Source of the DNA: Effrenium voratum
Lineage: Eukaryota; Sar; Dinophyceae; Suessiales; Symbiodiniaceae
Length of the DNA stretch: 64,000 nucleotides
Direction of reading: 5' to 3'
Assembly (NCBI GenBank): GCA_963377175.1
Contig: CAUJNA010003024.1
Span: forward strand, 307,001-371,000
This document shows, one piece after another, positions 1 through 64,000 of the stretch. Numbering within the stretch: position 1 is the stretch's first letter; each line of letters opens with the position of its first letter. The position numbers were made by a program, and so were the translations under genes. Under the pieces are notes generated by a model. The model saw only the letters and a list, made by a program, of their open reading frames with translations, did no database searches and had not been told where the DNA came from.

Positions 1-760
1 AAAGGATTTCTGCCGTGTGTTGGCGGTTGTTGATTCAGGTTTTCAAGCCATTGAACTGCAACAATGCAAAATACATTGGGGTTTGGACCATTTCTGCAAA
101 AAAATCAACGCAGTCTTAATTCTCCTGTTCGCTGCCAATCATGAGAGCTTTTTGGAGGGACGCTGGCTTGAACGGGTCGAAGCAAACCAGCGGGGCCCTT
201 TTGGACCTTGGGCCTTCTCCATGACATGTCCCCACTCCTTGTGATTGACCTCAGGGTTCAACCACTAACACAATGCCAAGGACCGAATGCAGATGGCAAT
301 CCTCAGGTAAATGGCTGTATATGATCCCAACCATTGGTTGAATTGTGGTATGGATTGCAGGCCTCTTGACATGTGACCCGGTCTTCATGTCCTGCCTTGA
401 TTGACCTTTTCACTTGTTCGGGACAAGCTCCGTTTTTCGAAACCATGAAGGATGCAGTGAGATGTAAGATGGAAGTCTTTACAGCCTTTCTGGAACAGGG
501 CAGCAGGTTTCCCTCTATCCATTTTTAGATGTACCCTTGTTTCCCCGCGGCGGGTCTGTGGGACCAACCTGTTTTTATGGAAATGGCTAGGATCCAAAGC
601 CAAGAGGTCTTCCGAAGGGCTTTGATTGCAGGGACGGCCGCATGGACATTTCCGCGAAACCGCTGCCCCGCGAAGACAGTTTGACTTTCCTCAAAAAGTG
701 AACAGGCTTTGACAACTGGTACCCGACCAGGAGCAGAAGGGGAAGACCTCATTCTGGCGA
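1..760. other. No recognised gene
   Basis: Only short open frames (up to 75 codons) with no coding character or family resemblance are seen. No repeat or RNA gene was recognised. The stretch lies upstream of the LEA-like repeat gene and may hold its promoter or 5' untranslated region. Confidence 0.4.
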
Positions 761-763
761 CGG

Positions 764-799
764 ATGGGCTTCAGCAAGGAGAAGACAGCGAAAGAGCAG
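764..799 (+). CDS. Possible first coding exon of the LEA-like repeat gene
   Basis: A 12-codon open stretch starting at ATG 764 encodes MGFSKEKTAKEQ, which resembles the KTVEGYEAAKEQ core of the repeats downstream. It ends at a GT donor (CAG|GTGGGT at 800). Splicing to the AG at 996-997 (GAG|GGC) would keep the phase and enter the repeat ORF at its eighth codon, replacing the ATG at 977. This is inference from frame and motif only; the simpler start at 977 is equally possible. Confidence 0.35.
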
Positions 800-976
800 G
801 TGGGTGCGAATCTGTGTTGAAGCGGGTAGTGATTTAGTGTGCTGCTGTTTCGTTCTGCAGGGTGGGATATGTTTGTTGTAGGGTGTGGGCATGCTTGTAA
901 GTAAAACTGCGCTGGGTGTTTTTTGTTGCTAACTGCCCTTTCCGCAGATTTGTTGAAGCGAAACTAAAGGAGATCA

Positions 977-2209
977 ATGGATTTTGTTAACAGCGAGGGC
1001 CTAAATTCCGGACAACACGAGGCGAGCGCGTCGACCACGCAACCCGCACCCGAATGCAGCGGACCCACTCTGCTGCAAAGCATGAAGCAAGGAACAGCCG
1101 CAGCGCAAGAGAAGACGGTCGAGGGGTACGAGGCTGCAAAGGAGCAAGTCAAGGCTGTCGCCCAGGACACATCTTCCTCCAGTCAACCTTCCACAATGGA
1201 CAAGATGAAGCAGGGAGCTGCCGCAGCGCAAGAGAAGACAGTCGAAGGGTATGAGGCTGCAAAAGAGCAAGTCAAGGCTGCCACCCAGGACACGTCTTCC
1301 CCCGGTGAACCTTCCACGGTGGACAAGATGAAGCAGGGAGCTGCCGCAGCACAAGAGAAGACGGTGGAGGGGTACGAGGCTGCAAAGGAGCAAGTCAAGG
1401 CTGCCACCCAGGACACACCTTCCTCCAGTCAACCTTCCACAATGGACAAGATGAAGCAGGGAGCTGCCACAGCGCAAGAGAAGACAGTCGAGGGGTATGA
1501 GGCTGCAAAGGAGCAAGTCAAGGCTGCCACCCAGGACACGTCTTCCCCCGGTGAATCTTCCACGATGCACGAGATGAAGCAGGGAGCTGCCGCAGCGCAA
1601 GAGAAGACAGTTGAGGGGTATGAGGCTGCAAAGGCTGCAGTCGAAAAGCCGTCTTCCGACGGTGGCCCCTCCATCAAGGATCGGATGAAGGAGGGAGCTG
1701 CCGCAGCGCAACAGAAGACGGTTGAGGGGTATGAGGCTGCAAAGACTGCAGTCGAAAAGCCGTCTTCCGATGGTGGCCCCTCCATCAAGGATAGGATGAA
1801 GCAGGGAGCTGCTTGGGCACAAGAGAAGACGGTGCATGGCTACGAGGCTGCAAAGGCTGCTGTAGAGGAGCCGTCTTCCGATGGTGGCCCCTCCATCAAG
1901 GATCGGATGAAGCAGGGAGTTGCCGCAGCGCAAGAGAAGACGGTGCATGGATACGAGGCTGCCAAGGAGAAGGTGAAGGCAGCCACGCAATCATCGTCCA
2001 CCAGCGCTCCCCAGGCTTTATCCGGGTTGTCGGGTGTGTTTTTGTTGCTTGTTTCAACCCAAAAAAAAGGGTCCCACAAAAAGAGATGCCTCAAGGTGGA
2101 TCTGTGCTGTTTTGTATGTCAAGTTTGGAGGGGCATACCCGATTGCCCACAACTGTTATGTTTTCTCTTGGTGGCTCCCAGCCATCCCCAAAACTTTTCA
2201 GCTTTTTAG
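977..2209 (+). CDS. LEA-like repeat protein (hydrophilic, amphipathic-helix repeats)
   Basis: The ORF has 410 codons. Residues 36 to about 350 are eight tandem repeats: four of 41 residues (core MKQGAAAAQEKTVEGYEAAK plus EQVKAATQDTSS-type linker) and four with a shorter 37-residue linker (AAVEKPSSDGGPSIKDR). The Ala/Lys/Glu/Gln-rich helical repeats with charged spacing resemble group 3 LEA proteins, which protect cells in drought, salt or cold. The family call rests on composition and periodicity, not on a conserved catalytic motif. No signal peptide or membrane segment is evident at residue 1. After about residue 350 the composition changes (GVFLLLVSTQKKG), and from 2172 the frame lies in a dispersed repeat, so the real end or an intron donor is probably near 2020-2040. 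An in-frame TAA at 965 supports a start at 977 unless a spliced upstream exon is used. Confidence 0.7.
   Translation: MDFVNSEGLNSGQHEASASTTQPAPECSGPTLLQSMKQGTAAAQEKTVEGYEAAKEQVKAVAQDTSSSSQPSTMDKMKQGAAAAQEKTVEGYEAAKEQVKAATQDTSSPGEPSTVDKMKQGAAAAQEKTVEGYEAAKEQVKAATQDTPSSSQPSTMDKMKQGAATAQEKTVEGYEAAKEQVKAATQDTSSPGESSTMHEMKQGAAAAQEKTVEGYEAAKAAVEKPSSDGGPSIKDRMKEGAAAAQQKTVEGYEAAKTAVEKPSSDGGPSIKDRMKQGAAWAQEKTVHGYEAAKAAVEEPSSDGGPSIKDRMKQGVAAAQEKTVHGYEAAKEKVKAATQSSSTSAPQALSGLSGVFLLLVSTQKKGSHKKRCLKVDLCCFVCQVWRGIPDCPQLLCFLLVAPSHPQNFSAF
1082..2020 (+). repeat. In-frame coding tandem repeat, 123-bp then 111-bp units
   Basis: Eight units begin at codons 36, 77, 118, 159, 200, 237, 274 and 311 of the ORF. 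The first four have a 41-codon period, the last four 37 codons. The last two carry KTVHGYE instead of KTVEGYE. Differences are mostly in the linker, so the array seems to have grown by two rounds of local duplication while selection kept the helix core. Confidence 0.85.
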
Positions 2210-2278
2210 TTTTTCGCGGTGTTCTCCACAAAACCCACTAAAAGTTAGACGTTTAGCAGGGGATCAGTTTGGGTAGCT
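2172..2278. repeat. Short inverted-repeat element, family 3 (copy 1)
   Basis: It begins TGGCTCCCAGCCATCCCC and ends near GCAGGGGATCAGTTTGGGTAGCTCA. The ends are imperfect inverted repeats. Related copies lie at 47,952-48,045, 58,386-58,494 and 63,893-64,000. It overlaps the last codons of the LEA-like ORF, so that ORF tail is probably not native coding sequence. Confidence 0.6.
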
Positions 2279-2279
2279 C

Positions 2280-3010
2280 AGCCTTGATTTTCCGGACCCT
2301 GAACCAGCCGCCAGGCTTCATCTTCCGGCAGCTTTTGGGAGCAGCTAACTTCCGGCTGCGCTGGGTGTCGGCAACCCACAGACTCGAACGAGGAGCGTGT
2401 GGTCGCGTAAGCCACAAAGGTCGCCTGGCTATGTGCAGTTCCCGTCTTCTTCCTTTTTTTCCGCGCAGGAACTTGGGGCAAGAACCTCCCGCGGACACAC
2501 GGGTTTGTCTGAAAATTAAGAGAACGCATGTTTCCTTTGGCCTCCTTTTGGGACCAAAACAAAAAGGGTGTCATCAACAAAAAGATACCCCCATATATTG
2601 GTAGAAGTTTTTCATGCGTAGTACTTGCTGGGTCCCACTGTTGGTGGCATGTGTTTGCTACGATTGGTTGTTTGTCTCTCTCGAGCACTGGTCATCTACC
2701 TGTCATTTGGGAGGGTCAGGGGGTACTCACCGGCACTTGTTTTCTCTTGTCCTTTTGGGGGAACTAGTAATGTTAAGTTGCTTGGCGGGCTGTTTCACTT
2801 ATTTCGGGGAAAGTAGAATAAAAGAAGTGTTTTCAACCTCTGCGATTGGGCCTGCGACATGTCATGGAGGGCCACGGAATTGTGAAAAGCACTTCGGGGC
2901 CTCCAGCAACAGGTCAGACCTTTTGCGCATTGTCATGACAGCACGCAGCGCAGTGATGGGATCACATGGGATTTCCGGAAACATGATCCAAGGCAGACAT
3001 TGCAAGCTGT
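2280..3010. other. No recognised gene
   Basis: Several overlapping ORFs (up to 136 codons) lack coding character in either strand. Nothing else was recognised. Confidence 0.4.
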
Positions 3011-3014
3011 TTTG

Positions 3015-3114
3015 AGTTGTTCAGTGGCTCCCTTTTTCCTTTTTCTGGTGGCTGCCCCACTAAAATGGTCTTCCCAAAAAGGGTTCCCGTTTTTTCCAGG
3101 GTCACTGAACAACT
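3015..3114. repeat. MITE-like element with AGTTGTTCAGTG termini (copy 1)
   Basis: The 100-bp element starts AGTTGTTCAGTGGCTCCCT and ends AGGGTCACTGAACAACT, a near-perfect terminal inverted repeat. The interior (CTGCCCCACTAAAATGGTCTTCC) recurs in the copy at 59,582-59,670. Confidence 0.75.
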
Positions 3115-3235
3115 GAGGGTTTGCACTCGGAAAATACTTGACATAGCCCGCTGGCATGGCACAGCACCGTGGCATGACACAGGACACGTGGCGCATGACC
3201 CCAGCGAGGGAGGCCAAGTGACCAGATTTCTCGGC

Positions 3236-3495
3236 ACGCCAATTCCAAGTTACGCCAAGTTTCGCCAAGTTTCGCAAGAAGTCAATTTTCACTGGTGCAG
3301 AACACTTGTTTTGCGCCAGAATCGCAACGAAAAACACTTGTTTCCCGAGAACAAAAACACAAGAAACACACGTTTTCCTTTGTTCGGAGCGCGCATTACG
3401 CCACGTCACGGCAAGTTTCGCCAAGCCACGCCAATTAAGTTACGCAAAGTTTCGCCGAGTGTCGCCAAGTTCCGCCGAGTTATGCCAAATTCCGA
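3236..3495 (-). repeat. Degenerate CTTGGCGTAAC tandem repeat, locus 1
   Basis: Repeats of TTACGCCAAG / TTTCGCCAAG at about 10-11 bp spacing, interrupted at 3290-3400. The reverse complement is CTTGGCGTAAC, the same unit as at 25,427-25,935 and 36,355-36,435. Confidence 0.7.
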
Positions 3496-3694
3496 CAAGG
3501 GAGCCCACATCTGATGAGCTTCCGGACCAATCGGAGGTTGACGCTAGCGGTGGGGAGCAGTTGCAAGTGGAGTTTTTTTCGGGGTACGCGCCGACAATCT
3601 GACAAACAAAAACGAGGGAAGGAATCCGTGGAAAATTGCTTTCGGTGAGCACCTCCCTTTCTCCCGCGCGTGCTCGTGTTTGCTTGGAAAATGC

Positions 3695-3775
3695 TTTTCT
3701 CAGTTGTTCAAAGCCGACCTTTTGACCTTTTGGTTTTCCATATTTTTCCATATTTAGTCATGGCTCAGGGGTAGG
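3695..3775. repeat. Partial copy of the TCAGTTG...CTTTTGACCTTTTGG element
   Basis: CTCAGTTGTTCAAAGCCGACC followed by TTTTGACCTTTTGGTTT and TTTAGTCATGGC matches the left part of the element at 57,261-57,377. It lies just before the LINE coding region. Confidence 0.55.
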
Positions 3776-3794
3776 CCAAGAACGGAGCTATGGC

Positions 3795-5066
3795 ATGTCG
3801 CCTTTTTCCGTATCACCCAATCAACTTGGCCAGACACACAACACACTGAGAGCCAGCCGGGGTCCCAAGTCCCCGGGTCACTGCAGACTTACTTGTGTGA
3901 TAGCCGCATTTTGTAGCTTTGCAGTGGCAGGTGTGAGGGTGGCGGGTCACACCATGCAGCCCGCCGGAGTCCCACATGAACAGTCAATCCCTTTTTGGCA
4001 ACCAGGGACAAAGCATCATGGTTTTTCCGAAGACAGCCGATCGCAACACCATGTGTCACACACCTTGGTTCACAAAAGAGCCTTTCGTCGGGCAAGACGA
4101 CGAGCAGAACAAAAAGGCGGCACCCTATACAGAGGAAGGTGGTACACAGCGCACCAACTTGGAACTCAGCATACCCAGTTTCAGGCAAGTCAGACCGAAT
4201 CGCACTCTCGAGCGGGCCAGCATGGTTCCTTGCGACCTGCGTCACGCCTGAAAGTTGTGACCTGGAACAGTGGGGGATTGCAAGGTTACCGGTATGATGA
4301 GTTTCGTGTTTGGCTAGAGAAGTCGCAGGCAGCTGCTGACCTAGATGTCATCTGTGTGCAAGAAACACACTGGAAAGGGTCTTTCGAGTGGACGGAGCAG
4401 GCGTGGTCCGCAATCCACAGCGGCGCCGGCCAACCACGCACAGGGGGCATCCTGATCCTTATCTCTCCTAGAGTGGCGGCGCGGTGTCAAATCAAATATG
4501 ATGAAATCTTTCCAGGGAGGTTGCTTCATGTTAAGCTTTGTGCGGACCCCTCTGTTGACTTGCTCTGCGTGTATCAGCATACTTGGGGTTTCCATGCAGG
4601 GCCAAACCGTGCTGCAACAGCTGCGGGCGAAACGGCGCTTGACATACTCTTGTCAAGACGGCGAGCAGTGTGGAACAAGATGAGAGCCTGGCTTCATAAC
4701 GTGCCAGCCCGAAACCTTCTGGTGATGCTAGGGGACTTCAACACACCTTGCTGCCCCGACTCAGGCCACGTGGGCATGGGTGTGCCGCGCCGTGCCAGCA
4801 AGCGCCAGCCACAGGACACAGCAGAGTTTGCGCAGATAGTCTCCGACTTTGACTTGTGTGCCTTGAACACGTGGGGCAAAGCAGGCATTCATGCACGCAC
4901 ATACATACCATACAGTCTTGATGCCAGCAAACCGTGCGGCACGCAGATTGACTTTGTGTGCACGAGACGGAGTCAAGAAGGCGCACACACTTCCAACTTT
5001 CCCTCTGCTAAGCGGGGCCTACTTTCAACACTTGCCGGTGCAATGTGTGTTAAAGTGGCCCTCTAA
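3795..5066 (+). CDS. LINE ORF part 1: AP-type endonuclease (EEP superfamily)
   Basis: This domain nicks target DNA to prime reverse transcription. Residues 1-150 are a Gln/His/Arg-rich leader without a clear domain. The EEP fold follows: LKVVTWNSGGL (about residue 152, metal-binding Asn), QETHW (about 189, catalytic Glu), GDFNTP (313-318, Asp and Asn) and QIDFV (Asp 386). The closing SDH-type motif is missing in this frame. Its counterpart, FQHLPV, is found in the RT frame at about 5,020-5,040, so the frame breaks between the two and the last 30 or so residues of this ORF are out of frame. In that motif the Asp of the usual SDHLPV is replaced by Gln while the His remains. The start at 3795 is simply the first ATG. 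Confidence 0.8.
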   Translation: MSPFSVSPNQLGQTHNTLRASRGPKSPGHCRLTCVIAAFCSFAVAGVRVAGHTMQPAGVPHEQSIPFWQPGTKHHGFSEDSRSQHHVSHTLVHKRAFRRARRRAEQKGGTLYRGRWYTAHQLGTQHTQFQASQTESHSRAGQHGSLRPASRLKVVTWNSGGLQGYRYDEFRVWLEKSQAAADLDVICVQETHWKGSFEWTEQAWSAIHSGAGQPRTGGILILISPRVAARCQIKYDEIFPGRLLHVKLCADPSVDLLCVYQHTWGFHAGPNRAATAAGETALDILLSRRRAVWNKMRAWLHNVPARNLLVMLGDFNTPCCPDSGHVGMGVPRRASKRQPQDTAEFAQIVSDFDLCALNTWGKAGIHARTYIPYSLDASKPCGTQIDFVCTRRSQEGAHTSNFPSAKRGLLSTLAGAMCVKVAL

Positions 5067-7320
5067 GCCCAAGAAAAGCGCCAGTGCCATTGAGATTCAG
5101 AGAGCACGATTCGCGCCTACTGCGATACAGGTAGAACAAGCCTTCCAGCAGAACACCGGACTCCAAGCAGAGCTGCAGCATGCGGTCAGGCAGGAACTCC
5201 TTGTGCTCGGTCCAGGTTGCCCGGACCAAGTCAACCAAGCGCTGTGCAAGGCCTGGCAACGAGTGGCGCCGCATGAAGAAATCCGGCGCCCAGCAAAAGC
5301 CTGGCAGGATCCCCGGTTGCAGGGTCGGATTGCGCAGATGTGGCAAGCACGCCGTGCTGCGCTTGCGCCCGCGGCTGTGACGCAAAGTTGCATACTCAGG
5401 AAATGGCAGGCGTGGACACGCTATCAGCACTTGAAAACACAACTTCGGAAGCACAGTGACGACAAGCGCCGCGAGCTTTTTGACAGTCTTCTGTCGCAAG
5501 CAGAGGCAGCCGTGGGAAAAGGCATGCTGACGAAGGTTTTCCAGGTTGTTCGGCGCCTAATGCCTAAAACCTCCAAGCGATGCATCCAACTGCGAGGCCA
5601 GCAAGGGCAACTCATGCTCCCAGAGGCAGAAACCCAAATCATGAAAGAATATTTTTCTGTCTTGTACTGCTCATCCGAGGTGCCTCCTGCCAGCATTGAG
5701 CTTTCGCAGTCCGTGTGCTTCACACAGGAAGAGTTTTGCAACGCGTTGAGCCACATCCAAGCCACTAAGGCAGTGCCACCAGCCTACGCGCCTGCAAAGA
5801 TCTGGAAACTGTGCAGTCAGGAGCTTGGGCAGTACTATGCTCATTCCATTGCAGGCCGGCTTGGGCCTGGCCGTGTCACCTTGCCAGAGAGTTGGAACAG
5901 AGCACACATTTGCCTCTTGCCAAAACCGGGCAAGGCCATTCGCTCTCCAGGTGACCTTCGGCCCATCAGTCTGCTAGACCCTATGGGAAAGGCCTTTGCT
6001 GGAATGATTGCAGGACGGGTTCGCAACCAAGTGCAAGATTACCTCGCACAGACCCCGCAATTTGCCTACCTTGCCAGGCGCAGTGCCTACGACGCGTTGG
6101 ATCGCGTGTTCTCACACTGTGCCAAAATCCGCTCCCTGGTTGCATCTCAAGTGAGAACTGTGCACGACAAGCGGAACGGAGTCCAGGCGCGAGACTGCGT
6201 TGGCGGCGTGCAACTCAGCTTGGATTTAACAAAAGCTTTTGACAGGCTCCCCCGAACCACGCTACATCAGGCGCTCCTTCGGGCGGGTGTCCCGGACGAC
6301 ATTGCAGCCTTGATAATCACAATGCATCATCAAGTTCAGTTGCATATCCGGCATGGAGGCCGGTCTGTCACGGTCAACACGGGGAGAGGTGTCAGACAGG
6401 GCTGCAAACTTGCTCCGATGTTGTGGGCAGCGTTCACAGGTTTGTTGTTTGAAGATCTGCAGACAAAACTTGACGCCACATGGGTCCGCAATATGTGTAC
6501 AGCTTACGCTGATGATTTCCATGCTGCTTGGGAAATACAGTCTGAAGCAGACTTTGTAGCTGCCCGCACTTCGCTTCAGGTTTTCATGAGTACCCTCACC
6601 AACCTTGGGATGGAAGTCAACCAGCGCAAGTCAGCTGTGATCATTGAGCTTCGGGGAAGGCGCTCCAGGAAAGTGCTTCGGGAACATAGTGTCAATTTGC
6701 ACGACCTTGGCAGCTGTTTACACATCGAAGGGAAAGCCAATAACACGCTCCCCATTCGTAAATCGCACGTGTACCTTGGCACTGTCATTTCATATGGAGC
6801 ATTTGAAACAGCAACCCTTCAACATAGGTGCAAGGCTGCCTGGTCGGCGTTTGGACGGCTCAATCGCGCCCTCAGGTCCAAAAACGCACTCGCCCTTCGG
6901 ACTAGAATCAGGCTGTGGAATGCTTGTGTCTTTAGTGCTGCCAAGTACGGACTCGGTAGTTCGGGGTTACCTGTGAGGGGGCTTGCCACGATTACCGGCT
7001 TAGCAATGCGTCAAATCCGAATTGTTGCGCGAAGCCCGGCCCATGTAACCCATGAGACTAATGAAGCTTTGCTGGACAGACTAGGAATCCAACACCCCTT
7101 GCAAACGCTGGAGCGCGAAGCGCGACAGAGGATTCAACTTGGGCGGCAGAACCAGAGGCTCTTAGCAATTCAGCCTGACAGAGTTACTGCATGGTGGGAT
7201 TTAGTTCTTGGCACATTCCAAAGGCCAGAGCAAACAGATTCTCCAAAGCACGGCAACTCTGCAAAACTAGTTGAGATAGGTCATCTAGCCACTGCGCAGC
7301 AACACCCGTGCCCCGAGTGA
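4891..7320 (+). CDS. LINE ORF part 2: reverse transcriptase
   Basis: Copies element RNA into DNA at the nicked target. Real coding probably begins near 4,980, after the frame break, with the end of the endonuclease domain (FQHLPV). RT motifs follow in order: ICLLPKPGK with LRPISLLD (fingers), GVQLSLDLTKAFDRL (first catalytic Asp), GVRQGCKLAPMLW (motif B-like), TAYADDFHAAW (catalytic YADD at 6,505-6,516), VNQRKSAVI, and VYLGTVIS (thumb entry). A long C-terminal part (LWNACVFSAAKYGL and following) is typical of LINE RTs. No RNase H domain or CCHC knuckle was seen. All RT core motifs look intact, so the enzyme could be active. The ORF ends TGA 7,318-7,320, and ATG 7,322 opens the next ORF. Confidence 0.9.
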   Translation: MHAHTYHTVLMPANRAARRLTLCARDGVKKAHTLPTFPLLSGAYFQHLPVQCVLKWPSKPKKSASAIEIQRARFAPTAIQVEQAFQQNTGLQAELQHAVRQELLVLGPGCPDQVNQALCKAWQRVAPHEEIRRPAKAWQDPRLQGRIAQMWQARRAALAPAAVTQSCILRKWQAWTRYQHLKTQLRKHSDDKRRELFDSLLSQAEAAVGKGMLTKVFQVVRRLMPKTSKRCIQLRGQQGQLMLPEAETQIMKEYFSVLYCSSEVPPASIELSQSVCFTQEEFCNALSHIQATKAVPPAYAPAKIWKLCSQELGQYYAHSIAGRLGPGRVTLPESWNRAHICLLPKPGKAIRSPGDLRPISLLDPMGKAFAGMIAGRVRNQVQDYLAQTPQFAYLARRSAYDALDRVFSHCAKIRSLVASQVRTVHDKRNGVQARDCVGGVQLSLDLTKAFDRLPRTTLHQALLRAGVPDDIAALIITMHHQVQLHIRHGGRSVTVNTGRGVRQGCKLAPMLWAAFTGLLFEDLQTKLDATWVRNMCTAYADDFHAAWEIQSEADFVAARTSLQVFMSTLTNLGMEVNQRKSAVIIELRGRRSRKVLREHSVNLHDLGSCLHIEGKANNTLPIRKSHVYLGTVISYGAFETATLQHRCKAAWSAFGRLNRALRSKNALALRTRIRLWNACVFSAAKYGLGSSGLPVRGLATITGLAMRQIRIVARSPAHVTHETNEALLDRLGIQHPLQTLEREARQRIQLGRQNQRLLAIQPDRVTAWWDLVLGTFQRPEQTDSPKHGNSAKLVEIGHLATAQQHPCPE

Positions 7321-7321
7321 G

Positions 7322-8638
7322 ATGGCAACTGTCAGGAAACGGTACCCCATGGAGCACTCAGTGGACGGAATGCCCACTTGCAGGCATTGCCAGAAAAGTT
7401 TTGCCGGCTGGCCGCAGTTTGCGCAACACATTTGGCGTCGGACCTGCCACATGCAGCCGCAGGGTCAACCCAATGTAAGTAGCCGCATGACTGGAGGGCC
7501 CTTGCCCCCAGCGCGTGATCCCCGCATCAAGCAGTTGTTGCAACAGGATGGTTGGAGAGGTCTCGCTGCTGACCCCAGCTTCCAAAAGCAAATGCTACAC
7601 CACTGCCCAATCTGTTTGCAATGGGTTGCATCCAGTCCTTACATTAAGGCGCATCTGACACGCAAGCACCCGGAACATGCCGAGGCACTCAAAGCCACCC
7701 AACAGACCTGCCGGCAGTTTGGCTCAGAAATCCGACAACCGTGTTCTTGGTGTAACACAGCCTACAAGTGCAGGCCAGCCAGACACCTTGTGCAGTGCGT
7801 TGTGCTGTTTACGAGCCGGTTGCTTGCTGCAATCCTGAACTCGCCGACACCAGCGGTGGGTTGCGCCAGCGCAGGTGATCATGATGAATGTGGACCCAGC
7901 GACAGAGGAGATGCAGCTCTTCAGCCACTTGCTGCCCAGCCTGCGGGTAATGGAAGCGGTGCCGACAGGGGAAACCCCCAGCAAATGGCCCAAGACAGGG
8001 GAACACACCAACAAAGGCAAGGGCAAGCGCCAGGGTCGCGACATGGCCGCGACATCAGACAATGGTGCAGGCCACAGTCAGCAACGCAAAGGCCGACAGG
8101 CCACAGAGCAGACAAACGGCGAGCTTCGGGAAGTGTGCAAAAGCCTAGCACGCCTGGCTCTAAGACACGAGGACGCACTCGCAGTGTACCGGCAGGACAC
8201 AGGTTTCGTACTCTTCCTGAAGACGGCGCCGCCCACCACCGTTCTCCCAACCATATGGGACGTGTCTCAGGCTTGGAAGAAGCAAAAGCAAGCCGACCCC
8301 GCGAAACTCTCCCAACCGCTCAGGGTGATTCTGCTCCAATGCCTCTTCACAGAAATGCTCAACCGCAAAGTGAAACTGATGCAGGCCCAGGACTCCATGA
8401 ACTCGGCCAGACAGCTTCAATGGATAGACGAACAACAGAATTGGCATTACATGGCATGGGACAGCCAGAGCAAGCAACACACCACAACAGACAAGCCAGC
8501 GTTGTCCGATGCTCAAGTAGAGCAGATCCTGAAAAGGCTGATCCAGTTGCTTGTTGTGCCTGGATTAGTGCTACGCTTTCATGCCACGCGGCCGCTGGCG
8601 GCGGAGTTTCACAGCGAAACAGTAGCTCTTGGAGGTGA
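7322..8638 (+). CDS. LINE ORF part 3: three C2H2/C2HC zinc fingers
   Basis: ATG 7,322 lies one base after the RT stop (TGA-G-ATG), a spacing that would suit reinitiation. Finger 1 is CRHC with His and Cys 12 and 18 residues on (C2HC). Finger 2 is CPIC-x12-H-x4-H, a textbook C2H2 finger. Finger 3 is CSWC-x10-H-x3-C. These probably bind element RNA or DNA. Convincing coding ends around 7,870; the remaining roughly 250 codons in this frame are a shadow of the USP ORF in another frame. The native product is therefore likely zinc fingers plus USP in one protein, interrupted by a frame change between 7,839 and about 7,900. Confidence 0.75.
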   Translation: MATVRKRYPMEHSVDGMPTCRHCQKSFAGWPQFAQHIWRRTCHMQPQGQPNVSSRMTGGPLPPARDPRIKQLLQQDGWRGLAADPSFQKQMLHHCPICLQWVASSPYIKAHLTRKHPEHAEALKATQQTCRQFGSEIRQPCSWCNTAYKCRPARHLVQCVVLFTSRLLAAILNSPTPAVGCASAGDHDECGPSDRGDAALQPLAAQPAGNGSGADRGNPQQMAQDRGTHQQRQGQAPGSRHGRDIRQWCRPQSATQRPTGHRADKRRASGSVQKPSTPGSKTRGRTRSVPAGHRFRTLPEDGAAHHRSPNHMGRVSGLEEAKASRPRETLPTAQGDSAPMPLHRNAQPQSETDAGPGLHELGQTASMDRRTTELALHGMGQPEQATHHNRQASVVRCSSRADPEKADPVACCAWISATLSCHAAAGGGVSQRNSSSWR

Positions 8639-9584
8639 GCTTGCGAGTGGAAGCAGCGCACGAAGCGCACAGGCTGCTTGCGCAACTGAGTGGAAGCGCC
8701 GTGCTCCACCTTGTCGGAGCATCTCTTCGGCAGGAGCGGTTGCAGAGATCCCCGCTTGCGCAGCAGATTGCTGGAATCGTCGACAGGCTGTGCTCAGCTT
8801 AGCTCTTCGAAACACCTCCAATCATTGTTACGCAAACGCCACAGTGTATGCTCTTGCTTGGTCAGCCCTTGCTCGTGACACGCTGCAGGTGATGCTTGCG
8901 GGCAATCTCCGCTCTTGTGTTGTCAAGGCCTTGAGTTGCCAACAACCTGTCACTTTGTGGCAGATGGTCCCTTGGCAAATGACAGTGCTTGGCTGGCAGG
9001 CTCCACACATACAACATGATGTGGCGGAGTTTCTGAGCTTTCTCCAGGCGCGGACTCATCTCCCGTGCATGCAGGGCAAATGGGAAGCTCGGTTGGGGGT
9101 TGATAACGAGGCAGTCGTGCAGGACTCGGGACAGGTTGCGCCACTTTTTCTTCCCGCAGAGTTGGTACCAGAGCAAGAAGCCACGTTGCAGAGTTTGATC
9201 AACGAATGGAGCGCCCAGGTGTACACTCATGCCCTGACAGAGCCGCCAGATCTTCTCGTGCTGCAGCTGAACCGCTTTCAGCCGCGTGGTGGGGAGGTGC
9301 ATAAGAGCTTGACTCCTGTAAAACTCACTTCTTTTGTTGCACTTCCTTGCTTTGATTCTGACTCTTTGAACACTCAGACGGTGCAGTACCAAATGCAAGC
9401 TTGCACCTTTCACCTGGGTCCCTCGCCAGACGCGGGGCATTATCGCACCGTGCTTTTTCAACACGGCTCCCTACCTTTTGTCACTGACGACGGTGAAACA
9501 CCCAGTGCCTTGCCAGCCTTGCGTGGAGAGGATGCCCCGGACATTGAGAACAACAGCTATCTTGTGTATTTCACCAGGGCGTAA
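7875..9584 (+). CDS. LINE ORF part 4: ubiquitin-specific protease (USP, peptidase C19)
   Basis: Predicted to remove ubiquitin from proteins. The frame is open from 7,839 (TGA at 7,836-7,838). 7,875 is a GTG, so the true entry is probably by frame change from the zinc-finger ORF. Counting from 7,875, residues 1-300 are a Lys/Gln-rich linker. The Cys box NTSNHCYANATVYAL has the nucleophile Cys at 8,826-8,828 (residue 318). QHDVAEFLSFL matches the QDAHEF box. PPDLLVLQLNRF precedes the His box. DAGHYRTVLF carries the catalytic His at 9,438-9,440 (residue 522). Then come TDDGETPSAL (likely third catalytic residue) and SYLVYFTR (YLLFY-like end). The domain is about 260 residues, short for USPs, and no CxxC zinc pairs are seen in the fingers region. 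A USP inside a LINE is unusual. Confidence 0.85.
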   Translation: MIMMNVDPATEEMQLFSHLLPSLRVMEAVPTGETPSKWPKTGEHTNKGKGKRQGRDMAATSDNGAGHSQQRKGRQATEQTNGELREVCKSLARLALRHEDALAVYRQDTGFVLFLKTAPPTTVLPTIWDVSQAWKKQKQADPAKLSQPLRVILLQCLFTEMLNRKVKLMQAQDSMNSARQLQWIDEQQNWHYMAWDSQSKQHTTTDKPALSDAQVEQILKRLIQLLVVPGLVLRFHATRPLAAEFHSETVALGGELASGSSARSAQAACATEWKRRAPPCRSISSAGAVAEIPACAADCWNRRQAVLSLALRNTSNHCYANATVYALAWSALARDTLQVMLAGNLRSCVVKALSCQQPVTLWQMVPWQMTVLGWQAPHIQHDVAEFLSFLQARTHLPCMQGKWEARLGVDNEAVVQDSGQVAPLFLPAELVPEQEATLQSLINEWSAQVYTHALTEPPDLLVLQLNRFQPRGGEVHKSLTPVKLTSFVALPCFDSDSLNTQTVQYQMQACTFHLGPSPDAGHYRTVLFQHGSLPFVTDDGETPSALPALRGEDAPDIENNSYLVYFTRA

Positions 9585-12055
9585 CGTGACTTAGGTCTCA
9601 TTTGGCTTGTTCTGCAGTTCTTTGCCTGTTTGACTATGTTTCCAACACCCGCAAAACCTGCAAGGCCTTGCTTAGGCAATGGTGCGGTGTCATTGCGCTG
9701 AGCAATCTGGGTCGCAGCCTAGGGACCAATGTGTCTGCATCACGTGGACCACTTCGGATTGAAGCTTTTTCTGGCATTCAATGTGCGCGCACAACTTGTG
9801 TTAGTTTCGGCCTTGTCGATGCCTGCCTAGCTTTCACGGAACACTCAGTGGGGTGTCGCAGTCCGTGTATACACACGTGACTGTTTGTTTGGGTGAGTTC
9901 CTCGCACAGCTTGTTCTGCGCAGGGCAACAGTTTTGATCGTAGGGCTTGGGCCATCTCAAGTCACAGTTCCTCGTTTGTTCTCTGACTCTGTCGTCTACC
10001 AGGCGGGGCAGTCCTGCTTGGACATTCGTGTCGGGGACTGCGTTGGCTCTGAACCAGGGAGTGTGTGTACTACAGCCATAGAAATTGGCCGGGCCGAAGG
10101 CTTGCTCCAAGAATTTCGCTAGACGAAGTGGACTTCGTCGCGCTGGAAAGTGAAAAGTGAAAGTGGGCAACTGAGTTTTCCATCTGTTGTGCAAGGCAAG
10201 AAGTGTTGGGCATCTTGGGGCCAATACGTATCTGAAAACACTGGGTCACCCAAAACACAAAGCCTCAAGCAACTTAACAACTAGTATGTTGTTTTTTTAG
10301 TGTGGCTGTAAGAACTTATGACCGTTTGTGTGGCACCTGCTATTTGTTTGTGTTGGCTGTGTTGGTTCTGTTCATGTTCAGCTTTGTGGTCTCAAGTTCC
10401 CCAACGGATTCTTCAAGGTTGGCAATGCACCCTTCATGATCCAAACAGAACGAATGTGTGCATCAGGTGGTCATTGGGTGCCAGACTACCTAAATAGAAT
10501 CATATGTATTTGTTTGGGACCACCCTAAAGGACGGCGTTGTTTTATGGCCACTGCACAAGTCAGGCAGATCTTGGGGGATGGCAAGCAGAGTTTTGAACA
10601 TCCACGCTTGCTTCATCGGCGAGCGCTTTTCTTGAGGTGGCACCTTTGGACGCACGTGGAAAAACAGCCTGAATCGTTTGTTGCATATCAACTGGGCTTG
10701 CTTGTTCATTGCATGCCTGCTGACAAGCTCTTCACATGTTCGAGCGTGCCACCAGGCTATGATTTGCAAAGTTTCCCAAGTTTGGGCCCGCATGTCTGCG
10801 ACATCAGACACGGGGGAGCTCCAATTAGCACTGTACATTGCACAGCCTTAGAATTTGTGCACTTGTTTGTCCATTTGTATGATGGGCAGAAGCGTGTCAG
10901 AAGCATACGCCATATGCGGAACAGAGTGCGCCAGGTGTTGCCAGAAACAAATAGGGCGGCGCCGTCACCACGTTACCAAAGGAACACAGAGCAGAATAGA
11001 TGAGGACAAGCCATGATGACAATGAGAAGACAAAGAACGGCAATCAAGGAATGAAGAAGAGCAAGTCAGGCAATGCCTTGCTGAGCAGGGTCATTGTTGC
11101 CCGTCTCGCTTGACGAAGCACCAAGACGTTCATTTCTCTCAGGAATCCTTGGGTATTTGAACGGTGTTTGTTTTTTTGGAAGCAACCTTGGATATTGGAG
11201 GAATACTGAGATACCCTTTTTCCACTCTGAAAGCAAGCTTGTCTTAAAATTGGGATGTGACCCCCCTCCCTGGTGGTGTTCCTTTGGTTGCCCTTTAAAC
11301 CAACCGGAAAAGAACGAAAAGGATAACGTTGCCCTTTAAAGCATGCCCTCAAACAAAGCAAACATTACACCCAAGTTGCCGTGCTTTTTCCAAAAGGAAC
11401 GTCGTCTCCGAGGCCCGGTTCCCTTTGATTGGAGGCGCAGCTTTTCGGTGTGTAAGCCTACCCTAAACCAAAAACCAAAAGACAACGGAAAGTTGGGATA
11501 TGAGGCATTTGAACCCATCTCGCACTGCCCCAACTTCTGTGCTCCAGGTTGAACATGAGAAGGCTTGTTCGTAATTAGGAGGTACTGAAGATGCAACTTC
11601 GAGTTGTATAAAAGACCTGTGGGAGTTGTTGTTTTTTGGTTGGGCGGGAAGACCCACAAAAGATGCTTGTTGCGTTGGTTTCCCCTTTAAAAACACCAAA
11701 AGAGTACCCTCAAAAAAAGATGGACACGTGTGACATGTTCATTTGTTGCTATGAAGTTTCAAAAGGGAACCTTCAAATTTGTTGCCAATGATGCCCGGCC
11801 GTGTCCGCCATTGAAGTTTCAAAAAGCAACACTTGACATGGGAGTTGCTCATGGCGTTTTAGGGGATCCCCATTTTGAGAAACACCCCACATGTTTTTCA
11901 AGAAATGGATCTATGTGAGAAGAACCGACACGGACGGAGTGCGTTTGTTTGTGTCCGGAATTCGGCGTCACGTGGCGTTGTGGTGCCTCCTACCAATCTT
12001 CAGAATGCAGAGAGGCCTGCTGACGGGCATGTGTCAAAATAGGGGGCAAGCAAAA
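9585..12055. other. No recognised gene downstream of the LINE
   Basis: The first part may be the LINE 3' UTR, though no A-rich tail was found. The longest open frame, 10,545-11,003 (+, 152 codons), has no recognised motif. Fragments such as GGTTGCCCTTTAAACCAACC (about 11,287) belong to dispersed repeats also seen near 12,180, 14,680 and 37,130. Confidence 0.4.
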
Positions 12056-12056
12056 C

Positions 12057-12155
12057 TGACTCCCTGAGTTCCTGGACTTTATACTTTTTGGGAAGCTCAT
12101 TTTAGTAGCAAATAAACAATTCAGACCTTTTTGGCCAATCCACTCAGGGAGTGAT
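12057..12155. repeat. Inverted-repeat element, family 2 (CTTCCTGAGTTCCTGGACTTT)
   Basis: Left end GACTCCCTGAGTTCCTGG, right end CCACTCAGGGAGTGA. The interior ACTTTTTGGGAAG...TTTTAGTAGCAAATAAA recurs in copies near 17,348, 17,903 and 53,679. Confidence 0.7.
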
Positions 12156-12340
12156 AAAAAGTTGCGGTCTTCACGTCGATTTCCCTTCAAACCAACCAGC
12201 AAAAATGGTACCCCGCCCGCCGACCCGCCCGCCTACCCGCCCGCCCGCCCGCCCGGCCGCCGGCCCGCACACTGCTCCTTTCAGGCTGTTCCGGCTCCAT
12301 GGCCCACGTGCACCGTGCCGGCCTGAGCTTCGGCCGAAGA

Positions 12341-12484
12341 TGTGTCTCTGTGTCTCTGTGTCTCTGTGTCTCTGAGTGTGTGTGTGTGTGGTTGTTGGTT
12401 GGTTGGTTGGTTGGTTGGTTTGTTTGTTTGTTTGCTTGTTTGATTGTTTGTTTGTTTGTTTGTTTGTTTGTTTGTTTGTGTGTG
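12341..12484. repeat. Compound simple repeat: GTCTCT, TTGG and TTTG runs
   Basis: TGTCTC repeats, then GTTGG repeats, then (TTTG)n with a few changes, ending in a GT run. It is preceded by a CCCGCC/CCGCCCG run at 12,213-12,263. Confidence 0.9.
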
Positions 12485-12499
12485 TGTGTTTCGTCGCCA

Positions 12500-13465
12500 T
12501 TTCCGCGGCTTGGTCGCGGCGCCCAGGCGCTTCAAGTCAACAGTCATCCCAGGAAAGTGCGGTCCCTATATGGGGGTTGATAAATATTCCTGGCCCCTGA
12601 ATCGCCATGGGTAGCTTTTCCCAGTTCGTGGGTCATATGTTTTTTGTTTGATTGTTTCCTGAATGGTCATCCCACGTACAGGACCTTTTCATCAACCCCC
12701 ATATCTCCCTATGCCAGTTTGAACATTACTTCTTGGAAAATCTTGACGGGCTTCCTCGTGGCATTTTCCCTGGGCTGAAATGGGTGTTCTTTTTCTTCTC
12801 GTTGGGTTACGGCGACAAGAGCAAGAAGACAAGTGCGAGCCATTTGTGGGTTTGGAATCCTTTGAGATCATTTTGTCGCCGGAATTTCGGCCAAATGTGT
12901 CAAAATCGACCCCCAACATGGTGTGTCCACCTGGAGTCTCTCCATGGAGTATTTGCCCGAAAGAAAGGGAAAAGCGCAAGGCCAACTCTTGCGGATCTTC
13001 TCACATCGGCCTTGATGGGAACGATTCTCAGGGCGACGCCGTTATCCCCAGCGCTGGCGTACCGACCAATCTCATTGGTCTAAGGGTCGATGGATTGTTT
13101 TGGCCCTCAAAACTGGTTGTTTTCAAATGCCCCTGAGGAATTCGTCGGGGTTCTCCATTGGAGGGTCCGGGGGTGTGCAGTTGGAGGGGCCATGACCCTT
13201 ATGGTGATTAGATCAAACTCCGGCTGCATGCATTCGTCCATTGCACGATTACACCGTTGTGTATTTTATTTCCTGTTCACCTCATCGCTCACGCTACTGA
13301 CTTCATTTTCTTTGTTTGCATGCTGCTTCCGTAGCCGCTCCACAGCGCAACGTAGCGCAGGCTGAATGAATTCACACCATCAGATTTTGCTCAGACGGAA
13401 GAAGCGAGGGGGAAACCCACTCTCTCTTTCTCTCTCTCTCGACAAATTCGAAGCGACAGCATGAA
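12500..13465. other. No recognised gene; one dispersed repeat
   Basis: The only recognisable content is a family 7 repeat at about 13,082-13,197 (GATGGATTGTTTTGG ... TTCTCCATTGGAGG ... GGAGGGGCCATGACC), also found at 54,697-54,795 and 59,938-60,030, and a TCTC run at 13,420-13,440. Confidence 0.5.
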
Positions 13466-13468
13466 CAA

Positions 13469-13630
13469 ATGCCACCACAGCAAGTGAAGCAGCAGCAGCT
13501 AGAGCAGGCACAAGCATACGGTACGTGCATTCAGAAATACAGTGATAAGAGTTTTTCAGAGCTTGTTTCGAGTCCTAAGTCAATTCTAGCATCCTCGATG
13601 TTGAGCCTCGATGATGCTAGAATTGTTTAG
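13469..13630 (+). CDS. Small Gln-rich ORF, possible first exon
   Basis: Fifty-three codons beginning MPPQQVKQQQLEQAQAYG. A good donor, TACG|GTACGTG, lies inside at about 13,520, so the coding part may be only the first 17 codons, with the rest intronic. An exon-like frame (SPTSRFRRAEVMRWACDVLKK) follows after the AG at about 13,669, and a RING-type exon at 14,319, so these may be one gene on the plus strand. Phases between them could not be made consistent, so the link is a guess. No known family. Confidence 0.3.
   Translation: MPPQQVKQQQLEQAQAYGTCIQKYSDKSFSELVSSPKSILASSMLSLDDARIV
13581..13625. repeat. Perfect-type hairpin, 18-bp arms
   Basis: Left arm CAATTCTAGCATCCTCGA (13,581-13,598), 9-nt spacer, right arm TCGATGATGCTAGAATTG (13,608-13,625), with one mismatch. 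It lies in the putative intron after the Gln-rich ORF start. Confidence 0.85.
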
Positions 13631-13669
13631 GATGCATCTTATTGTGGCACTTCCCTGTTTGTGTGCAGG

Positions 13670-13790
13670 TCTCCAACGTCCAGATTTCGCCGGGCCGAGG
13701 TGATGCGCTGGGCTTGTGATGTACTCAAAAAGACCGCGATTTACATTGTGGGTAGGCTCGCAAAGTTGGGATGCTTAGAATGCTGGCGGG
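13670..13790 (+). CDS. Possible exon, unknown
   Basis: After TTTGTGTGCAG a frame reads SPTSRFRRAEVMRWACDVLKKTA before losing coding character. It sits between the Gln-rich ORF and the RING-type exon. Evidence is a plausible acceptor and amino-acid composition only. Confidence 0.25.
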
Positions 13791-14145
13791 ATTGTCAACT
13801 GATGAGGACCCCAGCGAGATCTTGTGATAGTTTTGAGGGGTAGATCAACTTGTTATGTTTGTGACGTAACAACTTTGCAACTCGTTTAAGCAAAATTGAC
13901 TAGACGCATATGGGGTCGTTTTTGTTCTATAATTGAAGTTCTTTGATTCTATCATTATTTATGAACCTATTTTTAGGAACAGTTGTATTGTCAGGTGATG
14001 TGTTTGCAGCTTGAAATTCAGCTGTTGTTTACAGAGGTTTTTTTTTGGACCCATGAAACCCATACCTGAAAAAGTTTCCGAGACCTTTTGCCCAGTTGGT
14101 GCCCTTTAATTGCACTTCGTAGCCCAACCACCAGTCCATCATGGG

Positions 14146-14266
14146 GGCTGGGGGGGAGGGAGGGGAGGGGGGAGGGAGCCCAAATAAGCCCTAAATAAGC
14201 CCTTATTTAGCCCTTATTTAGGGCTTATTTGGGCTCCCTCCCCCCTCCCCTCCCTCCCCCCCAGCC
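14146..14266. repeat. Large perfect palindrome with polypurine arms
   Basis: Arms of 54 bp (14,146-14,199 and 14,213-14,266) are exact reverse complements around a 13-nt spacer (CCCTTATTTAGCC). The outer half of each arm is G-rich/C-rich (GGGGGGAGGGAGGGGAGGGG), the inner half is CCCAAATAAGCCCTAAATAAG. An 18-bp near-identical direct repeat, AGCCCAACCACCAGTCCA and AGCCCAACCACAAGTCCA, flanks the structure at 14,122 and 14,263. Confidence 0.95.
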
Positions 14267-14318
14267 CAACCACAAGTCCAGCAGTTCAGGTCCAGTCCAG
14301 CAGTAACTTGTTACTCAG

Positions 14319-14385
14319 GTGCTTGTGCTGCCGAGTGGATCCGCCGCAACAATTCCCCGCTGTGCCCCATCTGTGGCCAGGCGAG
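14319..14385 (+). CDS. Exon with C-terminal half of a RING-type zinc finger
   Basis: An acceptor (TTACTCAG|GTGC) and donor (GGCGAG|GTCG) bound a 67-nt exon whose only sensible frame reads CAAEWIRRNNSPLCPICGQA. The pattern C-x2-E-W-I ... C-P-x-C-G is the second half of a RING or RING-like E3 ligase finger (C...WL...CPxC). The first zinc-binding half should be in an upstream exon and was not found with confidence. Likely role: ubiquitin ligase subunit. The small size makes this uncertain. Confidence 0.45.
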
Positions 14386-14389
14386 GTCG

Positions 14390-15035
14390 AATTGAATTCA
14401 AACGTGCAGGTTGCTCCGAACCTAAGAAACAATAACACACACCGGATTCATTTGGGGCCTTTTAGTAGGGAAATGATCTATTTTACGCGGATATAGGGGG
14501 TTCTCTGACTAGAGGGGTCCTCGGATTAATCCGAAGCTCGCATTAGAAAGTTGGACAGTATTACGGTGTGGTTCTTTGTCCAAGCAACCTACGGGTTGTG
14601 CTAGAACTTTTTTGGTTTTCCGAAACGGACCGGCTTGCGAAATGAGGGATACCACGAAGATGTTTGTTTGTGCTTGTGGTTTCCCTTCAATCCCACTTGA
14701 AACATATGCACCCTCAAAAATAGATACGCAGAGACACACCGACACCCCCCCACTCACCCACCCACTCACCCATCCAACTGCCACCAACTGTGACCAGCGA
14801 ATCGAATGGGAGCACCAGTGGCCCAATGCCAATCAATATGATCGATTCACTTTTGGTCGATGGGAGGCGCCCGATCCGAAAACCGATTCCTGAAAAAGGC
14901 CATTTGGCATCATTTGGCTATGGAATCTAATGAAAACTACTCTCGGCCAAAAGGTGGGTGGAGATGAAGCCGGTCCCGAGTTGAATTTCCTACCCATTTT
15001 AGTAGACGGTTCTGCCTGGATTCTTGGGATACCAA
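14390..15035. other. No recognised gene
   Basis: Short frames only. A CACCCACC run lies at 14,745-14,775. Nothing else recognised. Confidence 0.4.
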
Positions 15036-15039
15036 GTGA

Positions 15040-15315
15040 CAGTTTGGTATTGCCAGCACTTCCTGTTGGATTGCCGGAGCTTAGTTTAGCATTGCCTACT
15101 CTAAGTTGAGTATTGCCCGGTTCAGATTCCCAGTGCTTTGTTTAGTATTGCCTAGTTTAAATTTAGTATTGCCAGGACTTGCTTTTAGATTCCCGGCACT
15201 TGATTCAGCATTGCCTAGTCCAGTCTAGTTTTGCCAGGACGTCCTTTTAGATTCCCAGTCCTTAGTTTGGTATGGCCTAGTTTACATTTAGTATTGCCAG
15301 GACTTCCTTTTAGGT
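15040..15315. repeat. Degenerate tandem repeat (TTTAGTATTGCC / CCCAGCACTT)
   Basis: Units such as TTTAGTATTGCCAGGACTTCC and TTTAGATTCCCGGCACTTG recur at about 28-30 bp, with a higher-order period near 85-90 bp (GCCTAGTTTAAATTTAGTATT and GCCTAGTTTACATTTAGTATT). No coding frame. Confidence 0.75.
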
Positions 15316-15824
15316 TCCACCCACCCCAGGACACTAAATATGTCTCCAATTAAAGACGATCAGGGCCCGTTGTGGGCAATCCCCTTTGCCGAACTGTTTT
15401 TGGGGGTGTTTTTGGATGGATTTCAGTAAAGGATTTTCATGCTAGGATCAAACCAAGAATTCTTAAATCATGGTACCGAACCAGTGGGGGGGGGTCGGGT
15501 TTGAGCTGAGGAAACTTGACATAATTAAGAGTACACCAGTATCAAACCAAGTGCGACAATAGGGATTTTGGAAATCCTTCTCTCATTTAGTACCTCTCTC
15601 TTCGACTTGATCTCATCTTCCTCCGGCACTGGAACCAACATTTTCCCAGAGAGGTGAAGCCTGGGCCTGTTGTATCTCCAAGGTACGGCTGGATTTTGCG
15701 CAGCAGAATCGAGTTAGTATCTGGTTCATGGGGGATGGCAGCCCATATTAACCTCTACAAAGCGGGTAAGACGAGTCAGGTTTTTCCGGCGCATTGACCC
15801 AAAGCCATTGGCTTTTTGTGTACT

Positions 15825-15926
15825 TACCTCTTAAAAACACAACTTTTCAACTTTTTGGGTAACATGGGCTATATGTCTGTAAAAGGTTAACTTCCCCAAT
15901 CCTTGGAGTTTTCAGGGGTAAGTGTA
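15825..15926. repeat. Inverted-repeat element, family 6 (copy 1)
   Basis: Ends ACTTACCTCTTAAAAACAC and GAGTTTTCAGGGGTAAGT are inverted repeats. The interior TTTTTGGGTAACATGGGCTA recurs in the copy at 52,305-52,416. Confidence 0.7.
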
Positions 15927-16056
15927 GGTTCTGCCTGGCATGGAATTTTCCATGGGACTCCGGGTACCTCCGGTTGTCCGCCGCCCCGAAAAAAAATATG
16001 ATCCTGGATCTAGCCGTTCGGTCCCAGAAATTCCAAAAGATTTCCCGATGGCTAGA

Positions 16057-16160
16057 CCTAGAGTCTCCTTCTGACCCGAATCAAAAATGGTGGGTCAGAC
16101 TACCCAAAATAATGGTTGGTCATGGACCCATTGTTATTTCGGGTCAGAAGGAGACTCCAA
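16057..16160. repeat. Fold-back element, family 1 (copy a)
   Basis: Left CCTAGAGTCTCCTTCTGACCC, right GGGTCAGAAGGAGACTCC: both arms are of the CTTCTGACCC type. The inner arms pair as ATGGTTGG and related words. Confidence 0.75.
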
Positions 16161-16707
16161 GCTGAACTCAGGGATCAGGCCAGTTGGTGGACTTTTGGGG
16201 CCGAGGATAGTCTTCGAAGCCTCCTCGACCCCCACCTCAAATAGAACGTTTCCTTTTGGTCGCCCTTTAAGAGCACAAGCATTTCGAGAAACCCGTCATA
16301 TACTGGAATCACGAATCAGGCTGTGCATCTACATCGGAAACCAAGGGCACTTTTTGCCAAGAGAGGGTTGAATAAATCTCTGCGGTTGCAGGGGGTTGTC
16401 CTCCTTATTGTAAGCCTTCTAGAATCTGTTTGGTAGTCCTCTAGAATCTGGCAGATTTTGAGAGATGGGGGTGTCCCCTTTTAGTGCAAGCTCCGAGCGT
16501 TTTTGAGGGAACGCCTAGCGAAGGTTCAGGCCACGTTTGGAGGAAAAACCCACTGTTTTAGACTTCAGACCACTCTGACGGCCACCGTCTTTTGCCTGGG
16601 AAGGGTTTTCATGCCCACCCTAAGCGTCTCGGTTGTTTTGGGCCTCAGAACTGGCTGCCAGGTCCGCCATTACCCCTTTTTGGGGGTTTTCTGACTGAAA
16701 TAGACTA

Positions 16708-16798
16708 CCTGGAGTCTCCATGACCCTTAAAAAATGGGTCCATGACCCCATTATTTTAAGCAATGACCCCATGTTTTAAGGGTCATGGAGACTCTAGG
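16708..16798. repeat. Fold-back element, family 1 (copy b)
   Basis: Left CCTGGAGTCTCCATGACCC, right GGGTCATGGAGACTCTAGG. The inner arms ATGGGTCCATGACCCCAT and AATGACCCCATG also pair. 91 bp; both arms CATGACCC type. Confidence 0.85.
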
Positions 16799-17025
16799 TA
16801 CAAGAAAACGGGTACCCGTATTCTAACCTCTCTACCGGAGGATCTGAGGAGTGCCTTAGGGCAGGTCACATCCAAGTCGCCAGGCCTACTCGGACCGGAA
16901 GCTGAGGGCCTTGGGCATGATGGGCCGCTACAAGCTGCGCTGCCTGGGCGCTCGGATTTGTTTTTCCCGACGTTCGACTTTGCTTCGACTGGGCTGCTTC
17001 CATTGGCTGAAAAGAATATGTCGTT

Positions 17026-17094
17026 TCCCCTGTTGGTTTTAAAGTTGGAATCGAATTCACTACTGGAAGTATTTGCTCCTTATTGTCAGGGGTC
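17026..17094. repeat. Family 4 short element (copy 1)
   Basis: CCCCTGTTGGTTTTAAAGTTGG at the left and TTATTGTCAGGGGTC at the right, with CACTACTGGAAGTATTTG inside. Copies at 50,403-50,469 and 63,071-63,140. Ends CCCCTG/CAGGGG are inverted. Confidence 0.7.
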
Positions 17095-17127
17095 TTAACC
17101 AAATGAGTTGCTTTCGACTTGTTGCTT

Positions 17128-17224
17128 CCTAGAGTCTCCGTGACACCTAGACAAAGGGGGCATGACCCGAATCTTTCTTTTGGGCAATGACCAACCATTT
17201 TTTAAGGGCCATGGAGAGTCTAGG
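17128..17224. repeat. Fold-back element, family 1 (copy c)
   Basis: Left CCTAGAGTCTCCGTGAC, loop GAATCTTTCTTTT, right GGGCCATGGAGAGTCTAGG. Confidence 0.8.
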
Positions 17225-17347
17225 TTCGACTTTTTCGGCTTCGGTCATTTTGTGGGTAAATGGGGAAATCACCCCATGGAACACCTCACTACCAGTCCAA
17301 ACAACCAAGTAGAAAGAAGTTAATCACCAGAGGGGCTTTGACCTTGG

Positions 17348-17437
17348 CACTTCCTGAGTTCCTGGACTAAACTTTTGGGTAGACCATCTTAGTGGTAAAC
17401 AGTTCGGACTTTTTCCGACGAATCCACTCAAGTGAGT
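17348..17437. repeat. Inverted-repeat element, family 2 (copy 2)
   Basis: CACTTCCTGAGTTCCTGGACT at the left, AATCCACTCAAGTGAG at the right, with GACCATCTTAGTGGTAAAC inside. Confidence 0.7.
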
Positions 17438-17902
17438 AAACGTGCCATCATGTTGACCCCTTGACTTGCGGTCAGGGATGGTCATGGAGGGGGCTGACAG
17501 GGGTACTTGCTAAGGTCAAACGACTTGATTTTTTTACTTGGGGTGACTAGGGATGGCGGGAAAGGGGTGAGGAAAAAGAAGGATCCTGAAACCCAGGGGA
17601 CACACATACAATGTACATATATATATATATATACATTAATTCAATAGAAAACATGTCAATACAAAGCAAGTCAACACAGAACATACCGCCCCCCATGCCA
17701 AACTGCGCATGAGGTTCCAGGCTCCTTGGACATCACATGGTGGGATTTGTGGTCCTACCATTGCCGCACACCTTCCCCAATAACATAGGCAACCCAATGG
17801 CCCTTCGGCCACACCTTTTCGGAGGCTCATGGCAAAGTAGGCGCCTCCAAGACGTGAGAGCTCTTCGGGGTTGGGATCGTCAAGACCAGAAAGGCACTGA
17901 AA

Positions 17903-18003
17903 CTCACTTCCTGAGTTGATGGACTTTAAACTTTTTGGAAAGACCATTTTAGTGGTAAATAAAAAGTTCATATTTTTTTTGGCCAGTCAACTTAAGAAGT
18001 GAG
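17903..18003. repeat. Inverted-repeat element, family 2 (copy 3)
   Basis: CTCACTTCCTGAGTT at the left, AACTTAAGAAGTGAG at the right, with GACCATTTTAGTGGTAAATA inside. Confidence 0.75.
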
Positions 18004-18177
18004 GAAACGGATCAAGCAGAAAGGGACAGGTTTTTTTATGACAACCCGCTCCCAGACCAAGTCTTGAACCCTGGTTGGTCTTGTTTCTTCAGTTTAAGTT
18101 GAGAAACATCTCGGGCCCTGCTAGACCCAGTGGTCATTGATTTTCCAAAATAGATGCTTTGTACTGGTTTGATGGAT

Positions 18178-18420
18178 TCCACTGGGTTTGACCGGTCTTA
18201 CGAACCAATTGACCAGGGAGTCAGCTTCCCTCGGTTTGGACCCTGGTTTGGTGGTGGGGTGGTTTCCCATTTGCCCTCTACAAAGCCAGGAACCGTTCCA
18301 AACCAAATCCAAACCATCTGGCTCCAAACCACGAATAAACCATTTACCATGAGGGAAACCCATCGATCTGTTTCAAAAGGACACCAGTTGTGGACCGAAT
18401 CCTGCACCGCTTTGAAACCA
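18178..18420. repeat. Family 5 dispersed repeat (copy 1)
   Basis: GTGGTTTCCCATTTGCCCTCTAC followed by AAACCAAATCCAAACC and AGGACACCAGTTG. A related block with GGTTTCCCATTTACCCTC is at 57,880-58,055. No convincing coding frame, although ORFs of 80-100 codons exist. Confidence 0.5.
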
Positions 18421-18493
18421 TGGCTGAAACCTCGGATCAGAAACCCTAGTTTCTGATTTCGGCGGTGCGGTTTCTGGATGTCGTCTATATCTG

Positions 18494-18562
18494 CCTAGAC
18501 TCTCCTTCTGACCTTTGAAAAATGGTTGGTCATGACCCGAATCTTTCTTTTGGGAAATGCTT
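18494..18562. repeat. Fold-back element, family 1 (copy d, right arm lost)
   Basis: CCTAGACTCTCCTTCTGACC, inner arm AAAATGGTTGGTCATGACCC and loop GAATCTTTCTTTT are present; the sequence diverges after GGGAAATG. Confidence 0.7.
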
Positions 18563-18840
18563 TGACCCCCTTTGCTTCCTCAAATGAGGTCAGGGGCTCC
18601 TCGGGCCTACCTCAAATCCTTGTTTCCCTAGAGCCTCCCTTGTTGCAGTCTCCTCGAGGCCAAGAGCTGGGGAAGTTCTTCCGATGCCTCGGCGCATGGC
18701 CACCCAGTTCGCTCGCGCTCGCCCAAAGCTTCTGGGCTTCGGCTTTGGGGTGACTCACCCTTAAACTACGCGGCCGGAAATGTGCCTGTTGATGAGTTCG
18801 TATCTGCAGCGTGGGAGAACTTCATAGTGAATCCGTGGCA

Positions 18841-19140
18841 ATGACTGGCACAAACGGCCAGCTACTGAAGGCAATCGAGATGATGCTTACAGTGGTGACG
18901 GGCAAGCCTGCTGTGAGTTATGGAGTACCTGAAGTGCCGGGCAATTTGCTAGAGAGCTCCATCCGCACTGGAGCGCTGATTGCGGTGAATGAGCGCATTA
19001 GTGCCGCAGAGGCTGCTCATGAGGATGGGGTGGTCAACATTCTGGCTGGAAAGGCTGTACCCCCGGCGCCGAAGGCTCCAGGTTTGAGGCCTGTAGCATT
19101 ACCAACATCCCTTACTAGGAGCAAGCAGGTCCGTAAGTAA
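18841..19140 (+). CDS. Unknown short protein or exon
   Basis: From ATG 18,841 the frame runs 99 codons (MTGTNGQLLKAIEMMLTVVT..., ending LTRSKQVRK) with good coding character and no known domain. An overlapping upstream frame (PVDEFVSAAWENFIVNPWQ) stops at TGA 18,842-18,844, overlapping this ATG (ATGA). The end AGCAAGCAG|GTCCGTAAG runs into a GTAA satellite and looks like a splice donor. A copy of the last roughly 30 bp (GAGCAAGCAGGTCCGTAAGT) recurs at 19,337, so the exon end was duplicated with the satellite. Confidence 0.45.
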   Translation: MTGTNGQLLKAIEMMLTVVTGKPAVSYGVPEVPGNLLESSIRTGALIAVNERISAAEAAHEDGVVNILAGKAVPPAPKAPGLRPVALPTSLTRSKQVRK

Positions 19141-19740
19141 GCGAGTAACTAACTAACCCCCTCGAAACCCAACCCGGACCGTAAGTAAGTAAGTAAGTAA
19201 CTAACTAAATTCCCTCCCCCCGAACCCGGCCCCTGAGTAAGTAAGCAAGCAAGCAAGCAAGTAAGTAAGTACGTAAGTGAGTATTTAGCCCCCCTCCCCA
19301 CTCCCCGGCAAAAAAAAAACACAACATTTTCTTACTGAGAGCAAGCAGGTCCGTAAGTCAGTAAGTAACTAACCCCTTGACCCGCAACCCAGCTCGTAAG
19401 TAATTAGTAAGTAAGTAATTAACCCCCCTCCCCCCAACCCGGCCGCTGTATTAAGTGAGTGAGTGAGTGAGTGAGTGAGTGAGTGAGTGAGTGAGTGAGT
19501 GAGTGAGTGAGTGAGTGAGTGAGTGAGTGAGTGAGTGAGTGAGTGAGTGTGTGAGTGAGTGAGTGAGTGAGTGACCGACCCCACCTCGCTTGCGCTCAAG
19601 GGGGCGAGTCGTCCGTAAGTCACATGTTTGCAATGGTAGGTATCTTACTCGCCGCCTAGATTAGCTAGCGCACTAAATGAAACAAGCAACCAATCAAGTA
19701 GCTCGGTAAGTCCGCAGGGTAAGCAAGTCAGTAAGTAAGC

Positions 19741-19775
<35 letters not shown>

Positions 19776-20370
19776 GAAGTCACTGAGTAAGTAAGTAAGT
19801 AAGTAATTTAGTAGGTAAGTAAGCAAGTAAGTAACTAAAACACCCGCCACCTCGACCCTCCTTCCGCTGAAGGAAGCGAGTCATCCGTAAAGAGCATACT
19901 CGCAATTCGGAATGGTAAGTATCTACTTGCCGCCTGGATCAGGTAAGTAAGTAAGTAAGTATGTATGTAAGTAGGTAAGGAAGTAAGTGACTAAGCGAGT
20001 CGTCCGCAAGTGACATACCCCAGCCCCCTTCCGGTAGGTGTCTTTCTTACCGCCTTAAGTAAGTACGTGAATGCGTGACTGAGTGACCGAGCCACCCCCT
20101 TACGCTCAAGGAGGCGAATCGTCTGGAAGTAACATACTCGCAATGGTAAATATTTTACGCACTGCCTGGATTAGGTAGCGCACTAAGGGAAGCAAGCAAG
20201 TAAGTAAGTAGCTAAGTGAAGTAGCAGGATAATGAAAGTGAGTAAGTAAGTAAGTAGATAAGAAACCCTCCACCCTCCTTCCGCTCAAGGAAGCGAGTCG
20301 TCCGTAAGTAACGTACTCGGACTTTTAGGTATCTTACGTACCGCCTAGATTAGGTAGGTAAGTTTGAGGT
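19137..20370 (+). repeat. Composite GTAA satellite with a conserved 65-70 bp module
   Basis: Long runs of GTAA/GTAAGT alternate with about five copies of a module. Its parts are GGAAGCGAGTCGTCCGTAAG, TAACATACTCGCAATGG and ACCGCCTAGATTAGGTAG, with copies near 19,580, 19,855, 19,985, 20,095 and 20,270. An inverted copy with TTAC runs is at 38,060-38,210. CTAACTAAC and C-rich stretches follow several GTAAGT runs. Confidence 0.9.
19453..19574 (+). repeat. (GTGA)n microsatellite
   Basis: About 30 copies of GTGA with one GTGTGA change near 19,548, inside the GTAA satellite. Confidence 0.98.
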
Positions 20371-20454
20371 GAGCGCTGCCTATGCGAGGGAAGAACCCCC
20401 AAGTATGGACACAGTGGCAGTCCTGTCCAACCGAGTATGCTCTGTTTTGTCCCA

Positions 20455-20600
20455 GGTTTTCAGGTGAGTCTGCAGTCTTGTCCAAGGTCGTGTCCAACAT
20501 CCTCCACAACATGCTCTATTTTGTTCAAGGTATTCAGGTGAGTCTTCAGTGCTGTCCAAGGTAGTGTCCAACATCCTCCACCAAGTCTAGGCTGTTTTGT
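20455..20600 (+). repeat. Two-copy tandem repeat of about 75 bp
   Basis: TTCAGGTGAGTCTGCAGTC and GTCCAACATCCTCCAC recur once at about 75-80 bp distance (TTCAGGTGAGTCTTCAGTG and GTCCAACATCCTCCAC). Confidence 0.75.
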
Positions 20601-21405
20601 GGCCCAGTGTTGGTTTGTTCGTGTGTGTGTGTGCGTGCGTCAAGTGGATTGAGCTTCAAGCCAAGGTAGAGGTGGCAACTTGCTTTAGTGGGGTTGGGAG
20701 CCCTTTTCTTCAACACAGTTCGTACTTGACCCCGTGCTCATGGAATAGAACCTTGAACGCATTCTGCGTAGTTGGCTTCATAGCGAGGGTCAAGCAGCCT
20801 TTGAAAGTTTCTTTGCGTGCTCCCAGGTTTTCGAGACTTGTCTGGAGTTAGTCAAAAAAAAACTGATGTCGCTTGAATGTGTGAACCGCAATCGTGGGAT
20901 GAAGGTGCGCAGAAGGGAGCGGCCGCACCTTTGATTCCTACGCGATCACTTCGATGCCAGGTTTTGCTTTGCCACTCACGGAAGGCTTGTTTGGAAACAA
21001 GAGCAGCATAAGGGCTGGACTTGCTTTTTCAAATCAATCCAAAAACCAAAAGCAGCCTATCTAAGATACCGGACAAGACAAAGTAGGATAGCAGAATTTG
21101 GTGTTACCCCTGTAAACTGTGGTTATGGTTCAGGCCTCAGAACTCACCAACTCTGCCCAGGCACCTGGGTTAAAGGCAGTTGGTTTCTCCTTGGCGGAGG
21201 GGGGGGGGGGCAGGACGGAACCTAAATTCCCTCTACCGCAGTGCTTGCATTTATAGTTCATGCTTTGTAGTTTTAAGAATCACATGGAGTCACAGGTTTT
21301 GACAGCCATTAGTCTGGCTTGCGAGTTTGCTTTGCAGTTGGTGCCTCCTTATGAGGGTCTTCAGGAATTGCAGGAACGCGGGGGGTGGTCAAACAAAACA
21401 AGTTT
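20600..21405. other. No recognised gene
   Basis: Short frames only. A G12 run lies at 21,199-21,210. Confidence 0.4.
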
Positions 21406-21410
21406 ATAGA

Positions 21411-22092
21411 TGGCACTGAAAAGTGCCTAATGCACTGCAAAGTGCAAGCCTTTTTCCAACTCCCTGGCCTCCGGGACCTTGGCGTTTGTTGGGAGGGATG
21501 GTGCCTTGATCCCTGGCCTCCGGGACCTTGGCATTTCTTTTTGGCACTGAAGTTTGATGATAAGTGCAGTTGTTAAACATAACTTAGTGGCACTGTTAGG
21601 TGCCTAATGCGCTGGAAAGTGCAACCTTGCTTCCAGACCCCTGGCCTCCGGGACCTTGGCACTTTTTGTGCAGGGAGGGAGGGCACCTTGGCCACACATC
21701 AAGCTCGCCCCGGAGGCCAGGGGCCCAGTTTCACACGATGGACTGACAGCCATGGTGCCTGCGTGCATGTCACCCAGCTGTTCTAAATTGCTGTGTTGCA
21801 TGCATGCTATTCACTTTACTCAGCCAGGCCTTCAGGCATGTTCCAGGCAATGTTACTAGCCACCAACTTGACACATGCAATAGCCACTGCTCAGGTACAC
21901 CGAGGAATGATGACTTCTCAGTTGCATCACCATGCAGGCGCGGGTGTCTCATTTTGGCACTGAAAGCACTGAAAAGTGCAAGTTCTTAAACAAAACATGT
22001 TTCAATCTTAGTGGCACTGAAAAGTGCCTAATGCGCTGCAAAGTGCAACCTTGCTTCCAGGTCCCTGGCCTCCGGGACCTTGGCACTTTTGG
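21411..22092. repeat. Three interspersed copies of a TGGCACTGAAAAGTGCC element
   Basis: Copies at 21,411-21,484, 21,588-21,665 and 22,012-22,092 share TGGCACTGAAAAGTGCC (a small hairpin), TAATGCGCTGCAAAGTGC, and CCTGGCCTCCGGGACCTTGG. A fourth copy of the last block is at about 21,511, and an inverted one (CCGGAGGCCAGGGGCCC) near 21,710. About 75-80 bp each. Confidence 0.8.
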
Positions 22093-22185
22093 GGGGACTG
22101 AGACTTCCAGCGGTGCACTCAAAGCAGCAACAGACTGTCACACCCTTTTTCCCCTCTCCAAATCAGGAAGTGTGGAGGAGGCTCT

Positions 22186-22575
22186 TTAGCACTCCATCTC
22201 CTTGGCGTCTTCATCTTTTAAGGCTTTTCTTCTCCGGCACTGTCTCTCCTGTGCAAGCTTCTTCCGCTCAGCGGCAATTTCCTTCCGCGTGACAACTATC
22301 GGCTGGTGGGACCATGCTCTGGACGCAGCCTGCAAAGAAGCGCCACTCTTCAACTGCCATTGCATGAACTTGTTGCGCTGCTGCGCAGGAGGCAGTCCTT
22401 CTAGCGTAGGTTCCTGTGGGCCAGCAAGCCTGCAAGCCTGCAAGCCTGCAGGCCTGTCGATCTCATCTTGCTGATCCAACTCCTTGTCATGTTGCCCTTG
22501 AGACTCATCCAATGTCCATGCCAATGAGTCTGTGTCTTCTTTGCTGAGGCGTGAGGCCGCACTGATAAGAAGCAA
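22186..22575 (-). CDS. Coiled-coil rich protein, probably a terminal exon
   Basis: An open frame of 129 codons on the minus strand ending at TAA 22,186. It reads through EDTDSLAWTLDESQGQHDK, a Leu-Ala-Gly/Gln/Pro linker with a short CAAGCCTG tandem (QACRLAG), then TRKEIAAERKKLAQERQC, and ends KALKDEDAKEMEC. The basic/acidic helical C-terminus suggests a coiled coil. No family recognised. The 5' limit is unclear; the first Met may lie downstream of a splice acceptor. Confidence 0.5.
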   Translation of the reverse strand: MLLISAASRLSKEDTDSLAWTLDESQGQHDKELDQQDEIDRPAGLQACRLAGPQEPTLEGLPPAQQRNKFMQWQLKSGASLQAASRAWSHQPIVVTRKEIAAERKKLAQERQCRRRKALKDEDAKEMEC

Positions 22576-22633
22576 GAAGGATCACCAGTGCGCCCTTGGG
22601 ATGGCCTCTGAGAATGCGCACTCGGAAGACCTT

Positions 22634-22765
22634 AAATCCCGACACCCCCCCCCCCCCTACCCCCCTCCTGTTCACATCTGGGTTTTGCTTGGTGAATCCC
22701 GATCTGCACCGGCCAAAAACCAAAACGAACAGGAAGGGGGTAGGGGGGGGGGGGTGTCGGGATTT
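22634..22765. repeat. Inverted repeat with poly-C/poly-G arms
   Basis: Left arm 22,634-22,673 (AAATCCCGACACCCC... to CTCCTGTTC), right arm 22,727-22,765 (GAACAGGAAGGGGG... to GTGTCGGGATTT), one base difference in length, spacer about 53 bp. Confidence 0.9.
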
Positions 22766-22794
22766 CAGAGGCCTCGCTCTTCCAAACCCAGACT

Positions 22795-23475
22795 CTTGGA
22801 TCTGGGTTTCAGGCCCTCATTCCCGACTGCTTGTGGAATGAAGGATCTGGACTCTGGAGGTGGCACAAGTGCAAAAACTGCGGGAAATCTCACTTCTATA
22901 TTCCCGACTGCGTGTTGAATGAAGGATCTGGACTCGGAGGTGCCAAAAGTGCAAAAACTGCGGGAAATCTCACTTCTATATTCCCGACTGCTTGTGAAAG
23001 GAAGGATCTGGATTCTGGAGGTGGGAAATTGAATTTCTATATTCCCGACTGCTTGTGAAATGCAGGATCTGGACTCTGGAGGTGCCAAAAGTGCAAAAAC
23101 TGCGGGACTGCGTGTGGAATGAAGGATCTGGAGTCTGGAGGTGCCAAAAGTGCAAAAAATAAATTGGGAAATTGGGCTTATTCTACATTCCCAACCCTTC
23201 CTTCCACGAACCGTCGGGATTTCCGGGCCAGATTCCAGATCCTTCATCCCACACGCAGTCGGGAATATAGAAGTGAGATTTCCCGCAGTTTTTGCATTTT
23301 TGGCACCTCCAGAGTCCAGATCCTTCACCCCGCAGTTTTTGCACTTTTCGCACCTCAGAGTCCAGATCCTTCATTCTACAAGCAGTCGGGAATTTAGAAG
23401 TTCAATTTCCAACAGCTTTTGCACTTTTGGCACCTCCAGAGTCCAGATCCTTCAGTCGGGAATATAGAAGTTCCC
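22795..23475. repeat. Palindromic tandem array (GAAGGATCTGGACTCTGGAGG)
   Basis: Left half (to about 23,160): four to five units of roughly 75-80 bp with TCCCGACTGCTTGTG, GAAGGATCTGGACTCTGGAG, AAGTGCAAAAACTGCGGG and AAATCTCACTTCTATATTCC. Right half (from about 23,195): the same units in inverse orientation (CCAGAGTCCAGATCCTTC). Open frames of up to 187 codons across it are repeat artefacts. Confidence 0.9.
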
Positions 23476-23479
23476 TCTG

Positions 23480-25140
23480 TGTAAAGCCCTGCGCAGGCAG
23501 GTGGAGATGCCATTGAAGATCTTGATGTGCATGTGCCTGGCGTGGAGAAAAGTGCTTTGATTTGCTGAGCAAGGAAGAGAGAGTTGGCCTGGAACTATTG
23601 TGCCAATGTGCAGCCCTGATGAAACCTGCCCTGAGGCTGATGCTGATGCGTGGCAGTGGCCTTGCAGAGCCCTAAGTGCGTAGTGCAGTGTGCGATGGCA
23701 AAGATGTTTCCACACTTAGGCCCCTGGCCTCCAACTGATGACGGTCACAGCCTCTTCCTCAAGAATGGCGCTCGAATACCAAGCAGCGCTCCCGCAAGAA
23801 TGCCAAGCGGGGGAAGCTGCCTTGGAACCCGAAGTCGGCCCGGCGGAGACTGGCAGCCGAGCGATCTTCTGACTGGTGGGTGGGGGTCCGTGCCCAAGAA
23901 GATCCAAGCAAAGCGTGCGGCATTCCAAGGCGCAGAATGGTGGGGTTCGCTGGCCTGAAACCTTGAGTCCTCACTTCATTCGGGTACCTGCAGGCAGCGG
24001 GTCCAGCTTGCACGCACGCCTATGTCTGAGGCCAGCGGTTGAGCAGCAGGCGCAGGCTGCCATGGAGTTACACACGGCGTGGCAGCGGGAGCACAGTGTG
24101 ATTCGTCCTGACAGCTGGCCAACTATGCCTTTAATTTCTGGAGAGGCCAGAAGAGAGAGCACGCCGGGCTTGCAGAGAAGCCGGCAGATGTGTTTGCCGC
24201 GGGCCTGTGCCTGCTTTTGTCGCAAGATTACACGCAGCCTTGAAGCCTCTCATAGGCACCAGTAAGAAGCCAACCTTGCTGCGCGGCGCGATTGCCCAAG
24301 CAAGGGTTGTTCTGATGCTGACAAGCCCGACTGCCAACGGGGCCATCTGGCTTCACGTGGCTTACATCGCCTTTGAGCCTTTTCGGCCATGCTTTCAACG
24401 CATGAAGGCGGGGTGTTTGCAAGCTAAAGTTTTCTTTTGTTTGTGGACAGGGTTGGGGTTGCATTCTGGTAGGCTTCTGCCTCGTCCCACCCACCGCGGG
24501 CTGACAGACAGATGTGACAGATGTGACAGAGCTTGTGAAGGAAAGCGGTGACAGTCTGAAGGCTGAGGCTCCCACCCGCCAAGTCGACTGGCCAGGACAG
24601 CGGCGACAGTCCGAAACAGCCGTGACAGCCCAAAGCCTGAGGCTCGCTGCCAGGTGTTTGGTGTTTGCTGCAGATCATGAGCTGTGGAAGGAAGGCTTGC
24701 GCGCGGCGCGCGCGCTAGCATTGCCTGCTTGCTGACGGTTGTTTTGCTGAGTATGCCTCTCTTGGCATGCTTCTGGGTATGCCACTGCGGAGCGACATGG
24801 AGCCACTGCTGCTAGTCGTGCCGGGAGTCCATTTCCTTGAGAGTTAGCTACTGCTGCACTTGGCAGTAGCTATGGGGAATATGGAGAGAAGAGGTCAATA
24901 GCACGTACTTGTCCCATTGTCTTGTTGGCTTTTGACACAGTAGAGGCTGATCGGTTGGGCCCGTTTCGACACGCATTGGCAGTCTTTAAAAGTCTGCATG
25001 TGAGCGGCTTTAGCACAACCGCTAATCAACACGCCGGCTGAGCCTGTGATTTGGTAAAGGTCTTAGGCGGGAAATTGCGAAGTAAATGATTTGCGTTTCA
25101 ATTTGGAGGTTCTTGTTTGCTTGCCCCTTTTGCAAGCGGC
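23480..25140. other. Possible exons, not resolved
   Basis: Plus-strand frames with some coding character include one near 23,760-23,870 (MALEYQAALPQECQAGEAAL) and one near 24,035-24,240 (QQAQAAMELHTAWQREHSV). They are in different frames and lack clear shared splice sites. A short GTGACAG-rich stretch lies at 24,510-24,630. No family recognised; this could be a decayed gene. Confidence 0.25.
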
Positions 25141-25150
25141 CAGCAGCCAG

Positions 25151-25419
25151 GATTGCCAAAAGCCTTCCTCAAGCAGTGCCACTTTAACCAGCTGCCTGAA
25201 GCCAAGCTCAGACGTGAAGTGGTGGCAAAACAAGTGGTCTTTTGCAGAGAGCCTGGACTTGCAGTCCAAGTTTAGCTTGTCTGTATGGTGCATAACTGCC
25301 ATATCCTTTGACGGTGCAGAGCCTCGGATCCACGTCCAGCAAGTGAATCAGCAAAGCTGCTCAGTTGAATTCTGGCCAGGGGCCGGCGGCGAGCTGGAAG
25401 CTCACATGGCAGCCCTCAG
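25151..25419 (+). CDS. Candidate internal exon, unknown protein
   Basis: AGCAGCCAG|GATTGCC and GCCCTCAG|GTAGAAC bound 269 nt that are open in phase 0: DCQKPSSSSATLTSCLKPSS, DVKWWQNKWSFAESLDLQS, then IHVQQVNQQSCSVEFWPG. Composition is coding-like; no family. Neighbouring exons were not identified. Confidence 0.4.
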
Positions 25420-25426
25420 GTAGAAC

Positions 25427-25935
25427 CAAGCGTAACTCAAGCGTAACTCAAGCGTAACTCAAGCGTTACTTGTTGTTACATGAGCCAAACGCGCGCTTAA
25501 CTTGGCGTAACTCAGGCAAAATCCCAGGCGTAGCGCCAGCGTCCCGTGGCGTAACTCCGGCGCACTCAGGCGTCACATCAGCGCAACATGGCGCAACCGC
25601 AGCATGACCTGGCGTAACCCAGCGGCTGGGAGTAACTCGGGCAACACCCACGCGCAGCTCCAGCTCAGGCGCAGCGCAACTGAAGCGTAGCTTGGCGTAA
25701 CTATGGCGCACCGCAGGCGTAACTCCAGCGAACACGGGGTGTGGATAGAGAGTACTTGGGCGAAACTTGGCGTAACCCAGGCAAAACCCAGGCGTAACTC
25801 AAGCGTAGCCCTTCGTACCTCAGCGTAGCTATGGCGGCTTCTAAGCGTAGCTCCAGCGTAACTTGGCGCACCTAACTTGGCTTAACTCGCGCAAATTTCA
25901 GGCCTACCTTGGCGTAACTCAGGCAATACGAGCGA
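25427..25935 (+). repeat. Degenerate CTTGGCGTAACTC tandem array, locus 2
   Basis: About 45 imperfect units of 10-12 bp (AAGCGTAACTC, CTTGGCGTAAC, CAGGCGTAACTC, ATGGCGCAAC). It is flanked by TTTAGCAATTGATTTGGG and a G/GT-rich tract ending in GGCGCTGCTGGCGCTG. Confidence 0.9.
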
Positions 25936-26985
25936 AATTCAACAAAAGTTTAGCAATTGATTTGGGTAGATTTGCGGGTGATTGGGGGGAGCTCGTTGGC
26001 TGGCAAACTTTGCGAGTGATTCAGGTGGCGGGGTGATATTCGGGGTGGAGGGGTGGGTGGGTGGGGTGGCGCTGCTGGCGCTGCTGGCGCTGGAGCTGCC
26101 ACTGCCACGCTGCCGGTGCCACTGGAGCACCTTGCTGGCACTAGGCTGTTGGCATTATGGATCAATTAAGTGCAATATGGGATAGGAACCCCCCCAAAAT
26201 CAGTTAGGGTCAGAACAGTGGTTGAGATTACACTGCTTGGAACATTTTGGAAAATGAGGTTGGTGCACATGGCAGGTACGGGGTTGGAGAATGAGGTGGG
26301 CACCTGACCATTCAACATGACTGCTAGGTAACTGCAAGTGAACCCTGAAGGCAATCAATTCAATTCAATGCTTTCCAACAGCAATTCATTAGTAATTCCA
26401 AAGCCTGCTTTTTGTTGCATGTGCTTCCTTGTTGTACATCACGTCATGCATCCAATGTGTTCCTTTGTTTGGCCACCCACCCATGCCAACATTAAGGCAA
26501 GTGCTGCTGGGGCTTGCCAGTGCAGGCAGGGACTATTGTGGGAGGGCCAATTCCTTCTATGAATCCTCATGTACATTTGTCCTACGCAATGGGTGAGTGA
26601 AAAGTGGTCTTGCTGTCTTGCCTTAGGTCGAACCGAACCACTATGAAATTGGTTCATCCCCATGATTGTGTAGAGGCTGCAATGTCGCCTGGTTGTCACC
26701 GAGGGCAGTGTTGATGGGTTGGGTCTGGTTATATCAATTGTGTGGGATGAAATGCATTGGCTTTGAGTTGTCCTACCAACAGTCTCAGTTCTCAACAACC
26801 GCAATTTTAGGATTTCAGGGTGGCCATAGATCCCTAACCTAGCTTCAAATTACATACATCAAGTTACCTCAGTTTGTCAAATTGCTGTGGGCATTTAGCG
26901 ATTGAAGTATGGATTTGCCTGTGCAAGCGCCTTCATTGAAACCCCCCTGGCTGGTCCTGAATTTTATAACAACCTGCCGGCTTTC
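25936..26985. other. No recognised gene
   Basis: A G-rich tract (GGGGTGGGTGGGTGGGGTGG region, about 26,040-26,070) and GCTGGCGCT repeats follow the tandem array. The rest shows no gene or repeat. Confidence 0.4.
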
Positions 26986-26987
26986 AA

Positions 26988-27005
26988 CAGCCATTTTGGC
27001 TTGAC
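26988..27005 (+). other. Possible relict of the dinoflagellate spliced leader
   Basis: CAGCCATTTTGGCTTGAC shares the 13-base core AGCCATTTTGGCT with the dinoflagellate SL (CCGTAGCCATTTTGGCTCAAG, as recalled). The last bases differ. It lies 35 bp before ATG 27,040. A single partial match; could be chance. Confidence 0.25.
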
Positions 27006-27039
27006 TTAGAGCAACAAGGGGGGCTGCATCTTGGTCGGG

Positions 27040-27180
27040 ATGGACCTGCCCTCTGATGATGAAGGGCCCACCATCGCCGTGTCACATGACTTGCAGGCTA
27101 TTACCCATCAAGCACTTCAAGCAGGTGAGTTGGCCACCCCTATGCGCAGGGAAGTGACTGCGAAACGGCTGGCTGATCTT
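27040..27180 (+). CDS. Gene A candidate first exon (unknown protein)
   Basis: Starts MDLPSDDEGPTIAVSHDLQ and remains open to a TGA at 27,208-27,210 (56 codons). Possible donors are CAAGCAG|GTGAGT at 27,124 (strongest motif, phase 1) and GATCTT|GTGTGC at 27,180 (phase 0, giving LATPMRREVTAKRLADL as the end). Acidic, hydrophilic start; no family. It would be joined to the exon at 29,424, across the minus-strand gene D. Confidence 0.4.
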
Positions 27181-27444
27181 GTGTGCCTGGGCATCATTGA
27201 CTTCTGCTGATTAACATGAAACAAATGACAACATTATTGAAAAAGAAACTACCATTTCCACACCAGTACCTCAAGCCCCATGGATCCCCCCACACTATAC
27301 AGCACAACATGTGTGCCTGGGGCCTCCAGCAATTTGACAGTGATTTTGCACTGCTTGAATTTCTGGGGTACCTTGTCTTATTCTGGTCCAGTCCATCCAG
27401 GTCCAGCTTGAGAATAGACGCCGCCTCATCTGCACCATCCCCAC

Positions 27445-27584
27445 TTGTTGCCATTTCTGCAAACAGTTTAGCCTCGACTGGATTTGTCGGTATTGGCGAA
27501 CGTTCTTCAGGTGCTCAGTTTGAGCACGCTCAATCTGAGCACGAAGGTGCTGAAAGCATTCTTTGCGACACCTCGCCGTGAACT
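27445..27584 (-). CDS. Gene D exon 5: coiled coil
   Basis: TTTGTGCAG|AGTTC and GGCAACAA|GTGGGG bound 140 nt reading FTARCRKECFQHLRAQIERA, then LKNVRQYRQIQSRLNCLQKW. The heptad-like spacing of Leu/Ile/Val suggests a coiled coil. Another open stretch just upstream (about 27,740-27,600, YYIQRALVQLNQKLKNSAQT) is in a different frame, only 17 nt away. Confidence 0.45.
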
Positions 27585-29230
27585 CTGCACAAAGTGTGCA
27601 CCTTCAGGGTTTGGGCGCTGTTTTTCAGTTTCTGATTCAGTTGGACCAGCGCCCTTTGAATGTAATAAAAGTGTTGGTCTGGGGTCTGGGCTGCCAAAGA
27701 AGGGACAAGACCCAAATTATGGGAATAATCCAGAATCAAAAAAATAAATACATGGCCTGGCATGTTGGGAGACAGTCCTCATCTGCAAGATGGGCTTCCA
27801 AATGGACTCATAGGTGGTGGAGAAAGTGCGGACCTTTGCAATCTCATCTTCATTCAGGCAGGGCACTGCCATCAGCCCACATCTTGTAGATCTCATACCA
27901 TGCCTCCATGGTCATGTGGTTGATGTGGCGGGGCTGCAAGCCTCCAGCACCACTTGCCGCCAGAATGAAAAATAAATTGCACCTAAAGCATCTACACAAA
28001 TATTATCACACAATGATACTATTCATGTTACACAATAACTACTTGCTATTTGGTAGCTTTTCTTCTCGGTGTCGGTCTTGGATTTCACCCCCACCAGTTA
28101 GTTCAGTAGCAGCCACCACATTGTTGGGGGCCAAGCTAGCAGCATTGTGCACCTCCTCGCCACCAAGGAGAGACAAGGGCATCTCCGAAGGAACCTCACC
28201 TCAGAGGCAATGAGATCAATGGAGGAGGGGGGCAGAGAAGGGAATTATTAACAACAATGACAATGTTGAAAACTGATCTATTTGCAGCCCTAGTAACTAG
28301 TAGCCAGGTAGAAAGAGACCTGAAGTGCACAGGGCAGCTCCTTTCATCTCTTCCAGGGGCGGCGTCTCTGCAAGGGGTTCCGCCTTAGGGTTGGAGTCTG
28401 AGGCTTACATCCCAATGAGTAGGCATCACCCCTTTCAGGCATTCAATCCCATGAAATAAATAGTAAAGATAAAATCAATGCTGCTCTCACAGTCAAAGGC
28501 ACCACATTCCAATAGTAGTATGTCATGAATGCATCCACTGATGTGGTCTTGCTAGGCTGCCGCCCGTTGTATTTCCGCATGTCCGTGGGCAAGCAATTTG
28601 TTTCACGCGCCAGCACCAACCGCTTTACCTTGCAAAAAGTGAGCACACATTCCCACAGGCCTAAATGACCAGCAGCAACCTTTTAGAGTGTTACTGTTGA
28701 CCAGTGACACACACTTCCAAAATACATTTTTCAACAATATCCCCAAAGACCTTTCTCCTTGCAAACCAGGAGCCCGCTTCTCATTGACCCCCAAAAGCAC
28801 ACAGAAGCCAGTCTCGCAGACAGGGTGGGAGCAGACCACAAAGTCCAGCACAGGCCCAGCTGCCTAGCCACTGACTGCAAAACTATATAAGGCTCACTGG
28901 GTTGAATGGACCTTGTTGAGTCACAATCATCAATACACAACAGCACAAAAACTTCTTCGCACATAAGGTAAGGAACGGTGTCATGCTTGACATTCATCTT
29001 GCCCAGAAGGCCAAGCAAGAAGCGGTTCATGTCAGTGCGTGTGAGCTCCGCCAACTTCTTCCGGATGTTCTGGGTTGGTCACTTGACATGTTGACCAGCT
29101 TAAGGACAAGCTTAACACTGACAAATCATAGTAGTCATGTCAATGCATCCAACAAAATATTACTGTTGCATAAATGAGACACCTCCAAGCTTTGCACCCG
29201 TTCGATGTTGGAACGGAAAGTGTGGACACA
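27445..29230 (-). CDS. Gene D: multi-exon unknown gene on the minus strand
   Basis: Five exon-like blocks are read on the minus strand: 29,230-29,183, 29,069-28,953, 28,628-28,506, 28,194-28,047 and 27,584-27,445. The first three are exactly 16, 39 and 41 codons with phase-0 borders. The fourth ends in phase 1 and the fifth needs two bases, so they join in frame. The product would be about 190 residues, mostly helical, with a coiled coil at the end. No domain was recognised. It may lack a first exon upstream and a last one below 27,445. The whole set lies between two plus-strand exons of gene A. Confidence 0.45.
28039..28194 (-). CDS. Gene D exon 4
   Basis: After GGTGAG| the frame reads VPSEMPLSLLGGEEVHNAAS, LAPNNVVAATELTGGGEIQD, then RHREEKLPNSK and TAG at 28,039-28,041. 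A GC donor (AAATA|GCAAGT at 28,046) just before the stop would allow splicing to exon 5; otherwise this is the last exon. Confidence 0.45.
   Translation of the reverse strand, partial: VPSEMPLSLLGGEEVHNAASLAPNNVVAATELTGGGEIQDRHREEKLPNSK
28506..28628 (-). CDS. Gene D exon 3
   Basis: TTGCAAG|GTAAAG to GGAAT|GTGGTG encloses exactly 41 codons: VKRLVLARETNCLPTDMRKY, NGRQPSKTTSVDAFMTYYYW, N. Phase 0 at both ends. No family. Confidence 0.5.
28953..29069 (-). CDS. Gene D exon 2
   Basis: CAACCCAG|AACATC to GAAGAA|GTTTTTG encloses 39 codons: NIRKKLAELTRTDMNRFLLG, LLGKMNVKHDTVPYLMCEE. Phase 0 at both ends. Confidence 0.5.
29183..29230 (-). CDS. Gene D exon 1 or internal exon
   Basis: AAGAAGCAG|TGTGTCC to TTGGAG|GTGTCT encloses 16 codons, CVHTFRSNIERVQSLE, in phase 0. 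Confidence 0.45.
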
Positions 29231-29423
29231 CTGCTTCTTGCAGCAGAGCGCAGGCTTCTCAGCCGGGCTCCTTGCTAGGGAGGGGCTAGGAAGATATCCC
29301 CAGAGTTGTGAAATATGGGGGCAGTTCACCAACGGGTCTTGAACGCAAAACTAAACATCAATCATGATGTACATCAGATGAGGAATTGAAAATCATAATT
29401 TAAGTCCCTGTCAGGTGCCCCAG

Positions 29424-29507
29424 GTCCTACTTGCGGGCCTACAGCGGATCAAGTGCAAACATGTCCGGCTCAAGGACAAGCAGGCTGAATTGCCACCTGA
29501 CACCCAT
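29424..29507 (+). CDS. Gene A exon
   Basis: GCCCCAG|GTCCTA to CACCCAT|GTCTGT gives exactly 28 codons, VLLAGLQRIKCKHVRLKDKQ and AELPPDTH, phase 0 at both ends. Confidence 0.5.
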
Positions 29508-32500
29508 GTCTGTATCATTCCCTTTTTTATGTGTTGCCATGTATACTTAACATTTAAGTGTGGTCCTTCTTTGCTGCCCACTGTCAAACCGTGAGAGAGC
29601 TAAGGTTTTACAACATGAAGAAGTCCACCCGCGGGGCTATCCGCAAAGCACCAAGTGCCATTTCATGGGTATACTCACTGCTGAATTTGGCAGCCACTAG
29701 CAAGAACTTTGATGCAGGCCAGCTTATCAAATCGTGGACCCTTGGCTTCACCTATGCTACCCAAACAAGCCTCATCATTTGGCTTACATTATCATTATGG
29801 TTATATGTAAATGGAGTCTCTTGGTTGATACCGCCCTCCCACCAGCAATTATGCAATTGGCTTCCAAATTCAAACATGCTAGGAATGATGATGCGGCAAA
29901 ACACGACAAGCTGGTTGGCGCCAAGCATCAAGCAGTGAAGGTGATCCTGGACCTCCCGGAAGCCTGCCGAGATGAGATTCTGAAGGTTGTCTCCATCAAT
30001 TGGGAAGACTCCAATTCAAAGGATGAGGGCTTCATTTTTTCAATTTATCTTGACAATGTGAGGTTGCCCCTTTACCGATGACTCTCTCAGCAGCAAGAAG
30101 CTGTTGCCGGGGTACAACCACCGGGGGGCAAGAACATCAAAGGGGAGCCTGTGGCAGAACCGGTTGAAGAACACTGGTCAGAGCTGCGACTTGCTCTTCC
30201 GTATGGTTGGGTCGCAGTGGTCCCAATGTCAACCCAACCTTCGGCGCAAGTTGACGAAACAGGGGTTGGAAGAAAAGGCAGCAGTGTGTGCACTGGCACG
30301 TGCCCTGTCATCAGATTTGGCAAGATTGCTCTTGGTGTTTCTGAACTGTGCAACAGTTGTGATTATTATATAAAATAAGTACTGATTCAAAGACCAATCA
30401 AGAGTTGTGGGCAGCTAGGCAGTGTGGTGGAGGACCCCAATGTCACAGAAGTTCTTGAGGAGAAGCAGCTTGACATAACAACAGCAACATTTGTTTTTTT
30501 TGCAGAAACTAACCACAGCAAGAAAGTCATTGTGTGTAGTCCGTTAAGGGTAGCTTCCCGCTAGGTTCATTCAGCGCCTGGAGGGGGGTGACCCAAAGTT
30601 GGACTTGCTGACAGCGGTGGAGACCAAGGAGGAGAAATGGGTTCTGCGGGACAATGTGTGCCTGGATGGCACTTTCCTGGATTCTTTTGGCATGGTTTCT
30701 CCTTCACAATGTAAATCGGGTCTACTCACTTACTAAGTAGCACCTTGTCAACAATGTCTTGGTGTGACTTGGAATGAGGCATCCTGGGCATCCTTGAGAT
30801 TGTCCCTGACAAGACCAACCAAGGCAATCCCATTGCCAAGCAAGCTGCATCTGAAGCAGACCTAGGTGATGCGAGGATGCATTTGGATGAGGCACACTGG
30901 AAGCTGTTGAAGGAGGAGTTGGAGTATGATGAGAAGTGCCTGGCGGTTTTCCAGCAAAAGATCACCAACTTTGAGATCCGGCTTGCGCACCAACGTGATG
31001 AGTGGGTGAAGAAACGGCTTGATCGAGCAAAGGCCGCAGCTTGCCAATGGTGGGACATGAAGGCGTGGGCTCACCCTTGTTTCAACTTGAGCTTGTCCAC
31101 CCTTAACCAAAAAATGTGAGTTTTGCAGTGGCTGTAGGTTAGTGAGTTTGAGTTCCCCTCTCAAACAACGATTCAGAATCAGAACTGAAGTTTTATGGAT
31201 GGTCTTTCTTTGAGCGTGGTTTAATCTGAACGGGGACTGCTACACCCTGCCTGGAAGGTCAGCTGCCATTCTTGGCCCGAGAAGTTCGATGGAGGCTCTG
31301 CCCTGGTCATGATGAAGGAAGTCGAGGATTCCTTGGCAGCGTGGATTCGAACACTGCAGCTTCGAAGTGCAGTCACTGGGCCTAGTAACTACAGGTTACA
31401 ACTTTGGGCTCAATTATTTGTTTGGTATACCTTCAGATTCTCTCCCAGAACCCTAATGGACCACTGAGGCGATTATTTTTGTGGCCAACTTTGCAGCGCC
31501 CAGCACCATTAAGTCAGATTTGCAAACTTGCATCCTCAAGATGATGGGCCTCATGATCAATGGATCACAAGCTTCTAGCTCTGCTGGACTGCTTCTCATG
31601 CGGGTTTTGCATACAAGCCAGGGGGCCTTTTCACTGAGGAGTTCACTGTGCTCAAACAATTGAGCAATGCAGGTGGATGCAATGTTGATGTGGCCTACCA
31701 ACTGCTTTTTGACCCAAAAATGAAAACGCAATCTTGACCTGCCTTAAAATCTGTTATTATTGTCACTTCTTCATGGGTATGTGTGTGTGTGTGTCAGTGG
31801 TGTGTTTCATGCAACCTGGGGATTCTCAGGATGCGCGTGATGGCCGACCACTTGCGTTCACGGGGAGATTAGTCCTACCCAATCCAGCAGTGCTACAGAA
31901 TGGCAATGAAGCAATCTTCTGGGTGTTCAAGGACAGTGCGCTATACCGCAACCGCAGGAACACAGAACAATTGCCCAGCCGCAGCATGGTGGCGATGGAG
32001 TCCCTTGACCCAACAAGTTTGCCATCTGTGGATGGCAGCTATGTGCATGGGGCGCAGAAATATGTGCAAATTGGTGGGGATGCAGCTGAGCGCTTGCTGG
32101 AGAGCCTGGTGGTATCTTTGCTGGCACTGGTTTTAGTTGTTCCATTCTTGTTCAAGGAACTATTCTTGTGCTATTTCTGAAAAGTAAGGATGGCTGCAAG
32201 TTTCCATCTACACAAGGCTTGGTAGTGGTTGACTGCACTCCCAATGTGGGCAATTTCTTTGAGGGCTTCATGCAAATGTCGCAGAAGCAGAACAACCAGG
32301 CGATGCACTATGTGGCCTGCTTCTCTGACCCTGAGCACAATGAGTGGTTTGACACCTATTGGCACGAGGAATTGGCCATGCTCTTTCAGCAGGGAAACCT
32401 GGTGGTGGCCAACATGGACAGGCTTCATGGGGAAATATGTTGGAACAAACATTTAAAATATTTAGACAGTTGGTCTGGTGCTGGAACTTGGTTTTTTGGT

Positions 32501-33876
32501 GTCCTGTCAGGTTGACTGATGACCCGCCAGCAGAGCACCTGGAGGCCAAGCCAGACCCTCCCCCGCTGAAGCGCTGTGTGTATGGAAAGGCCAGGCGTTT
32601 ACAACAATGATGATTTATTCTTATTATGTGCTGGCTTTGTTCAATTTCAACTTTTCAATTTCAGATCAAGCTTTGGGGAAATGCTCATTGTTTGGATTTA
32701 CTTGGCACACAAGGTGGATGGCCATGTGGTCAGTGTGGAGATCCCGAACAATGTGCACAAAGAGTGGGGGCACCATAAGGACTTCAAGCAATTTGCTGAG
32801 ACATTTGTGATCCGCAACCCGCCGGCCAAGCAGCAGCAGCAGCAGACTGGCAGGACCAAGGTGGGCCAGCCTGCCAAATCTCTGTTGCCGCAAAAGCGAA
32901 AGGCGACCGAAGATGTGTCAGCATGCATCCTGGATGAGGTGCCGAGTGGCGAGGTGCTGTTGGAAGTGCCCGTCTTGAATGCAAAGGCAGCCAAGCGATT
33001 GGCAACGCTCCCCTCATTGTTGGTGCTACAGGATGGGGCTGTGATCCAGAACAACTCTGGACATGATGTTTCTCAGCAAAATGTCAATGAGCTGCTGTGT
33101 TATGTTTAGTTCACAACCATAAAATTTTAATACTAGATTTTGGACAAGTGGCTTCATGCCAGGTTACCCTAGCCTTTGGCACGGTGCTTGCTGGATGGGG
33201 CAAGGCCAAGTTCCGAGAGATGTCTGCTGAGGCTCCCATGAAATCCGAATCGGAAATTTTGTTTGAGGTTACAGTTGACACATTGGGGATCTTGGACAAC
33301 AAGACTGCAACTGTGTCAGAGCTCTTGACCCATGCAAAGAGCCAAGCCGAACAACGCCAAGATCTGCTACCACAAGTGCCAGCAACAGCCAGACTCAACA
33401 TGGAAGTTGGAGAAGGACACTTCAGGGACGCACTGAATGAAAGGTACCTACACATGAACAGCAAACTGCAACATGTTCATTCAAGTGTGTGCTTAACCAA
33501 GGGTGCATCATAATTAGTGTACAGTTTGGTGTGCTTATAGTTTGAGCCCCCTTTCCTGCAAGAAGAAGTGCTGTAACAACAGTATATAGTATGGACAGCG
33601 CTTTCTTTTGTCCTTTTATCCACATGGCATTTCTGTATGAGAAACTATCTCCCTGTCCAGGAGCATGATGTGATTTTCTCCATTTTGGCGGAGGAGGGAG
33701 GTTCGCCAAAGCTGACACAGGCCCAGGCTGCTAAGTCCCTATCCCCTCCGATTTGCTGGAATTCCAAGTGCGCAAAGATAGCTTGGCAAATGAAGTGGTC
33801 CTTGAACGGCATTCAACCACAAAGGGCGTCACAGGACATCACCGTGCCTAATGGCAAGGCATTTCACTTTAAGTGA
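29424..33876 (+). CDS. Gene A: large multi-exon gene, function unknown
   Basis: At least 13 plus-strand exon-like blocks in 4.5 kb are separated by short introns; many begin after AG|G, end before GT and are in phase 0 (exons at 29,424, 30,575, 31,830 and 32,714 have whole-codon lengths). The conceptual product is a hydrophilic protein with a coiled-coil part (exon at 30,799) and a possible Rossmann/methyltransferase-like loop (VVVDCTPNVGNFFEGF, exon at 32,189). Related sequences with a (V/F)D(L/F)TPGSG motif are, as I recall, common unannotated proteins in Symbiodiniaceae; the relation is a guess. One exon (31,469) has an internal frame break. The first exon may be 27,040-27,180; a further 3' exon may lie at 35,174. 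Confidence 0.55.
29558..29740 (+). CDS. Gene A exon, limits uncertain
   Basis: Two competing frames look coding: VRELRFYNMKKSTRGAIRKA (ending before GTATAC at about 29,669, or running on) and SNRERAKVLQHEEVHPRGYP. I cannot choose between them. Confidence 0.35.
29817..30057 (+). CDS. Gene A exon, helical
   Basis: After ATGGAG| the frame reads LLVDTALPPAIMQLASKFKH, then DDAAKHDKLVGAKHQAVKVI and LDLPEACRDEILKVVSIN. Clear coding character. Possible donors are CTGAAG|GTTGTC (about 29,980) and GACAAT|GTGAGG (30,057). The second would leave an intron of only 33 nt before the AG at 30,090. Confidence 0.55.
30091..30290 (+). CDS. Gene A exon
   Basis: CTCTCTCAG| precedes QQEAVAGVQPPGGKNIKGEP, VAEPVEEHWSELRLALPYGW, then VAVVPMSTQPSAQVDETG. 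The end is uncertain; a GT at about 30,287 follows GGCAGCAGT. Confidence 0.5.
30575..30694 (+). CDS. Gene A exon
   Basis: TTCATTCAG|CGC to GGCATG|GTTTCT gives exactly 40 codons, RLEGGDPKLDLLTAVETKEE and KWVLRDNVCLDGTFLDSFGM. Confidence 0.5.
30799..31115 (+). CDS. Gene A exon, coiled coil
   Basis: Reads IVPDKTNQGNPIAKQAASEA, then DEAHWKLLKEELEYDEKCLA and VFQQKITNFEIRLAHQRDEW, RAKAAACQWWDMKAW. Charged helix, probable coiled coil. The start could also be 30,779 (GAG|GC). The end at CAAAAAAT|GTGAGT is a strong donor (phase 2). Confidence 0.6.
31258..31394 (+). CDS. Gene A exon
   Basis: CTGGAAG|GTCAGC to ACTACAG|GTTACA. Reads VSCHSWPEKFDGGSALVMMK, EVEDSLAAWIRTLQLRSAVT. Phase 0 in, phase 2 out. 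Confidence 0.45.
31469..31736 (+). CDS. Gene A exon with frame break
   Basis: First half: AIIFVANFAAPSTIKSDLQT, CILKMMGLMINGSQASSSAG. Second half, shifted frame from about 31,600: GFAYKPGGLFTEEFTVLKQL, SNAGGCNVDVAYQLLFDP. Both halves look coding and abut, so a 1-2 nt indel (mutation or sequence error) is likely. Confidence 0.5.
31830..32108 (+). CDS. Gene A exon
   Basis: ATTCTCAG|GATGCG to AGCCTG|GTGGTA gives exactly 93 codons. It includes GRPLAFTGRLVLPNPAVLQN, IFWVFKDSALYRNRRNTEQL and DGSYVHGAQKYVQIGGDAAE. Phase 0 at both ends; one of the best exons in the window. Confidence 0.65.
32189..32438 (+). CDS. Gene A exon with methyltransferase-like motif
   Basis: AAAGTAAG|GATGGC starts DGCKFPSTQGLVVVDCTPNV, GNFFEGFMQMSQKQNNQAMH, YVACFSDPEHNEWFDTYWHE. 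The beta-strand-Asp-x-T-P-x-x-G pattern followed by a helix and YVACF-type strand resembles SAM-binding motif I, but PNVG replaces the usual GxG. The donor near 32,438 is approximate. Confidence 0.6.
32509..32608 (+). CDS. Gene A exon
   Basis: After TCCTGTCAG| a frame reads LTDDPPAEHLEAKPDPPPLK, RCVYGKARRLQQ. Acidic and Pro-rich linker. Phase fit to the preceding exon is not certain. Confidence 0.4.
32714..33082 (+). CDS. Gene A exon, Gln run and basic stretch
   Basis: GCACACAAG|GTGGAT to CAGCAAAAT|GTCAAT gives exactly 123 codons: VDGHVVSVEIPNNVHKEWGH, KQFAETFVIRNPPAKQQQQQ, SLLPQKRKATEDVSACILDE. QKRKATED may be a nuclear signal. An earlier acceptor (ATTTCAG| at 32,664) would add SSFGEMLIVWIYLAHK. 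Confidence 0.6.
33163..33443 (+). CDS. Gene A exon
   Basis: TGCCAG|GTTACC starts VTLAFGTVLAGWGKAKFREM, then SESEILFEVTVDTLGILDNK and SQAEQRQDLLPQVPATARLN. Ends near AATGAAAG|GTACCT. Confidence 0.55.
33661..33876 (+). CDS. Gene A exon, possibly terminal
   Basis: CCCTGTCCAG|GAGCAT starts EHDVIFSILAEEGGSPKLTQ, AQAAKSLSPPICWNSKCAKI and ends KAFHFK with TGA 33,874-33,876. Confidence 0.5.
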   Translation, partial: EHDVIFSILAEEGGSPKLTQAQAAKSLSPPICWNSKCAKIAWQMKWSLNGIQPQRASQDITVPNGKAFHFK

Positions 33877-34945
33877 TGAGCTGCAGTTGCCATCTCCAAT
33901 TTGGGTGCCCCCACTAGCAATGTGCTATTTGAGAGTGATCTTTCTGGGGCCTTGCAAGTCTCATGAATCATCAAAGAAGGGTGCAGCATTGTTTAACAGA
34001 GGGGTGCAGCATTGAATCATGGTGAAGGAGGTTGGCATCTGATTGCTACACTACCGTTGGCATTGTGTGGCCGAGAAAGAAGCGAGCCTGCCTGGCACTC
34101 ATTGTTGCAGGAACCAGGTTCTGCCAGTACCTTGGTTGGATTGAGTTGGGTTGTTCCAGGAACCTTTTACAGGTTTGGGGCTTGAACATGATAGAAGTAA
34201 GTTTCCTGCTTGTCTCATTATCATTTGCACAAGGTGGCTGGTTTGACCCTGTTTTTTCAACCCTGCAAACCCCAGAGTCCCAATGGTCTGGAACTGGTTT
34301 TGATTGGCTGCCCCGTGAAAAATGCATTGCCATCTGTAATCATCAAAGAAGTAGAACCATGAGAATGCATGTTCAAAACATGATTGCCCAAATCAAGGTA
34401 ACCCTACCTGCCGCTGTTAGGACTTGACACCCCTCCCTTTTTTGACTGCAGGTTGGGCCTCTTCACCTGTGGGCGGGCTGCCTCTTCCTGCTACTCAGGC
34501 TGGGCAACCTGCTTTCATGGTGAAATCAGGGATTTTGACAAGATTTATGGTTTTGGGTCCTACCAATTGCAATGTTTAGAATGGCCTGACACATGGGGAT
34601 GAGCACCCAAAAGGCACAAATGAGAGCTTTCGAAGTAGCTTCAACTGAGCGAATCCATACAACATGTTTCAATCCCCATGCCAACCCCTCAACAAGTCCA
34701 GCATGGGTTTGCTTTTTCAACCTGACTAAGTTGAGGTCAAGACTTTGGGATTTCAGGGTGACCCTAAAGACCACCTAGACAGGTTACAAAAAGCAAAGCA
34801 CATTCCTGGACCTCAAGGAGCTTTTTGGAGCAACAAGTCAAGCCCAGATTTCTGACAGGTAAATTTTTAGGACTAAAGGCTGTGTGACACTGTGACTGTG
34901 GTTGATTGCATTCCGTTTTTTTCTCAAGTGAGAGAAAGCGGCAGC
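33877..34945. other. Intron or intergenic, nothing recognised
   Basis: ORFs of up to 131 codons on both strands lack coding character. GGGTGCAGCATTG occurs twice near 33,980-34,015. Confidence 0.4.
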
Positions 34946-35173
34946 TACAGCTATGATGGCTGAGCTTTTGCGCCGCCTTGGACGGCCTGTGGTGGCACCT
35001 CGGCCAGGGCCACTAGGGCCACGGGTGGTGCCTCCGCGGATGATGCCGCACCCGCCAGCACACCCGCCGCCGCAGCACTTGCTGGAATCTTGGCAAATCT
35101 TGGCAAATCATTCTCACCTTCATAGTGATGTTCCATGTCAGCTTCAAGTTGGTGTCTTCTTCATCCTTCCCAG

Positions 35174-35912
35174 GATCGGGCTGGCTGGAATGAGGATGGA
35201 GTGGCGAGGTGCACACCAAAGCCGAGACCAAAGAAGAGACCACGGCCGGAAGTCAACGAGGTGCCTGCACAGGAGGGGGTGAAGGCCGCCAAGCTGGAGG
35301 CCATGGAGGTGAAGGGCGGCATGCAGAATGAGGAGATCATGAAGGCCGCCAAGGTTGGGGCATGGAGGCTGAGCTTGGTGCCACGGAGGCTGAGCAGGGA
35401 GGAGGCGGCCACGCTTGAGGAGGAGGTAAATGGCGCCATGCTGGAGGAGGCCATGGAGATGGAGGTCAGGCACGCATGGAGGTGAAGAGTGAGGGAGGAC
35501 ACCAGCCAAGGAGAAGGGCGAGGCCCTAGAGGTGGGTGAGGAGGCCAAGGAGGCCATGGAGGTGAAGGGCGGGAGGCCAAGGAGGCCATGGAGGTGACCC
35601 AAGGAGGCCATGGAGGTGAAGGGCGAGGAGGCGAAGGAGGCCATTGAGGTGGAGGGTGAGGAGGTGGACCTGGAGGTCTTGGCCATAGTGGAGGGGGAGG
35701 CCATGGAGGTGAAGACTGAGTCTGATGAGGAGGCCACCTCATGGATCTCGCTGTGCAGGAGGCTGCGCTGTAGGTGGAAGGAGCTGGAAACAACACCGAG
35801 CCCAGTATCGCAAAGCCCAACGTCGCCTGCATGCCCGTCACCGGACTATGTGCCAACAGAGTGCGCCGATTCTGATGGCAGCACTGATTTGATCGTTGTA
35901 AATTACTTCTGA
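35174..35912 (+). CDS. Basic then Glu-rich C-terminal exon with frame break
   Basis: CATCCTTCCCAG| precedes DRAGWNEDGVARCTPKPRPK, KRPRPEVNEVPAQEGVKAAK, with a likely nuclear signal KPRPKKRPRP. It continues through EAMEVKGG and EEAATLEEEVNGAMLEEAM repeats to a TGA at 35,483-35,485. From about 35,610 another frame (MEVKGEEAKEAIEVEGEEV) runs to a C-terminus ADSDGSTDLIVVNYF and TGA at 35,910-35,912. The two frames are joined by a GGAGGCCATGGAGGTGAAGG minisatellite, so unit loss or gain shifted the frame (allele, decay or assembly error). It may be the last exon of gene A or a separate gene. Confidence 0.5.
35430..35720 (+). repeat. Coding minisatellite (GAGGCCATGGAGGTGAAGGGC)
   Basis: About ten imperfect units of roughly 21-33 bp built from GAGGCCATGGAGGTG and AAGGGCGAGGAGGCCAAG, coding (E)AMEV(K)(G)EEAK in the correct frame. 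Confidence 0.85.
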
Positions 35913-36114
35913 CTTGGATGCAGTGGAACAAAACATAGCTGCTTGACAATGGAATTGAAATGCCCCTGGTTCTCAAATCTTGGGGGTGTCCTTTTGAGGG
36001 TACCCCTTTTTAGTGGTTTGGGAAACCAAAGATTTTGGACAGTTATTTTGGTTTTTTTTGGTTTGGCACCCAAATGGAATCCTTGTTTGCTTACTTTGGG
36101 GTTTTGGGGTTGGG

Positions 36115-36435
36115 GCCTGACACAGACACTTGCCCACCCGCTATGCGGGCAGGCTGCCAGCTACCACGCAGCAGCTGCTTCAGTGGCAGCGCCGCAGCGC
36201 CGCTGGGGTGGGGGGGTTAATTAGTATTAGACAAATTAGGCTCATCTGCTTTTTAGAGTTAGCAAACTTGGGCAAAACCACACCCCCAAATCAATTGCAA
36301 ACCCTCCCAAACCAAATGCAAAACTTTAACAGTACCTTCCCGGACCTTGAGCGTAGTTTCGCGGAACTCACGTCAGTCGCTTCAATAGCCCGAGCGTAGC
36401 TTGGCGTTACCCAGCGGGCGCCGTAACGCGAGCGA
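36115..36435 (-). repeat. Degenerate GCGTAAC repeat locus 3 with shared flank
   Basis: 36,355-36,435 holds GAGCGTAGCTTGGCGTTACCC-type units. The adjacent CCCAAATCAATTGCAAACC and the GCAGCGCCGC/GGGGTGGGGG tract match the flank of locus 2 (25,936-26,110) in inverse orientation, so a unit larger than the tandem array was duplicated. Confidence 0.6.
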
Positions 36436-37310
36436 GCCTAACTGGAGGCAAGGCAGTGGAGCGGCTAGCGCGCGTAGTTCATCGAGTGTGCGTGGGTCGG
36501 GCATGGCATTGGGCCAGGCTAGGTCACCGTTTGAGTGCCTGAGGCTTGTTTGGAGCTTGTTTGGTGGCAACCTGGTCTATCCTCAAAGCTGTCCTCAGAA
36601 GTGTCTACGGGCTCATCGGGCTGCAGGCAGTTTTGTTGGCTTTGAGCGGGCAAGGGGGAATGACGGCTGACCAAGCTTCATCGGCACCAGAAAGCCGGGC
36701 CTTGGCCTTGGTGAGCTGGAACCCTTGCCGCTCGTGGCAAGGCTCCAGCTGACAAGCCGTGGAGCAGGGAGCAAGATGCGGGGACCTGCCGTGTGCCTGT
36801 GGGGGACGCCTGCGGCCGTTTGGAAACGAAACCCGTTCACAGGACCCAACACCCCCCCCCCGGTTTCTCACTGAACAGGGGGAGGTGGTCCCAGCCTCCC
36901 TCCTCTGGGTTGCCAATTGCCGCAACAGAATGCTTGCGTAAGCCTCTGTCACACCAACAGGAATCCCACTTTGGTCATGGTTTTCTTGCCATATGGGTGC
37001 CTTCGCCGCCTTTCCATGTCTGAAAGCCTGTGATTAGGCAGACTATTTCAATATCGATGGTTCCGGCTGACTTTCTCCCATTTGCTTAAGCCTGGCAAAA
37101 CACGCGTCCTTCCCAAAGTGATAGATTCCCTTTAAAACCAACAAGGGAAAATAAAAAATATCCTTAAGCAAATGCAAGTTGTTTGCATATGGCCATGGGT
37201 CAAAAGCCCGTACCCCCAATAATTTCCAAATCTCCACACGAAAATGGGTGTTGATGGGTTTGCATTGGCACCCTTCGCCTTTTGTGGATCAAGGGGATTC
37301 AACGGGTATG
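36436..37310. other. No recognised gene
   Basis: ORFs of up to 115 codons on both strands without family resemblance. A reverse fragment of the family 4 element (GATTCCCTTTAAAACCAAC) is at about 37,125-37,145. Confidence 0.4.
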
Positions 37311-37312
37311 TA

Positions 37313-37381
37313 CCTAGACTCTCCATGACCCATAAAAAATGGGGTCATTACCCAAAATAAAGGGGTCATGACGACTCCAGG
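37313..37381. repeat. Fold-back element, family 1 (copy e, short)
   Basis: CCTAGACTCTCCATGACCC at the left, GGGGTCATGACGACTCCAGG at the right, shortened interior. Confidence 0.75.
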
Positions 37382-37485
37382 TAAAGCTAAACAGCCGCAA
37401 TTCCACACCGTCTGCAAAAAAAACAACTCGCTATAAGTGAATCGGCTTCCTACGTGTTCCGGCTCACACACCACCCCTCAAAATG

Positions 37486-38030
37486 AAGCTCAGCGGAGCG
37501 GGGTATTCCCCAAGCTTGTCTCGCGGGACTGTAAAGCAACCAACCCAAACTGAGAACCCCCAATTGGTTCACTTGGCAGGGGTTCGAAAAAACAATCCTG
37601 TGCTCTGCGTTATTGGAGGGAAACCTAAGCCACCCCGCGTTCTCAGAACCCTCTTGCCAGGCTTCTTGGTTCCTGTCTGCGGGCTAGCAGCTAGTGTTTC
37701 TGAGAAGCACGCATTTTGAATCTTATCCAATGATGACTTTGGAGTAACCCGCACTGTTGAGTCTCACTTGTTCCCGCTTCGGACCTGGAAAGAAAAGGTA
37801 ATCGCCTTTCAAAGCTCAGCAGAGCGGGGTATTCCCCACGCTTGTCTGGCGGGACTGTGAACCAACCCAAACTGAGACCCCATGCCCCGACTGCTTCACT
37901 AGGTAGGGGTGCGAAAATCCTGTGTTCTGCGTTATTGGAGACAAACCTAAGCCACCCCGAGTTCTCAGAACCCTCTTGTCAGGCTTCTTGTTTAATGATG
38001 ACGTTGGATTAACGTGCACCCTCGTAGTCA
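37486..38030 (+). repeat. Tandem duplication, period 326 bp
   Basis: AAGCTCAGCGGAGCGGGGTA at 37,486 recurs as AAGCTCAGCAGAGCGGGGTA at 37,812. GTGTTCTGCGTTATTGGAG, AACCTAAGCCACCCC and TTCTCAGAACCCTCTTG recur in order. The copies differ by substitutions and small indels. Confidence 0.85.
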
Positions 38031-38059
38031 TAGGGAGTCTTCGCTTCCTAAACGGGCAG

Positions 38060-38145
38060 TACGAACCGCAGGCGGTAAGTAACATACCTACCCGCGAGAG
38101 TATGTTACTTACGGACGACTCGCTAGCGGAGGGGAGGGGAGGTTA

Positions 38146-38184
<39 letters not shown>

Positions 38185-38210
38185 TACTTACTTACTTACT
38201 TACTTACTTT
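38060..38210 (-). repeat. Inverted copy of the GTAA satellite module
   Basis: GGCGGTAAGTAACATACC, ATGTTACTTACGGACGACTCG and (TTAC)n are the reverse complement of the module at 19.6-20.4 kb. Confidence 0.9.
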
Positions 38211-39430
38211 TGAGACGCGCACCGTCCTATGCCAGTCTGTGATCACCCAAAACTCTGCGCTGGCCCTAGAGTAGTCTGCAACCCTGTCCCAAATCCAAGC
38301 CCCAGTCCGACTCTCCCATCCACGTGGCTGTCCTCGAGCCTCATCCCTCGTCCACGCTGACGTCCGGCCCAGTTAGTTGAGGGGGGGCTTGCCACATAGT
38401 CCTTATTTATTGGATTGGGTATGCGGTGTATATGCGTGTATAAATATATATGCTATATTTTAGGGGTTGGCCGATACTCTTGGTTCCCAAAAACGGTCAC
38501 CCTCCACGGATCTTCTGCGAACTCCCGCAGTCTAAGCCTGCAAGTGTTTGTGCACAAGGAAGAAGTAAGGCAATCCAAGAGGACAGCCTCAGGAGGGCGA
38601 GAGATGAGCAGGAATCAGGAGGGATCGCACCTTCTCAGGCGATCAGTGCGAGTAAGGCTTCATCCCATGATAGGGCACACACTTCCGCAACACTTCCGCT
38701 CGCTCTTCCGCGAGCGCGCCCGCAACCACAGCGCCGCAACACCGGCAGAGCCTTTGAGCGTAGCACTGCCATAGGAGATATTTGGCGATCCGCGTGTGTA
38801 TATAAGTGTGTTCGTGTGTATATGCTTACATGTTCTTGTTCTGGGTAGGGAGCCCAGTTTGTTATTTTAACGAACAAACCAGGCCGACCGTCCACGTACC
38901 TCATCTGCAGGCTGCGCACGGTTTACTCTGCGAGCGCCAGAGCGAACGCTTCGCCCACTGTGCGGCCGCTTTGCGCCCGCTCAGTGAAAGCTGCAGCAGC
39001 GTCTGGCCGCTCCAGCAGCAAGCGCAGCTGGTCAGCACTGTGCTTTTGTGGCACCTGCAATCAGGCAGGCGTCCGGCAGGCACCCTCTCATGCAAAGTTT
39101 CACCTGCAAGGAACAAGGCAAGCAGCCGTGACAAGACCGCCGACGAAGTAGTATCGCAACTCTGCTACATGGGGAAGGATGCTCCAAAACAGTGGGAACT
39201 GGAACGAGCAACCAGCCAAGCCAAAAAAACTCAAAATAGAAACTGTCAACACTGTCCCATACATGTTCCCTCTCAGTTGCAACATGCGATGGTGACACCC
39301 TGCATCACGACTTCAGACAACCGTGGTTAAGCCTTGGAGACCAGATCAAAGACCATGTGCACAGACATCCCCAACTAATTATGTCCCCAATAAAATTCAA
39401 ATAGAATTGTGAGCGGGTCCCTCAAACAAA
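38211..39430. other. No confident gene
   Basis: ORF 38,806-39,330 (+, 174 codons) and its shadows lack clear motifs. This may be the 3' flank of the kinase gene or an unrelated spacer. Short TATA-rich stretches at 38,430-38,460. Confidence 0.35.
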
Positions 39431-39438
39431 ACTCCCCC

Positions 39439-39978
39439 CTAAAGCATGCGAAGCCGGAGCAGAGGGCAACAATTTGGGCCTAGACAGATTTTGTTTTGCT
39501 TCCCCCTCTTGCGTCTGAGCGCCAGCTCTTGGTATGATCTCAAAAGTCTGCTACAGTTTGGCAGACCCAAATTGTTTGTTCTGGGGGTCAAAAAAGCGCC
39601 TGTGGGAGCCTTAGAGCTGCCACAGTTGCCCGTGCACGAACAACGCGCTGGCTGTGGCTCTGCTGCATCCTGCGTCTCAGCCGGCTTGCGCGGCTGGTGC
39701 AGCTCTTGCGGGCGTGGCCGTGGCTCACGTGGCTGGAGCTGCTCCTTGGCCTTTTTCAAGGCAAGCCCCATGAGCAACGGCAAAGGTTTGCGCTTCTGCC
39801 TGGTCAAGCAAGGCCAATTATCCATCCAGGTTCTTGCCGTCCATCTGTCAGCTGGCTGCTGTCTCAAAGCCCCACGCAAACAGTTCCAGTGCGACGCAGG
39901 CGTTTGCCATGGCACACGCACTTGAGACGTGTCGAGAGTTTTCTCGATGAGGTCTCGCCAGGGCACTTTCCTGCACAC
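39439..39978 (-). CDS. Kinase C-lobe end and Cys-rich tail
   Basis: Reads [15 protein letters not shown], then [20 protein letters not shown], the Arg-containing subdomain XI (P-A-D-R-W-T-A). A Lys/Pro/Gln linker follows ([17 protein letters not shown]), then [13 protein letters not shown] and KICLGPNCC, two Cys clusters that could bind zinc. Stop near 39,439. Confidence 0.65.
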   Translation of the reverse strand: MCRKVPWRDLIEKTLDTSQVRVPWQTPASHWNCLRGALRQQPADRWTARTWMDNWPCLTRQKRKPLPLLMGLALKKAKEQLQPREPRPRPQELHQPRKPAETQDAAEPQPARCSCTGNCGSSKAPTGAFLTPRTNNLGLPNCSRLLRSYQELALRRKRGKQNKICLGPNCCPLLRLRML

Positions 39979-42900
39979 GCCTGAGTTCCTGTGAGGAACT
40001 CAACCGCCAGCGACCAAATATTGTACATCCCACTTCTGGCCCGGAGCTCGGTATGGCCAGGTCCCTGCACCAGGAGTCAATAGACTCCTTGAACAAGCAC
40101 TGGCAGAGCGCCCGTGAGCGGGTGCCGCAACTGGGCGTAGCCAAAGTCGGCCAGCCGGCACACTGCCGCGGCCCAGGCTGGGCGAAAGATGAGAAGGTTG
40201 GCGGGCTTTAAATCACGATGGAGCTGGCCGTGCTGATGTAGCCACTCCAATCCTTGCAAACAGTCCAGCAGCAGCCGCATGCTCGTGTCCAAGGGCACGA
40301 TGCCATCGTGCCGATCATACAAGGGTATGTGTTTTTTTGACGTGGCCGTGCCGGGAGGTTGGCATAAGGGGTATGAATCGCAGGTATGGTTCGAAGTATG
40401 GCTCGGGGGTATGATTTGGGGTATGGCTCACGCGCCTCTGAACTCTTGCTTTGTGGCTTTGGACACACTCTGCGTGAGTGGGTCAGCGAAGAAGGCGAAC
40501 GTCATGGCCACTTCCACTTGGAGTTCAAGCGACCCGCGTGCTCACAGACCCAAGCAAGCGTTGCTTAAGGGGAAGCGCCGCTGCCCAGTCAGGCCCGCCA
40601 CCAGCACCAGTCACGAACTAGCGTAAGGGCAAGACAGCGTGACATCCTCAAACGGCAGCCGCGCAGAGGCTAGTGGGCCTCTCACAGGTGGTGTACCGTG
40701 TCGCGCTTGATACATTGCAGTAAGCCTTATTCCGAACCCACCTTCTGGCGAACTTCTGCGAAAAGAGCCGCGAGCTGGTTCCTGCAGTGCTTCTCTTTGA
40801 GTTTTGTGTCTTGTGCGGATTTGGGCGGCATAGCTTCGCTAGTACTGCCCAGAGCGCAAGAGGCTCTTGGCTGCAAATGGCAGCAGAAGGGTATGAATCG
40901 GGGTATGAATCGGGTATGAATCGGGGGTATCAATCGGGGGACAGATTTTTTTCGACCGGAAAGACACCAAGAATGCCCCAGGAGCACAAAGACAGCTTGT
41001 GTTTCACCGCGACAGTGGCCCAGGACAGACAGCTGTTTCCACCGCGTCGGACAGACTGCAGGAAGCGAGCTCCAAGTTTCAAGCTCAGCAGCGGCACCCC
41101 CCGCCACAGCGCCCTGCAAGTCCCAGCGTCTTACGTCAAGCTGCACCCCCCCCCGCCACAGCACCACGGATGCTACAAACAACTCTAGTACCAGGACATC
41201 CGCAGGATTGCTCTATAACTCCATCCATTGGCACTTTCCATTGAAAATAGCAAGCCGAGACCGAGGTGGGTAACCGAGTGTCAAGGAACACCACTTACCA
41301 AAATGGCCCCCCACGAGTAACCAGCGAGTGTGTGAGTGGACATGTCAACTGTACTTGGCCCCATGACATCAGAGCCCAACCATGCAAGCGTCGCAGACTC
41401 AAGAATAGATCCAGTGAACCAGGTATTCCCTCGGAGTCCCTACCCCCTGGCATCGGTCCACATGTCAAGCTCTCTAACACTGTATCTTGACAAGACCCCC
41501 TTCTTCACTTGAAGTTAAACCCCCTATAGCTTCCAGCTATTATGGATCACATGCACATGCCACAGTTCTTGCAAGTTTGTTCCCGAAAGCATGGCGAAGG
41601 GTTCTTCCGCTGGGTTCACTTGAGTTGTTCTCATGAGAGTCATTACAAGGTGTCATTGCAAGGAATCATCATCATGAAAGTCAATGCAAGGAGTCATTGC
41701 AAGGAGTCATTGCAAGGAGTCATTGCAAGGAGTCATTGCAAGGAGTCATTGCAAGGAGTCATTGCAAGGAGTCATTGCAAGGAGTCATTGCAAGGAGTCA
41801 TTGCAAGGAGTCATTGCAAGGAGTCATTGCAAGGAGTCATTGCAAGGAGTCATTGCAAGGAGTCATTGCAAGGAGTCATTGCAAGGAGTCATTGCAAGGA
41901 GTCATTGCAAGGAGTCATTGCGAGCTGCGCATGGAGTCAAGTGCAAGCAAGTTGCAAGTGCAAGGAGTCAGGTGCAAGTTGCAAGTGCATGGAGTCAAGT
42001 GCAAGTTGCAAGTGCAAGGAGTCAAGTGCAAGTTGCAAGTGCAAGGAGTCAAGTGCAATTGACTTGCGAGGAGTTAAAATCTCTTCTTAGGGCGGCGGGG
42101 TAGTGCCGACGACACTACACGAAAATCGACCCTCTGCGGGGATCGGCGTGGTCGAGGTGCAAAAACCCATGGTTTTTTGCGATTTCTAAAGTTCCCGCGC
42201 GACCCTCTGCGGGGATCGGCGTGGTCGAGGTGCAAAAACCCATGGTTTTTTGCGATTTCTAAAGTTCCCGCGCGACCCTCTGCGGGGATCGGCGTGGTCG
42301 AGGTGCAAAAACCCATGGTTTTTTGCGATTTCTGCGGTGCCCGCGCAACCCTCTGCGGGGATCGGCGTGGTCGAGGTGCAAAAACTCGAGGTTTTTTTGC
42401 GATTTCTGCGGTGCTCGCGCAGCCCTCTGCGGGAATCGGCGTGGTCGAGGTGCAAAAACTCGAGGTTTTTTGCGACTTTTGTTGTTCGAACTGGTCCTCG
42501 GGAGTTGTCTCGTGGTTCGCGCGCCTGCTCCCTGCTCCCGGAACCGGCGGGTCGCGGGTTCGATTCCTCCCTGGTCCGCGGGCGGGCGTCGCAAGATTCA
42601 ACTTGCATTTTAAAGCAACTTGCACAGAGCAACTTGCGCAGACCAACTTGCGCCGACCAGTTTGCGCAGAGCGCCTTGCCTAGAGCAACTTGCGCAGAGC
42701 AACTTACGCAGAGCAACTTGCACAGAGCAACCTGCACAGAGCAGCTTGCACAGAGCAACTTGCAGGGAGCGCAATTTGCACAGAGCAACTTGCAGGGAGC
42801 CACTTGCAGGGACCAACTTGCCGGAGCAACTTGCGCGGAGCAACTCGCGCAGAGCAACTTGCGCAGTGCAACTTGCGTAGAGCAACTTGCGCAGACCAAC

Positions 42901-44402
42901 TTGCACCAACCAGTTTGCGCAGAGCACCTTGCCTGGTGCTGTCTCGCGCTTTGCTTCACAAATGCTTCGTGGAGGGAGAAAGAACGCATCCTGCAGCGTT
43001 GGGCCGACCTCGCTTGCGATGTTATGCTTTCGGGCCAACCGTGGTCTAGCTTTTGTGTTTTTAAGGGGTATGACTCGGGGTATGGCTCGGGGGTATGGTT
43101 CGGGGTATGATTCGGGGGTATGGCTCGCCCAAGCCCCACCTCCCACGAAGACTAAAGAAGTGACACGGTAAAAAAAACACAGACCCACAAGTCTGCGAGG
43201 CCTAGGCTTGTGCTCCCAACCTTCCAACCCCAGGGAAAGAGCGCTGGCAGAAGCGCCAGAAATATGAGCAACGGCAAAAACTTCCTTCCTCCACCACAGA
43301 CTATCGTTCCTAAATCGTTGACACGTGCTGTTAGTCTCAGCGCAGTGTAATGTGTGACGAAGCACTCTTTGCGGCTCCGGCTCGATGTACTAACTAAAAG
43401 CGTAATGCGCCATGTGACCTTCTGCTGCAGCTCCAGCTCGAAACTGGCAACTTTCGCAACTTTGTAGCAAGAGAAGCGCATGACACTTCCGCAGCCAAGC
43501 TCGAACGACGGACCTTTCCAGAGCAGGAGTAGCACGCGAGGCCCACTTCCGCTGCTCCAGCTCGAAGCTCGCAACTTTGCGACACCGGTGTCACACGCGC
43601 AGCGCCCTTCCCCGCAGCTCCAGCTTGGAAATCGCAGCGAAGTACAAACCCTGAAGGAGCTCCAACTCGAAAACCGCGACTTTGCAATAAAAGACTCGGA
43701 CGCGAGGCACGCTTCTGCGGCCGTCACCCGTGAAGTACACTTCCGTTGCTCCAGCCCGAAAATCTCACGTTTGCCAGCTCCAAATCGGAAATCACAACTT
43801 GTGGCACGTGCGTAGGTGCCTTTCTTTTTGACCCTATCGTTAAAGATTGAAGCGCAAGTAGAATGGTCCAAGGCAGGGCGTGTCTCTGCCTCTGACTACG
43901 CAGACTTAGTGCGAAGCTCGAGAGAAAAAAACATACAACGCTTTGCTACGCAGGGCGCCCATTCTCAAAAACTTGCTCACCATGCAAGGTGCTCTCGTCT
44001 GCCAGCGGCAATACAACTCGGTTTGTGCAACAGCAGATGCCAGAGAGCACCTTCTCGTGCGGCCGCTCTGCGCTCCAGGCCAGAAATTGCATCTCACCAT
44101 CGTCCTGACAAGTTTGCGAACTGTCTGATTCGTGGCAAGTCACACGCTCGAATCTTCCCTGAAAGCGACAAGGCTTGGTCATGTTCTTTCAGACTTGGGC
44201 ATCTGCCAGACTAGCGTCGCTCCCCCCCCCCGGCTATCTCGGCCTGGAGCGCCGCTTTGTCTATCTCCTTGCACGCCACCAGAGAGTTGGCCTGGCGGTC
44301 GAAGGCCTTGTAGACCTTGCCGAAGGTGCCCGTTCCCAACCTAAATCGCCGGGATTGGGGCTGGGGCCACTGCGCGTGCCAAGCCCTAAAGTTCAATCTC
44401 AA
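39439..44402 (-). CDS. Protein kinase gene (Ser/Thr type), multi-exon, possibly broken
   Basis: Minus-strand blocks hold the kinase motifs in the right order: glycine loop and catalytic Lys (44,402-44,230), then HRDLKPAN and DFG (40,325-40,077), an [11 protein letters not shown] region (40,060-39,990) and subdomain XI (39,978-39,850). Substrate: protein Ser/Thr by the HRDLKPAN loop. The alpha-C Glu and hinge exons were not found between 44.2 and 40.3 kb; that interval is filled by tandem arrays. The block from DFG to subdomain XI changes frame twice within about 200 bp and the APE motif reads ELRA, so the gene may have tiny introns or be a pseudogene. The tail after the domain is Pro/Gln/Cys-rich. 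Confidence 0.7.
39990..40070 (-). CDS. Kinase subdomain VIII-IX
   Basis: [20 protein letters not shown] with FLTG: ELRA in place of the APE and NIWSLA in place of DxWSxG. Both are recognisable but substituted. The frame differs from the neighbours on each side. Confidence 0.55.
40077..40325 (-). CDS. Kinase catalytic loop exon (HRD and DFG)
   Basis: Reads [45 protein letters not shown] and [17 protein letters not shown] lies at 40,212-40,220 and DFG at 40,140-40,148. [11 protein letters not shown] is typical of Ser/Thr kinases. Catalytic Asp, Lys and Asn are intact. Confidence 0.85.
40370..40440 (-). repeat. GGGGTATG(A/G)NTCG repeat, locus 1
   Basis: About five units of 12-14 bp: GGGGTATGAATCG, AGGTATGGTTCG, AGTATGGCTCG, GGGTATGATTTG. 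Same unit at 40,888-40,945 and 43,067-43,125. Confidence 0.8.
40888..40945 (-). repeat. GGGGTATGAATCG repeat, locus 2
   Basis: Four units including GGGGTATGAATC and GGGGGTATCAATC. Confidence 0.8.
41250..41680. other. No recognised gene
   Basis: Short frames only, between the GGGGTATG repeats and the 13-bp array; probably intronic for the minus-strand kinase. Confidence 0.35.
41682..41921 (+). repeat. 13-bp tandem array (GTCATTGCAAGGA)
   Basis: About 18 near-perfect copies. Since 13 is not a multiple of 3, all three plus-strand frames give the same 13-residue repeat, [13 protein letters not shown], only shifted. The resulting ORFs (139-182 codons) are artefacts of the repeat unless shown otherwise. 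Confidence 0.97.
41938..42060 (+). repeat. 27-bp tandem array (GTGCAAGTTGCAAGTGCA...)
   Basis: Four to five units of GTGCAAGTTGCAAGTGCAAG followed by GAGTCAA. The GCAAGGAGTCA part is shared with the 13-bp array, so one may have seeded the other. Confidence 0.9.
42128..42485 (+). repeat. 73-bp tandem array, five copies
   Basis: Units start at 42,128, 42,201, 42,274, 42,347 and 42,420: CCTCTGCGGGGATCGGCGTG, GTCGAGGTGCAAAAAC, TTTTTTGCGATTTCT. The last two differ in the middle (CTCGAGG for CCATGG). Confidence 0.95.
42545..42580 (+). other. tRNA B-box-like sequence (weak)
   Basis: GCGGGTTCGATTCCTCC looks like a Pol III B box. No matching acceptor stem or good A box at the right distance was found, so this is not called a tRNA; it could be a trace of a tRNA-derived SINE. 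Confidence 0.2.
42605..42935 (+). repeat. 14-bp tandem array (AGCAACTTGCGCAG)
   Basis: About 23 imperfect units: AGCAACTTGCGCAG, AGCAACTTGCACAG, ACCAACTTGCGC. The word CAACTTGCA is shared with the 27-bp array. ORFs on both strands are artefacts of the 14-bp period. Confidence 0.95.
43067..43125 (-). repeat. GGGGTATGACTCG repeat, locus 3
   Basis: Five units such as GGGGTATGACTCG, GGTATGGCTCGG, GGGTATGATTCG. Confidence 0.8.
43425..43800 (+). repeat. Degenerate 60-65 bp tandem repeat (GCTCCAGCTCGAAA)
   Basis: Six to seven units with CTCCAGCTCGAAA, TCGCAACTTTGC, and CACTTCCGC. The minus-strand ORF across it (43,152-43,871, 239 codons) is Ser/Cys-rich and repetitive ([17 protein letters not shown]) and is probably not a gene. 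Confidence 0.8.
44230..44402 (-). CDS. Kinase N-lobe exon (glycine loop and catalytic Lys)
   Basis: Reads [51 protein letters not shown] (44,310-44,340) is a complete G-x-G-x-x-G-x-V loop; ACKEI (about 44,270) holds the ATP-binding Lys. The start at 44,402 is not an ATG in a secure context; the upstream end is probably an acceptor. Confidence 0.8.
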
Positions 44403-44746
44403 ACAGTTGGCTCTTGACCAGCTCGGTTTGATCTGACTAGTGGCACGCCGTCCGTCAACATGACGAACCTGCCGGCAAAGGCTGCCTCATCAAGACGCTG
44501 CGCCGGCTGCCCAGCATCTGCTTGAGCAGGCTGACGATCAGCTGCAGCCGTCTGTGGAGAGATCCTGTCGCTGGCAGACCCCCTTCGCTTTTGGAAACGG
44601 CTGTGTGAAAGCTGTAAATAAGCAGATGTTTCGGGCTCGCTGGTGTTTTGCAGGGTTGGTGAGTGAGGGCAAACGTGTCTACTAGTCTTGAGCCAGGAGT
44701 GCAGCAACCGGCGTGCAGTTCGACGAGACTTAGATGTGAGCATCAC
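44403..44746 (-). CDS. Possible exon upstream of the kinase N-lobe
   Basis: Reads through AADRQPAQADAGQPAQRLDE, AAFAGRFVMLTDGVPLVRSN and ends EPTV at a stop at 44,399. Ala/Gln-rich and coding-like, in a different frame from the kinase exon. Low confidence. Confidence 0.3.
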
Positions 44747-44844
44747 AGAAGCTTCCCCAGGCGCTATATGCGATATCTGATGTCGCCTGGGCCGCGCCTA
44801 TGAGCGCTGTTGCTTGGGTCATTCCTGAGATCAGAAGGCGCGGC

Positions 44845-45731
44845 TCAAAACACTGTAGCCTGTTGATGGAAAACCACGACTTGTACTTGGCGCGAAGAGC
44901 AGATTCGCAAGGAAGATGTGAGAGCTTCTTGTAGCTGCAGCAAGGCGGTAGGGCCAGGGCTGACAGCCCCGCTTAAGCTGCGATGCGACGCGGTACGATA
45001 CGATGCGATGCGATGCTCGACGACACTAAGAGCCGTGCACAGGCGCCAAGTCTCGTCAATCTCGTCTTGGCTGGCGCTCTGATTCCGTAGGGTCGTCTCC
45101 AGGCGCTGCAAGGTGGTAAATGACATGGACTCCGCAGCCATGTACTTCCAGACGTCGCGCATTTTGGGCGCCCAGAACTTGTCCACGAACGGGTGGCGCA
45201 GAGCATCAACAAACATGTTCTTGCCATCCTTTGGGTTCAGAGTGAGCAGGGCCTGAGACTGCTGGGGGGAAGCTGGTCCTTCTTGAACAACTTCCACGGC
45301 GGCGATGGCGCTGCGCCACCCCTCCAAGGCTGCTGGGCCCAGCGATTGAGTCGCGTCACCGTGCGTCATCTCCTGGGACAAGAGGTTGTAGAGCTTGATG
45401 ATGGAGGCTTGATCCTTCGTGGCCATGAAGTGGGCCAGGGCGTCCTTGACAAGTAGGTTGCTGGCGTGCTCCGCTTTCTCATCCAGCGAGCTGTTGGTCA
45501 AGGTAGACAGCGTAGGCCGGAAGGTGTCGAACTCTGTGCCCACCACTCCCCGAACCGCGAACGGGTATGCCACCTTAAACAGGGACTCCACGTCCTGCAG
45601 CTCCAGCAAGGCTCGGCGGCGAACCAGACCAAGGCAGGTAATGGAGGGCAGCTGCGGAAGCATTGGAGAGGCCAGAAGAACGGACAAATTGTCCTGAAGG
45701 TCCGACTCTTTCAGCCGAGCCAAGTCCGTGC
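44845..45731 (-). CDS. Helical protein exon, unknown (gene B)
   Basis: From a possible acceptor at 45,732 the frame reads TDLARLKESDLQDNLSVLLA, SPMLPQLPSITCLGLVRRRA, KAEHASNLLVKDALAHFMAT, and FVDALRHPFVDKFWAPKMRD. Clear coding character, predicted mainly helical, no family recognised. Near the 3' end a GATGC-type pentamer repeat (44,990-45,015) may mark the start of noncoding sequence; the stop is at 44,845. Confidence 0.6.
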
Positions 45732-45739
45732 CTTCTGTG

Positions 45740-46030
45740 ATAGAGCGCCGTCTTCACATTCTCGCACTGTCCAAGCAAGGTTGTCGATGGTGCCGCAGCT
45801 TGCGGGCCCATCCTGGCTTTTTGACCTCACCCGCTTTGCTCTCTGCCGCTTGGAGAAAATCAGCTGTGGACTGAAGATCAGCTGCGGGCTCAGCCGGACG
45901 AGCAGGCTCGGTGATAGACCTTGGAGCCTCTGAGAACGTGCCCCCAGTCTGGCCCAGTCGTCCCAGGCCATGAAGGCTTGCGGGCGGAGCGTCAAGTTCC
46001 CGACTGACAGGGGTGGTTTGGGAGTTTGGG
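45740..46030 (-). CDS. Gene B exon
   Basis: CCCTGTCAG| precedes RELDAPPASLHGLGRLGQTG, GTFSEAPRSITEPARPAEPA, ADFLQAAESKAGEVKKPGWA. Pro/Ala-rich and hydrophilic. A frame change of about 36 nt of possible intron (GTGCGAG to CAGAAG) separates it from the next exon. Confidence 0.5.
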
Positions 46031-46080
46031 TATGCGTGTTGTTTTCTTCTAACATGCAAAGTCATAAGCCGCGTCCTCAC

Positions 46081-46267
46081 CAAAGACATCATCGCTGGGC
46101 TTTGCGGTGGGCTCCGCTCCCTGTGCTCGATGCCCTCGGTTCTTCATGATATTGTCCAGCTTCTCTGAGGTGATCCCTGTGCAACGCGGGCGCTTTTTGA
46201 GCGTTTCCTCCAGTAGATCACGCCAGAATTCCCTTCCTTTTCGAGGACGCGCGTGGTGCTCTGAGAT
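46081..46267 (-). CDS. Gene B exon
   Basis: AGCACAG|ATCTCA starts ISEHHARPRKGREFWRDLLE, ETLKKRPRCTGITSEKLDNI, MKNRGHRAQGAEPTAKPSDD and ends at GTCTTTG|GTGAGG, a strong donor (phase 1). Confidence 0.6.
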
Positions 46268-46330
46268 CTGTGCTGTGGACTCGCTTCACATCATTAGTCT
46301 GGGGCAAGACGAGTCTGGCTGCAGCAAAAC

Positions 46331-46630
46331 CTCCGTCTCCTTGCCATTCACGTCCAGAACCCTACATGTAGGCAAGCCTGGAACAGTTCGGAAGTTCTCT
46401 CCTGGATACATGCGGCGAAACTCTGCCTCAGACAGGGCCGTGTAAGAGTCCTCCAGTCTCGTCCCAACCCTTGTGCTCGAGCCAACCGTGGCCACTGGAA
46501 ATCGGCGAAACCGACTTCCATCGCGCCGGTGCTGCCACTCATCCATCAGCCGCTTCCTCTTAGAGTCGAAGACCGTGTCCGCAAAGTTCCTGGTACGCTG
46601 GGCGCGTGCCCAGGAAGAAGGTGTCGGCGC
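46331..46630 (-). CDS. Gene B exon
   Basis: TTGCTGTCAG|GCGCCG starts APTPSSWARAQRTRNFADTV, FDSKRKRLMDEWQHRRDGSR, FRRFPVATVGSSTRVGTRLE, YTALSEAEFRRMYPGENFRT. A donor ACGGAG|GTTTTG gives a 63-nt intron and joins the next exon in phase 0. No family. Gene B and the kinase may be one transcription unit, but no link is proven. Confidence 0.6.
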
Positions 46631-46639
46631 CTGACAGCA

Positions 46640-47945
46640 AGCAGTTGTGAGTTGTGATCTAAAAGCGGAGTGACATCACCACTGGAGCCTCCACAATGGA
46701 CTCGCAGCGGAAGAGTTTGAGGGCACCCCTATGTTTGGTTGTTCCCCGTAACGCGCGGATGTGTGGGAACCAGTTGAGTGTGTCTTTTATTGGGTTACCC
46801 TTTTTTTGGATAGTTTCAAAGGGAAACCAAAGGGAACCCAGCCATTTTGGGGGAGCGCGCCCATTTATACCTGGAGTCTCGGTCCCTGTCCATTGAACCA
46901 CGGTGTCATTATTCCTCAGTTCTTCGACACATGTTCTTATTTCTTCAGACCTTTATAAACCCACACGGAGGCAGCTTAGATCACTGGAACTCCCTTTTAG
47001 CCTTAAAGAACGCAAAAAGGAGATCAGATGGTAAGTTGTTTTTTCAGACTAAGAAGGAGAACATGGATGGAACCGGCCCTGCATGTTGCTGGATAGCAGG
47101 GAATGAGGGAATGACCCCTATGAGCATCCCAAGAACTATCCCTTGCGTTCTTTCAGGGATCCCTTGCCGGTTCATTCCGCAGAACCCCTTGTTGATTCCC
47201 CCTATGGAACCAGCTGGATGCGTTTTGCTACGTGGGTCAAAAATTGGTTCCCAAAATGGAGCCCTTCTAAGTGGAAACAAAGACTGAAACCCTAGCTCTT
47301 TCATTTTGAGCCACACCAATATGGAGCTGTGAAGCTCCATATATGGTCAAGACTGTCTATGGCCCCCTCATCCACGGAAGATGCCAACCAAAAACACCTG
47401 GGATGGTCCAACCGCATGAGTTTGTGTTTTAAACGTTAACGTAAGGGGGAGTTCTACCCAAAATGCGGTGTGTTTCTGAAAGGATTTGGTCTCCAAGAAT
47501 GGCAAGGTTCCCTTTTGGTTTCGGAGGTTCTCGTTTTCCATTTTGAGAAACACCCTTCAGCCTGGTTCCCCTTATGCCATTCAGGATATGTCCCGCTCTG
47601 CAGCGCTCAGCTGTTCTTATTTTGAGAGAAACCCCAAGCTCGTAAACAAAATGGTATACATCTTTAATCATGACCGAATTGTTGTCGTTTCTGTTAACTC
47701 ACAACCCCAGTCAAATTATATGGGTGCTTAAACTGGGGACTCAGGTGGTTTCCTTTGTTTCTTCTTTGAAGCCATCCAAGGGGTTCCCTATTCTGAGACA
47801 TGCCCATTCACGAACCTCACCCCAAACCCCAAACCCCAAAAGCCCAAAACCCCAACACCCCATTCAGAGGGAATGAAGGATCCACAAGTCATTTAAGGTA
47901 GAATTCGGAACATATGTTGATCTGGTCTGCTCTGCCATTGATTTG
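46640..47945. other. No recognised gene
   Basis: Short frames only. ATATGGAGCTGTGAAGCTCCATATATGG at 47,320-47,347 is a small hairpin. Fragments of dispersed repeats (for example TTTTGAGAAACACCC) occur. Confidence 0.4.
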
Positions 47946-47951
47946 ACTTGG

Positions 47952-48045
47952 TGGTTCCCAGCCATCCCCTTAGCTTTTTAGCTGTTCAGTGTCTAGCACC
48001 AAAAGTGTTCGTCACTTTTAGCAGGGGATCAGTTCGGGCAGCCCA
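47952..48045. repeat. Family 3 element (copy 2)
   Basis: TGGTTCCCAGCCATCCCC at the left, CACTTTTAGCAGGGGATCAG and TTCGGGCAGCCCA at the right. Confidence 0.7.
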
Positions 48046-48140
48046 GGTTTATTTTAATCTTTCCCGGGATGTGGTTCCTTTTCAGGGGGGTGTGATTGGA
48101 GCCAAAAGGGCCTTTCTCAAAATGATTTTGAAAAAGATGA

Positions 48141-48244
48141 CCTAGACTCTCCATGACCCTAAAAGGAAGTGGTTGCTCATTACCCAAAAGAAAGGTTCGG
48201 GTCATGACCAACCACTTTAAAGGGTCAGGCTCGGAGAGCCTAGG
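48141..48244. repeat. Fold-back element, family 1 (copy f, mixed arms)
   Basis: Left CCTAGACTCTCCATGACCC; loop AAAAGAAAGGTTC; inner arms AGTGGTTGCTCAT and ATGACCAACCACT; right GGGTCAGGCTCGGAGAGCC. The two outer arms belong to different arm types and do not fully pair. Confidence 0.8.
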
Positions 48245-48574
48245 TTCCCAAAACTTTGGTGCATTTTGCTTGGATGTTAGGACTTTAACTTTTTGACAAC
48301 GAATAGGTTTTCCGTGTTAAACCACTAGAAGTTCGTCACTTTTAGCAGGGGGTTGGTTGAGTTTAATGACAGACCCGACCTTGCGGAGCCCAGATCGCCG
48401 TGGCCTGTTTGCTGCTTCACCTCGCCTCCAGCTCCGGGCCCCGAACTCGGTCTTGGCGGGTTTTTGCTTGCTCTTTCTTCTTTATTTCTTTCTTTTGAAC
48501 GTGTTAGCATGTTTATTAAAATCATTATTATTATTATTTGTTTTTGCTCTATAGTTGTTTTTGTTTTTTTAGTT

Positions 48575-48800
48575 TGTTCTTGTTTGTTGGTTTGTTTGGC
48601 CGTTTTTTGTTTTTTTGTGTGTGTGCGTGTGTTTGATTGTTTGTTTGTTTGTTCGTTCGTTCGTTTGTTTGTTTGTTTGTTTGATTGATTGATTGTTTGC
48701 TTGTGTGTTTGTGTTTTTTCCCCTTTTTGGCCGGGGGGGGGGGGGAGGTTGTTTTGTTTTCTGTTGTTTGTTTGTTTGTTTGTGTTGTTGTTCCTTGCTC
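48575..48800. repeat. Interrupted TTTG / TTCG microsatellite and poly-G
   Basis: GTTTGTTTGTTTG and TTCGTTCGTTCG runs, plus a G12 run near 48,733-48,744. Confidence 0.9.
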
Positions 48801-49299
48801 TCTGTTTGTTTTTTTTGGAGGGGGACCTCCTTGAAAAGAAAGCCATTTTGGGTGGTACCAGGGGTTCCCCCCCCCCAATTGAGACTGCTGGGTCTTTGTT
48901 TGGGAACCTCTTTTTGGTCTGTTTAAATGAAATCCCAATGACAACCGAGCATTTTGTTTGGGAGGTACCCCAGATTTAGTTGAGACAGATTGGGCTTCAA
49001 GGGAAGCCAAATGACAAACCAATAATTTGTGGGTACCAAGTTTGTGACAACTGGTTGGGAACCGTACGTGTCTCTTTGGGGAGCCTCCTTGATGTCTTTG
49101 CTTTTCTTTTGAAAACTAACCTCTATGTTTGTGCCCTATTGTCGATGTAAACAAATCCAGCGAAATTCATCGGGGCTACGCAATTATCGACCCTTTTTGG
49201 GGGTGTCCCAAGGAAATCCAGTAAAGGGGATCCAAGGGTCGATTCTGTTTGGCATCGCCAATTTGAGACAAACCCAGCATGAACACCAAAATGCAGTTG

Positions 49300-49370
49300 T
49301 CCTGTGACCGCGTGGTTCAGTGGTTCACTTGCAACCAAGCAATCCGACCGGGTGCCGCAGATCGCAGATC
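49300..49370 (+). other. A-box-like sequence (weak tRNA/SINE trace)
   Basis: GCGTGGTTCAGTGGTTCAC resembles the D-arm/A box of a tRNA gene. No B box follows at 40-60 bp, so no tRNA is called. Confidence 0.15.
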
Positions 49371-49430
49371 TATGTGCCTTGTTACCAATCCCTCAAAATA
49401 TGGTTCATGTCAATATGCTTGCTCATGCCA

Positions 49431-49531
49431 TCTCCGAATCTGACCCTTCAAAAATGGGCCGGGCCAGGACCCAAGAGAAAGATTCGGGTGACCCGGCCCA
49501 TTGCTTCAGGGGCAGACTCGGAGACTCCAGG
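49431..49531. repeat. Fold-back element, family 1 (copy o, divergent)
   Basis: CCATCTCCGAATCTGACCC, inner AAATGGGCCGGG / CCCGGCCCATT, loop AGAGAAAGATTC, right GGCAGACTCGGAGACTCCAGG. Confidence 0.65.
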
Positions 49532-49669
49532 TCTCCCCGATGGACCCCACACCGGGCTGACTCCTATAGGTCCCCGGTGCCCTTCTCTACCAACTTTGGA
49601 AAAGCTTCCCCTACTAAAATCATTAGACAAAACTGGGCAAAAAGTTGGGACCAACTTCTTCTACCCTCT

Positions 49670-49890
49670 CAACTCTGCAAAAGCCTACACTCGGCTTCCT
49701 CGGCTTCGGCTCCCTTGGGCGCTTTCGCGCGCGAGCTCGCCGGAGCGCGCGCCGTCGCGCTTTCGCGCAGGCTGCCGGTGGAGATCGCCCCCTGGGAGCT
49801 GCACCGCTGGCAGGTGCAGCCGGCGCCCGGGCCCGAGCGGAGCGAAGCGAAGCCGGGGCGCTGGGGGTTCTGCCAGCGGAAGTCTCCGAA
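49670..49890. other. GC-rich island without gene call
   Basis: CGCGCGCGAGCTCGCCGG-type sequence; overlapping ORFs in all frames (up to 207 codons) are Ala/Arg-rich and likely composition artefacts. Confidence 0.4.
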
Positions 49891-49901
49891 TCTGAGCCTT
49901 G

Positions 49902-50000
49902 CCTGCAGTCTCCATGGCCCGAAATAAAAATGGGTCCAGGACCCGAATCATTCTTTTGGGTAAGGACCAACCATTTTTAAAGGGTCATGGAGACTCTAGG
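49902..50000. repeat. Fold-back element, family 1 (copy g)
   Basis: Left CCTGCAGTCTCCATGGCCC, loop GAATCATTCTTTT, right GGGTCATGGAGACTCTAGG. Confidence 0.75.
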
Positions 50001-50044
50001 TATAAAGATGGTTGGGCAGGACCCAAAATCATGGTTGGTCATGA

Positions 50045-50140
50045 GCCTCTCCATGACCTTTGAAAACAAAAAATGCTTCCTGGCCCAAAATGAACCTGTC
50101 AAATGGCACCTTTTTCTAGGGGTCTGAAGGAGACTCTAGG
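50045..50140. repeat. Fold-back element, family 1 (copy q, mixed arms)
   Basis: Left CCTCTCCATGACC, right GGGTCTGAAGGAGACTCTAGG: different arm types. Confidence 0.6.
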
Positions 50141-50177
50141 CAGTTCCGTTTCAGCGTCCCATTTGGCTTTCAGAATC

Positions 50178-50274
50178 CCTGGAGTCTCCGAATCTGACCC
50201 TTGAAAAGTGGTTGATCATTACCAAAAAGATTCGGGTCATGACCCCACTTTTAAAGGGTCATGGAGAGTCTAGG
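50178..50274. repeat. Fold-back element, family 1 (copy h, mixed arms)
   Basis: Left CCTGGAGTCTCCGAATCTGA, loop AAAAAGATTC, right GGGTCATGGAGAGTCTAGG. Confidence 0.8.
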
Positions 50275-50402
50275 TAGATATCTTTTGGGGGCAAAGGCTG
50301 AGGTCCGGCGAGAGCCGAAGACTCAATCTTCAAAGTCACCGTCATTTGGGTGGGTAAATTAGTAATATAGGATTGCAACTTTAATTTTTCCATTTTTCTA
50401 TT

Positions 50403-50469
50403 GTCCCCTGTTGGCTTTAAAGTTGGAATCTATCACTATTGGAGATATGTTCTCATTTGTTGTCAGGGG
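50403..50469. repeat. Family 4 short element (copy 2)
   Basis: CCCCTGTTGGCTTTAAAGTTGG ... ATCACTATTGGAGATATG ... GTTGTCAGGGGG. Confidence 0.7.
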
Positions 50470-50539
50470 GCGAAAAAAGCACATGGAGGTAAGCCATGGT
50501 TGTCTCTGGGGCAAACAACCTTCCAAACTCTTAAGATGA

Positions 50540-51660
50540 TTAGTTGTGTTTTTCATGCCCCCCTCTTGGTGCTCAAAGGAATCTGCACAGGATCTCGTTT
50601 CCCCACAGGCTCAACAGAAATACGGAGGGATTTGACCCTGTGGATTCTTCTTTTCTTGGGTCAACCGATTCCCATGAAAAGAGGACGGCCCAAAGGGACC
50701 CAAAGAAAAGGATGCGCTACTGTGGATGGATGGCATCCATTTCGCCCGCAACGAATCCATGGGAATGAACCGTTGAAACGATTCTTGGACTTCATCAGCA
50801 ATGGCAACTGGCAAAAAGGACTCGGTGGGAACAGCTCGGACGAATATATTTGGTCGGTGGTTCCCAGCGAATCGTCCGGTTAGGTTTTTAGTTGTTTAGT
50901 CGGCTTAGTGATTGGGTCTCCATTTTACTCGCTAAAATTTCAACTTTTATGTCGGATCTTCACTTTGGAAGCGCTATGAGGTGCGCAGGAAACACTCCTC
51001 GAAGACCATCGCTGATGGGAGGGCCCGGGAAGTTCTTCTCGGGCGCTCAGTGTTGGTCAGACTTGCTGCTGCGATTGAGTCCGGGTGTTGGTTGAAGCAA
51101 TGAACCGGTTCTGGGCATTCACGAATAAAGGAAACCATAGGGGGATAGGTTTTTCTCGGGGTCATTCAAGGGCCCTCTCGACTGACAGGCGCCAAGTGTG
51201 TTGCGTTTGTACCTCGATCAATCCTCGATCGCAGTGGAATTGCGTATTTTTTACATCCGCTGCAATATTTAACCAATGGGGTGCCCCTATGAACCATCCT
51301 ACTGGTGGTTTCCTTTGAGGGCATCCGGTTCCTTCCGGTTCCATTCCCGCAACTCATTGATTCCCTACTGGGCGCCAGCCAGAAACACGCTTTTGTTTGG
51401 TTCCACCGGCCCTTGTGATGATCTCCCTGCAATATGCCAAGCTGAGAACAAGTTGCACAAGGCTCTGGGAAATAGTGGACAGTTCCTCGCAGACCTTCTC
51501 ATGAGGCTCCCGATGAGCCAGGTTTTGAGAGCGGGTCCCAAACACCGATTTTTTGGGGGGTGTCGTTTTGGAGGGGTCGGGTCTTTCCATTGAAAGCCGA
51601 AGCCGATCGGGGCCTCTGGGATGCAACCAATATGCATGAGCTGAGTCCTTTGGGAGAGGC
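50540..51660. other. No recognised gene
   Basis: ORFs of up to 160 codons on the plus strand (50,401-50,883) and 105 codons (51,276-51,593) show no family motifs or splice structure. Confidence 0.35.
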
Positions 51661-51917
51661 TTGAGTTCCTTACTTCAACTGCCGTTCCCGGGCTTGAACC
51701 TTTTTGGGCAGACCATTTTGGCGGTCAATAAAAGAACGCATGGCCATGGGGCAGAACCTATGGCTCCATTTTGGGTGGATGACCGTCCAGTTGCCACCTA
51801 TTTCGATGTTCACCAGGGGTACAGGGTTTTGACCACAGCCACATGAGCTTTTTCCTGGCCAGTCCACTCAGGATGTGCAAGCCCAATCGTTCCCCTTTTT
51901 TGGGGGAGGGTTCCCCT

Positions 51918-51990
51918 ACTAAAATATGGGGGCATTGCCCCCAATAATGTGGTCATGACCCCTTTTTCTAGGGGTCACGGAGAGTCTAGG
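51918..51990. repeat. Fold-back element, family 1 (copy p, left arm degraded)
   Basis: AATATGGGGGCATTGCCCCCAATAATG interior and right end GGGGTCACGGAGAGTCTAGG. Confidence 0.6.
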
Positions 51991-52304
51991 TACAGCAAAA
52001 AAGAGAAACGGTGCCAACTTATTTCTACTCAAGGACCGATTGGCCGTTCTTGCGTTTTTTTTTTTCCCCGAGGCCCAGGCGTCCGGAGGCTGAGGCACTT
52101 GCCAAGGCGCGGTTTCGGGCGGTTTCGGGTTTCGGGTTGGGGGCCCTGGGGCACGGGATGCTAGATATAGCTTCCACCGTGGCCCAAAAGCTCAAAAGCT
52201 CACACCCATGGCTCAAAAGCTCCAAAGCTCCCTGAGTTCCTGGACTTGATATTTTTTCGGCCAATCTGGTGTGAGGAAACCCGGGGAATCCCTTGAAAGC
52301 CTTT

Positions 52305-52416
52305 TCTTACCTCTTAAAAACACGAAACCTTTCGTAACTTTTTTGGTAACATGGGCTATATGTTTGTCTGTAACAGATGAACTTCCCCAGGGCGCAGGGA
52401 GTTTTAAGGGGTAAGA
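52305..52416. repeat. Family 6 element (copy 2)
   Basis: CTTACCTCTTAAAAACACG at the left, GAGTTTTAAGGGGTAAG at the right, TTTTTTGGTAACATGGGCTA inside. Confidence 0.75.
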
Positions 52417-52424
52417 TATGCATA

Positions 52425-52531
52425 CCTAGAGTCTCCTTCGGACCCCTAGAACATGGGCCAAATCATTTGACCCCTGGAATCTTTAGGCAATGACCCGGCC
52501 CATGTTTTAAGGGTCAGAAGGAGAGTCTAGG
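52425..52531. repeat. Fold-back element, family 1 (copy i)
   Basis: Left CCTAGAGTCTCCTTCGGACC, inner ACATGGGCC / GGCCCATGT, right GGGTCAGAAGGAGAGTCTAGG. It directly follows the family 6 element. Confidence 0.8.
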
Positions 52532-52639
52532 AATGTATATATATATATATTATATATATATAGATATATATGTTCATGCACACTGTTTTGAGGGGGCCTT
52601 CTCTCTATATTTTTCTACCGCCATGGCTCAAAATCCAAA

Positions 52640-53003
52640 CCGTTCACCCAGTGAACATCCGATTCAATCCAACCACTAACATAGGTTCTAAAATGGGTGG
52701 TGAATTCACCTACCAACCAAAATGGTACCATGGGTTTTGACCCATGCCCATTTGGGTTTTCCGAATTGAACCCAGAAAAGGCGGGGCCAACACCCGATCG
52801 TGGGCCACCAGCTAGCTTTCTTTGGGATTTTTAATAGGGCGGCCCCCATCGCTGCAGCTACACAGGGAAATGGCCATGGGTCAAAACCCAAAGTTCCGGT
52901 TAGCCCCCAGTGAACATCCAATTCAATCCAACCACTAAAATAGGTTCTAAAATGGGTTGTGAATTCACCTACCAACCAAAGTGGTATCCCATTGGTTTTG
53001 ACA
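52640..53003 (+). repeat. Direct duplication of about 100 bp, 258 bp apart
   Basis: CAGTGAACATCCGATTCAATCC, AACCACTAACATAGGTTC and GTGAATTCACCTACCAACC at 52,648-52,740 recur at 52,907-53,003 with few changes. Confidence 0.85.
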
Positions 53004-53472
53004 ACAACTGCCATTCTTTCCAGGGATCCTTCTTTCTGGAAAACCTCCGGACACCCACAAAAACAGATCCGGTTTTTGGAAAGAACGATGGTTGAAAAGA
53101 ATGGGGAATCAACCGCTAGAATGTTCGGGGTCTTGTGCTAACCGCGGACTAGTTTGCGCCAAAACTTGCAATCGCTGCGAAAGATGCAGGGAATGAGAAA
53201 TGTGTATTTTGCGAGGGATGCAGGGAATGAGAAATGGAATGACCATGCAGGGAATGTGAAATGGAGTCTGACCCCAGAGACAAACCACCCATCCTATGGT
53301 TTCCTTTTGTTCAGAAAGCCCCAAAACCGGTTCATGCCATGTCTCATTCCCTGCCGATTTCACACCAGCAAGAACAACGGCTTGGAGGGAGCTCTCGGAG
53401 TCACACTCGAAACGGGATTTGGCAAAAGCGAATGCGACAAGATGCCGCATGAGGCGTAAAGCGCCCGGTGTT

Positions 53473-53564
53473 CCTGGAGTCTCCATGACCCTTTAAAAAT
53501 TGGTCCATGACCCCATTATTTTGGGTAATGACCCCATTTTTTAAAGGGTCATGGAGACTCTAGG
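53473..53564. repeat. Fold-back element, family 1 (copy j)
   Basis: Left CCTGGAGTCTCCATGACCC, right GGGTCATGGAGACTCTAGG; nearly identical to copy b at 16,708. Confidence 0.85.
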
Positions 53565-53678
53565 TTGTTATTTTTTTCTAGTCGGGCAGTCCCTGGGGTC
53601 CAGCGTCTGGGCTTCAAAAAAGTGACTGGAGAGCGCAAGGCCTTCGGTGGGAGCTACAAACCGTGTGTCAGAATGATA

Positions 53679-53786
53679 CTCACTTCCTGAGTTCCTGGAC
53701 TTTAGTCACTTTTTGGGAAGACCATTTTAGTGGTAACTTACAAGTTTGGGTCCTTGTCTTGGCCCATCCACTCGTTCGGAAGTGAG
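53679..53786. repeat. Family 2 element (copy 4)
   Basis: ACTCACTTCCTGAGTTCCTGG at the left, CATCCACTCGTTCGGAAGTGAG at the right, GACCATTTTAGTGGTAAC inside. Confidence 0.75.
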
Positions 53787-53939
53787 GTGACAGGGCCTGA
53801 GGATGTTCAACCGGGAAGTTCCGCCTGCGAGCCCGTCCCACGAGCCAAGCAGGCCAGGCAGGAGCGGTTAAATCGCTGGACGGTGGCAGCCTCAGACAAG
53901 GACACGCAACTGGTCCTCGTGCTCAGCGGAGAATGAGAA

Positions 53940-54690
53940 TTGGAATGACCCTTATCAACCATTCCTTGTGGTTTCCAATAAGGGGGCTTCTGGGTTCAAG
54001 GGAGGGTTCAAACACCGACAAAAGTCAAAAACAACAAGGCAAGTAAAACAGCGAGAATTGGAATGCCCCCTACTGTGGATGGTAAGGCGAAATCCAGAAA
54101 TCGCATCACCGTTCAGAAACCCTGGCATGTTTTGCTAACAAGCTGCATCAAAGCAGCTTACAACTCAACCAACACATGGGGTGTGCTGGCTTCGAATTTT
54201 TGCCTTCCAAACCCACAGGTGAGATACGAAACAGAAGGCAGCATGAATGAATATGGGAACCTCCGGTATGAGACCCTTCTTTGCGTCAATAAGCAATGTT
54301 TCAAACGGTGCGAAATGGATTTTGTCCACCCACAGTATCAACTATCCAACTGCTGGTTTCCTTTAAGGGGGCCCTAGGTTCATTGTCACATTCCCGAGTG
54401 AGCACCAGCCAGTGGATTCCTTACAGTGGTTGGCGGTTTGAGAGAATTTATCCATTTACCATTTACCCACTGAGGCAACGAGCAAAGGAGCAAAATGAAG
54501 GTGGCTCAAAATTTAAGAGCTAGGGTTACGCAGGTTTTGATCCATGTTTCCACTTACCGGGGTTCCATTTTGGTACCGGTTTTTTGAGCCACAGCCAAAT
54601 GAAGGTGTTCATGCAGCAGTCAGTACATCTTGGCGGTACTTTAGGCCGGGCTGGTTTCCTTTAGCCACATAGTTCGGAAGATGAGACCTT
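53940..54690. other. No recognised gene
   Basis: ORF 54,063-54,377 (+, 104 codons) has no family motif. Nothing else recognised. Confidence 0.35.
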
Positions 54691-54696
54691 CCCTAA

Positions 54697-54795
54697 GGGC
54701 CGATGGATTGTTTTGGGCCCTAGCTGGTTGTTTTCCATTGGGCTCCTGAGGAATCGGGGTTCTCCATTGGAGGTGTGCGTTGGAGGGGTCATGAC
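54697..54795. repeat. Family 7 repeat (copy 2)
   Basis: GGGCCGATGGATTGTTTTGGGC, CTGAGGAATCGGGGTTCTCC, GTTGGAGGGGTCATGACC; matches 13,082-13,197. Confidence 0.75.
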
Positions 54796-55365
54796 CGGGA
54801 AAAAACCTCTTCGCCAGCTCTCCGGCGCCCAGCGAACTGAATTGCAGGGCTTCGAGTAAAAGCGTGCGAAACATGCCCTGCGTGTTTGATTCCCTCACGA
54901 CTTTGGCGCATTTTGCCAAGGGATGCTAGGACTTGAGAACTTTTTGCCAACTAATCATTAAACCACTGAAATTTAAACTTTCAGCAGGGGAGCAGGAAGC
55001 AACCAAGACCAGAATGAGGATGACGGCGCTACGAACGGAAGTTTGACACGTGCGATCAGTTTTTGCGTTTTCGGTCTTCAATACGGGTGTGTCTCCCCTT
55101 TCGGGTAGTTTTGTTGGAACTGCAACGATTTCGAAGGCATCCATTCTAAGGCATTCAAATCGGGAATTCCCCATATGACATCTCCATGTTTACAAAACAT
55201 GACGACATGTCATGTTCTGACTCAATTGTTCAAAACAATTGTAGCAATTGTGCCGCGGCCCTCTTATAGAAACGAGAAACTTGAAGCCTTGTGGACCACC
55301 CTGACTAACCAGCTGCCCGGGGGCCAAGGGGTAGGTTGTTTGGTAAAACCAAAGCTGCACCCTTC

Positions 55366-55427
55366 CCTAGACTCTCCTTCTGACCCTTCAAAAGCGGCGT
55401 CATGACCCGAGTCTTTCTTTTTGGCCA
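55366..55427. repeat. Fold-back element, family 1 (copy k, half)
   Basis: CCTAGACTCTCCTTCTGACC, then GGCGTCATGACCCGAGTCTT; right half absent. Confidence 0.65.
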
Positions 55428-55754
55428 TGGGGTCAAGCTCGTTCATGCCTGTATTGCACCGGGGTTAGTTTCACGCCCAAAGGGCTGAGCAAGAAGCCGT
55501 AGGAAGCGCAGCGATGGGGCGGCTCCCCCTTTTGTAGTTCCAAAAGGGCTTAAGTCAACATTGACCATTGGCTACCTGAAAGATTTTTTCGCGTGGCAAC
55601 CCCAAATGTTTGCTTCGGGTCAGGAGGCTCCAGGTACCAACTTGCGGAAGATTTCGTTTTGGATCTGCCCCCAGGCTTCGGACCCGCCGAAAAGATCTGA
55701 GCCCATGGAGGACAAATGCGGCCGGAGATTGGTGAAAAGTTTAAAATTCGCCTA

Positions 55755-55864
55755 CCTGGAGTCTCCGAGCCTGACCCTAACATGGGTGGTCATGACCCCA
55801 TTTGTTTTTTTTAGTTTTGGGTAATGAGCAACAATTTTGTAATAAGTCAGAAGGAGACTCCAGG
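55755..55864. repeat. Fold-back element, family 1 (copy l, mixed arms)
   Basis: Left CCTGGAGTCTCCGAGCCTGA, right AGTCAGAAGGAGACTCCAGG: arms of different types. Confidence 0.8.
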
Positions 55865-56453
55865 TGTTGGGTTTTGTTCCCGGTCAAAAGGCGGATTGAA
55901 ACATCGCCAGAATAGCCTTTGGGGCCAGCTTGAACAGAGTTGTTGTTTTCTCAAAATGGCACATGGTTAAAGAAATAACTCCTCGTTGGCGGTTTCTGAG
56001 TTCATGCCGAGTGGTAGATGTTCCGGATCCTCAAAGACGCGCAGCTCTGTTTCAGAAGGTACCAAAGCTGTCGGGAGGCCCTCTCAATCATCCCCTCTTG
56101 CCAACGTGAAGGAATAAGGCTCCAAGCATGGGGAATTCTAAGGGGCCCAACCCCAGTTCCCCAAGTAACCATGCTTATAACCTACCGAAGTTGCTTGGAC
56201 ATCCAATCTGTTCTTCCGATGTTTCGTATCTTCAGGGGGGAGGGTCACCTATTCCACGCTTCAAATACTCAGCTACCGAGCCACTCGACATGCTTTGGCT
56301 TACCACAGTCAGTTCGCGGGCTTTAGAGACGTTTTCATGGTTGTTGTTGGGAAACATTTTTTTTACATTTTTGCTTGTGGTTTAGTGGTTGAAATCATTT
56401 GTTTTGCTCCCCTTCCAACGTCAACCAAGTTTTTGGAGAATATTGTAAACAAG

Positions 56454-56645
<192 letters not shown>

Positions 56646-57045
56646 TGGAGGTCCCGGTTCTGTGGGCTATACCCAGGGTTATCAAGCACTTAGCGATTCC
56701 CGGACCAGCTTGTTTCATCACGTGAACATTGTGAAACCTCGTGGTTTGCAGGCTTGCCCTTTTGAAGTAATCTCAGGGAACCGTGAAAATTGGTGGTTTG
56801 AATTGGTGGTGGCTTGGGGATTGGAACCGTTGGTTCTTTGTTGAGCGTAAGTTGAAAAGCACGCCCTCCAAGCAACCAATCCAAACCACCCAAGTGTAAT
56901 TTATGAGGCTTTTGCTTGGGGCAGCAGATGTGAGCACGCAATTTCAATAATTTGAAGCATGGGCCCACAGACAATGGGTCACTGGCGGATGGCTTTTGGG
57001 GGTAAAAAAGGGTTTTCTTTACGGGATGGTTGAAAGGGATATCGC

Positions 57046-57086
57046 ATACTATATATATATATATAATCAATCTATCTATATATATG
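57046..57086. repeat. TA-rich run beside a family 1 element
   Basis: (AT)n and CTATATATATG; similar TA runs abut or lie near family 1 copies at 52,535-52,570 and 17,617-17,634. Confidence 0.8.
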
Positions 57087-57188
57087 CCTGGAGTGTCTAT
57101 GACCCTCTAAAAGTGGTTGGTCATTACCCAAAAGAAAGATTCGGGTCATGACCAACCACTTTTCAAGGGTCAGGCTCGGAGAGTCTAT
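57087..57188. repeat. Fold-back element, family 1 (copy m, best-folding)
   Basis: Left CCTGGAGTGTCTATGACCC, inner AAAAGTGGTTGGTCATTACCC and GGGTCATGACCAACCACTTTT, loop AAAAGAAAGATTC, right GGGTCAGGCTCGGAGAGTC. Nearly the whole element forms one stem. Confidence 0.85.
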
Positions 57189-57260
57189 ATGTAATATTTA
57201 AGATGTTATCTCAATAACGCATCGATAGAAACAAACTTCGGATCTTTCGAGCGCTTTCCT

Positions 57261-57377
57261 TAACTCAGTTGCCCAAAGCCAACCTTTTGACCTTTTGGTT
57301 TCTCCTGTTTGGTCTAGGTTTAGTCATGGCCCCAAAAGGTTAACCTTTTTTTCGGGGTCCTTTGGGCAAGTGAGTTA
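57261..57377. repeat. MITE-like element with TAACTCAGTTGCCCAAAG termini
   Basis: Starts TAACTCAGTTGCCCAAAG and ends CTTTGGGCAAGTGAGTTA (18-bp inverted repeat, two mismatches). The interior CTTTTGACCTTTTGGTTT also occurs at 3,695-3,775. Confidence 0.85.
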
Positions 57378-57879
57378 AGGGTTTGACTCGCGAAGGAGTC
57401 AGTCTTCTGGGAGCCCGACGATGGGAACGTGAAGGCCAGAAATGTCGATCGCAGGGCGCGTAGCGCGCAGTGCGGGTAATGTGGTTCAGCGGGTTCTTCC
57501 GCTTTGTTGTGGGACACCAGGGGGTCCTTTTAGTTTTCCTCAGAAGGGTTCTTTCTTCAAACTGAGAACTTTTTGAAGACATGGGGGTTGATCCTTTAGA
57601 TGGGATCACCATTGGGGGAGACCACCGAAAAAATGATTTTTCAACCAGGGGAAAGTGACCGGGGTTGAAGGGAGTATTGCTGAGCTTTGAACAACCCAAC
57701 CACTAAACCGCCAAAAAGCCTAAAAACAGAAACCATGGTCAGCTTCACTCGAATTGGGCCCTGGTAGACCTATTGGCTATTTAGTTTCCTCAAGTAGATG
57801 GGTTGCACTGGTTCAGATTGGTTTACAAACCACGTATCAGCGAACCCCATCTATTTCCCCAAAAAGCCACCTATGTAAG

Positions 57880-58055
57880 CTTTCTAATTGGTGGTTTGGA
57901 TTGGTGGTTTCGTTAGGAGTGGTTTCCCATTTACCCTCTACAAGAACCAGGGCTTCAAATCCAGTTCCAATCCAAGTTGGGGATCCCAAAACTCACCAAA
58001 CGGCCACATCTCGGTCTGTCAGGGCACCCTTTTTGGAGTCGTGTCAAGAGGATGC
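57880..58055. repeat. Family 5 dispersed repeat (copy 2)
   Basis: GGTGGTTTGGATTGGTGGTT, GTGGTTTCCCATTTACCCTC, then CCAGTTCCAATCCAAG; matches 18,178-18,420 in part. Confidence 0.55.
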
Positions 58056-58385
58056 CACTGGTTTTTAAGTTTTTCCCCGGCTATTTGGATACAAGTTCTC
58101 AGACGCCCGCCGAAAAACCAAAGTTCCTACAGGCGAGTGGAGTTGACTGAATGTATCCCCGATGCTGAACAGCCAAAAACTGACAACCGGTTAGAAGATA
58201 TCCCTTCTTTTCCCAGTTGTCCCGGATTCGGGATTCCCCATTTTGAGCATCCCAGCTAAACCGCACCCATCCAAGATACTAATTTCATGTTTGAGGCAAA
58301 GCTTTCAGGGGGTTCCATTTCCAGCTTTGGCAAGAAGAATCTTTCTCACAAGCAAAAGCCTTCAGGAGCTCCAATGCATGTCTTG

Positions 58386-58494
58386 GTGGCTGCCAGCCGT
58401 CCCCTGAGCTTTGTTGCTTTTTAGTGTTTATTGGGGTTTTCAATGAAACCCACTAAAAGTTAAACTTTTCGCAGGATCAGTTCGGGCAGCCCAG
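58386..58494. repeat. Family 3 element (copy 3)
   Basis: TGGCTGCCAGCCGTCCCC at the left, CACTAAAAGTTAAACTTTTCG and GGATCAGTTCGGGCAGCCCA at the right. Confidence 0.7.
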
Positions 58495-58499
58495 ATATG

Positions 58500-59575
58500 G
58501 AGAGGATGACTTAAATTTCCGCAGGTGCGCAGCGAAAACACATTCACCCCGCCTTCAACCAGAGGGCCCGACCCCGTGAGACACGTTTTCACCTTCTGTG
58601 GGCTTTTTTTGGGCATGATGGGAACGTTCGCATCGGAATGTTCAACATTTAGACGTGTAAACCAAAGTTGTACAGCAATTCCATGTGTCATGATGTGTTC
58701 GAAAAAAAGGTTCCAGAAGTATGCAAATGATAAATTTGTGTCTTCGATTGGGAAAGACTCTTCGGTTTGGGTGGAAGACCATGCTGAATGCGCGCAGTCA
58801 TCTTTTTGAGTGTACCCTTTGGGGGGAGTTAAAGGAAACCAAATGGAAGCCGATTTCATTTTGGGGTCCCATTAGGTCAAACCCATTTTGCCTTGTCAGG
58901 GGCAGTTGAGCTGAAGATGCCAAGTTGCTTAGTGACACAAACATCAAGCCGACTCACGCTCAGTCGATCGGGCAATGTCGGTGCACTTAACTTAGGTTTT
59001 CCGCAACACCTAAGAGAGGAATCGCTCAAAGACCCCTTTCTTGCTGGTGCTCAGCAGTGAATGACCTTCCGGGTTTTGGGAATGAACCTGAAGCTTAAAG
59101 GACACCATAGGGGATGGTTTATCGGGGGCATCCCCTCATTCTTCATTCTTTCACCACGGGAGTGCACAGGCCATGTTCGGAAGAAGCCTGAAAGAGTTCG
59201 GAAAGGAGTCCACTAGCAAGCAACCATGCCAGTGGGAGGTAATGTTCAAAGGAAAATGTTTTTGCTCAATGATCTTGACTGAATTTGGTTGTCCCCCACA
59301 ACCCCATTCTAATGATTTATGTATGTGTCTGGCAGGGTGACCCCCCAAAATTAGTGTTTTCCTTTGGATTCCCTTTAAATGACCCCAAACAAGGGCACTC
59401 AAAACACAAGACACGCCCATTTAAGCCCTAGTAGGTGTGAGCCAGGACTACCGCTTCACGCCGCCCTACCGCATCCGTGGCACTTGGCTTCTGCCTGCGT
59501 CTCTTGGCAGTGGGTTCGCTTCCTTTCTCCTTCTGGCCTCATGATTTTACCATGATCACAGTCACCCGCGTTCAG
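58500..59575. other. No recognised gene
   Basis: ORF 58,440-58,859 (-, 139 codons) and shorter ones show no family motif. Confidence 0.35.
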
Positions 59576-59581
59576 TGACTC

Positions 59582-59670
59582 AGTTGCTCAGTGGCTCCCT
59601 GTTTCCTTTTTTTGGTGTTGCTGCCCCACTAAAATGGTCTTCCTTTCGTTTCCAGGGTCACTGAACAACT
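59582..59670. repeat. MITE-like element with AGTTGYTCAGTG termini (copy 2)
   Basis: AGTTGCTCAGTGGCTCCCT ... CCAGGGTCACTGAACAACT; 89 bp, same interior as 3,015-3,114. Confidence 0.8.
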
Positions 59671-59937
59671 GAGGTGATGGGTGAAGGGAAGCAACCGAAA
59701 CCATTTTCTGACTTTGATATTTTTTCTGGGAACGGTCAACATGACCCATGTCCTTGGGGCTTGTTACTGTCCCACCCCAAGCAGGGCTCCTTCACAGAAA
59801 CTCATGTTGCGACCATTTGAGTTGCATGTTTTGCTTTTTCAACACCACAAATAAGGAAATGGACACCACCATCACCATGGACCAGTTGCGGAGTGTTCGA
59901 TCGGTGTATAATTCATGCATCCGGATCCCTAAGGCTC

Positions 59938-60030
59938 GATGGAGGGCTTTTTCGGGCCCTCGAAACTGGTTCTCCATAGGGTCCGGGTCGGGGGGTGTTT
60001 TTATTGGAGGGGTCCCGGGACCCGTCATGG
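59938..60030. repeat. Family 7 repeat (copy 3)
   Basis: GATGGAGGGCTTTTTCGGGCC, CTGGTTCTCCATAGGGTCC, TTATTGGAGGGGTCCCGGG. Confidence 0.6.
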
Positions 60031-60533
60031 GCAAGGCAACCCATATGTTGAGAAGGTTTCGAGTTTTTGGTGCTTCCGGTGCTGCACTGAGAGCGCCCCC
60101 CCCCCCCCCCCTTTTTTTTTCATGAATACCAGCGAACCAGAAATCACAGGGGCTGGGCCAAGCGCCCAGCAAAGACAAAGTTGCTGTGCTGTAGACTTCC
60201 CCAGAGTTAGCTCCCCTTGTTGTTTTTTTGCTTGTTTGGGGTCCCTTTGTTTTCCACTAACCGGGCAAAATACAATATTTTGTTGCTGGGGTCCTAATTC
60301 CAGCCAAGTAGAATGCCCGGTTTGCTGGGTGTGTTAGAGTTGTCTGGCTTGCTGGGCCCCAAAAGGTTCCGGAACTTCCGGCTCGGGATGGGGGCTGGGG
60401 TCCTATTCCCTGTCGGATGCTCCGGCTTCAACCTTGGCGGGTGTCCGCCAGTTCAGGTTTTGAAAGCTCACAGAGGTGAAACATCGTCTGAACATGTGTT
60501 TTTTGGGGGCACCCCCGATGACACAAACACGAA

Positions 60534-61349
<816 letters not shown>

Positions 61350-61350
<1 letters not shown>

Positions 61351-62320
61351 CATACATCTTGTTTGATGATACTTACTAAGCGCAACAGAACTTGCTTTAG
61401 ATACATGATGGGTGTTGTGCCTATATTTATGACAGAACTTGTTTTTTGCTTCGATCTTGAGTTGGACAAGGCGCTTGTGGCTTCCAGCTATTTCGGCCCC
61501 AGCAGATCTACCGTGGCCCGGTCTATCCGTTGGCCTCGCCATGGCTACAGTTACTATCGCATTGACTGGCCGCGTCGTGACCCACTTGCCCAGCGGCGCC
61601 CATTTTTCTCCTTTTTTCTGGAAGGGTTGTATTTGTAAACTCAACCAAACCAAAAAGGATGCCCTTTTTTCCCCATGGCCAGTGAGCATTTAAGGTGATG
61701 AGCGCGGAGGAGTTTCAAGAGTGGTGGGACAAGCACGTTTCAGCCCGAGATTCTGTGTGCTTCTATGACGCCTTGAGACTCGATTTGCAAAGAAAGCAGC
61801 GACCAAAATCAGGGAAACCAACTAGCAGGGATACAGGGGAAAAAGGGATACGGGAGGATCCCCCTGATGCAGCTTGACAAAGTTTATGGGAAATGGCGCC
61901 AAGGGAATCCCCCCATATCCGCGCTCCCTCCGTATCCCCGCTTGTTCGTTTGTCCAACAAAAAGCAACTTGACCGTGGAACGCTCAGCGGCCATATCGGT
62001 TTCGCGCTTGGAAATCCGAGGCTTTAGGCCCCACATCCGAGGCTTTAGGCCCCAAGTGGGGACAGGGACAAATGGCTATGTGGGGGGTCTGGCTTGAGGC
62101 TTTGCAGACTGTTCTCTGGGCCAACAATGGTTTCTCGATTTTTTGCTGGTGAGCCCACTCAAGCACCATTTCGGAGGCCCCTTTCCTATCAGCAGGAAAG
62201 ATTCCCTTCGGCCCCCAGTTCTGACCAAGGGGAACTTTGCCCATGTGGTTGAGATATCATCTTTTGAGTGGTTTTCCAACCAACGGTGATCCCATGTTTA
62301 CCGGATCCTTTTAGAGTGCC
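61350..62320. other. No recognised gene
   Basis: Short frames only. CCGAGGCTTTAGGCCCCA occurs twice at 62,019-62,055. Confidence 0.35.
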
Positions 62321-62326
62321 CTCGTC

Positions 62327-62600
62327 CTATGCATGCCTCTATGCACTCACTCTGCAGCATGCCTCTATGCACTCACTCTGCACTCGTCCTATGCATGCCT
62401 CTATGCACTCACTATGCATGCCTCTATGCACTCACTCTGCACTCTCCCTATGCATGCCTCTATGCACTCACTCTGCACTCGCCCTATGCATGCCTCTATG
62501 CACTCACTCTGCGCTCTCCCTATGCACGCATTCACTCACTATTTGTCCTATGTACTTGAGCTGTGCACTCACTCTCTACTTCTTCCTATGCACTTGAGCC
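62327..62600 (+). repeat. 36-bp tandem array (CCTCTATGCACTCACTCTGC)
   Basis: About seven units of CCTCTATGCACTCACTCTGC with ACTCGTCCTATGCATG, some shortened. ORFs in three frames (MHASMHSLC) are artefacts. Confidence 0.95.
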
Positions 62601-62659
62601 ATGCAGAACGCAACGATTTTACCGGAAGAACCCTTCGCAATGCTTTCGGGACAAACAGT

Positions 62660-62795
62660 TAATGTTGACCCCGGATTAACAAACCCCTGTTTAGTAATAT
62701 GGGGGTGTCCCCGGTTTTGGTGGGGATTTATCACTTTTGGAGGGGAACACCCCCATATTAATAAACAGGGGTTTGTTAATCCGAGGTCAACATTA
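62660..62795. repeat. Fold-back element with TAATGTTGACC termini
   Basis: Left arm TAATGTTGACCCCGGATTAA then ACAAACCCCTGTTTA; right arm TAAACAGGGGTTTGTTAATC then CGAGGTCAACATTA. The arms of about 50 bp also pair through ATATGGGGGTGT / ACACCCCCATAT. 136 bp. The next base starts a family 1 copy. Confidence 0.9.
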
Positions 62796-62874
62796 CCTGG
62801 AGTCTCCCTCTTAACCTTCAAAAGTGGGCCCATTTGACCCGAATCTTGCTTTGGGTAATCAGAAGCAGACTCCA
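62796..62874. repeat. Fold-back element, family 1 (copy n)
   Basis: Left CCTGGAGTCTCCCTCTTAACC, loop GAATCTTGCTTT, right AATCAGAAGCAGACTCC. It abuts the preceding hairpin without spacer. Confidence 0.7.
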
Positions 62875-63070
62875 CATAGACGCTTTCCTGAAGCGACTCA
62901 GGAGGCTTGAGGTGTTTTTTTTGGAATACCGAAGCCATCCTTTTGTGTTTTTCTTTTTGGGGGGACCCCCTTTGATTTTGGGCATGTTTTTAAGAGAAAC
63001 ACCTCCCCTCCTTTGGGATCTATCCGTGTTTCCACTGAGGAGACTAGTTGCTTAAGACTAGTTGTTATTT

Positions 63071-63140
63071 TCTCTGTTGGTTTTAAAGGGAATCTATCAC
63101 TACTGGACATATTTGTTTCTGTTGTTTTTTTCCAGGGGTC
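63071..63140. repeat. Family 4 short element (copy 3)
   Basis: TCTGTTGGTTTTAAAGGGAATC ... ATCACTACTGGACATATTTG ... CCAGGGGTC. Confidence 0.65.
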
Positions 63141-63890
63141 TTAGCTAAATGAAAGATCGTGCGATCTTCTGAAGCGATGGACTCAGGAGACCTCAACCCA
63201 AATGGTGGTTTATGTGGGGAATTTCCCCCCAACCACCTTATTTCAGGCTGGTGAATTATAATTTACGACCTTATTTCAGGTTGGTTGAGATATTTACCCA
63301 GATCCTTTGGTGGGGTCATATCCACTCAGGAGACAGGAGGTGGCCCGCCGGGAGCAGCTGAAAAACTTCCGGCAGCTGCAGCTGGCCACCAGCGACGGGG
63401 CTCCGCTGACGTCGTCGAGCCCCTGGCAGCTGCCAGCGGAGAGCGTGACGGCGGTGAAGCGAGAGCTGCTGACCACCCGAGGCCGGAGAGCGACAAAAAC
63501 AACCGGGCTTCCCTCTGTTTTATATATATATATATTGTGTGTTGCCCTGTCCTTCGCGGGAACCCCCTTGGTTTTGGTGGGAAACCCTGTGTCTTCTGCC
63601 GGGAAGCCGCCCTGTCCATGGTGGTTGGGAAACAGTTTTTACATTTTTGCTTGTTGTGGTTTAGTGGTTGAAATCCAACCACTCAACTGCAAAAAAATAA
63701 ATGTTTGCTCCCCAAACCCAACGTCAACCAAGGAATGGGGCGTGTAAAAAAACAAAAAAAGTCAAAGCAGAGTTCCGTTTCGGACTTTCGTCACTGGCGT
63801 GGTTACCAGTTTGGTGGGAAACAAATGGGGCGATGTATTCTAAAGGCATGAGACAAAACAACTGGGGCGAGGAATCTTCCATTCGTCTGA
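63141..63890. other. No confident gene
   Basis: ORF 63,285-63,747 region contains an Ala/Arg-rich stretch (about 63,340-63,500: REQLKNFRQLQLATSDGAPL in one frame) with some coding character, possibly an exon, followed by a TA run at 63,522-63,537. Not resolved. Confidence 0.3.
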
Positions 63891-63892
63891 GT

Positions 63893-64000
63893 GGCTCCCA
63901 GCCAATCATCTGTTCAACTCAGTTGTTGTTGATCTTGTTGGTTGGTTTAGTGGTTGGTTTCCGAATCAACCCCACAAAAAGTGTTTTTTAGCAGGGGATC
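63893..64000. repeat. Family 3 element (copy 4, cut by window end)
   Basis: TGGCTCCCAGCCAATCAT at the left; TTTTTAGCAGGGGATC at the window end. Confidence 0.65.

Follow-up and report, generated by a model that had tools for sequence, protein, structure and literature searches.

The plus strand of the window, the 64,000-nucleotide stretch of Effrenium voratum DNA analysed here, carries an APE endonuclease (EN), a LINE reverse transcriptase (RT), C2H2/C2HC zinc fingers and a USP (peptidase C19) domain between positions 3726 and 9584, as seen in the list of open reading frames and by Pfam (Table 1). The endonuclease domain is preceded by a basic KRAFRRARxRA..YRG stretch, which by eye is also present in the related proteins P0006 and P0013, and the top PDB match of the RT is LINE-1 ORF2p (2.1e-7). 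An APE-like endonuclease domain combined with a LINE-type reverse transcriptase identifies the element as an APE-type LINE. It has no long terminal repeats as judged by exact words only: the longest one common to positions 2401-3800 and 9584-11200 is 10 nt. The same two stretches contain no target-site duplication longer than 10 nt.

Table 1 Features of the element in the window. Frame numbers of window ORFs are positions modulo 3.
Feature	Position	Strand	Frame and evidence
EN ORF	3726-5066	+	Frame 0; tblastn match to P0004, P0006
Exo_endo_phos domain	~4257-4970	+	Inside ORF 3726-5066; Pfam 9e-11, above cut-off
EN-to-RT frameshift, 0 to 1	~4960-4970	+	tblastn: P0004, P0005 in frame +3 up to 4967-4970; P0006 in frame +1 from 4963
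RT ORF	4867-7320	+	Frame 1; YADD
RVT_1 domain	~5920-6645	+	Inside ORF 4867-7320; Pfam 2.8e-20
Finger ORF	7289-8638	+	Frame 2; Pfam zf-met 3.5e-4 (exactly its cut-off)
Finger 1 remnant	7309-7320	+	Stop TGA 7318-7320, then deletion of ~60-80 nt
Finger 2, C2HC	7370-7447	+	Frame 2
Finger 3, C2H2	7604-7669	+	Frame 2
Finger 4, C2HC	7742-7798	+	Frame 2
ORF2 spacer, finger 4 to USP	7799-8798	+	Frame 2 until ~8632, frame 0 beyond
ORF3	7881-8802	+	Frame 0 from ATG 7881 to ~8632, frame 1 to stop TAG 8800-8802
Indel, ORF2 frame 2 to 0, ORF3 frame 0 to 1	~8625-8640	+	tblastn: P0005 in frame +3 up to 8630, frame +1 from 8686
USP domain	8799-9584	+	Frame 0; stop at 9582-9584
USP catalytic codons	Cys 8826-8828, His 9438-9440, Asp 9489-9491	+	

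An earlier note, made from the letters alone, had listed EN, RT, finger and USP motifs within a single 5.8-kb interval. All of them are found there on the plus strand, and Pfam agrees. Its one-strand layout does not extend to a single reading frame: the EN lies in frame 0, the RT in frame 1, the fingers in frame 2 and the USP again in frame 0. ORF 7839-9584, in which Pfam detects the USP signature (UCH) at 1.4e-10, might be taken for a single finger-to-USP protein. We rejected this reading because the first part of the ORF, from ATG 7881 to ~8632, is a separate frame, ORF3, homologous to the USP-less proteins P0002, P0009 and P0017. Only the part beyond ~8632 shares its frame with the USP end. 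The frame of ORF2 itself is stop-free, in frame 2 over 7289-8635 and in frame 0 over 8640-9581.

The frame changes point to a decayed copy. The change of frame between EN and RT at about 4965 looks like a lesion of the window copy, and so does the TGA in finger 1. The three fingers counted in the earlier note are confirmed by pattern, compared with four each in P0010, P0011 and P0013 and also four, the last one by eye, in P0006. The first cysteines of fingers 1 and 2 are separated by 70 nt (~23 codons) in the window, compared with 43-49 codons in eight relatives; this shortened spacing indicates a loss of ~60-80 nt, which took most of finger 1 with it. A single indel near 8632 accounts for ORF3 moving from frame 0 to 1 exactly where ORF2 passes from frame 2 to frame 0. 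Unless they are assembly errors, three lesions leave the window copy dead: the EN/RT frameshift, the stop that accompanies the loss of finger 1, and this indel.

Elsewhere in the window, ORF 968-2206 (+) encodes 413 residues of 111-123-nt tandem repeats (KMKQGAAAAQEKTVEGYEAAKEQVKAATQ). Its best Pfam match, SSSPR-51, is sub-threshold (24.5 versus 27 bits), and its product is, we presume, LEA-like. Six dispersed 60-nt repeats (family D16; at 16741, 37324, 49943, 50217, 51933 and 53507) are 60-77% identical to the reference copy; several end in GGGTCATGGAGACTCTAGGTA, and they are perhaps the ends of a short non-autonomous element. Tandem arrays whose units measure 13, 14, 27 and 73 nt are clustered at 41637-43127. 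ORF 44845-45753 (-), of 302 residues, matched no Pfam family at E up to 0.01. In Rfam, nothing reached the gathering score.

Recurrence of the RT-USP pairing

Protein searches yielded 18 distinct relatives, nine of which contain UCH: P0001, P0003, P0004, P0005, P0006, P0007, P0010, P0011 and P0013. The domain exceeds the Pfam cut-off in all nine, the weakest being P0005 (25.4 versus 23.9 bits), and EN and/or RT lies beside it in eight; P0001 is a USP alone. Three carriers come from Symbiodinium sp. CCMP2592, one from S. microadriaticum and five from ENA entries. We treat the nine as separate loci because their longest contigs all differ in size. The EN/RT/USP family thus recurs at ten loci, the window included, which supports the reading in the earlier note of a LINE that carries a USP domain. 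The fraction of 9/18 is no estimate of prevalence, because the searches used USP-bearing queries and certain protein lengths and scored at most ~8000 candidates. Scans of viral contig and genome contig collections returned no further DNA copies of the element.

The other nine relatives include RT proteins whose models stop at ORF3 or before; the end of one, P0016, by eye resembles a broken Cys box. The S. microadriaticum model P0005 places the USP ahead of ORF3, which may be a variant order, a single model spanning two adjacent copies, or an error in the gene model. P0009 consists of two LINE copies in tandem within one gene model, with two finger sets and two ORF3 matches.

Close copies allow the two domains to be compared directly. 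Between P0003 and P0004, both from CCMP2592, the RT differs at 10 of 618 positions and the USP at 4 of 256 (1.6% each); between P0003 and P0007, from the same strain, the counts are 125/584 and 40/179 (21% and 22%). The earlier note had named an RT-USP adjacency unique to this locus as the outcome that would defeat its reading. Instead the adjacency recurs, and closely related copies show the same divergence in both domains. A LINE that landed by chance next to a host USP pseudogene would suit the broken window copy and the failure to find a target-site duplication. To this alternative we give next to no weight: EN and/or RT accompanies UCH in eight other proteins and RT and USP co-diverge, and the recurrence rules it out unless all those gene models are wrong.

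Trees of both domains, as proposed in the earlier note, were built. The RT tree has 17 rows, with 8 of 14 inner branches starred and weak deep forks; USP carriers fall into several branches rather than one clade, and P0008, a partial model lacking the USP, sits among them. This scatter may reflect early gain with loss, model truncation or repeated exchange. The USP tree, with one of seven inner branches starred, is too weak for a congruence test against the RT tree. RT and USP distances across six elements correlate weakly, at r 0.30, a value equalled or exceeded in 131 of 720 permutations.

Conservation, fold and descent of the USP domain

The residues that matter in USP enzymes are a catalytic Cys, His and Asp, and an oxyanion Asn. 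The Cys is present in all nine aligned rows that extend to it (the Cys box is skipped in the P0007 model), and His and Asp are present in 10 of 10. The Asn occurs in eight of nine rows; P0013 has Gly. Mean pairwise identity is 34.1% for the EN (10 pairs), 33.0% for the RT (21 pairs) and 32.5% for the USP (15 pairs), where the RT mean includes one close pair at 79% and is ~31% without it. The ORF2 spacer, at 26.8% identity with alignment scores near zero (10 pairs), appears unconserved. At the protein level, the USP thus seems to be under constraint similar to that on the RT. From the conserved catalytic residues, the similar identities and the match between RT and USP divergence within pairs of close copies, we infer that the USP moves together with the LINE. 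The earlier note had taken the preserved Cys and His boxes as a sign of selection on activity; the comparison of copies supports this, whereas the broken window copy does not.

A predicted structure of the USP domain matches solved USPs in Foldseek, the best being USP46 (8.3e-12), and a USP fold is therefore indicated by a model of modest confidence (mean pLDDT 65.6) whose Cys-box half is poor, largely below 50. Cellular USPs such as USP46, USP12 and USP21 have this fold and the catalytic residues in common with the LINE domain. They differ from it in sequence, with 12-19% identity among the 50 Foldseek matches listed, and the LINE domain is embedded in a retrotransposon polyprotein. Single LINE USPs score 20-146 bits against each other (eight sequences). 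The best PDB chains reach 17.9 bits with the window ORF and 13.4 bits with the P0010 domain, and 57.5 bits with a profile of six LINE USPs. The LINE USPs are probably one lineage, and they are predicted to cleave ubiquitin.

ORF3, a conserved frame nested between the fingers and the USP

Overlooked in the earlier note, ORF3 occupies the interval between the fingers and the USP. From ATG 7881 on, LINE proteins conserve it whether or not they have the USP, and it matches 12 of the 18 relatives (P0002, P0003, P0004, P0005, P0007, P0008, P0009, P0012, P0015, P0016, P0017 and P0018). P0001, P0006, P0010, P0011, P0013 and P0014 give no direct match, and the spacers of P0006, P0010, P0011 and P0013 are at least 300 residues long. 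A codon-compatibility alignment asked whether ORF3 is present in a different frame of these four spacers, all from ENA polyproteins. In the +1 frame they score 86, 99, 106 and 114, with z values of 6.6-11.8 that are somewhat generous, since they derive from 40 shuffles of the best of seven queries. Frames 0 and +2 of the same spacers reach at most 55 (z up to 5.4), and four control RT stretches read in three frames at most 51 (z up to 4.0). Nesting is least well supported in P0010 (z 6.6 in +1, 5.4 in +2), and P0001, which has a short upstream part, scores 47 (z 2.8). When whole proteins were scanned, the best +1 match fell between finger 4 and the USP in all four, as did 19 of 20 query-protein pairs.

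The window provides a second line of evidence. Over 250 codons of ORF3, synonymous shuffling left the ORF2 frame open in 7 of 20,000 cases when ORF3's own codons were permuted and in 3 of 20,000 when EN/RT codon usage was applied. The ENA proteins came to light through their long open frames and are thus biased to open spacers; the window was not so chosen, and it is a single case. Together, the alignments and shuffles show ORF3 as a separate, conserved predicted protein in the +1 frame of ORF2, located in the fingers-USP interval with the ORF2 frame open.

ORF3 and the USP might instead form one ORF, with the USP translated from ORF3 rather than ORF2 and the +1 nesting a by-product. The gene models of P0003 and P0004 do run ORF3 into the USP as one protein. 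Those models, however, lack other ORF2 pieces seen in relatives, as if spliced to join frames; the +1 arrangement is found in the window and in all four ENA proteins, and the openness of the window is rare under synonymous shuffling. We consider a fused ORF3-USP unlikely and retain ORF3 as a distinct nested frame. How translation would start inside ORF2 we can only guess: ORF3 might use a separate trans-spliced mRNA or internal initiation. No relict matching a spliced-leader pattern was found in the window. The predicted ORF3 structure is confident (pLDDT 87.7), and its fold search returned nothing from the PDB at E up to 0.001; Pfam gave nothing better than E 0.046 among 11 members.

Possible roles of a LINE-borne USP domain

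The window very probably holds a broken copy of an APE-type LINE family composed of a basic N-terminus, EN, RT, four C2H2/C2HC fingers, an unconserved spacer that overlaps ORF3 in its +1 frame, and a USP. Several points speak against this family reading: the disrupted window copy, the absence of the oxyanion Asn in P0013, the low confidence of the USP model in its Cys-box half, the order in P0005, the ORF3-USP models of P0003 and P0004, the scatter of carriers outside a single clade, the weak correlation of RT and USP distances, and the bias of the ENA proteins to open spacers.

Given the family, we assign slightly less than an even chance to a protective role in cis, in which the USP, through its cis tether to the RT, would strip ubiquitin from the ORF2 protein or from the RNP that contains it. 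The de-ubiquitinated complex would then be spared by the proteasome for as long as target-primed reverse transcription requires. The USP could alternatively act at the target, where the removal of ubiquitin from DNA-repair factors or chromatin at the nick would ease target-primed reverse transcription. Its tethering to the fingers, which are putative DNA binders, would suit such a role, and the Ginger paper proposes repair-factor activation for transposon OTU and Ulp1 domains (PMC2836005); we consider this role unlikely. We find it quite improbable that the USP fold serves as a polyprotein protease freeing the RT from its tail. The catalytic residues are indeed conserved at the end of a long polyprotein, and an analogous role has been suggested for a viral OTU in polinton pPolB, as cited in PMC12721341, but Pfam reveals no ubiquitin-like domain in the ORF2 proteins scanned. 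Protection in cis remains our preferred role for the domain.

Known systems offer partial parallels. SymbioLINE-Dnmt elements are Symbiodinium LINEs that captured a DNA methyltransferase, reportedly kept under selection, and they resemble the window family as Symbiodinium LINEs that took up a host-type enzyme domain (PMC5890265). Their methyltransferase lies in an ORF upstream of the RT, whereas the USP lies at the ORF2 end and is accompanied by the nested ORF3. No DNA methyltransferase was detected in the scanned ORFs and relatives, a scan in which ORF 968-2206 alone covers the upstream window DNA. The non-LTR elements Utopia and NeSL likewise carry a ubiquitin/SUMO-removing cysteine protease; theirs is an N-terminal Ulp1-like protease combined with a restriction-like endonuclease, in contrast to the USP and APE endonuclease of the window family (PMC4640811). 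OTU and Ulp1 domains occur in Ginger1, Mutator and Helitron DNA transposons, and Trichomonas XP_001314237.1 is cited as one protein joining a C19 peptidase to transposase_11 (PMC2836005). As in the window family, a deubiquitinase-type domain ends the transposition enzyme in these cases, and the Trichomonas domain is also C19; they are DNA transposases, however, and not LINEs.

Full-text searches within a library of open-access papers listed no USP-bearing LINE; an earlier description elsewhere, for example in Repbase or in subscription papers, is possible. The word 'ubiquitin' is absent from the main texts of PMC11453091 and PMC8045281, and in the main text of PMC12721341 'deubiquitinase' occurs once, for a viral OTU.

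Ubiquitin/SUMO-removing proteases are known from DNA transposons and from a few non-LTR elements with a restriction-like endonuclease. With ORF3 nested in it, this eukaryotic retrotransposon would have a long overlapping gene, in the same phase in five elements (the window and four ENA proteins). It is possible, if somewhat doubtful, that all these traits belong to an old dinoflagellate LINE lineage in which an active cis deubiquitinase ends ORF2 and the spacer is overprinted on the +1 ORF3. Such a lineage would obtain two proteins from one stretch of DNA and evade ubiquitin-dependent host control. The retention of a catalytically complete USP in copies with no more than ~30% identity to each other suggests that LINEs face a real barrier in the ubiquitin of these hosts.
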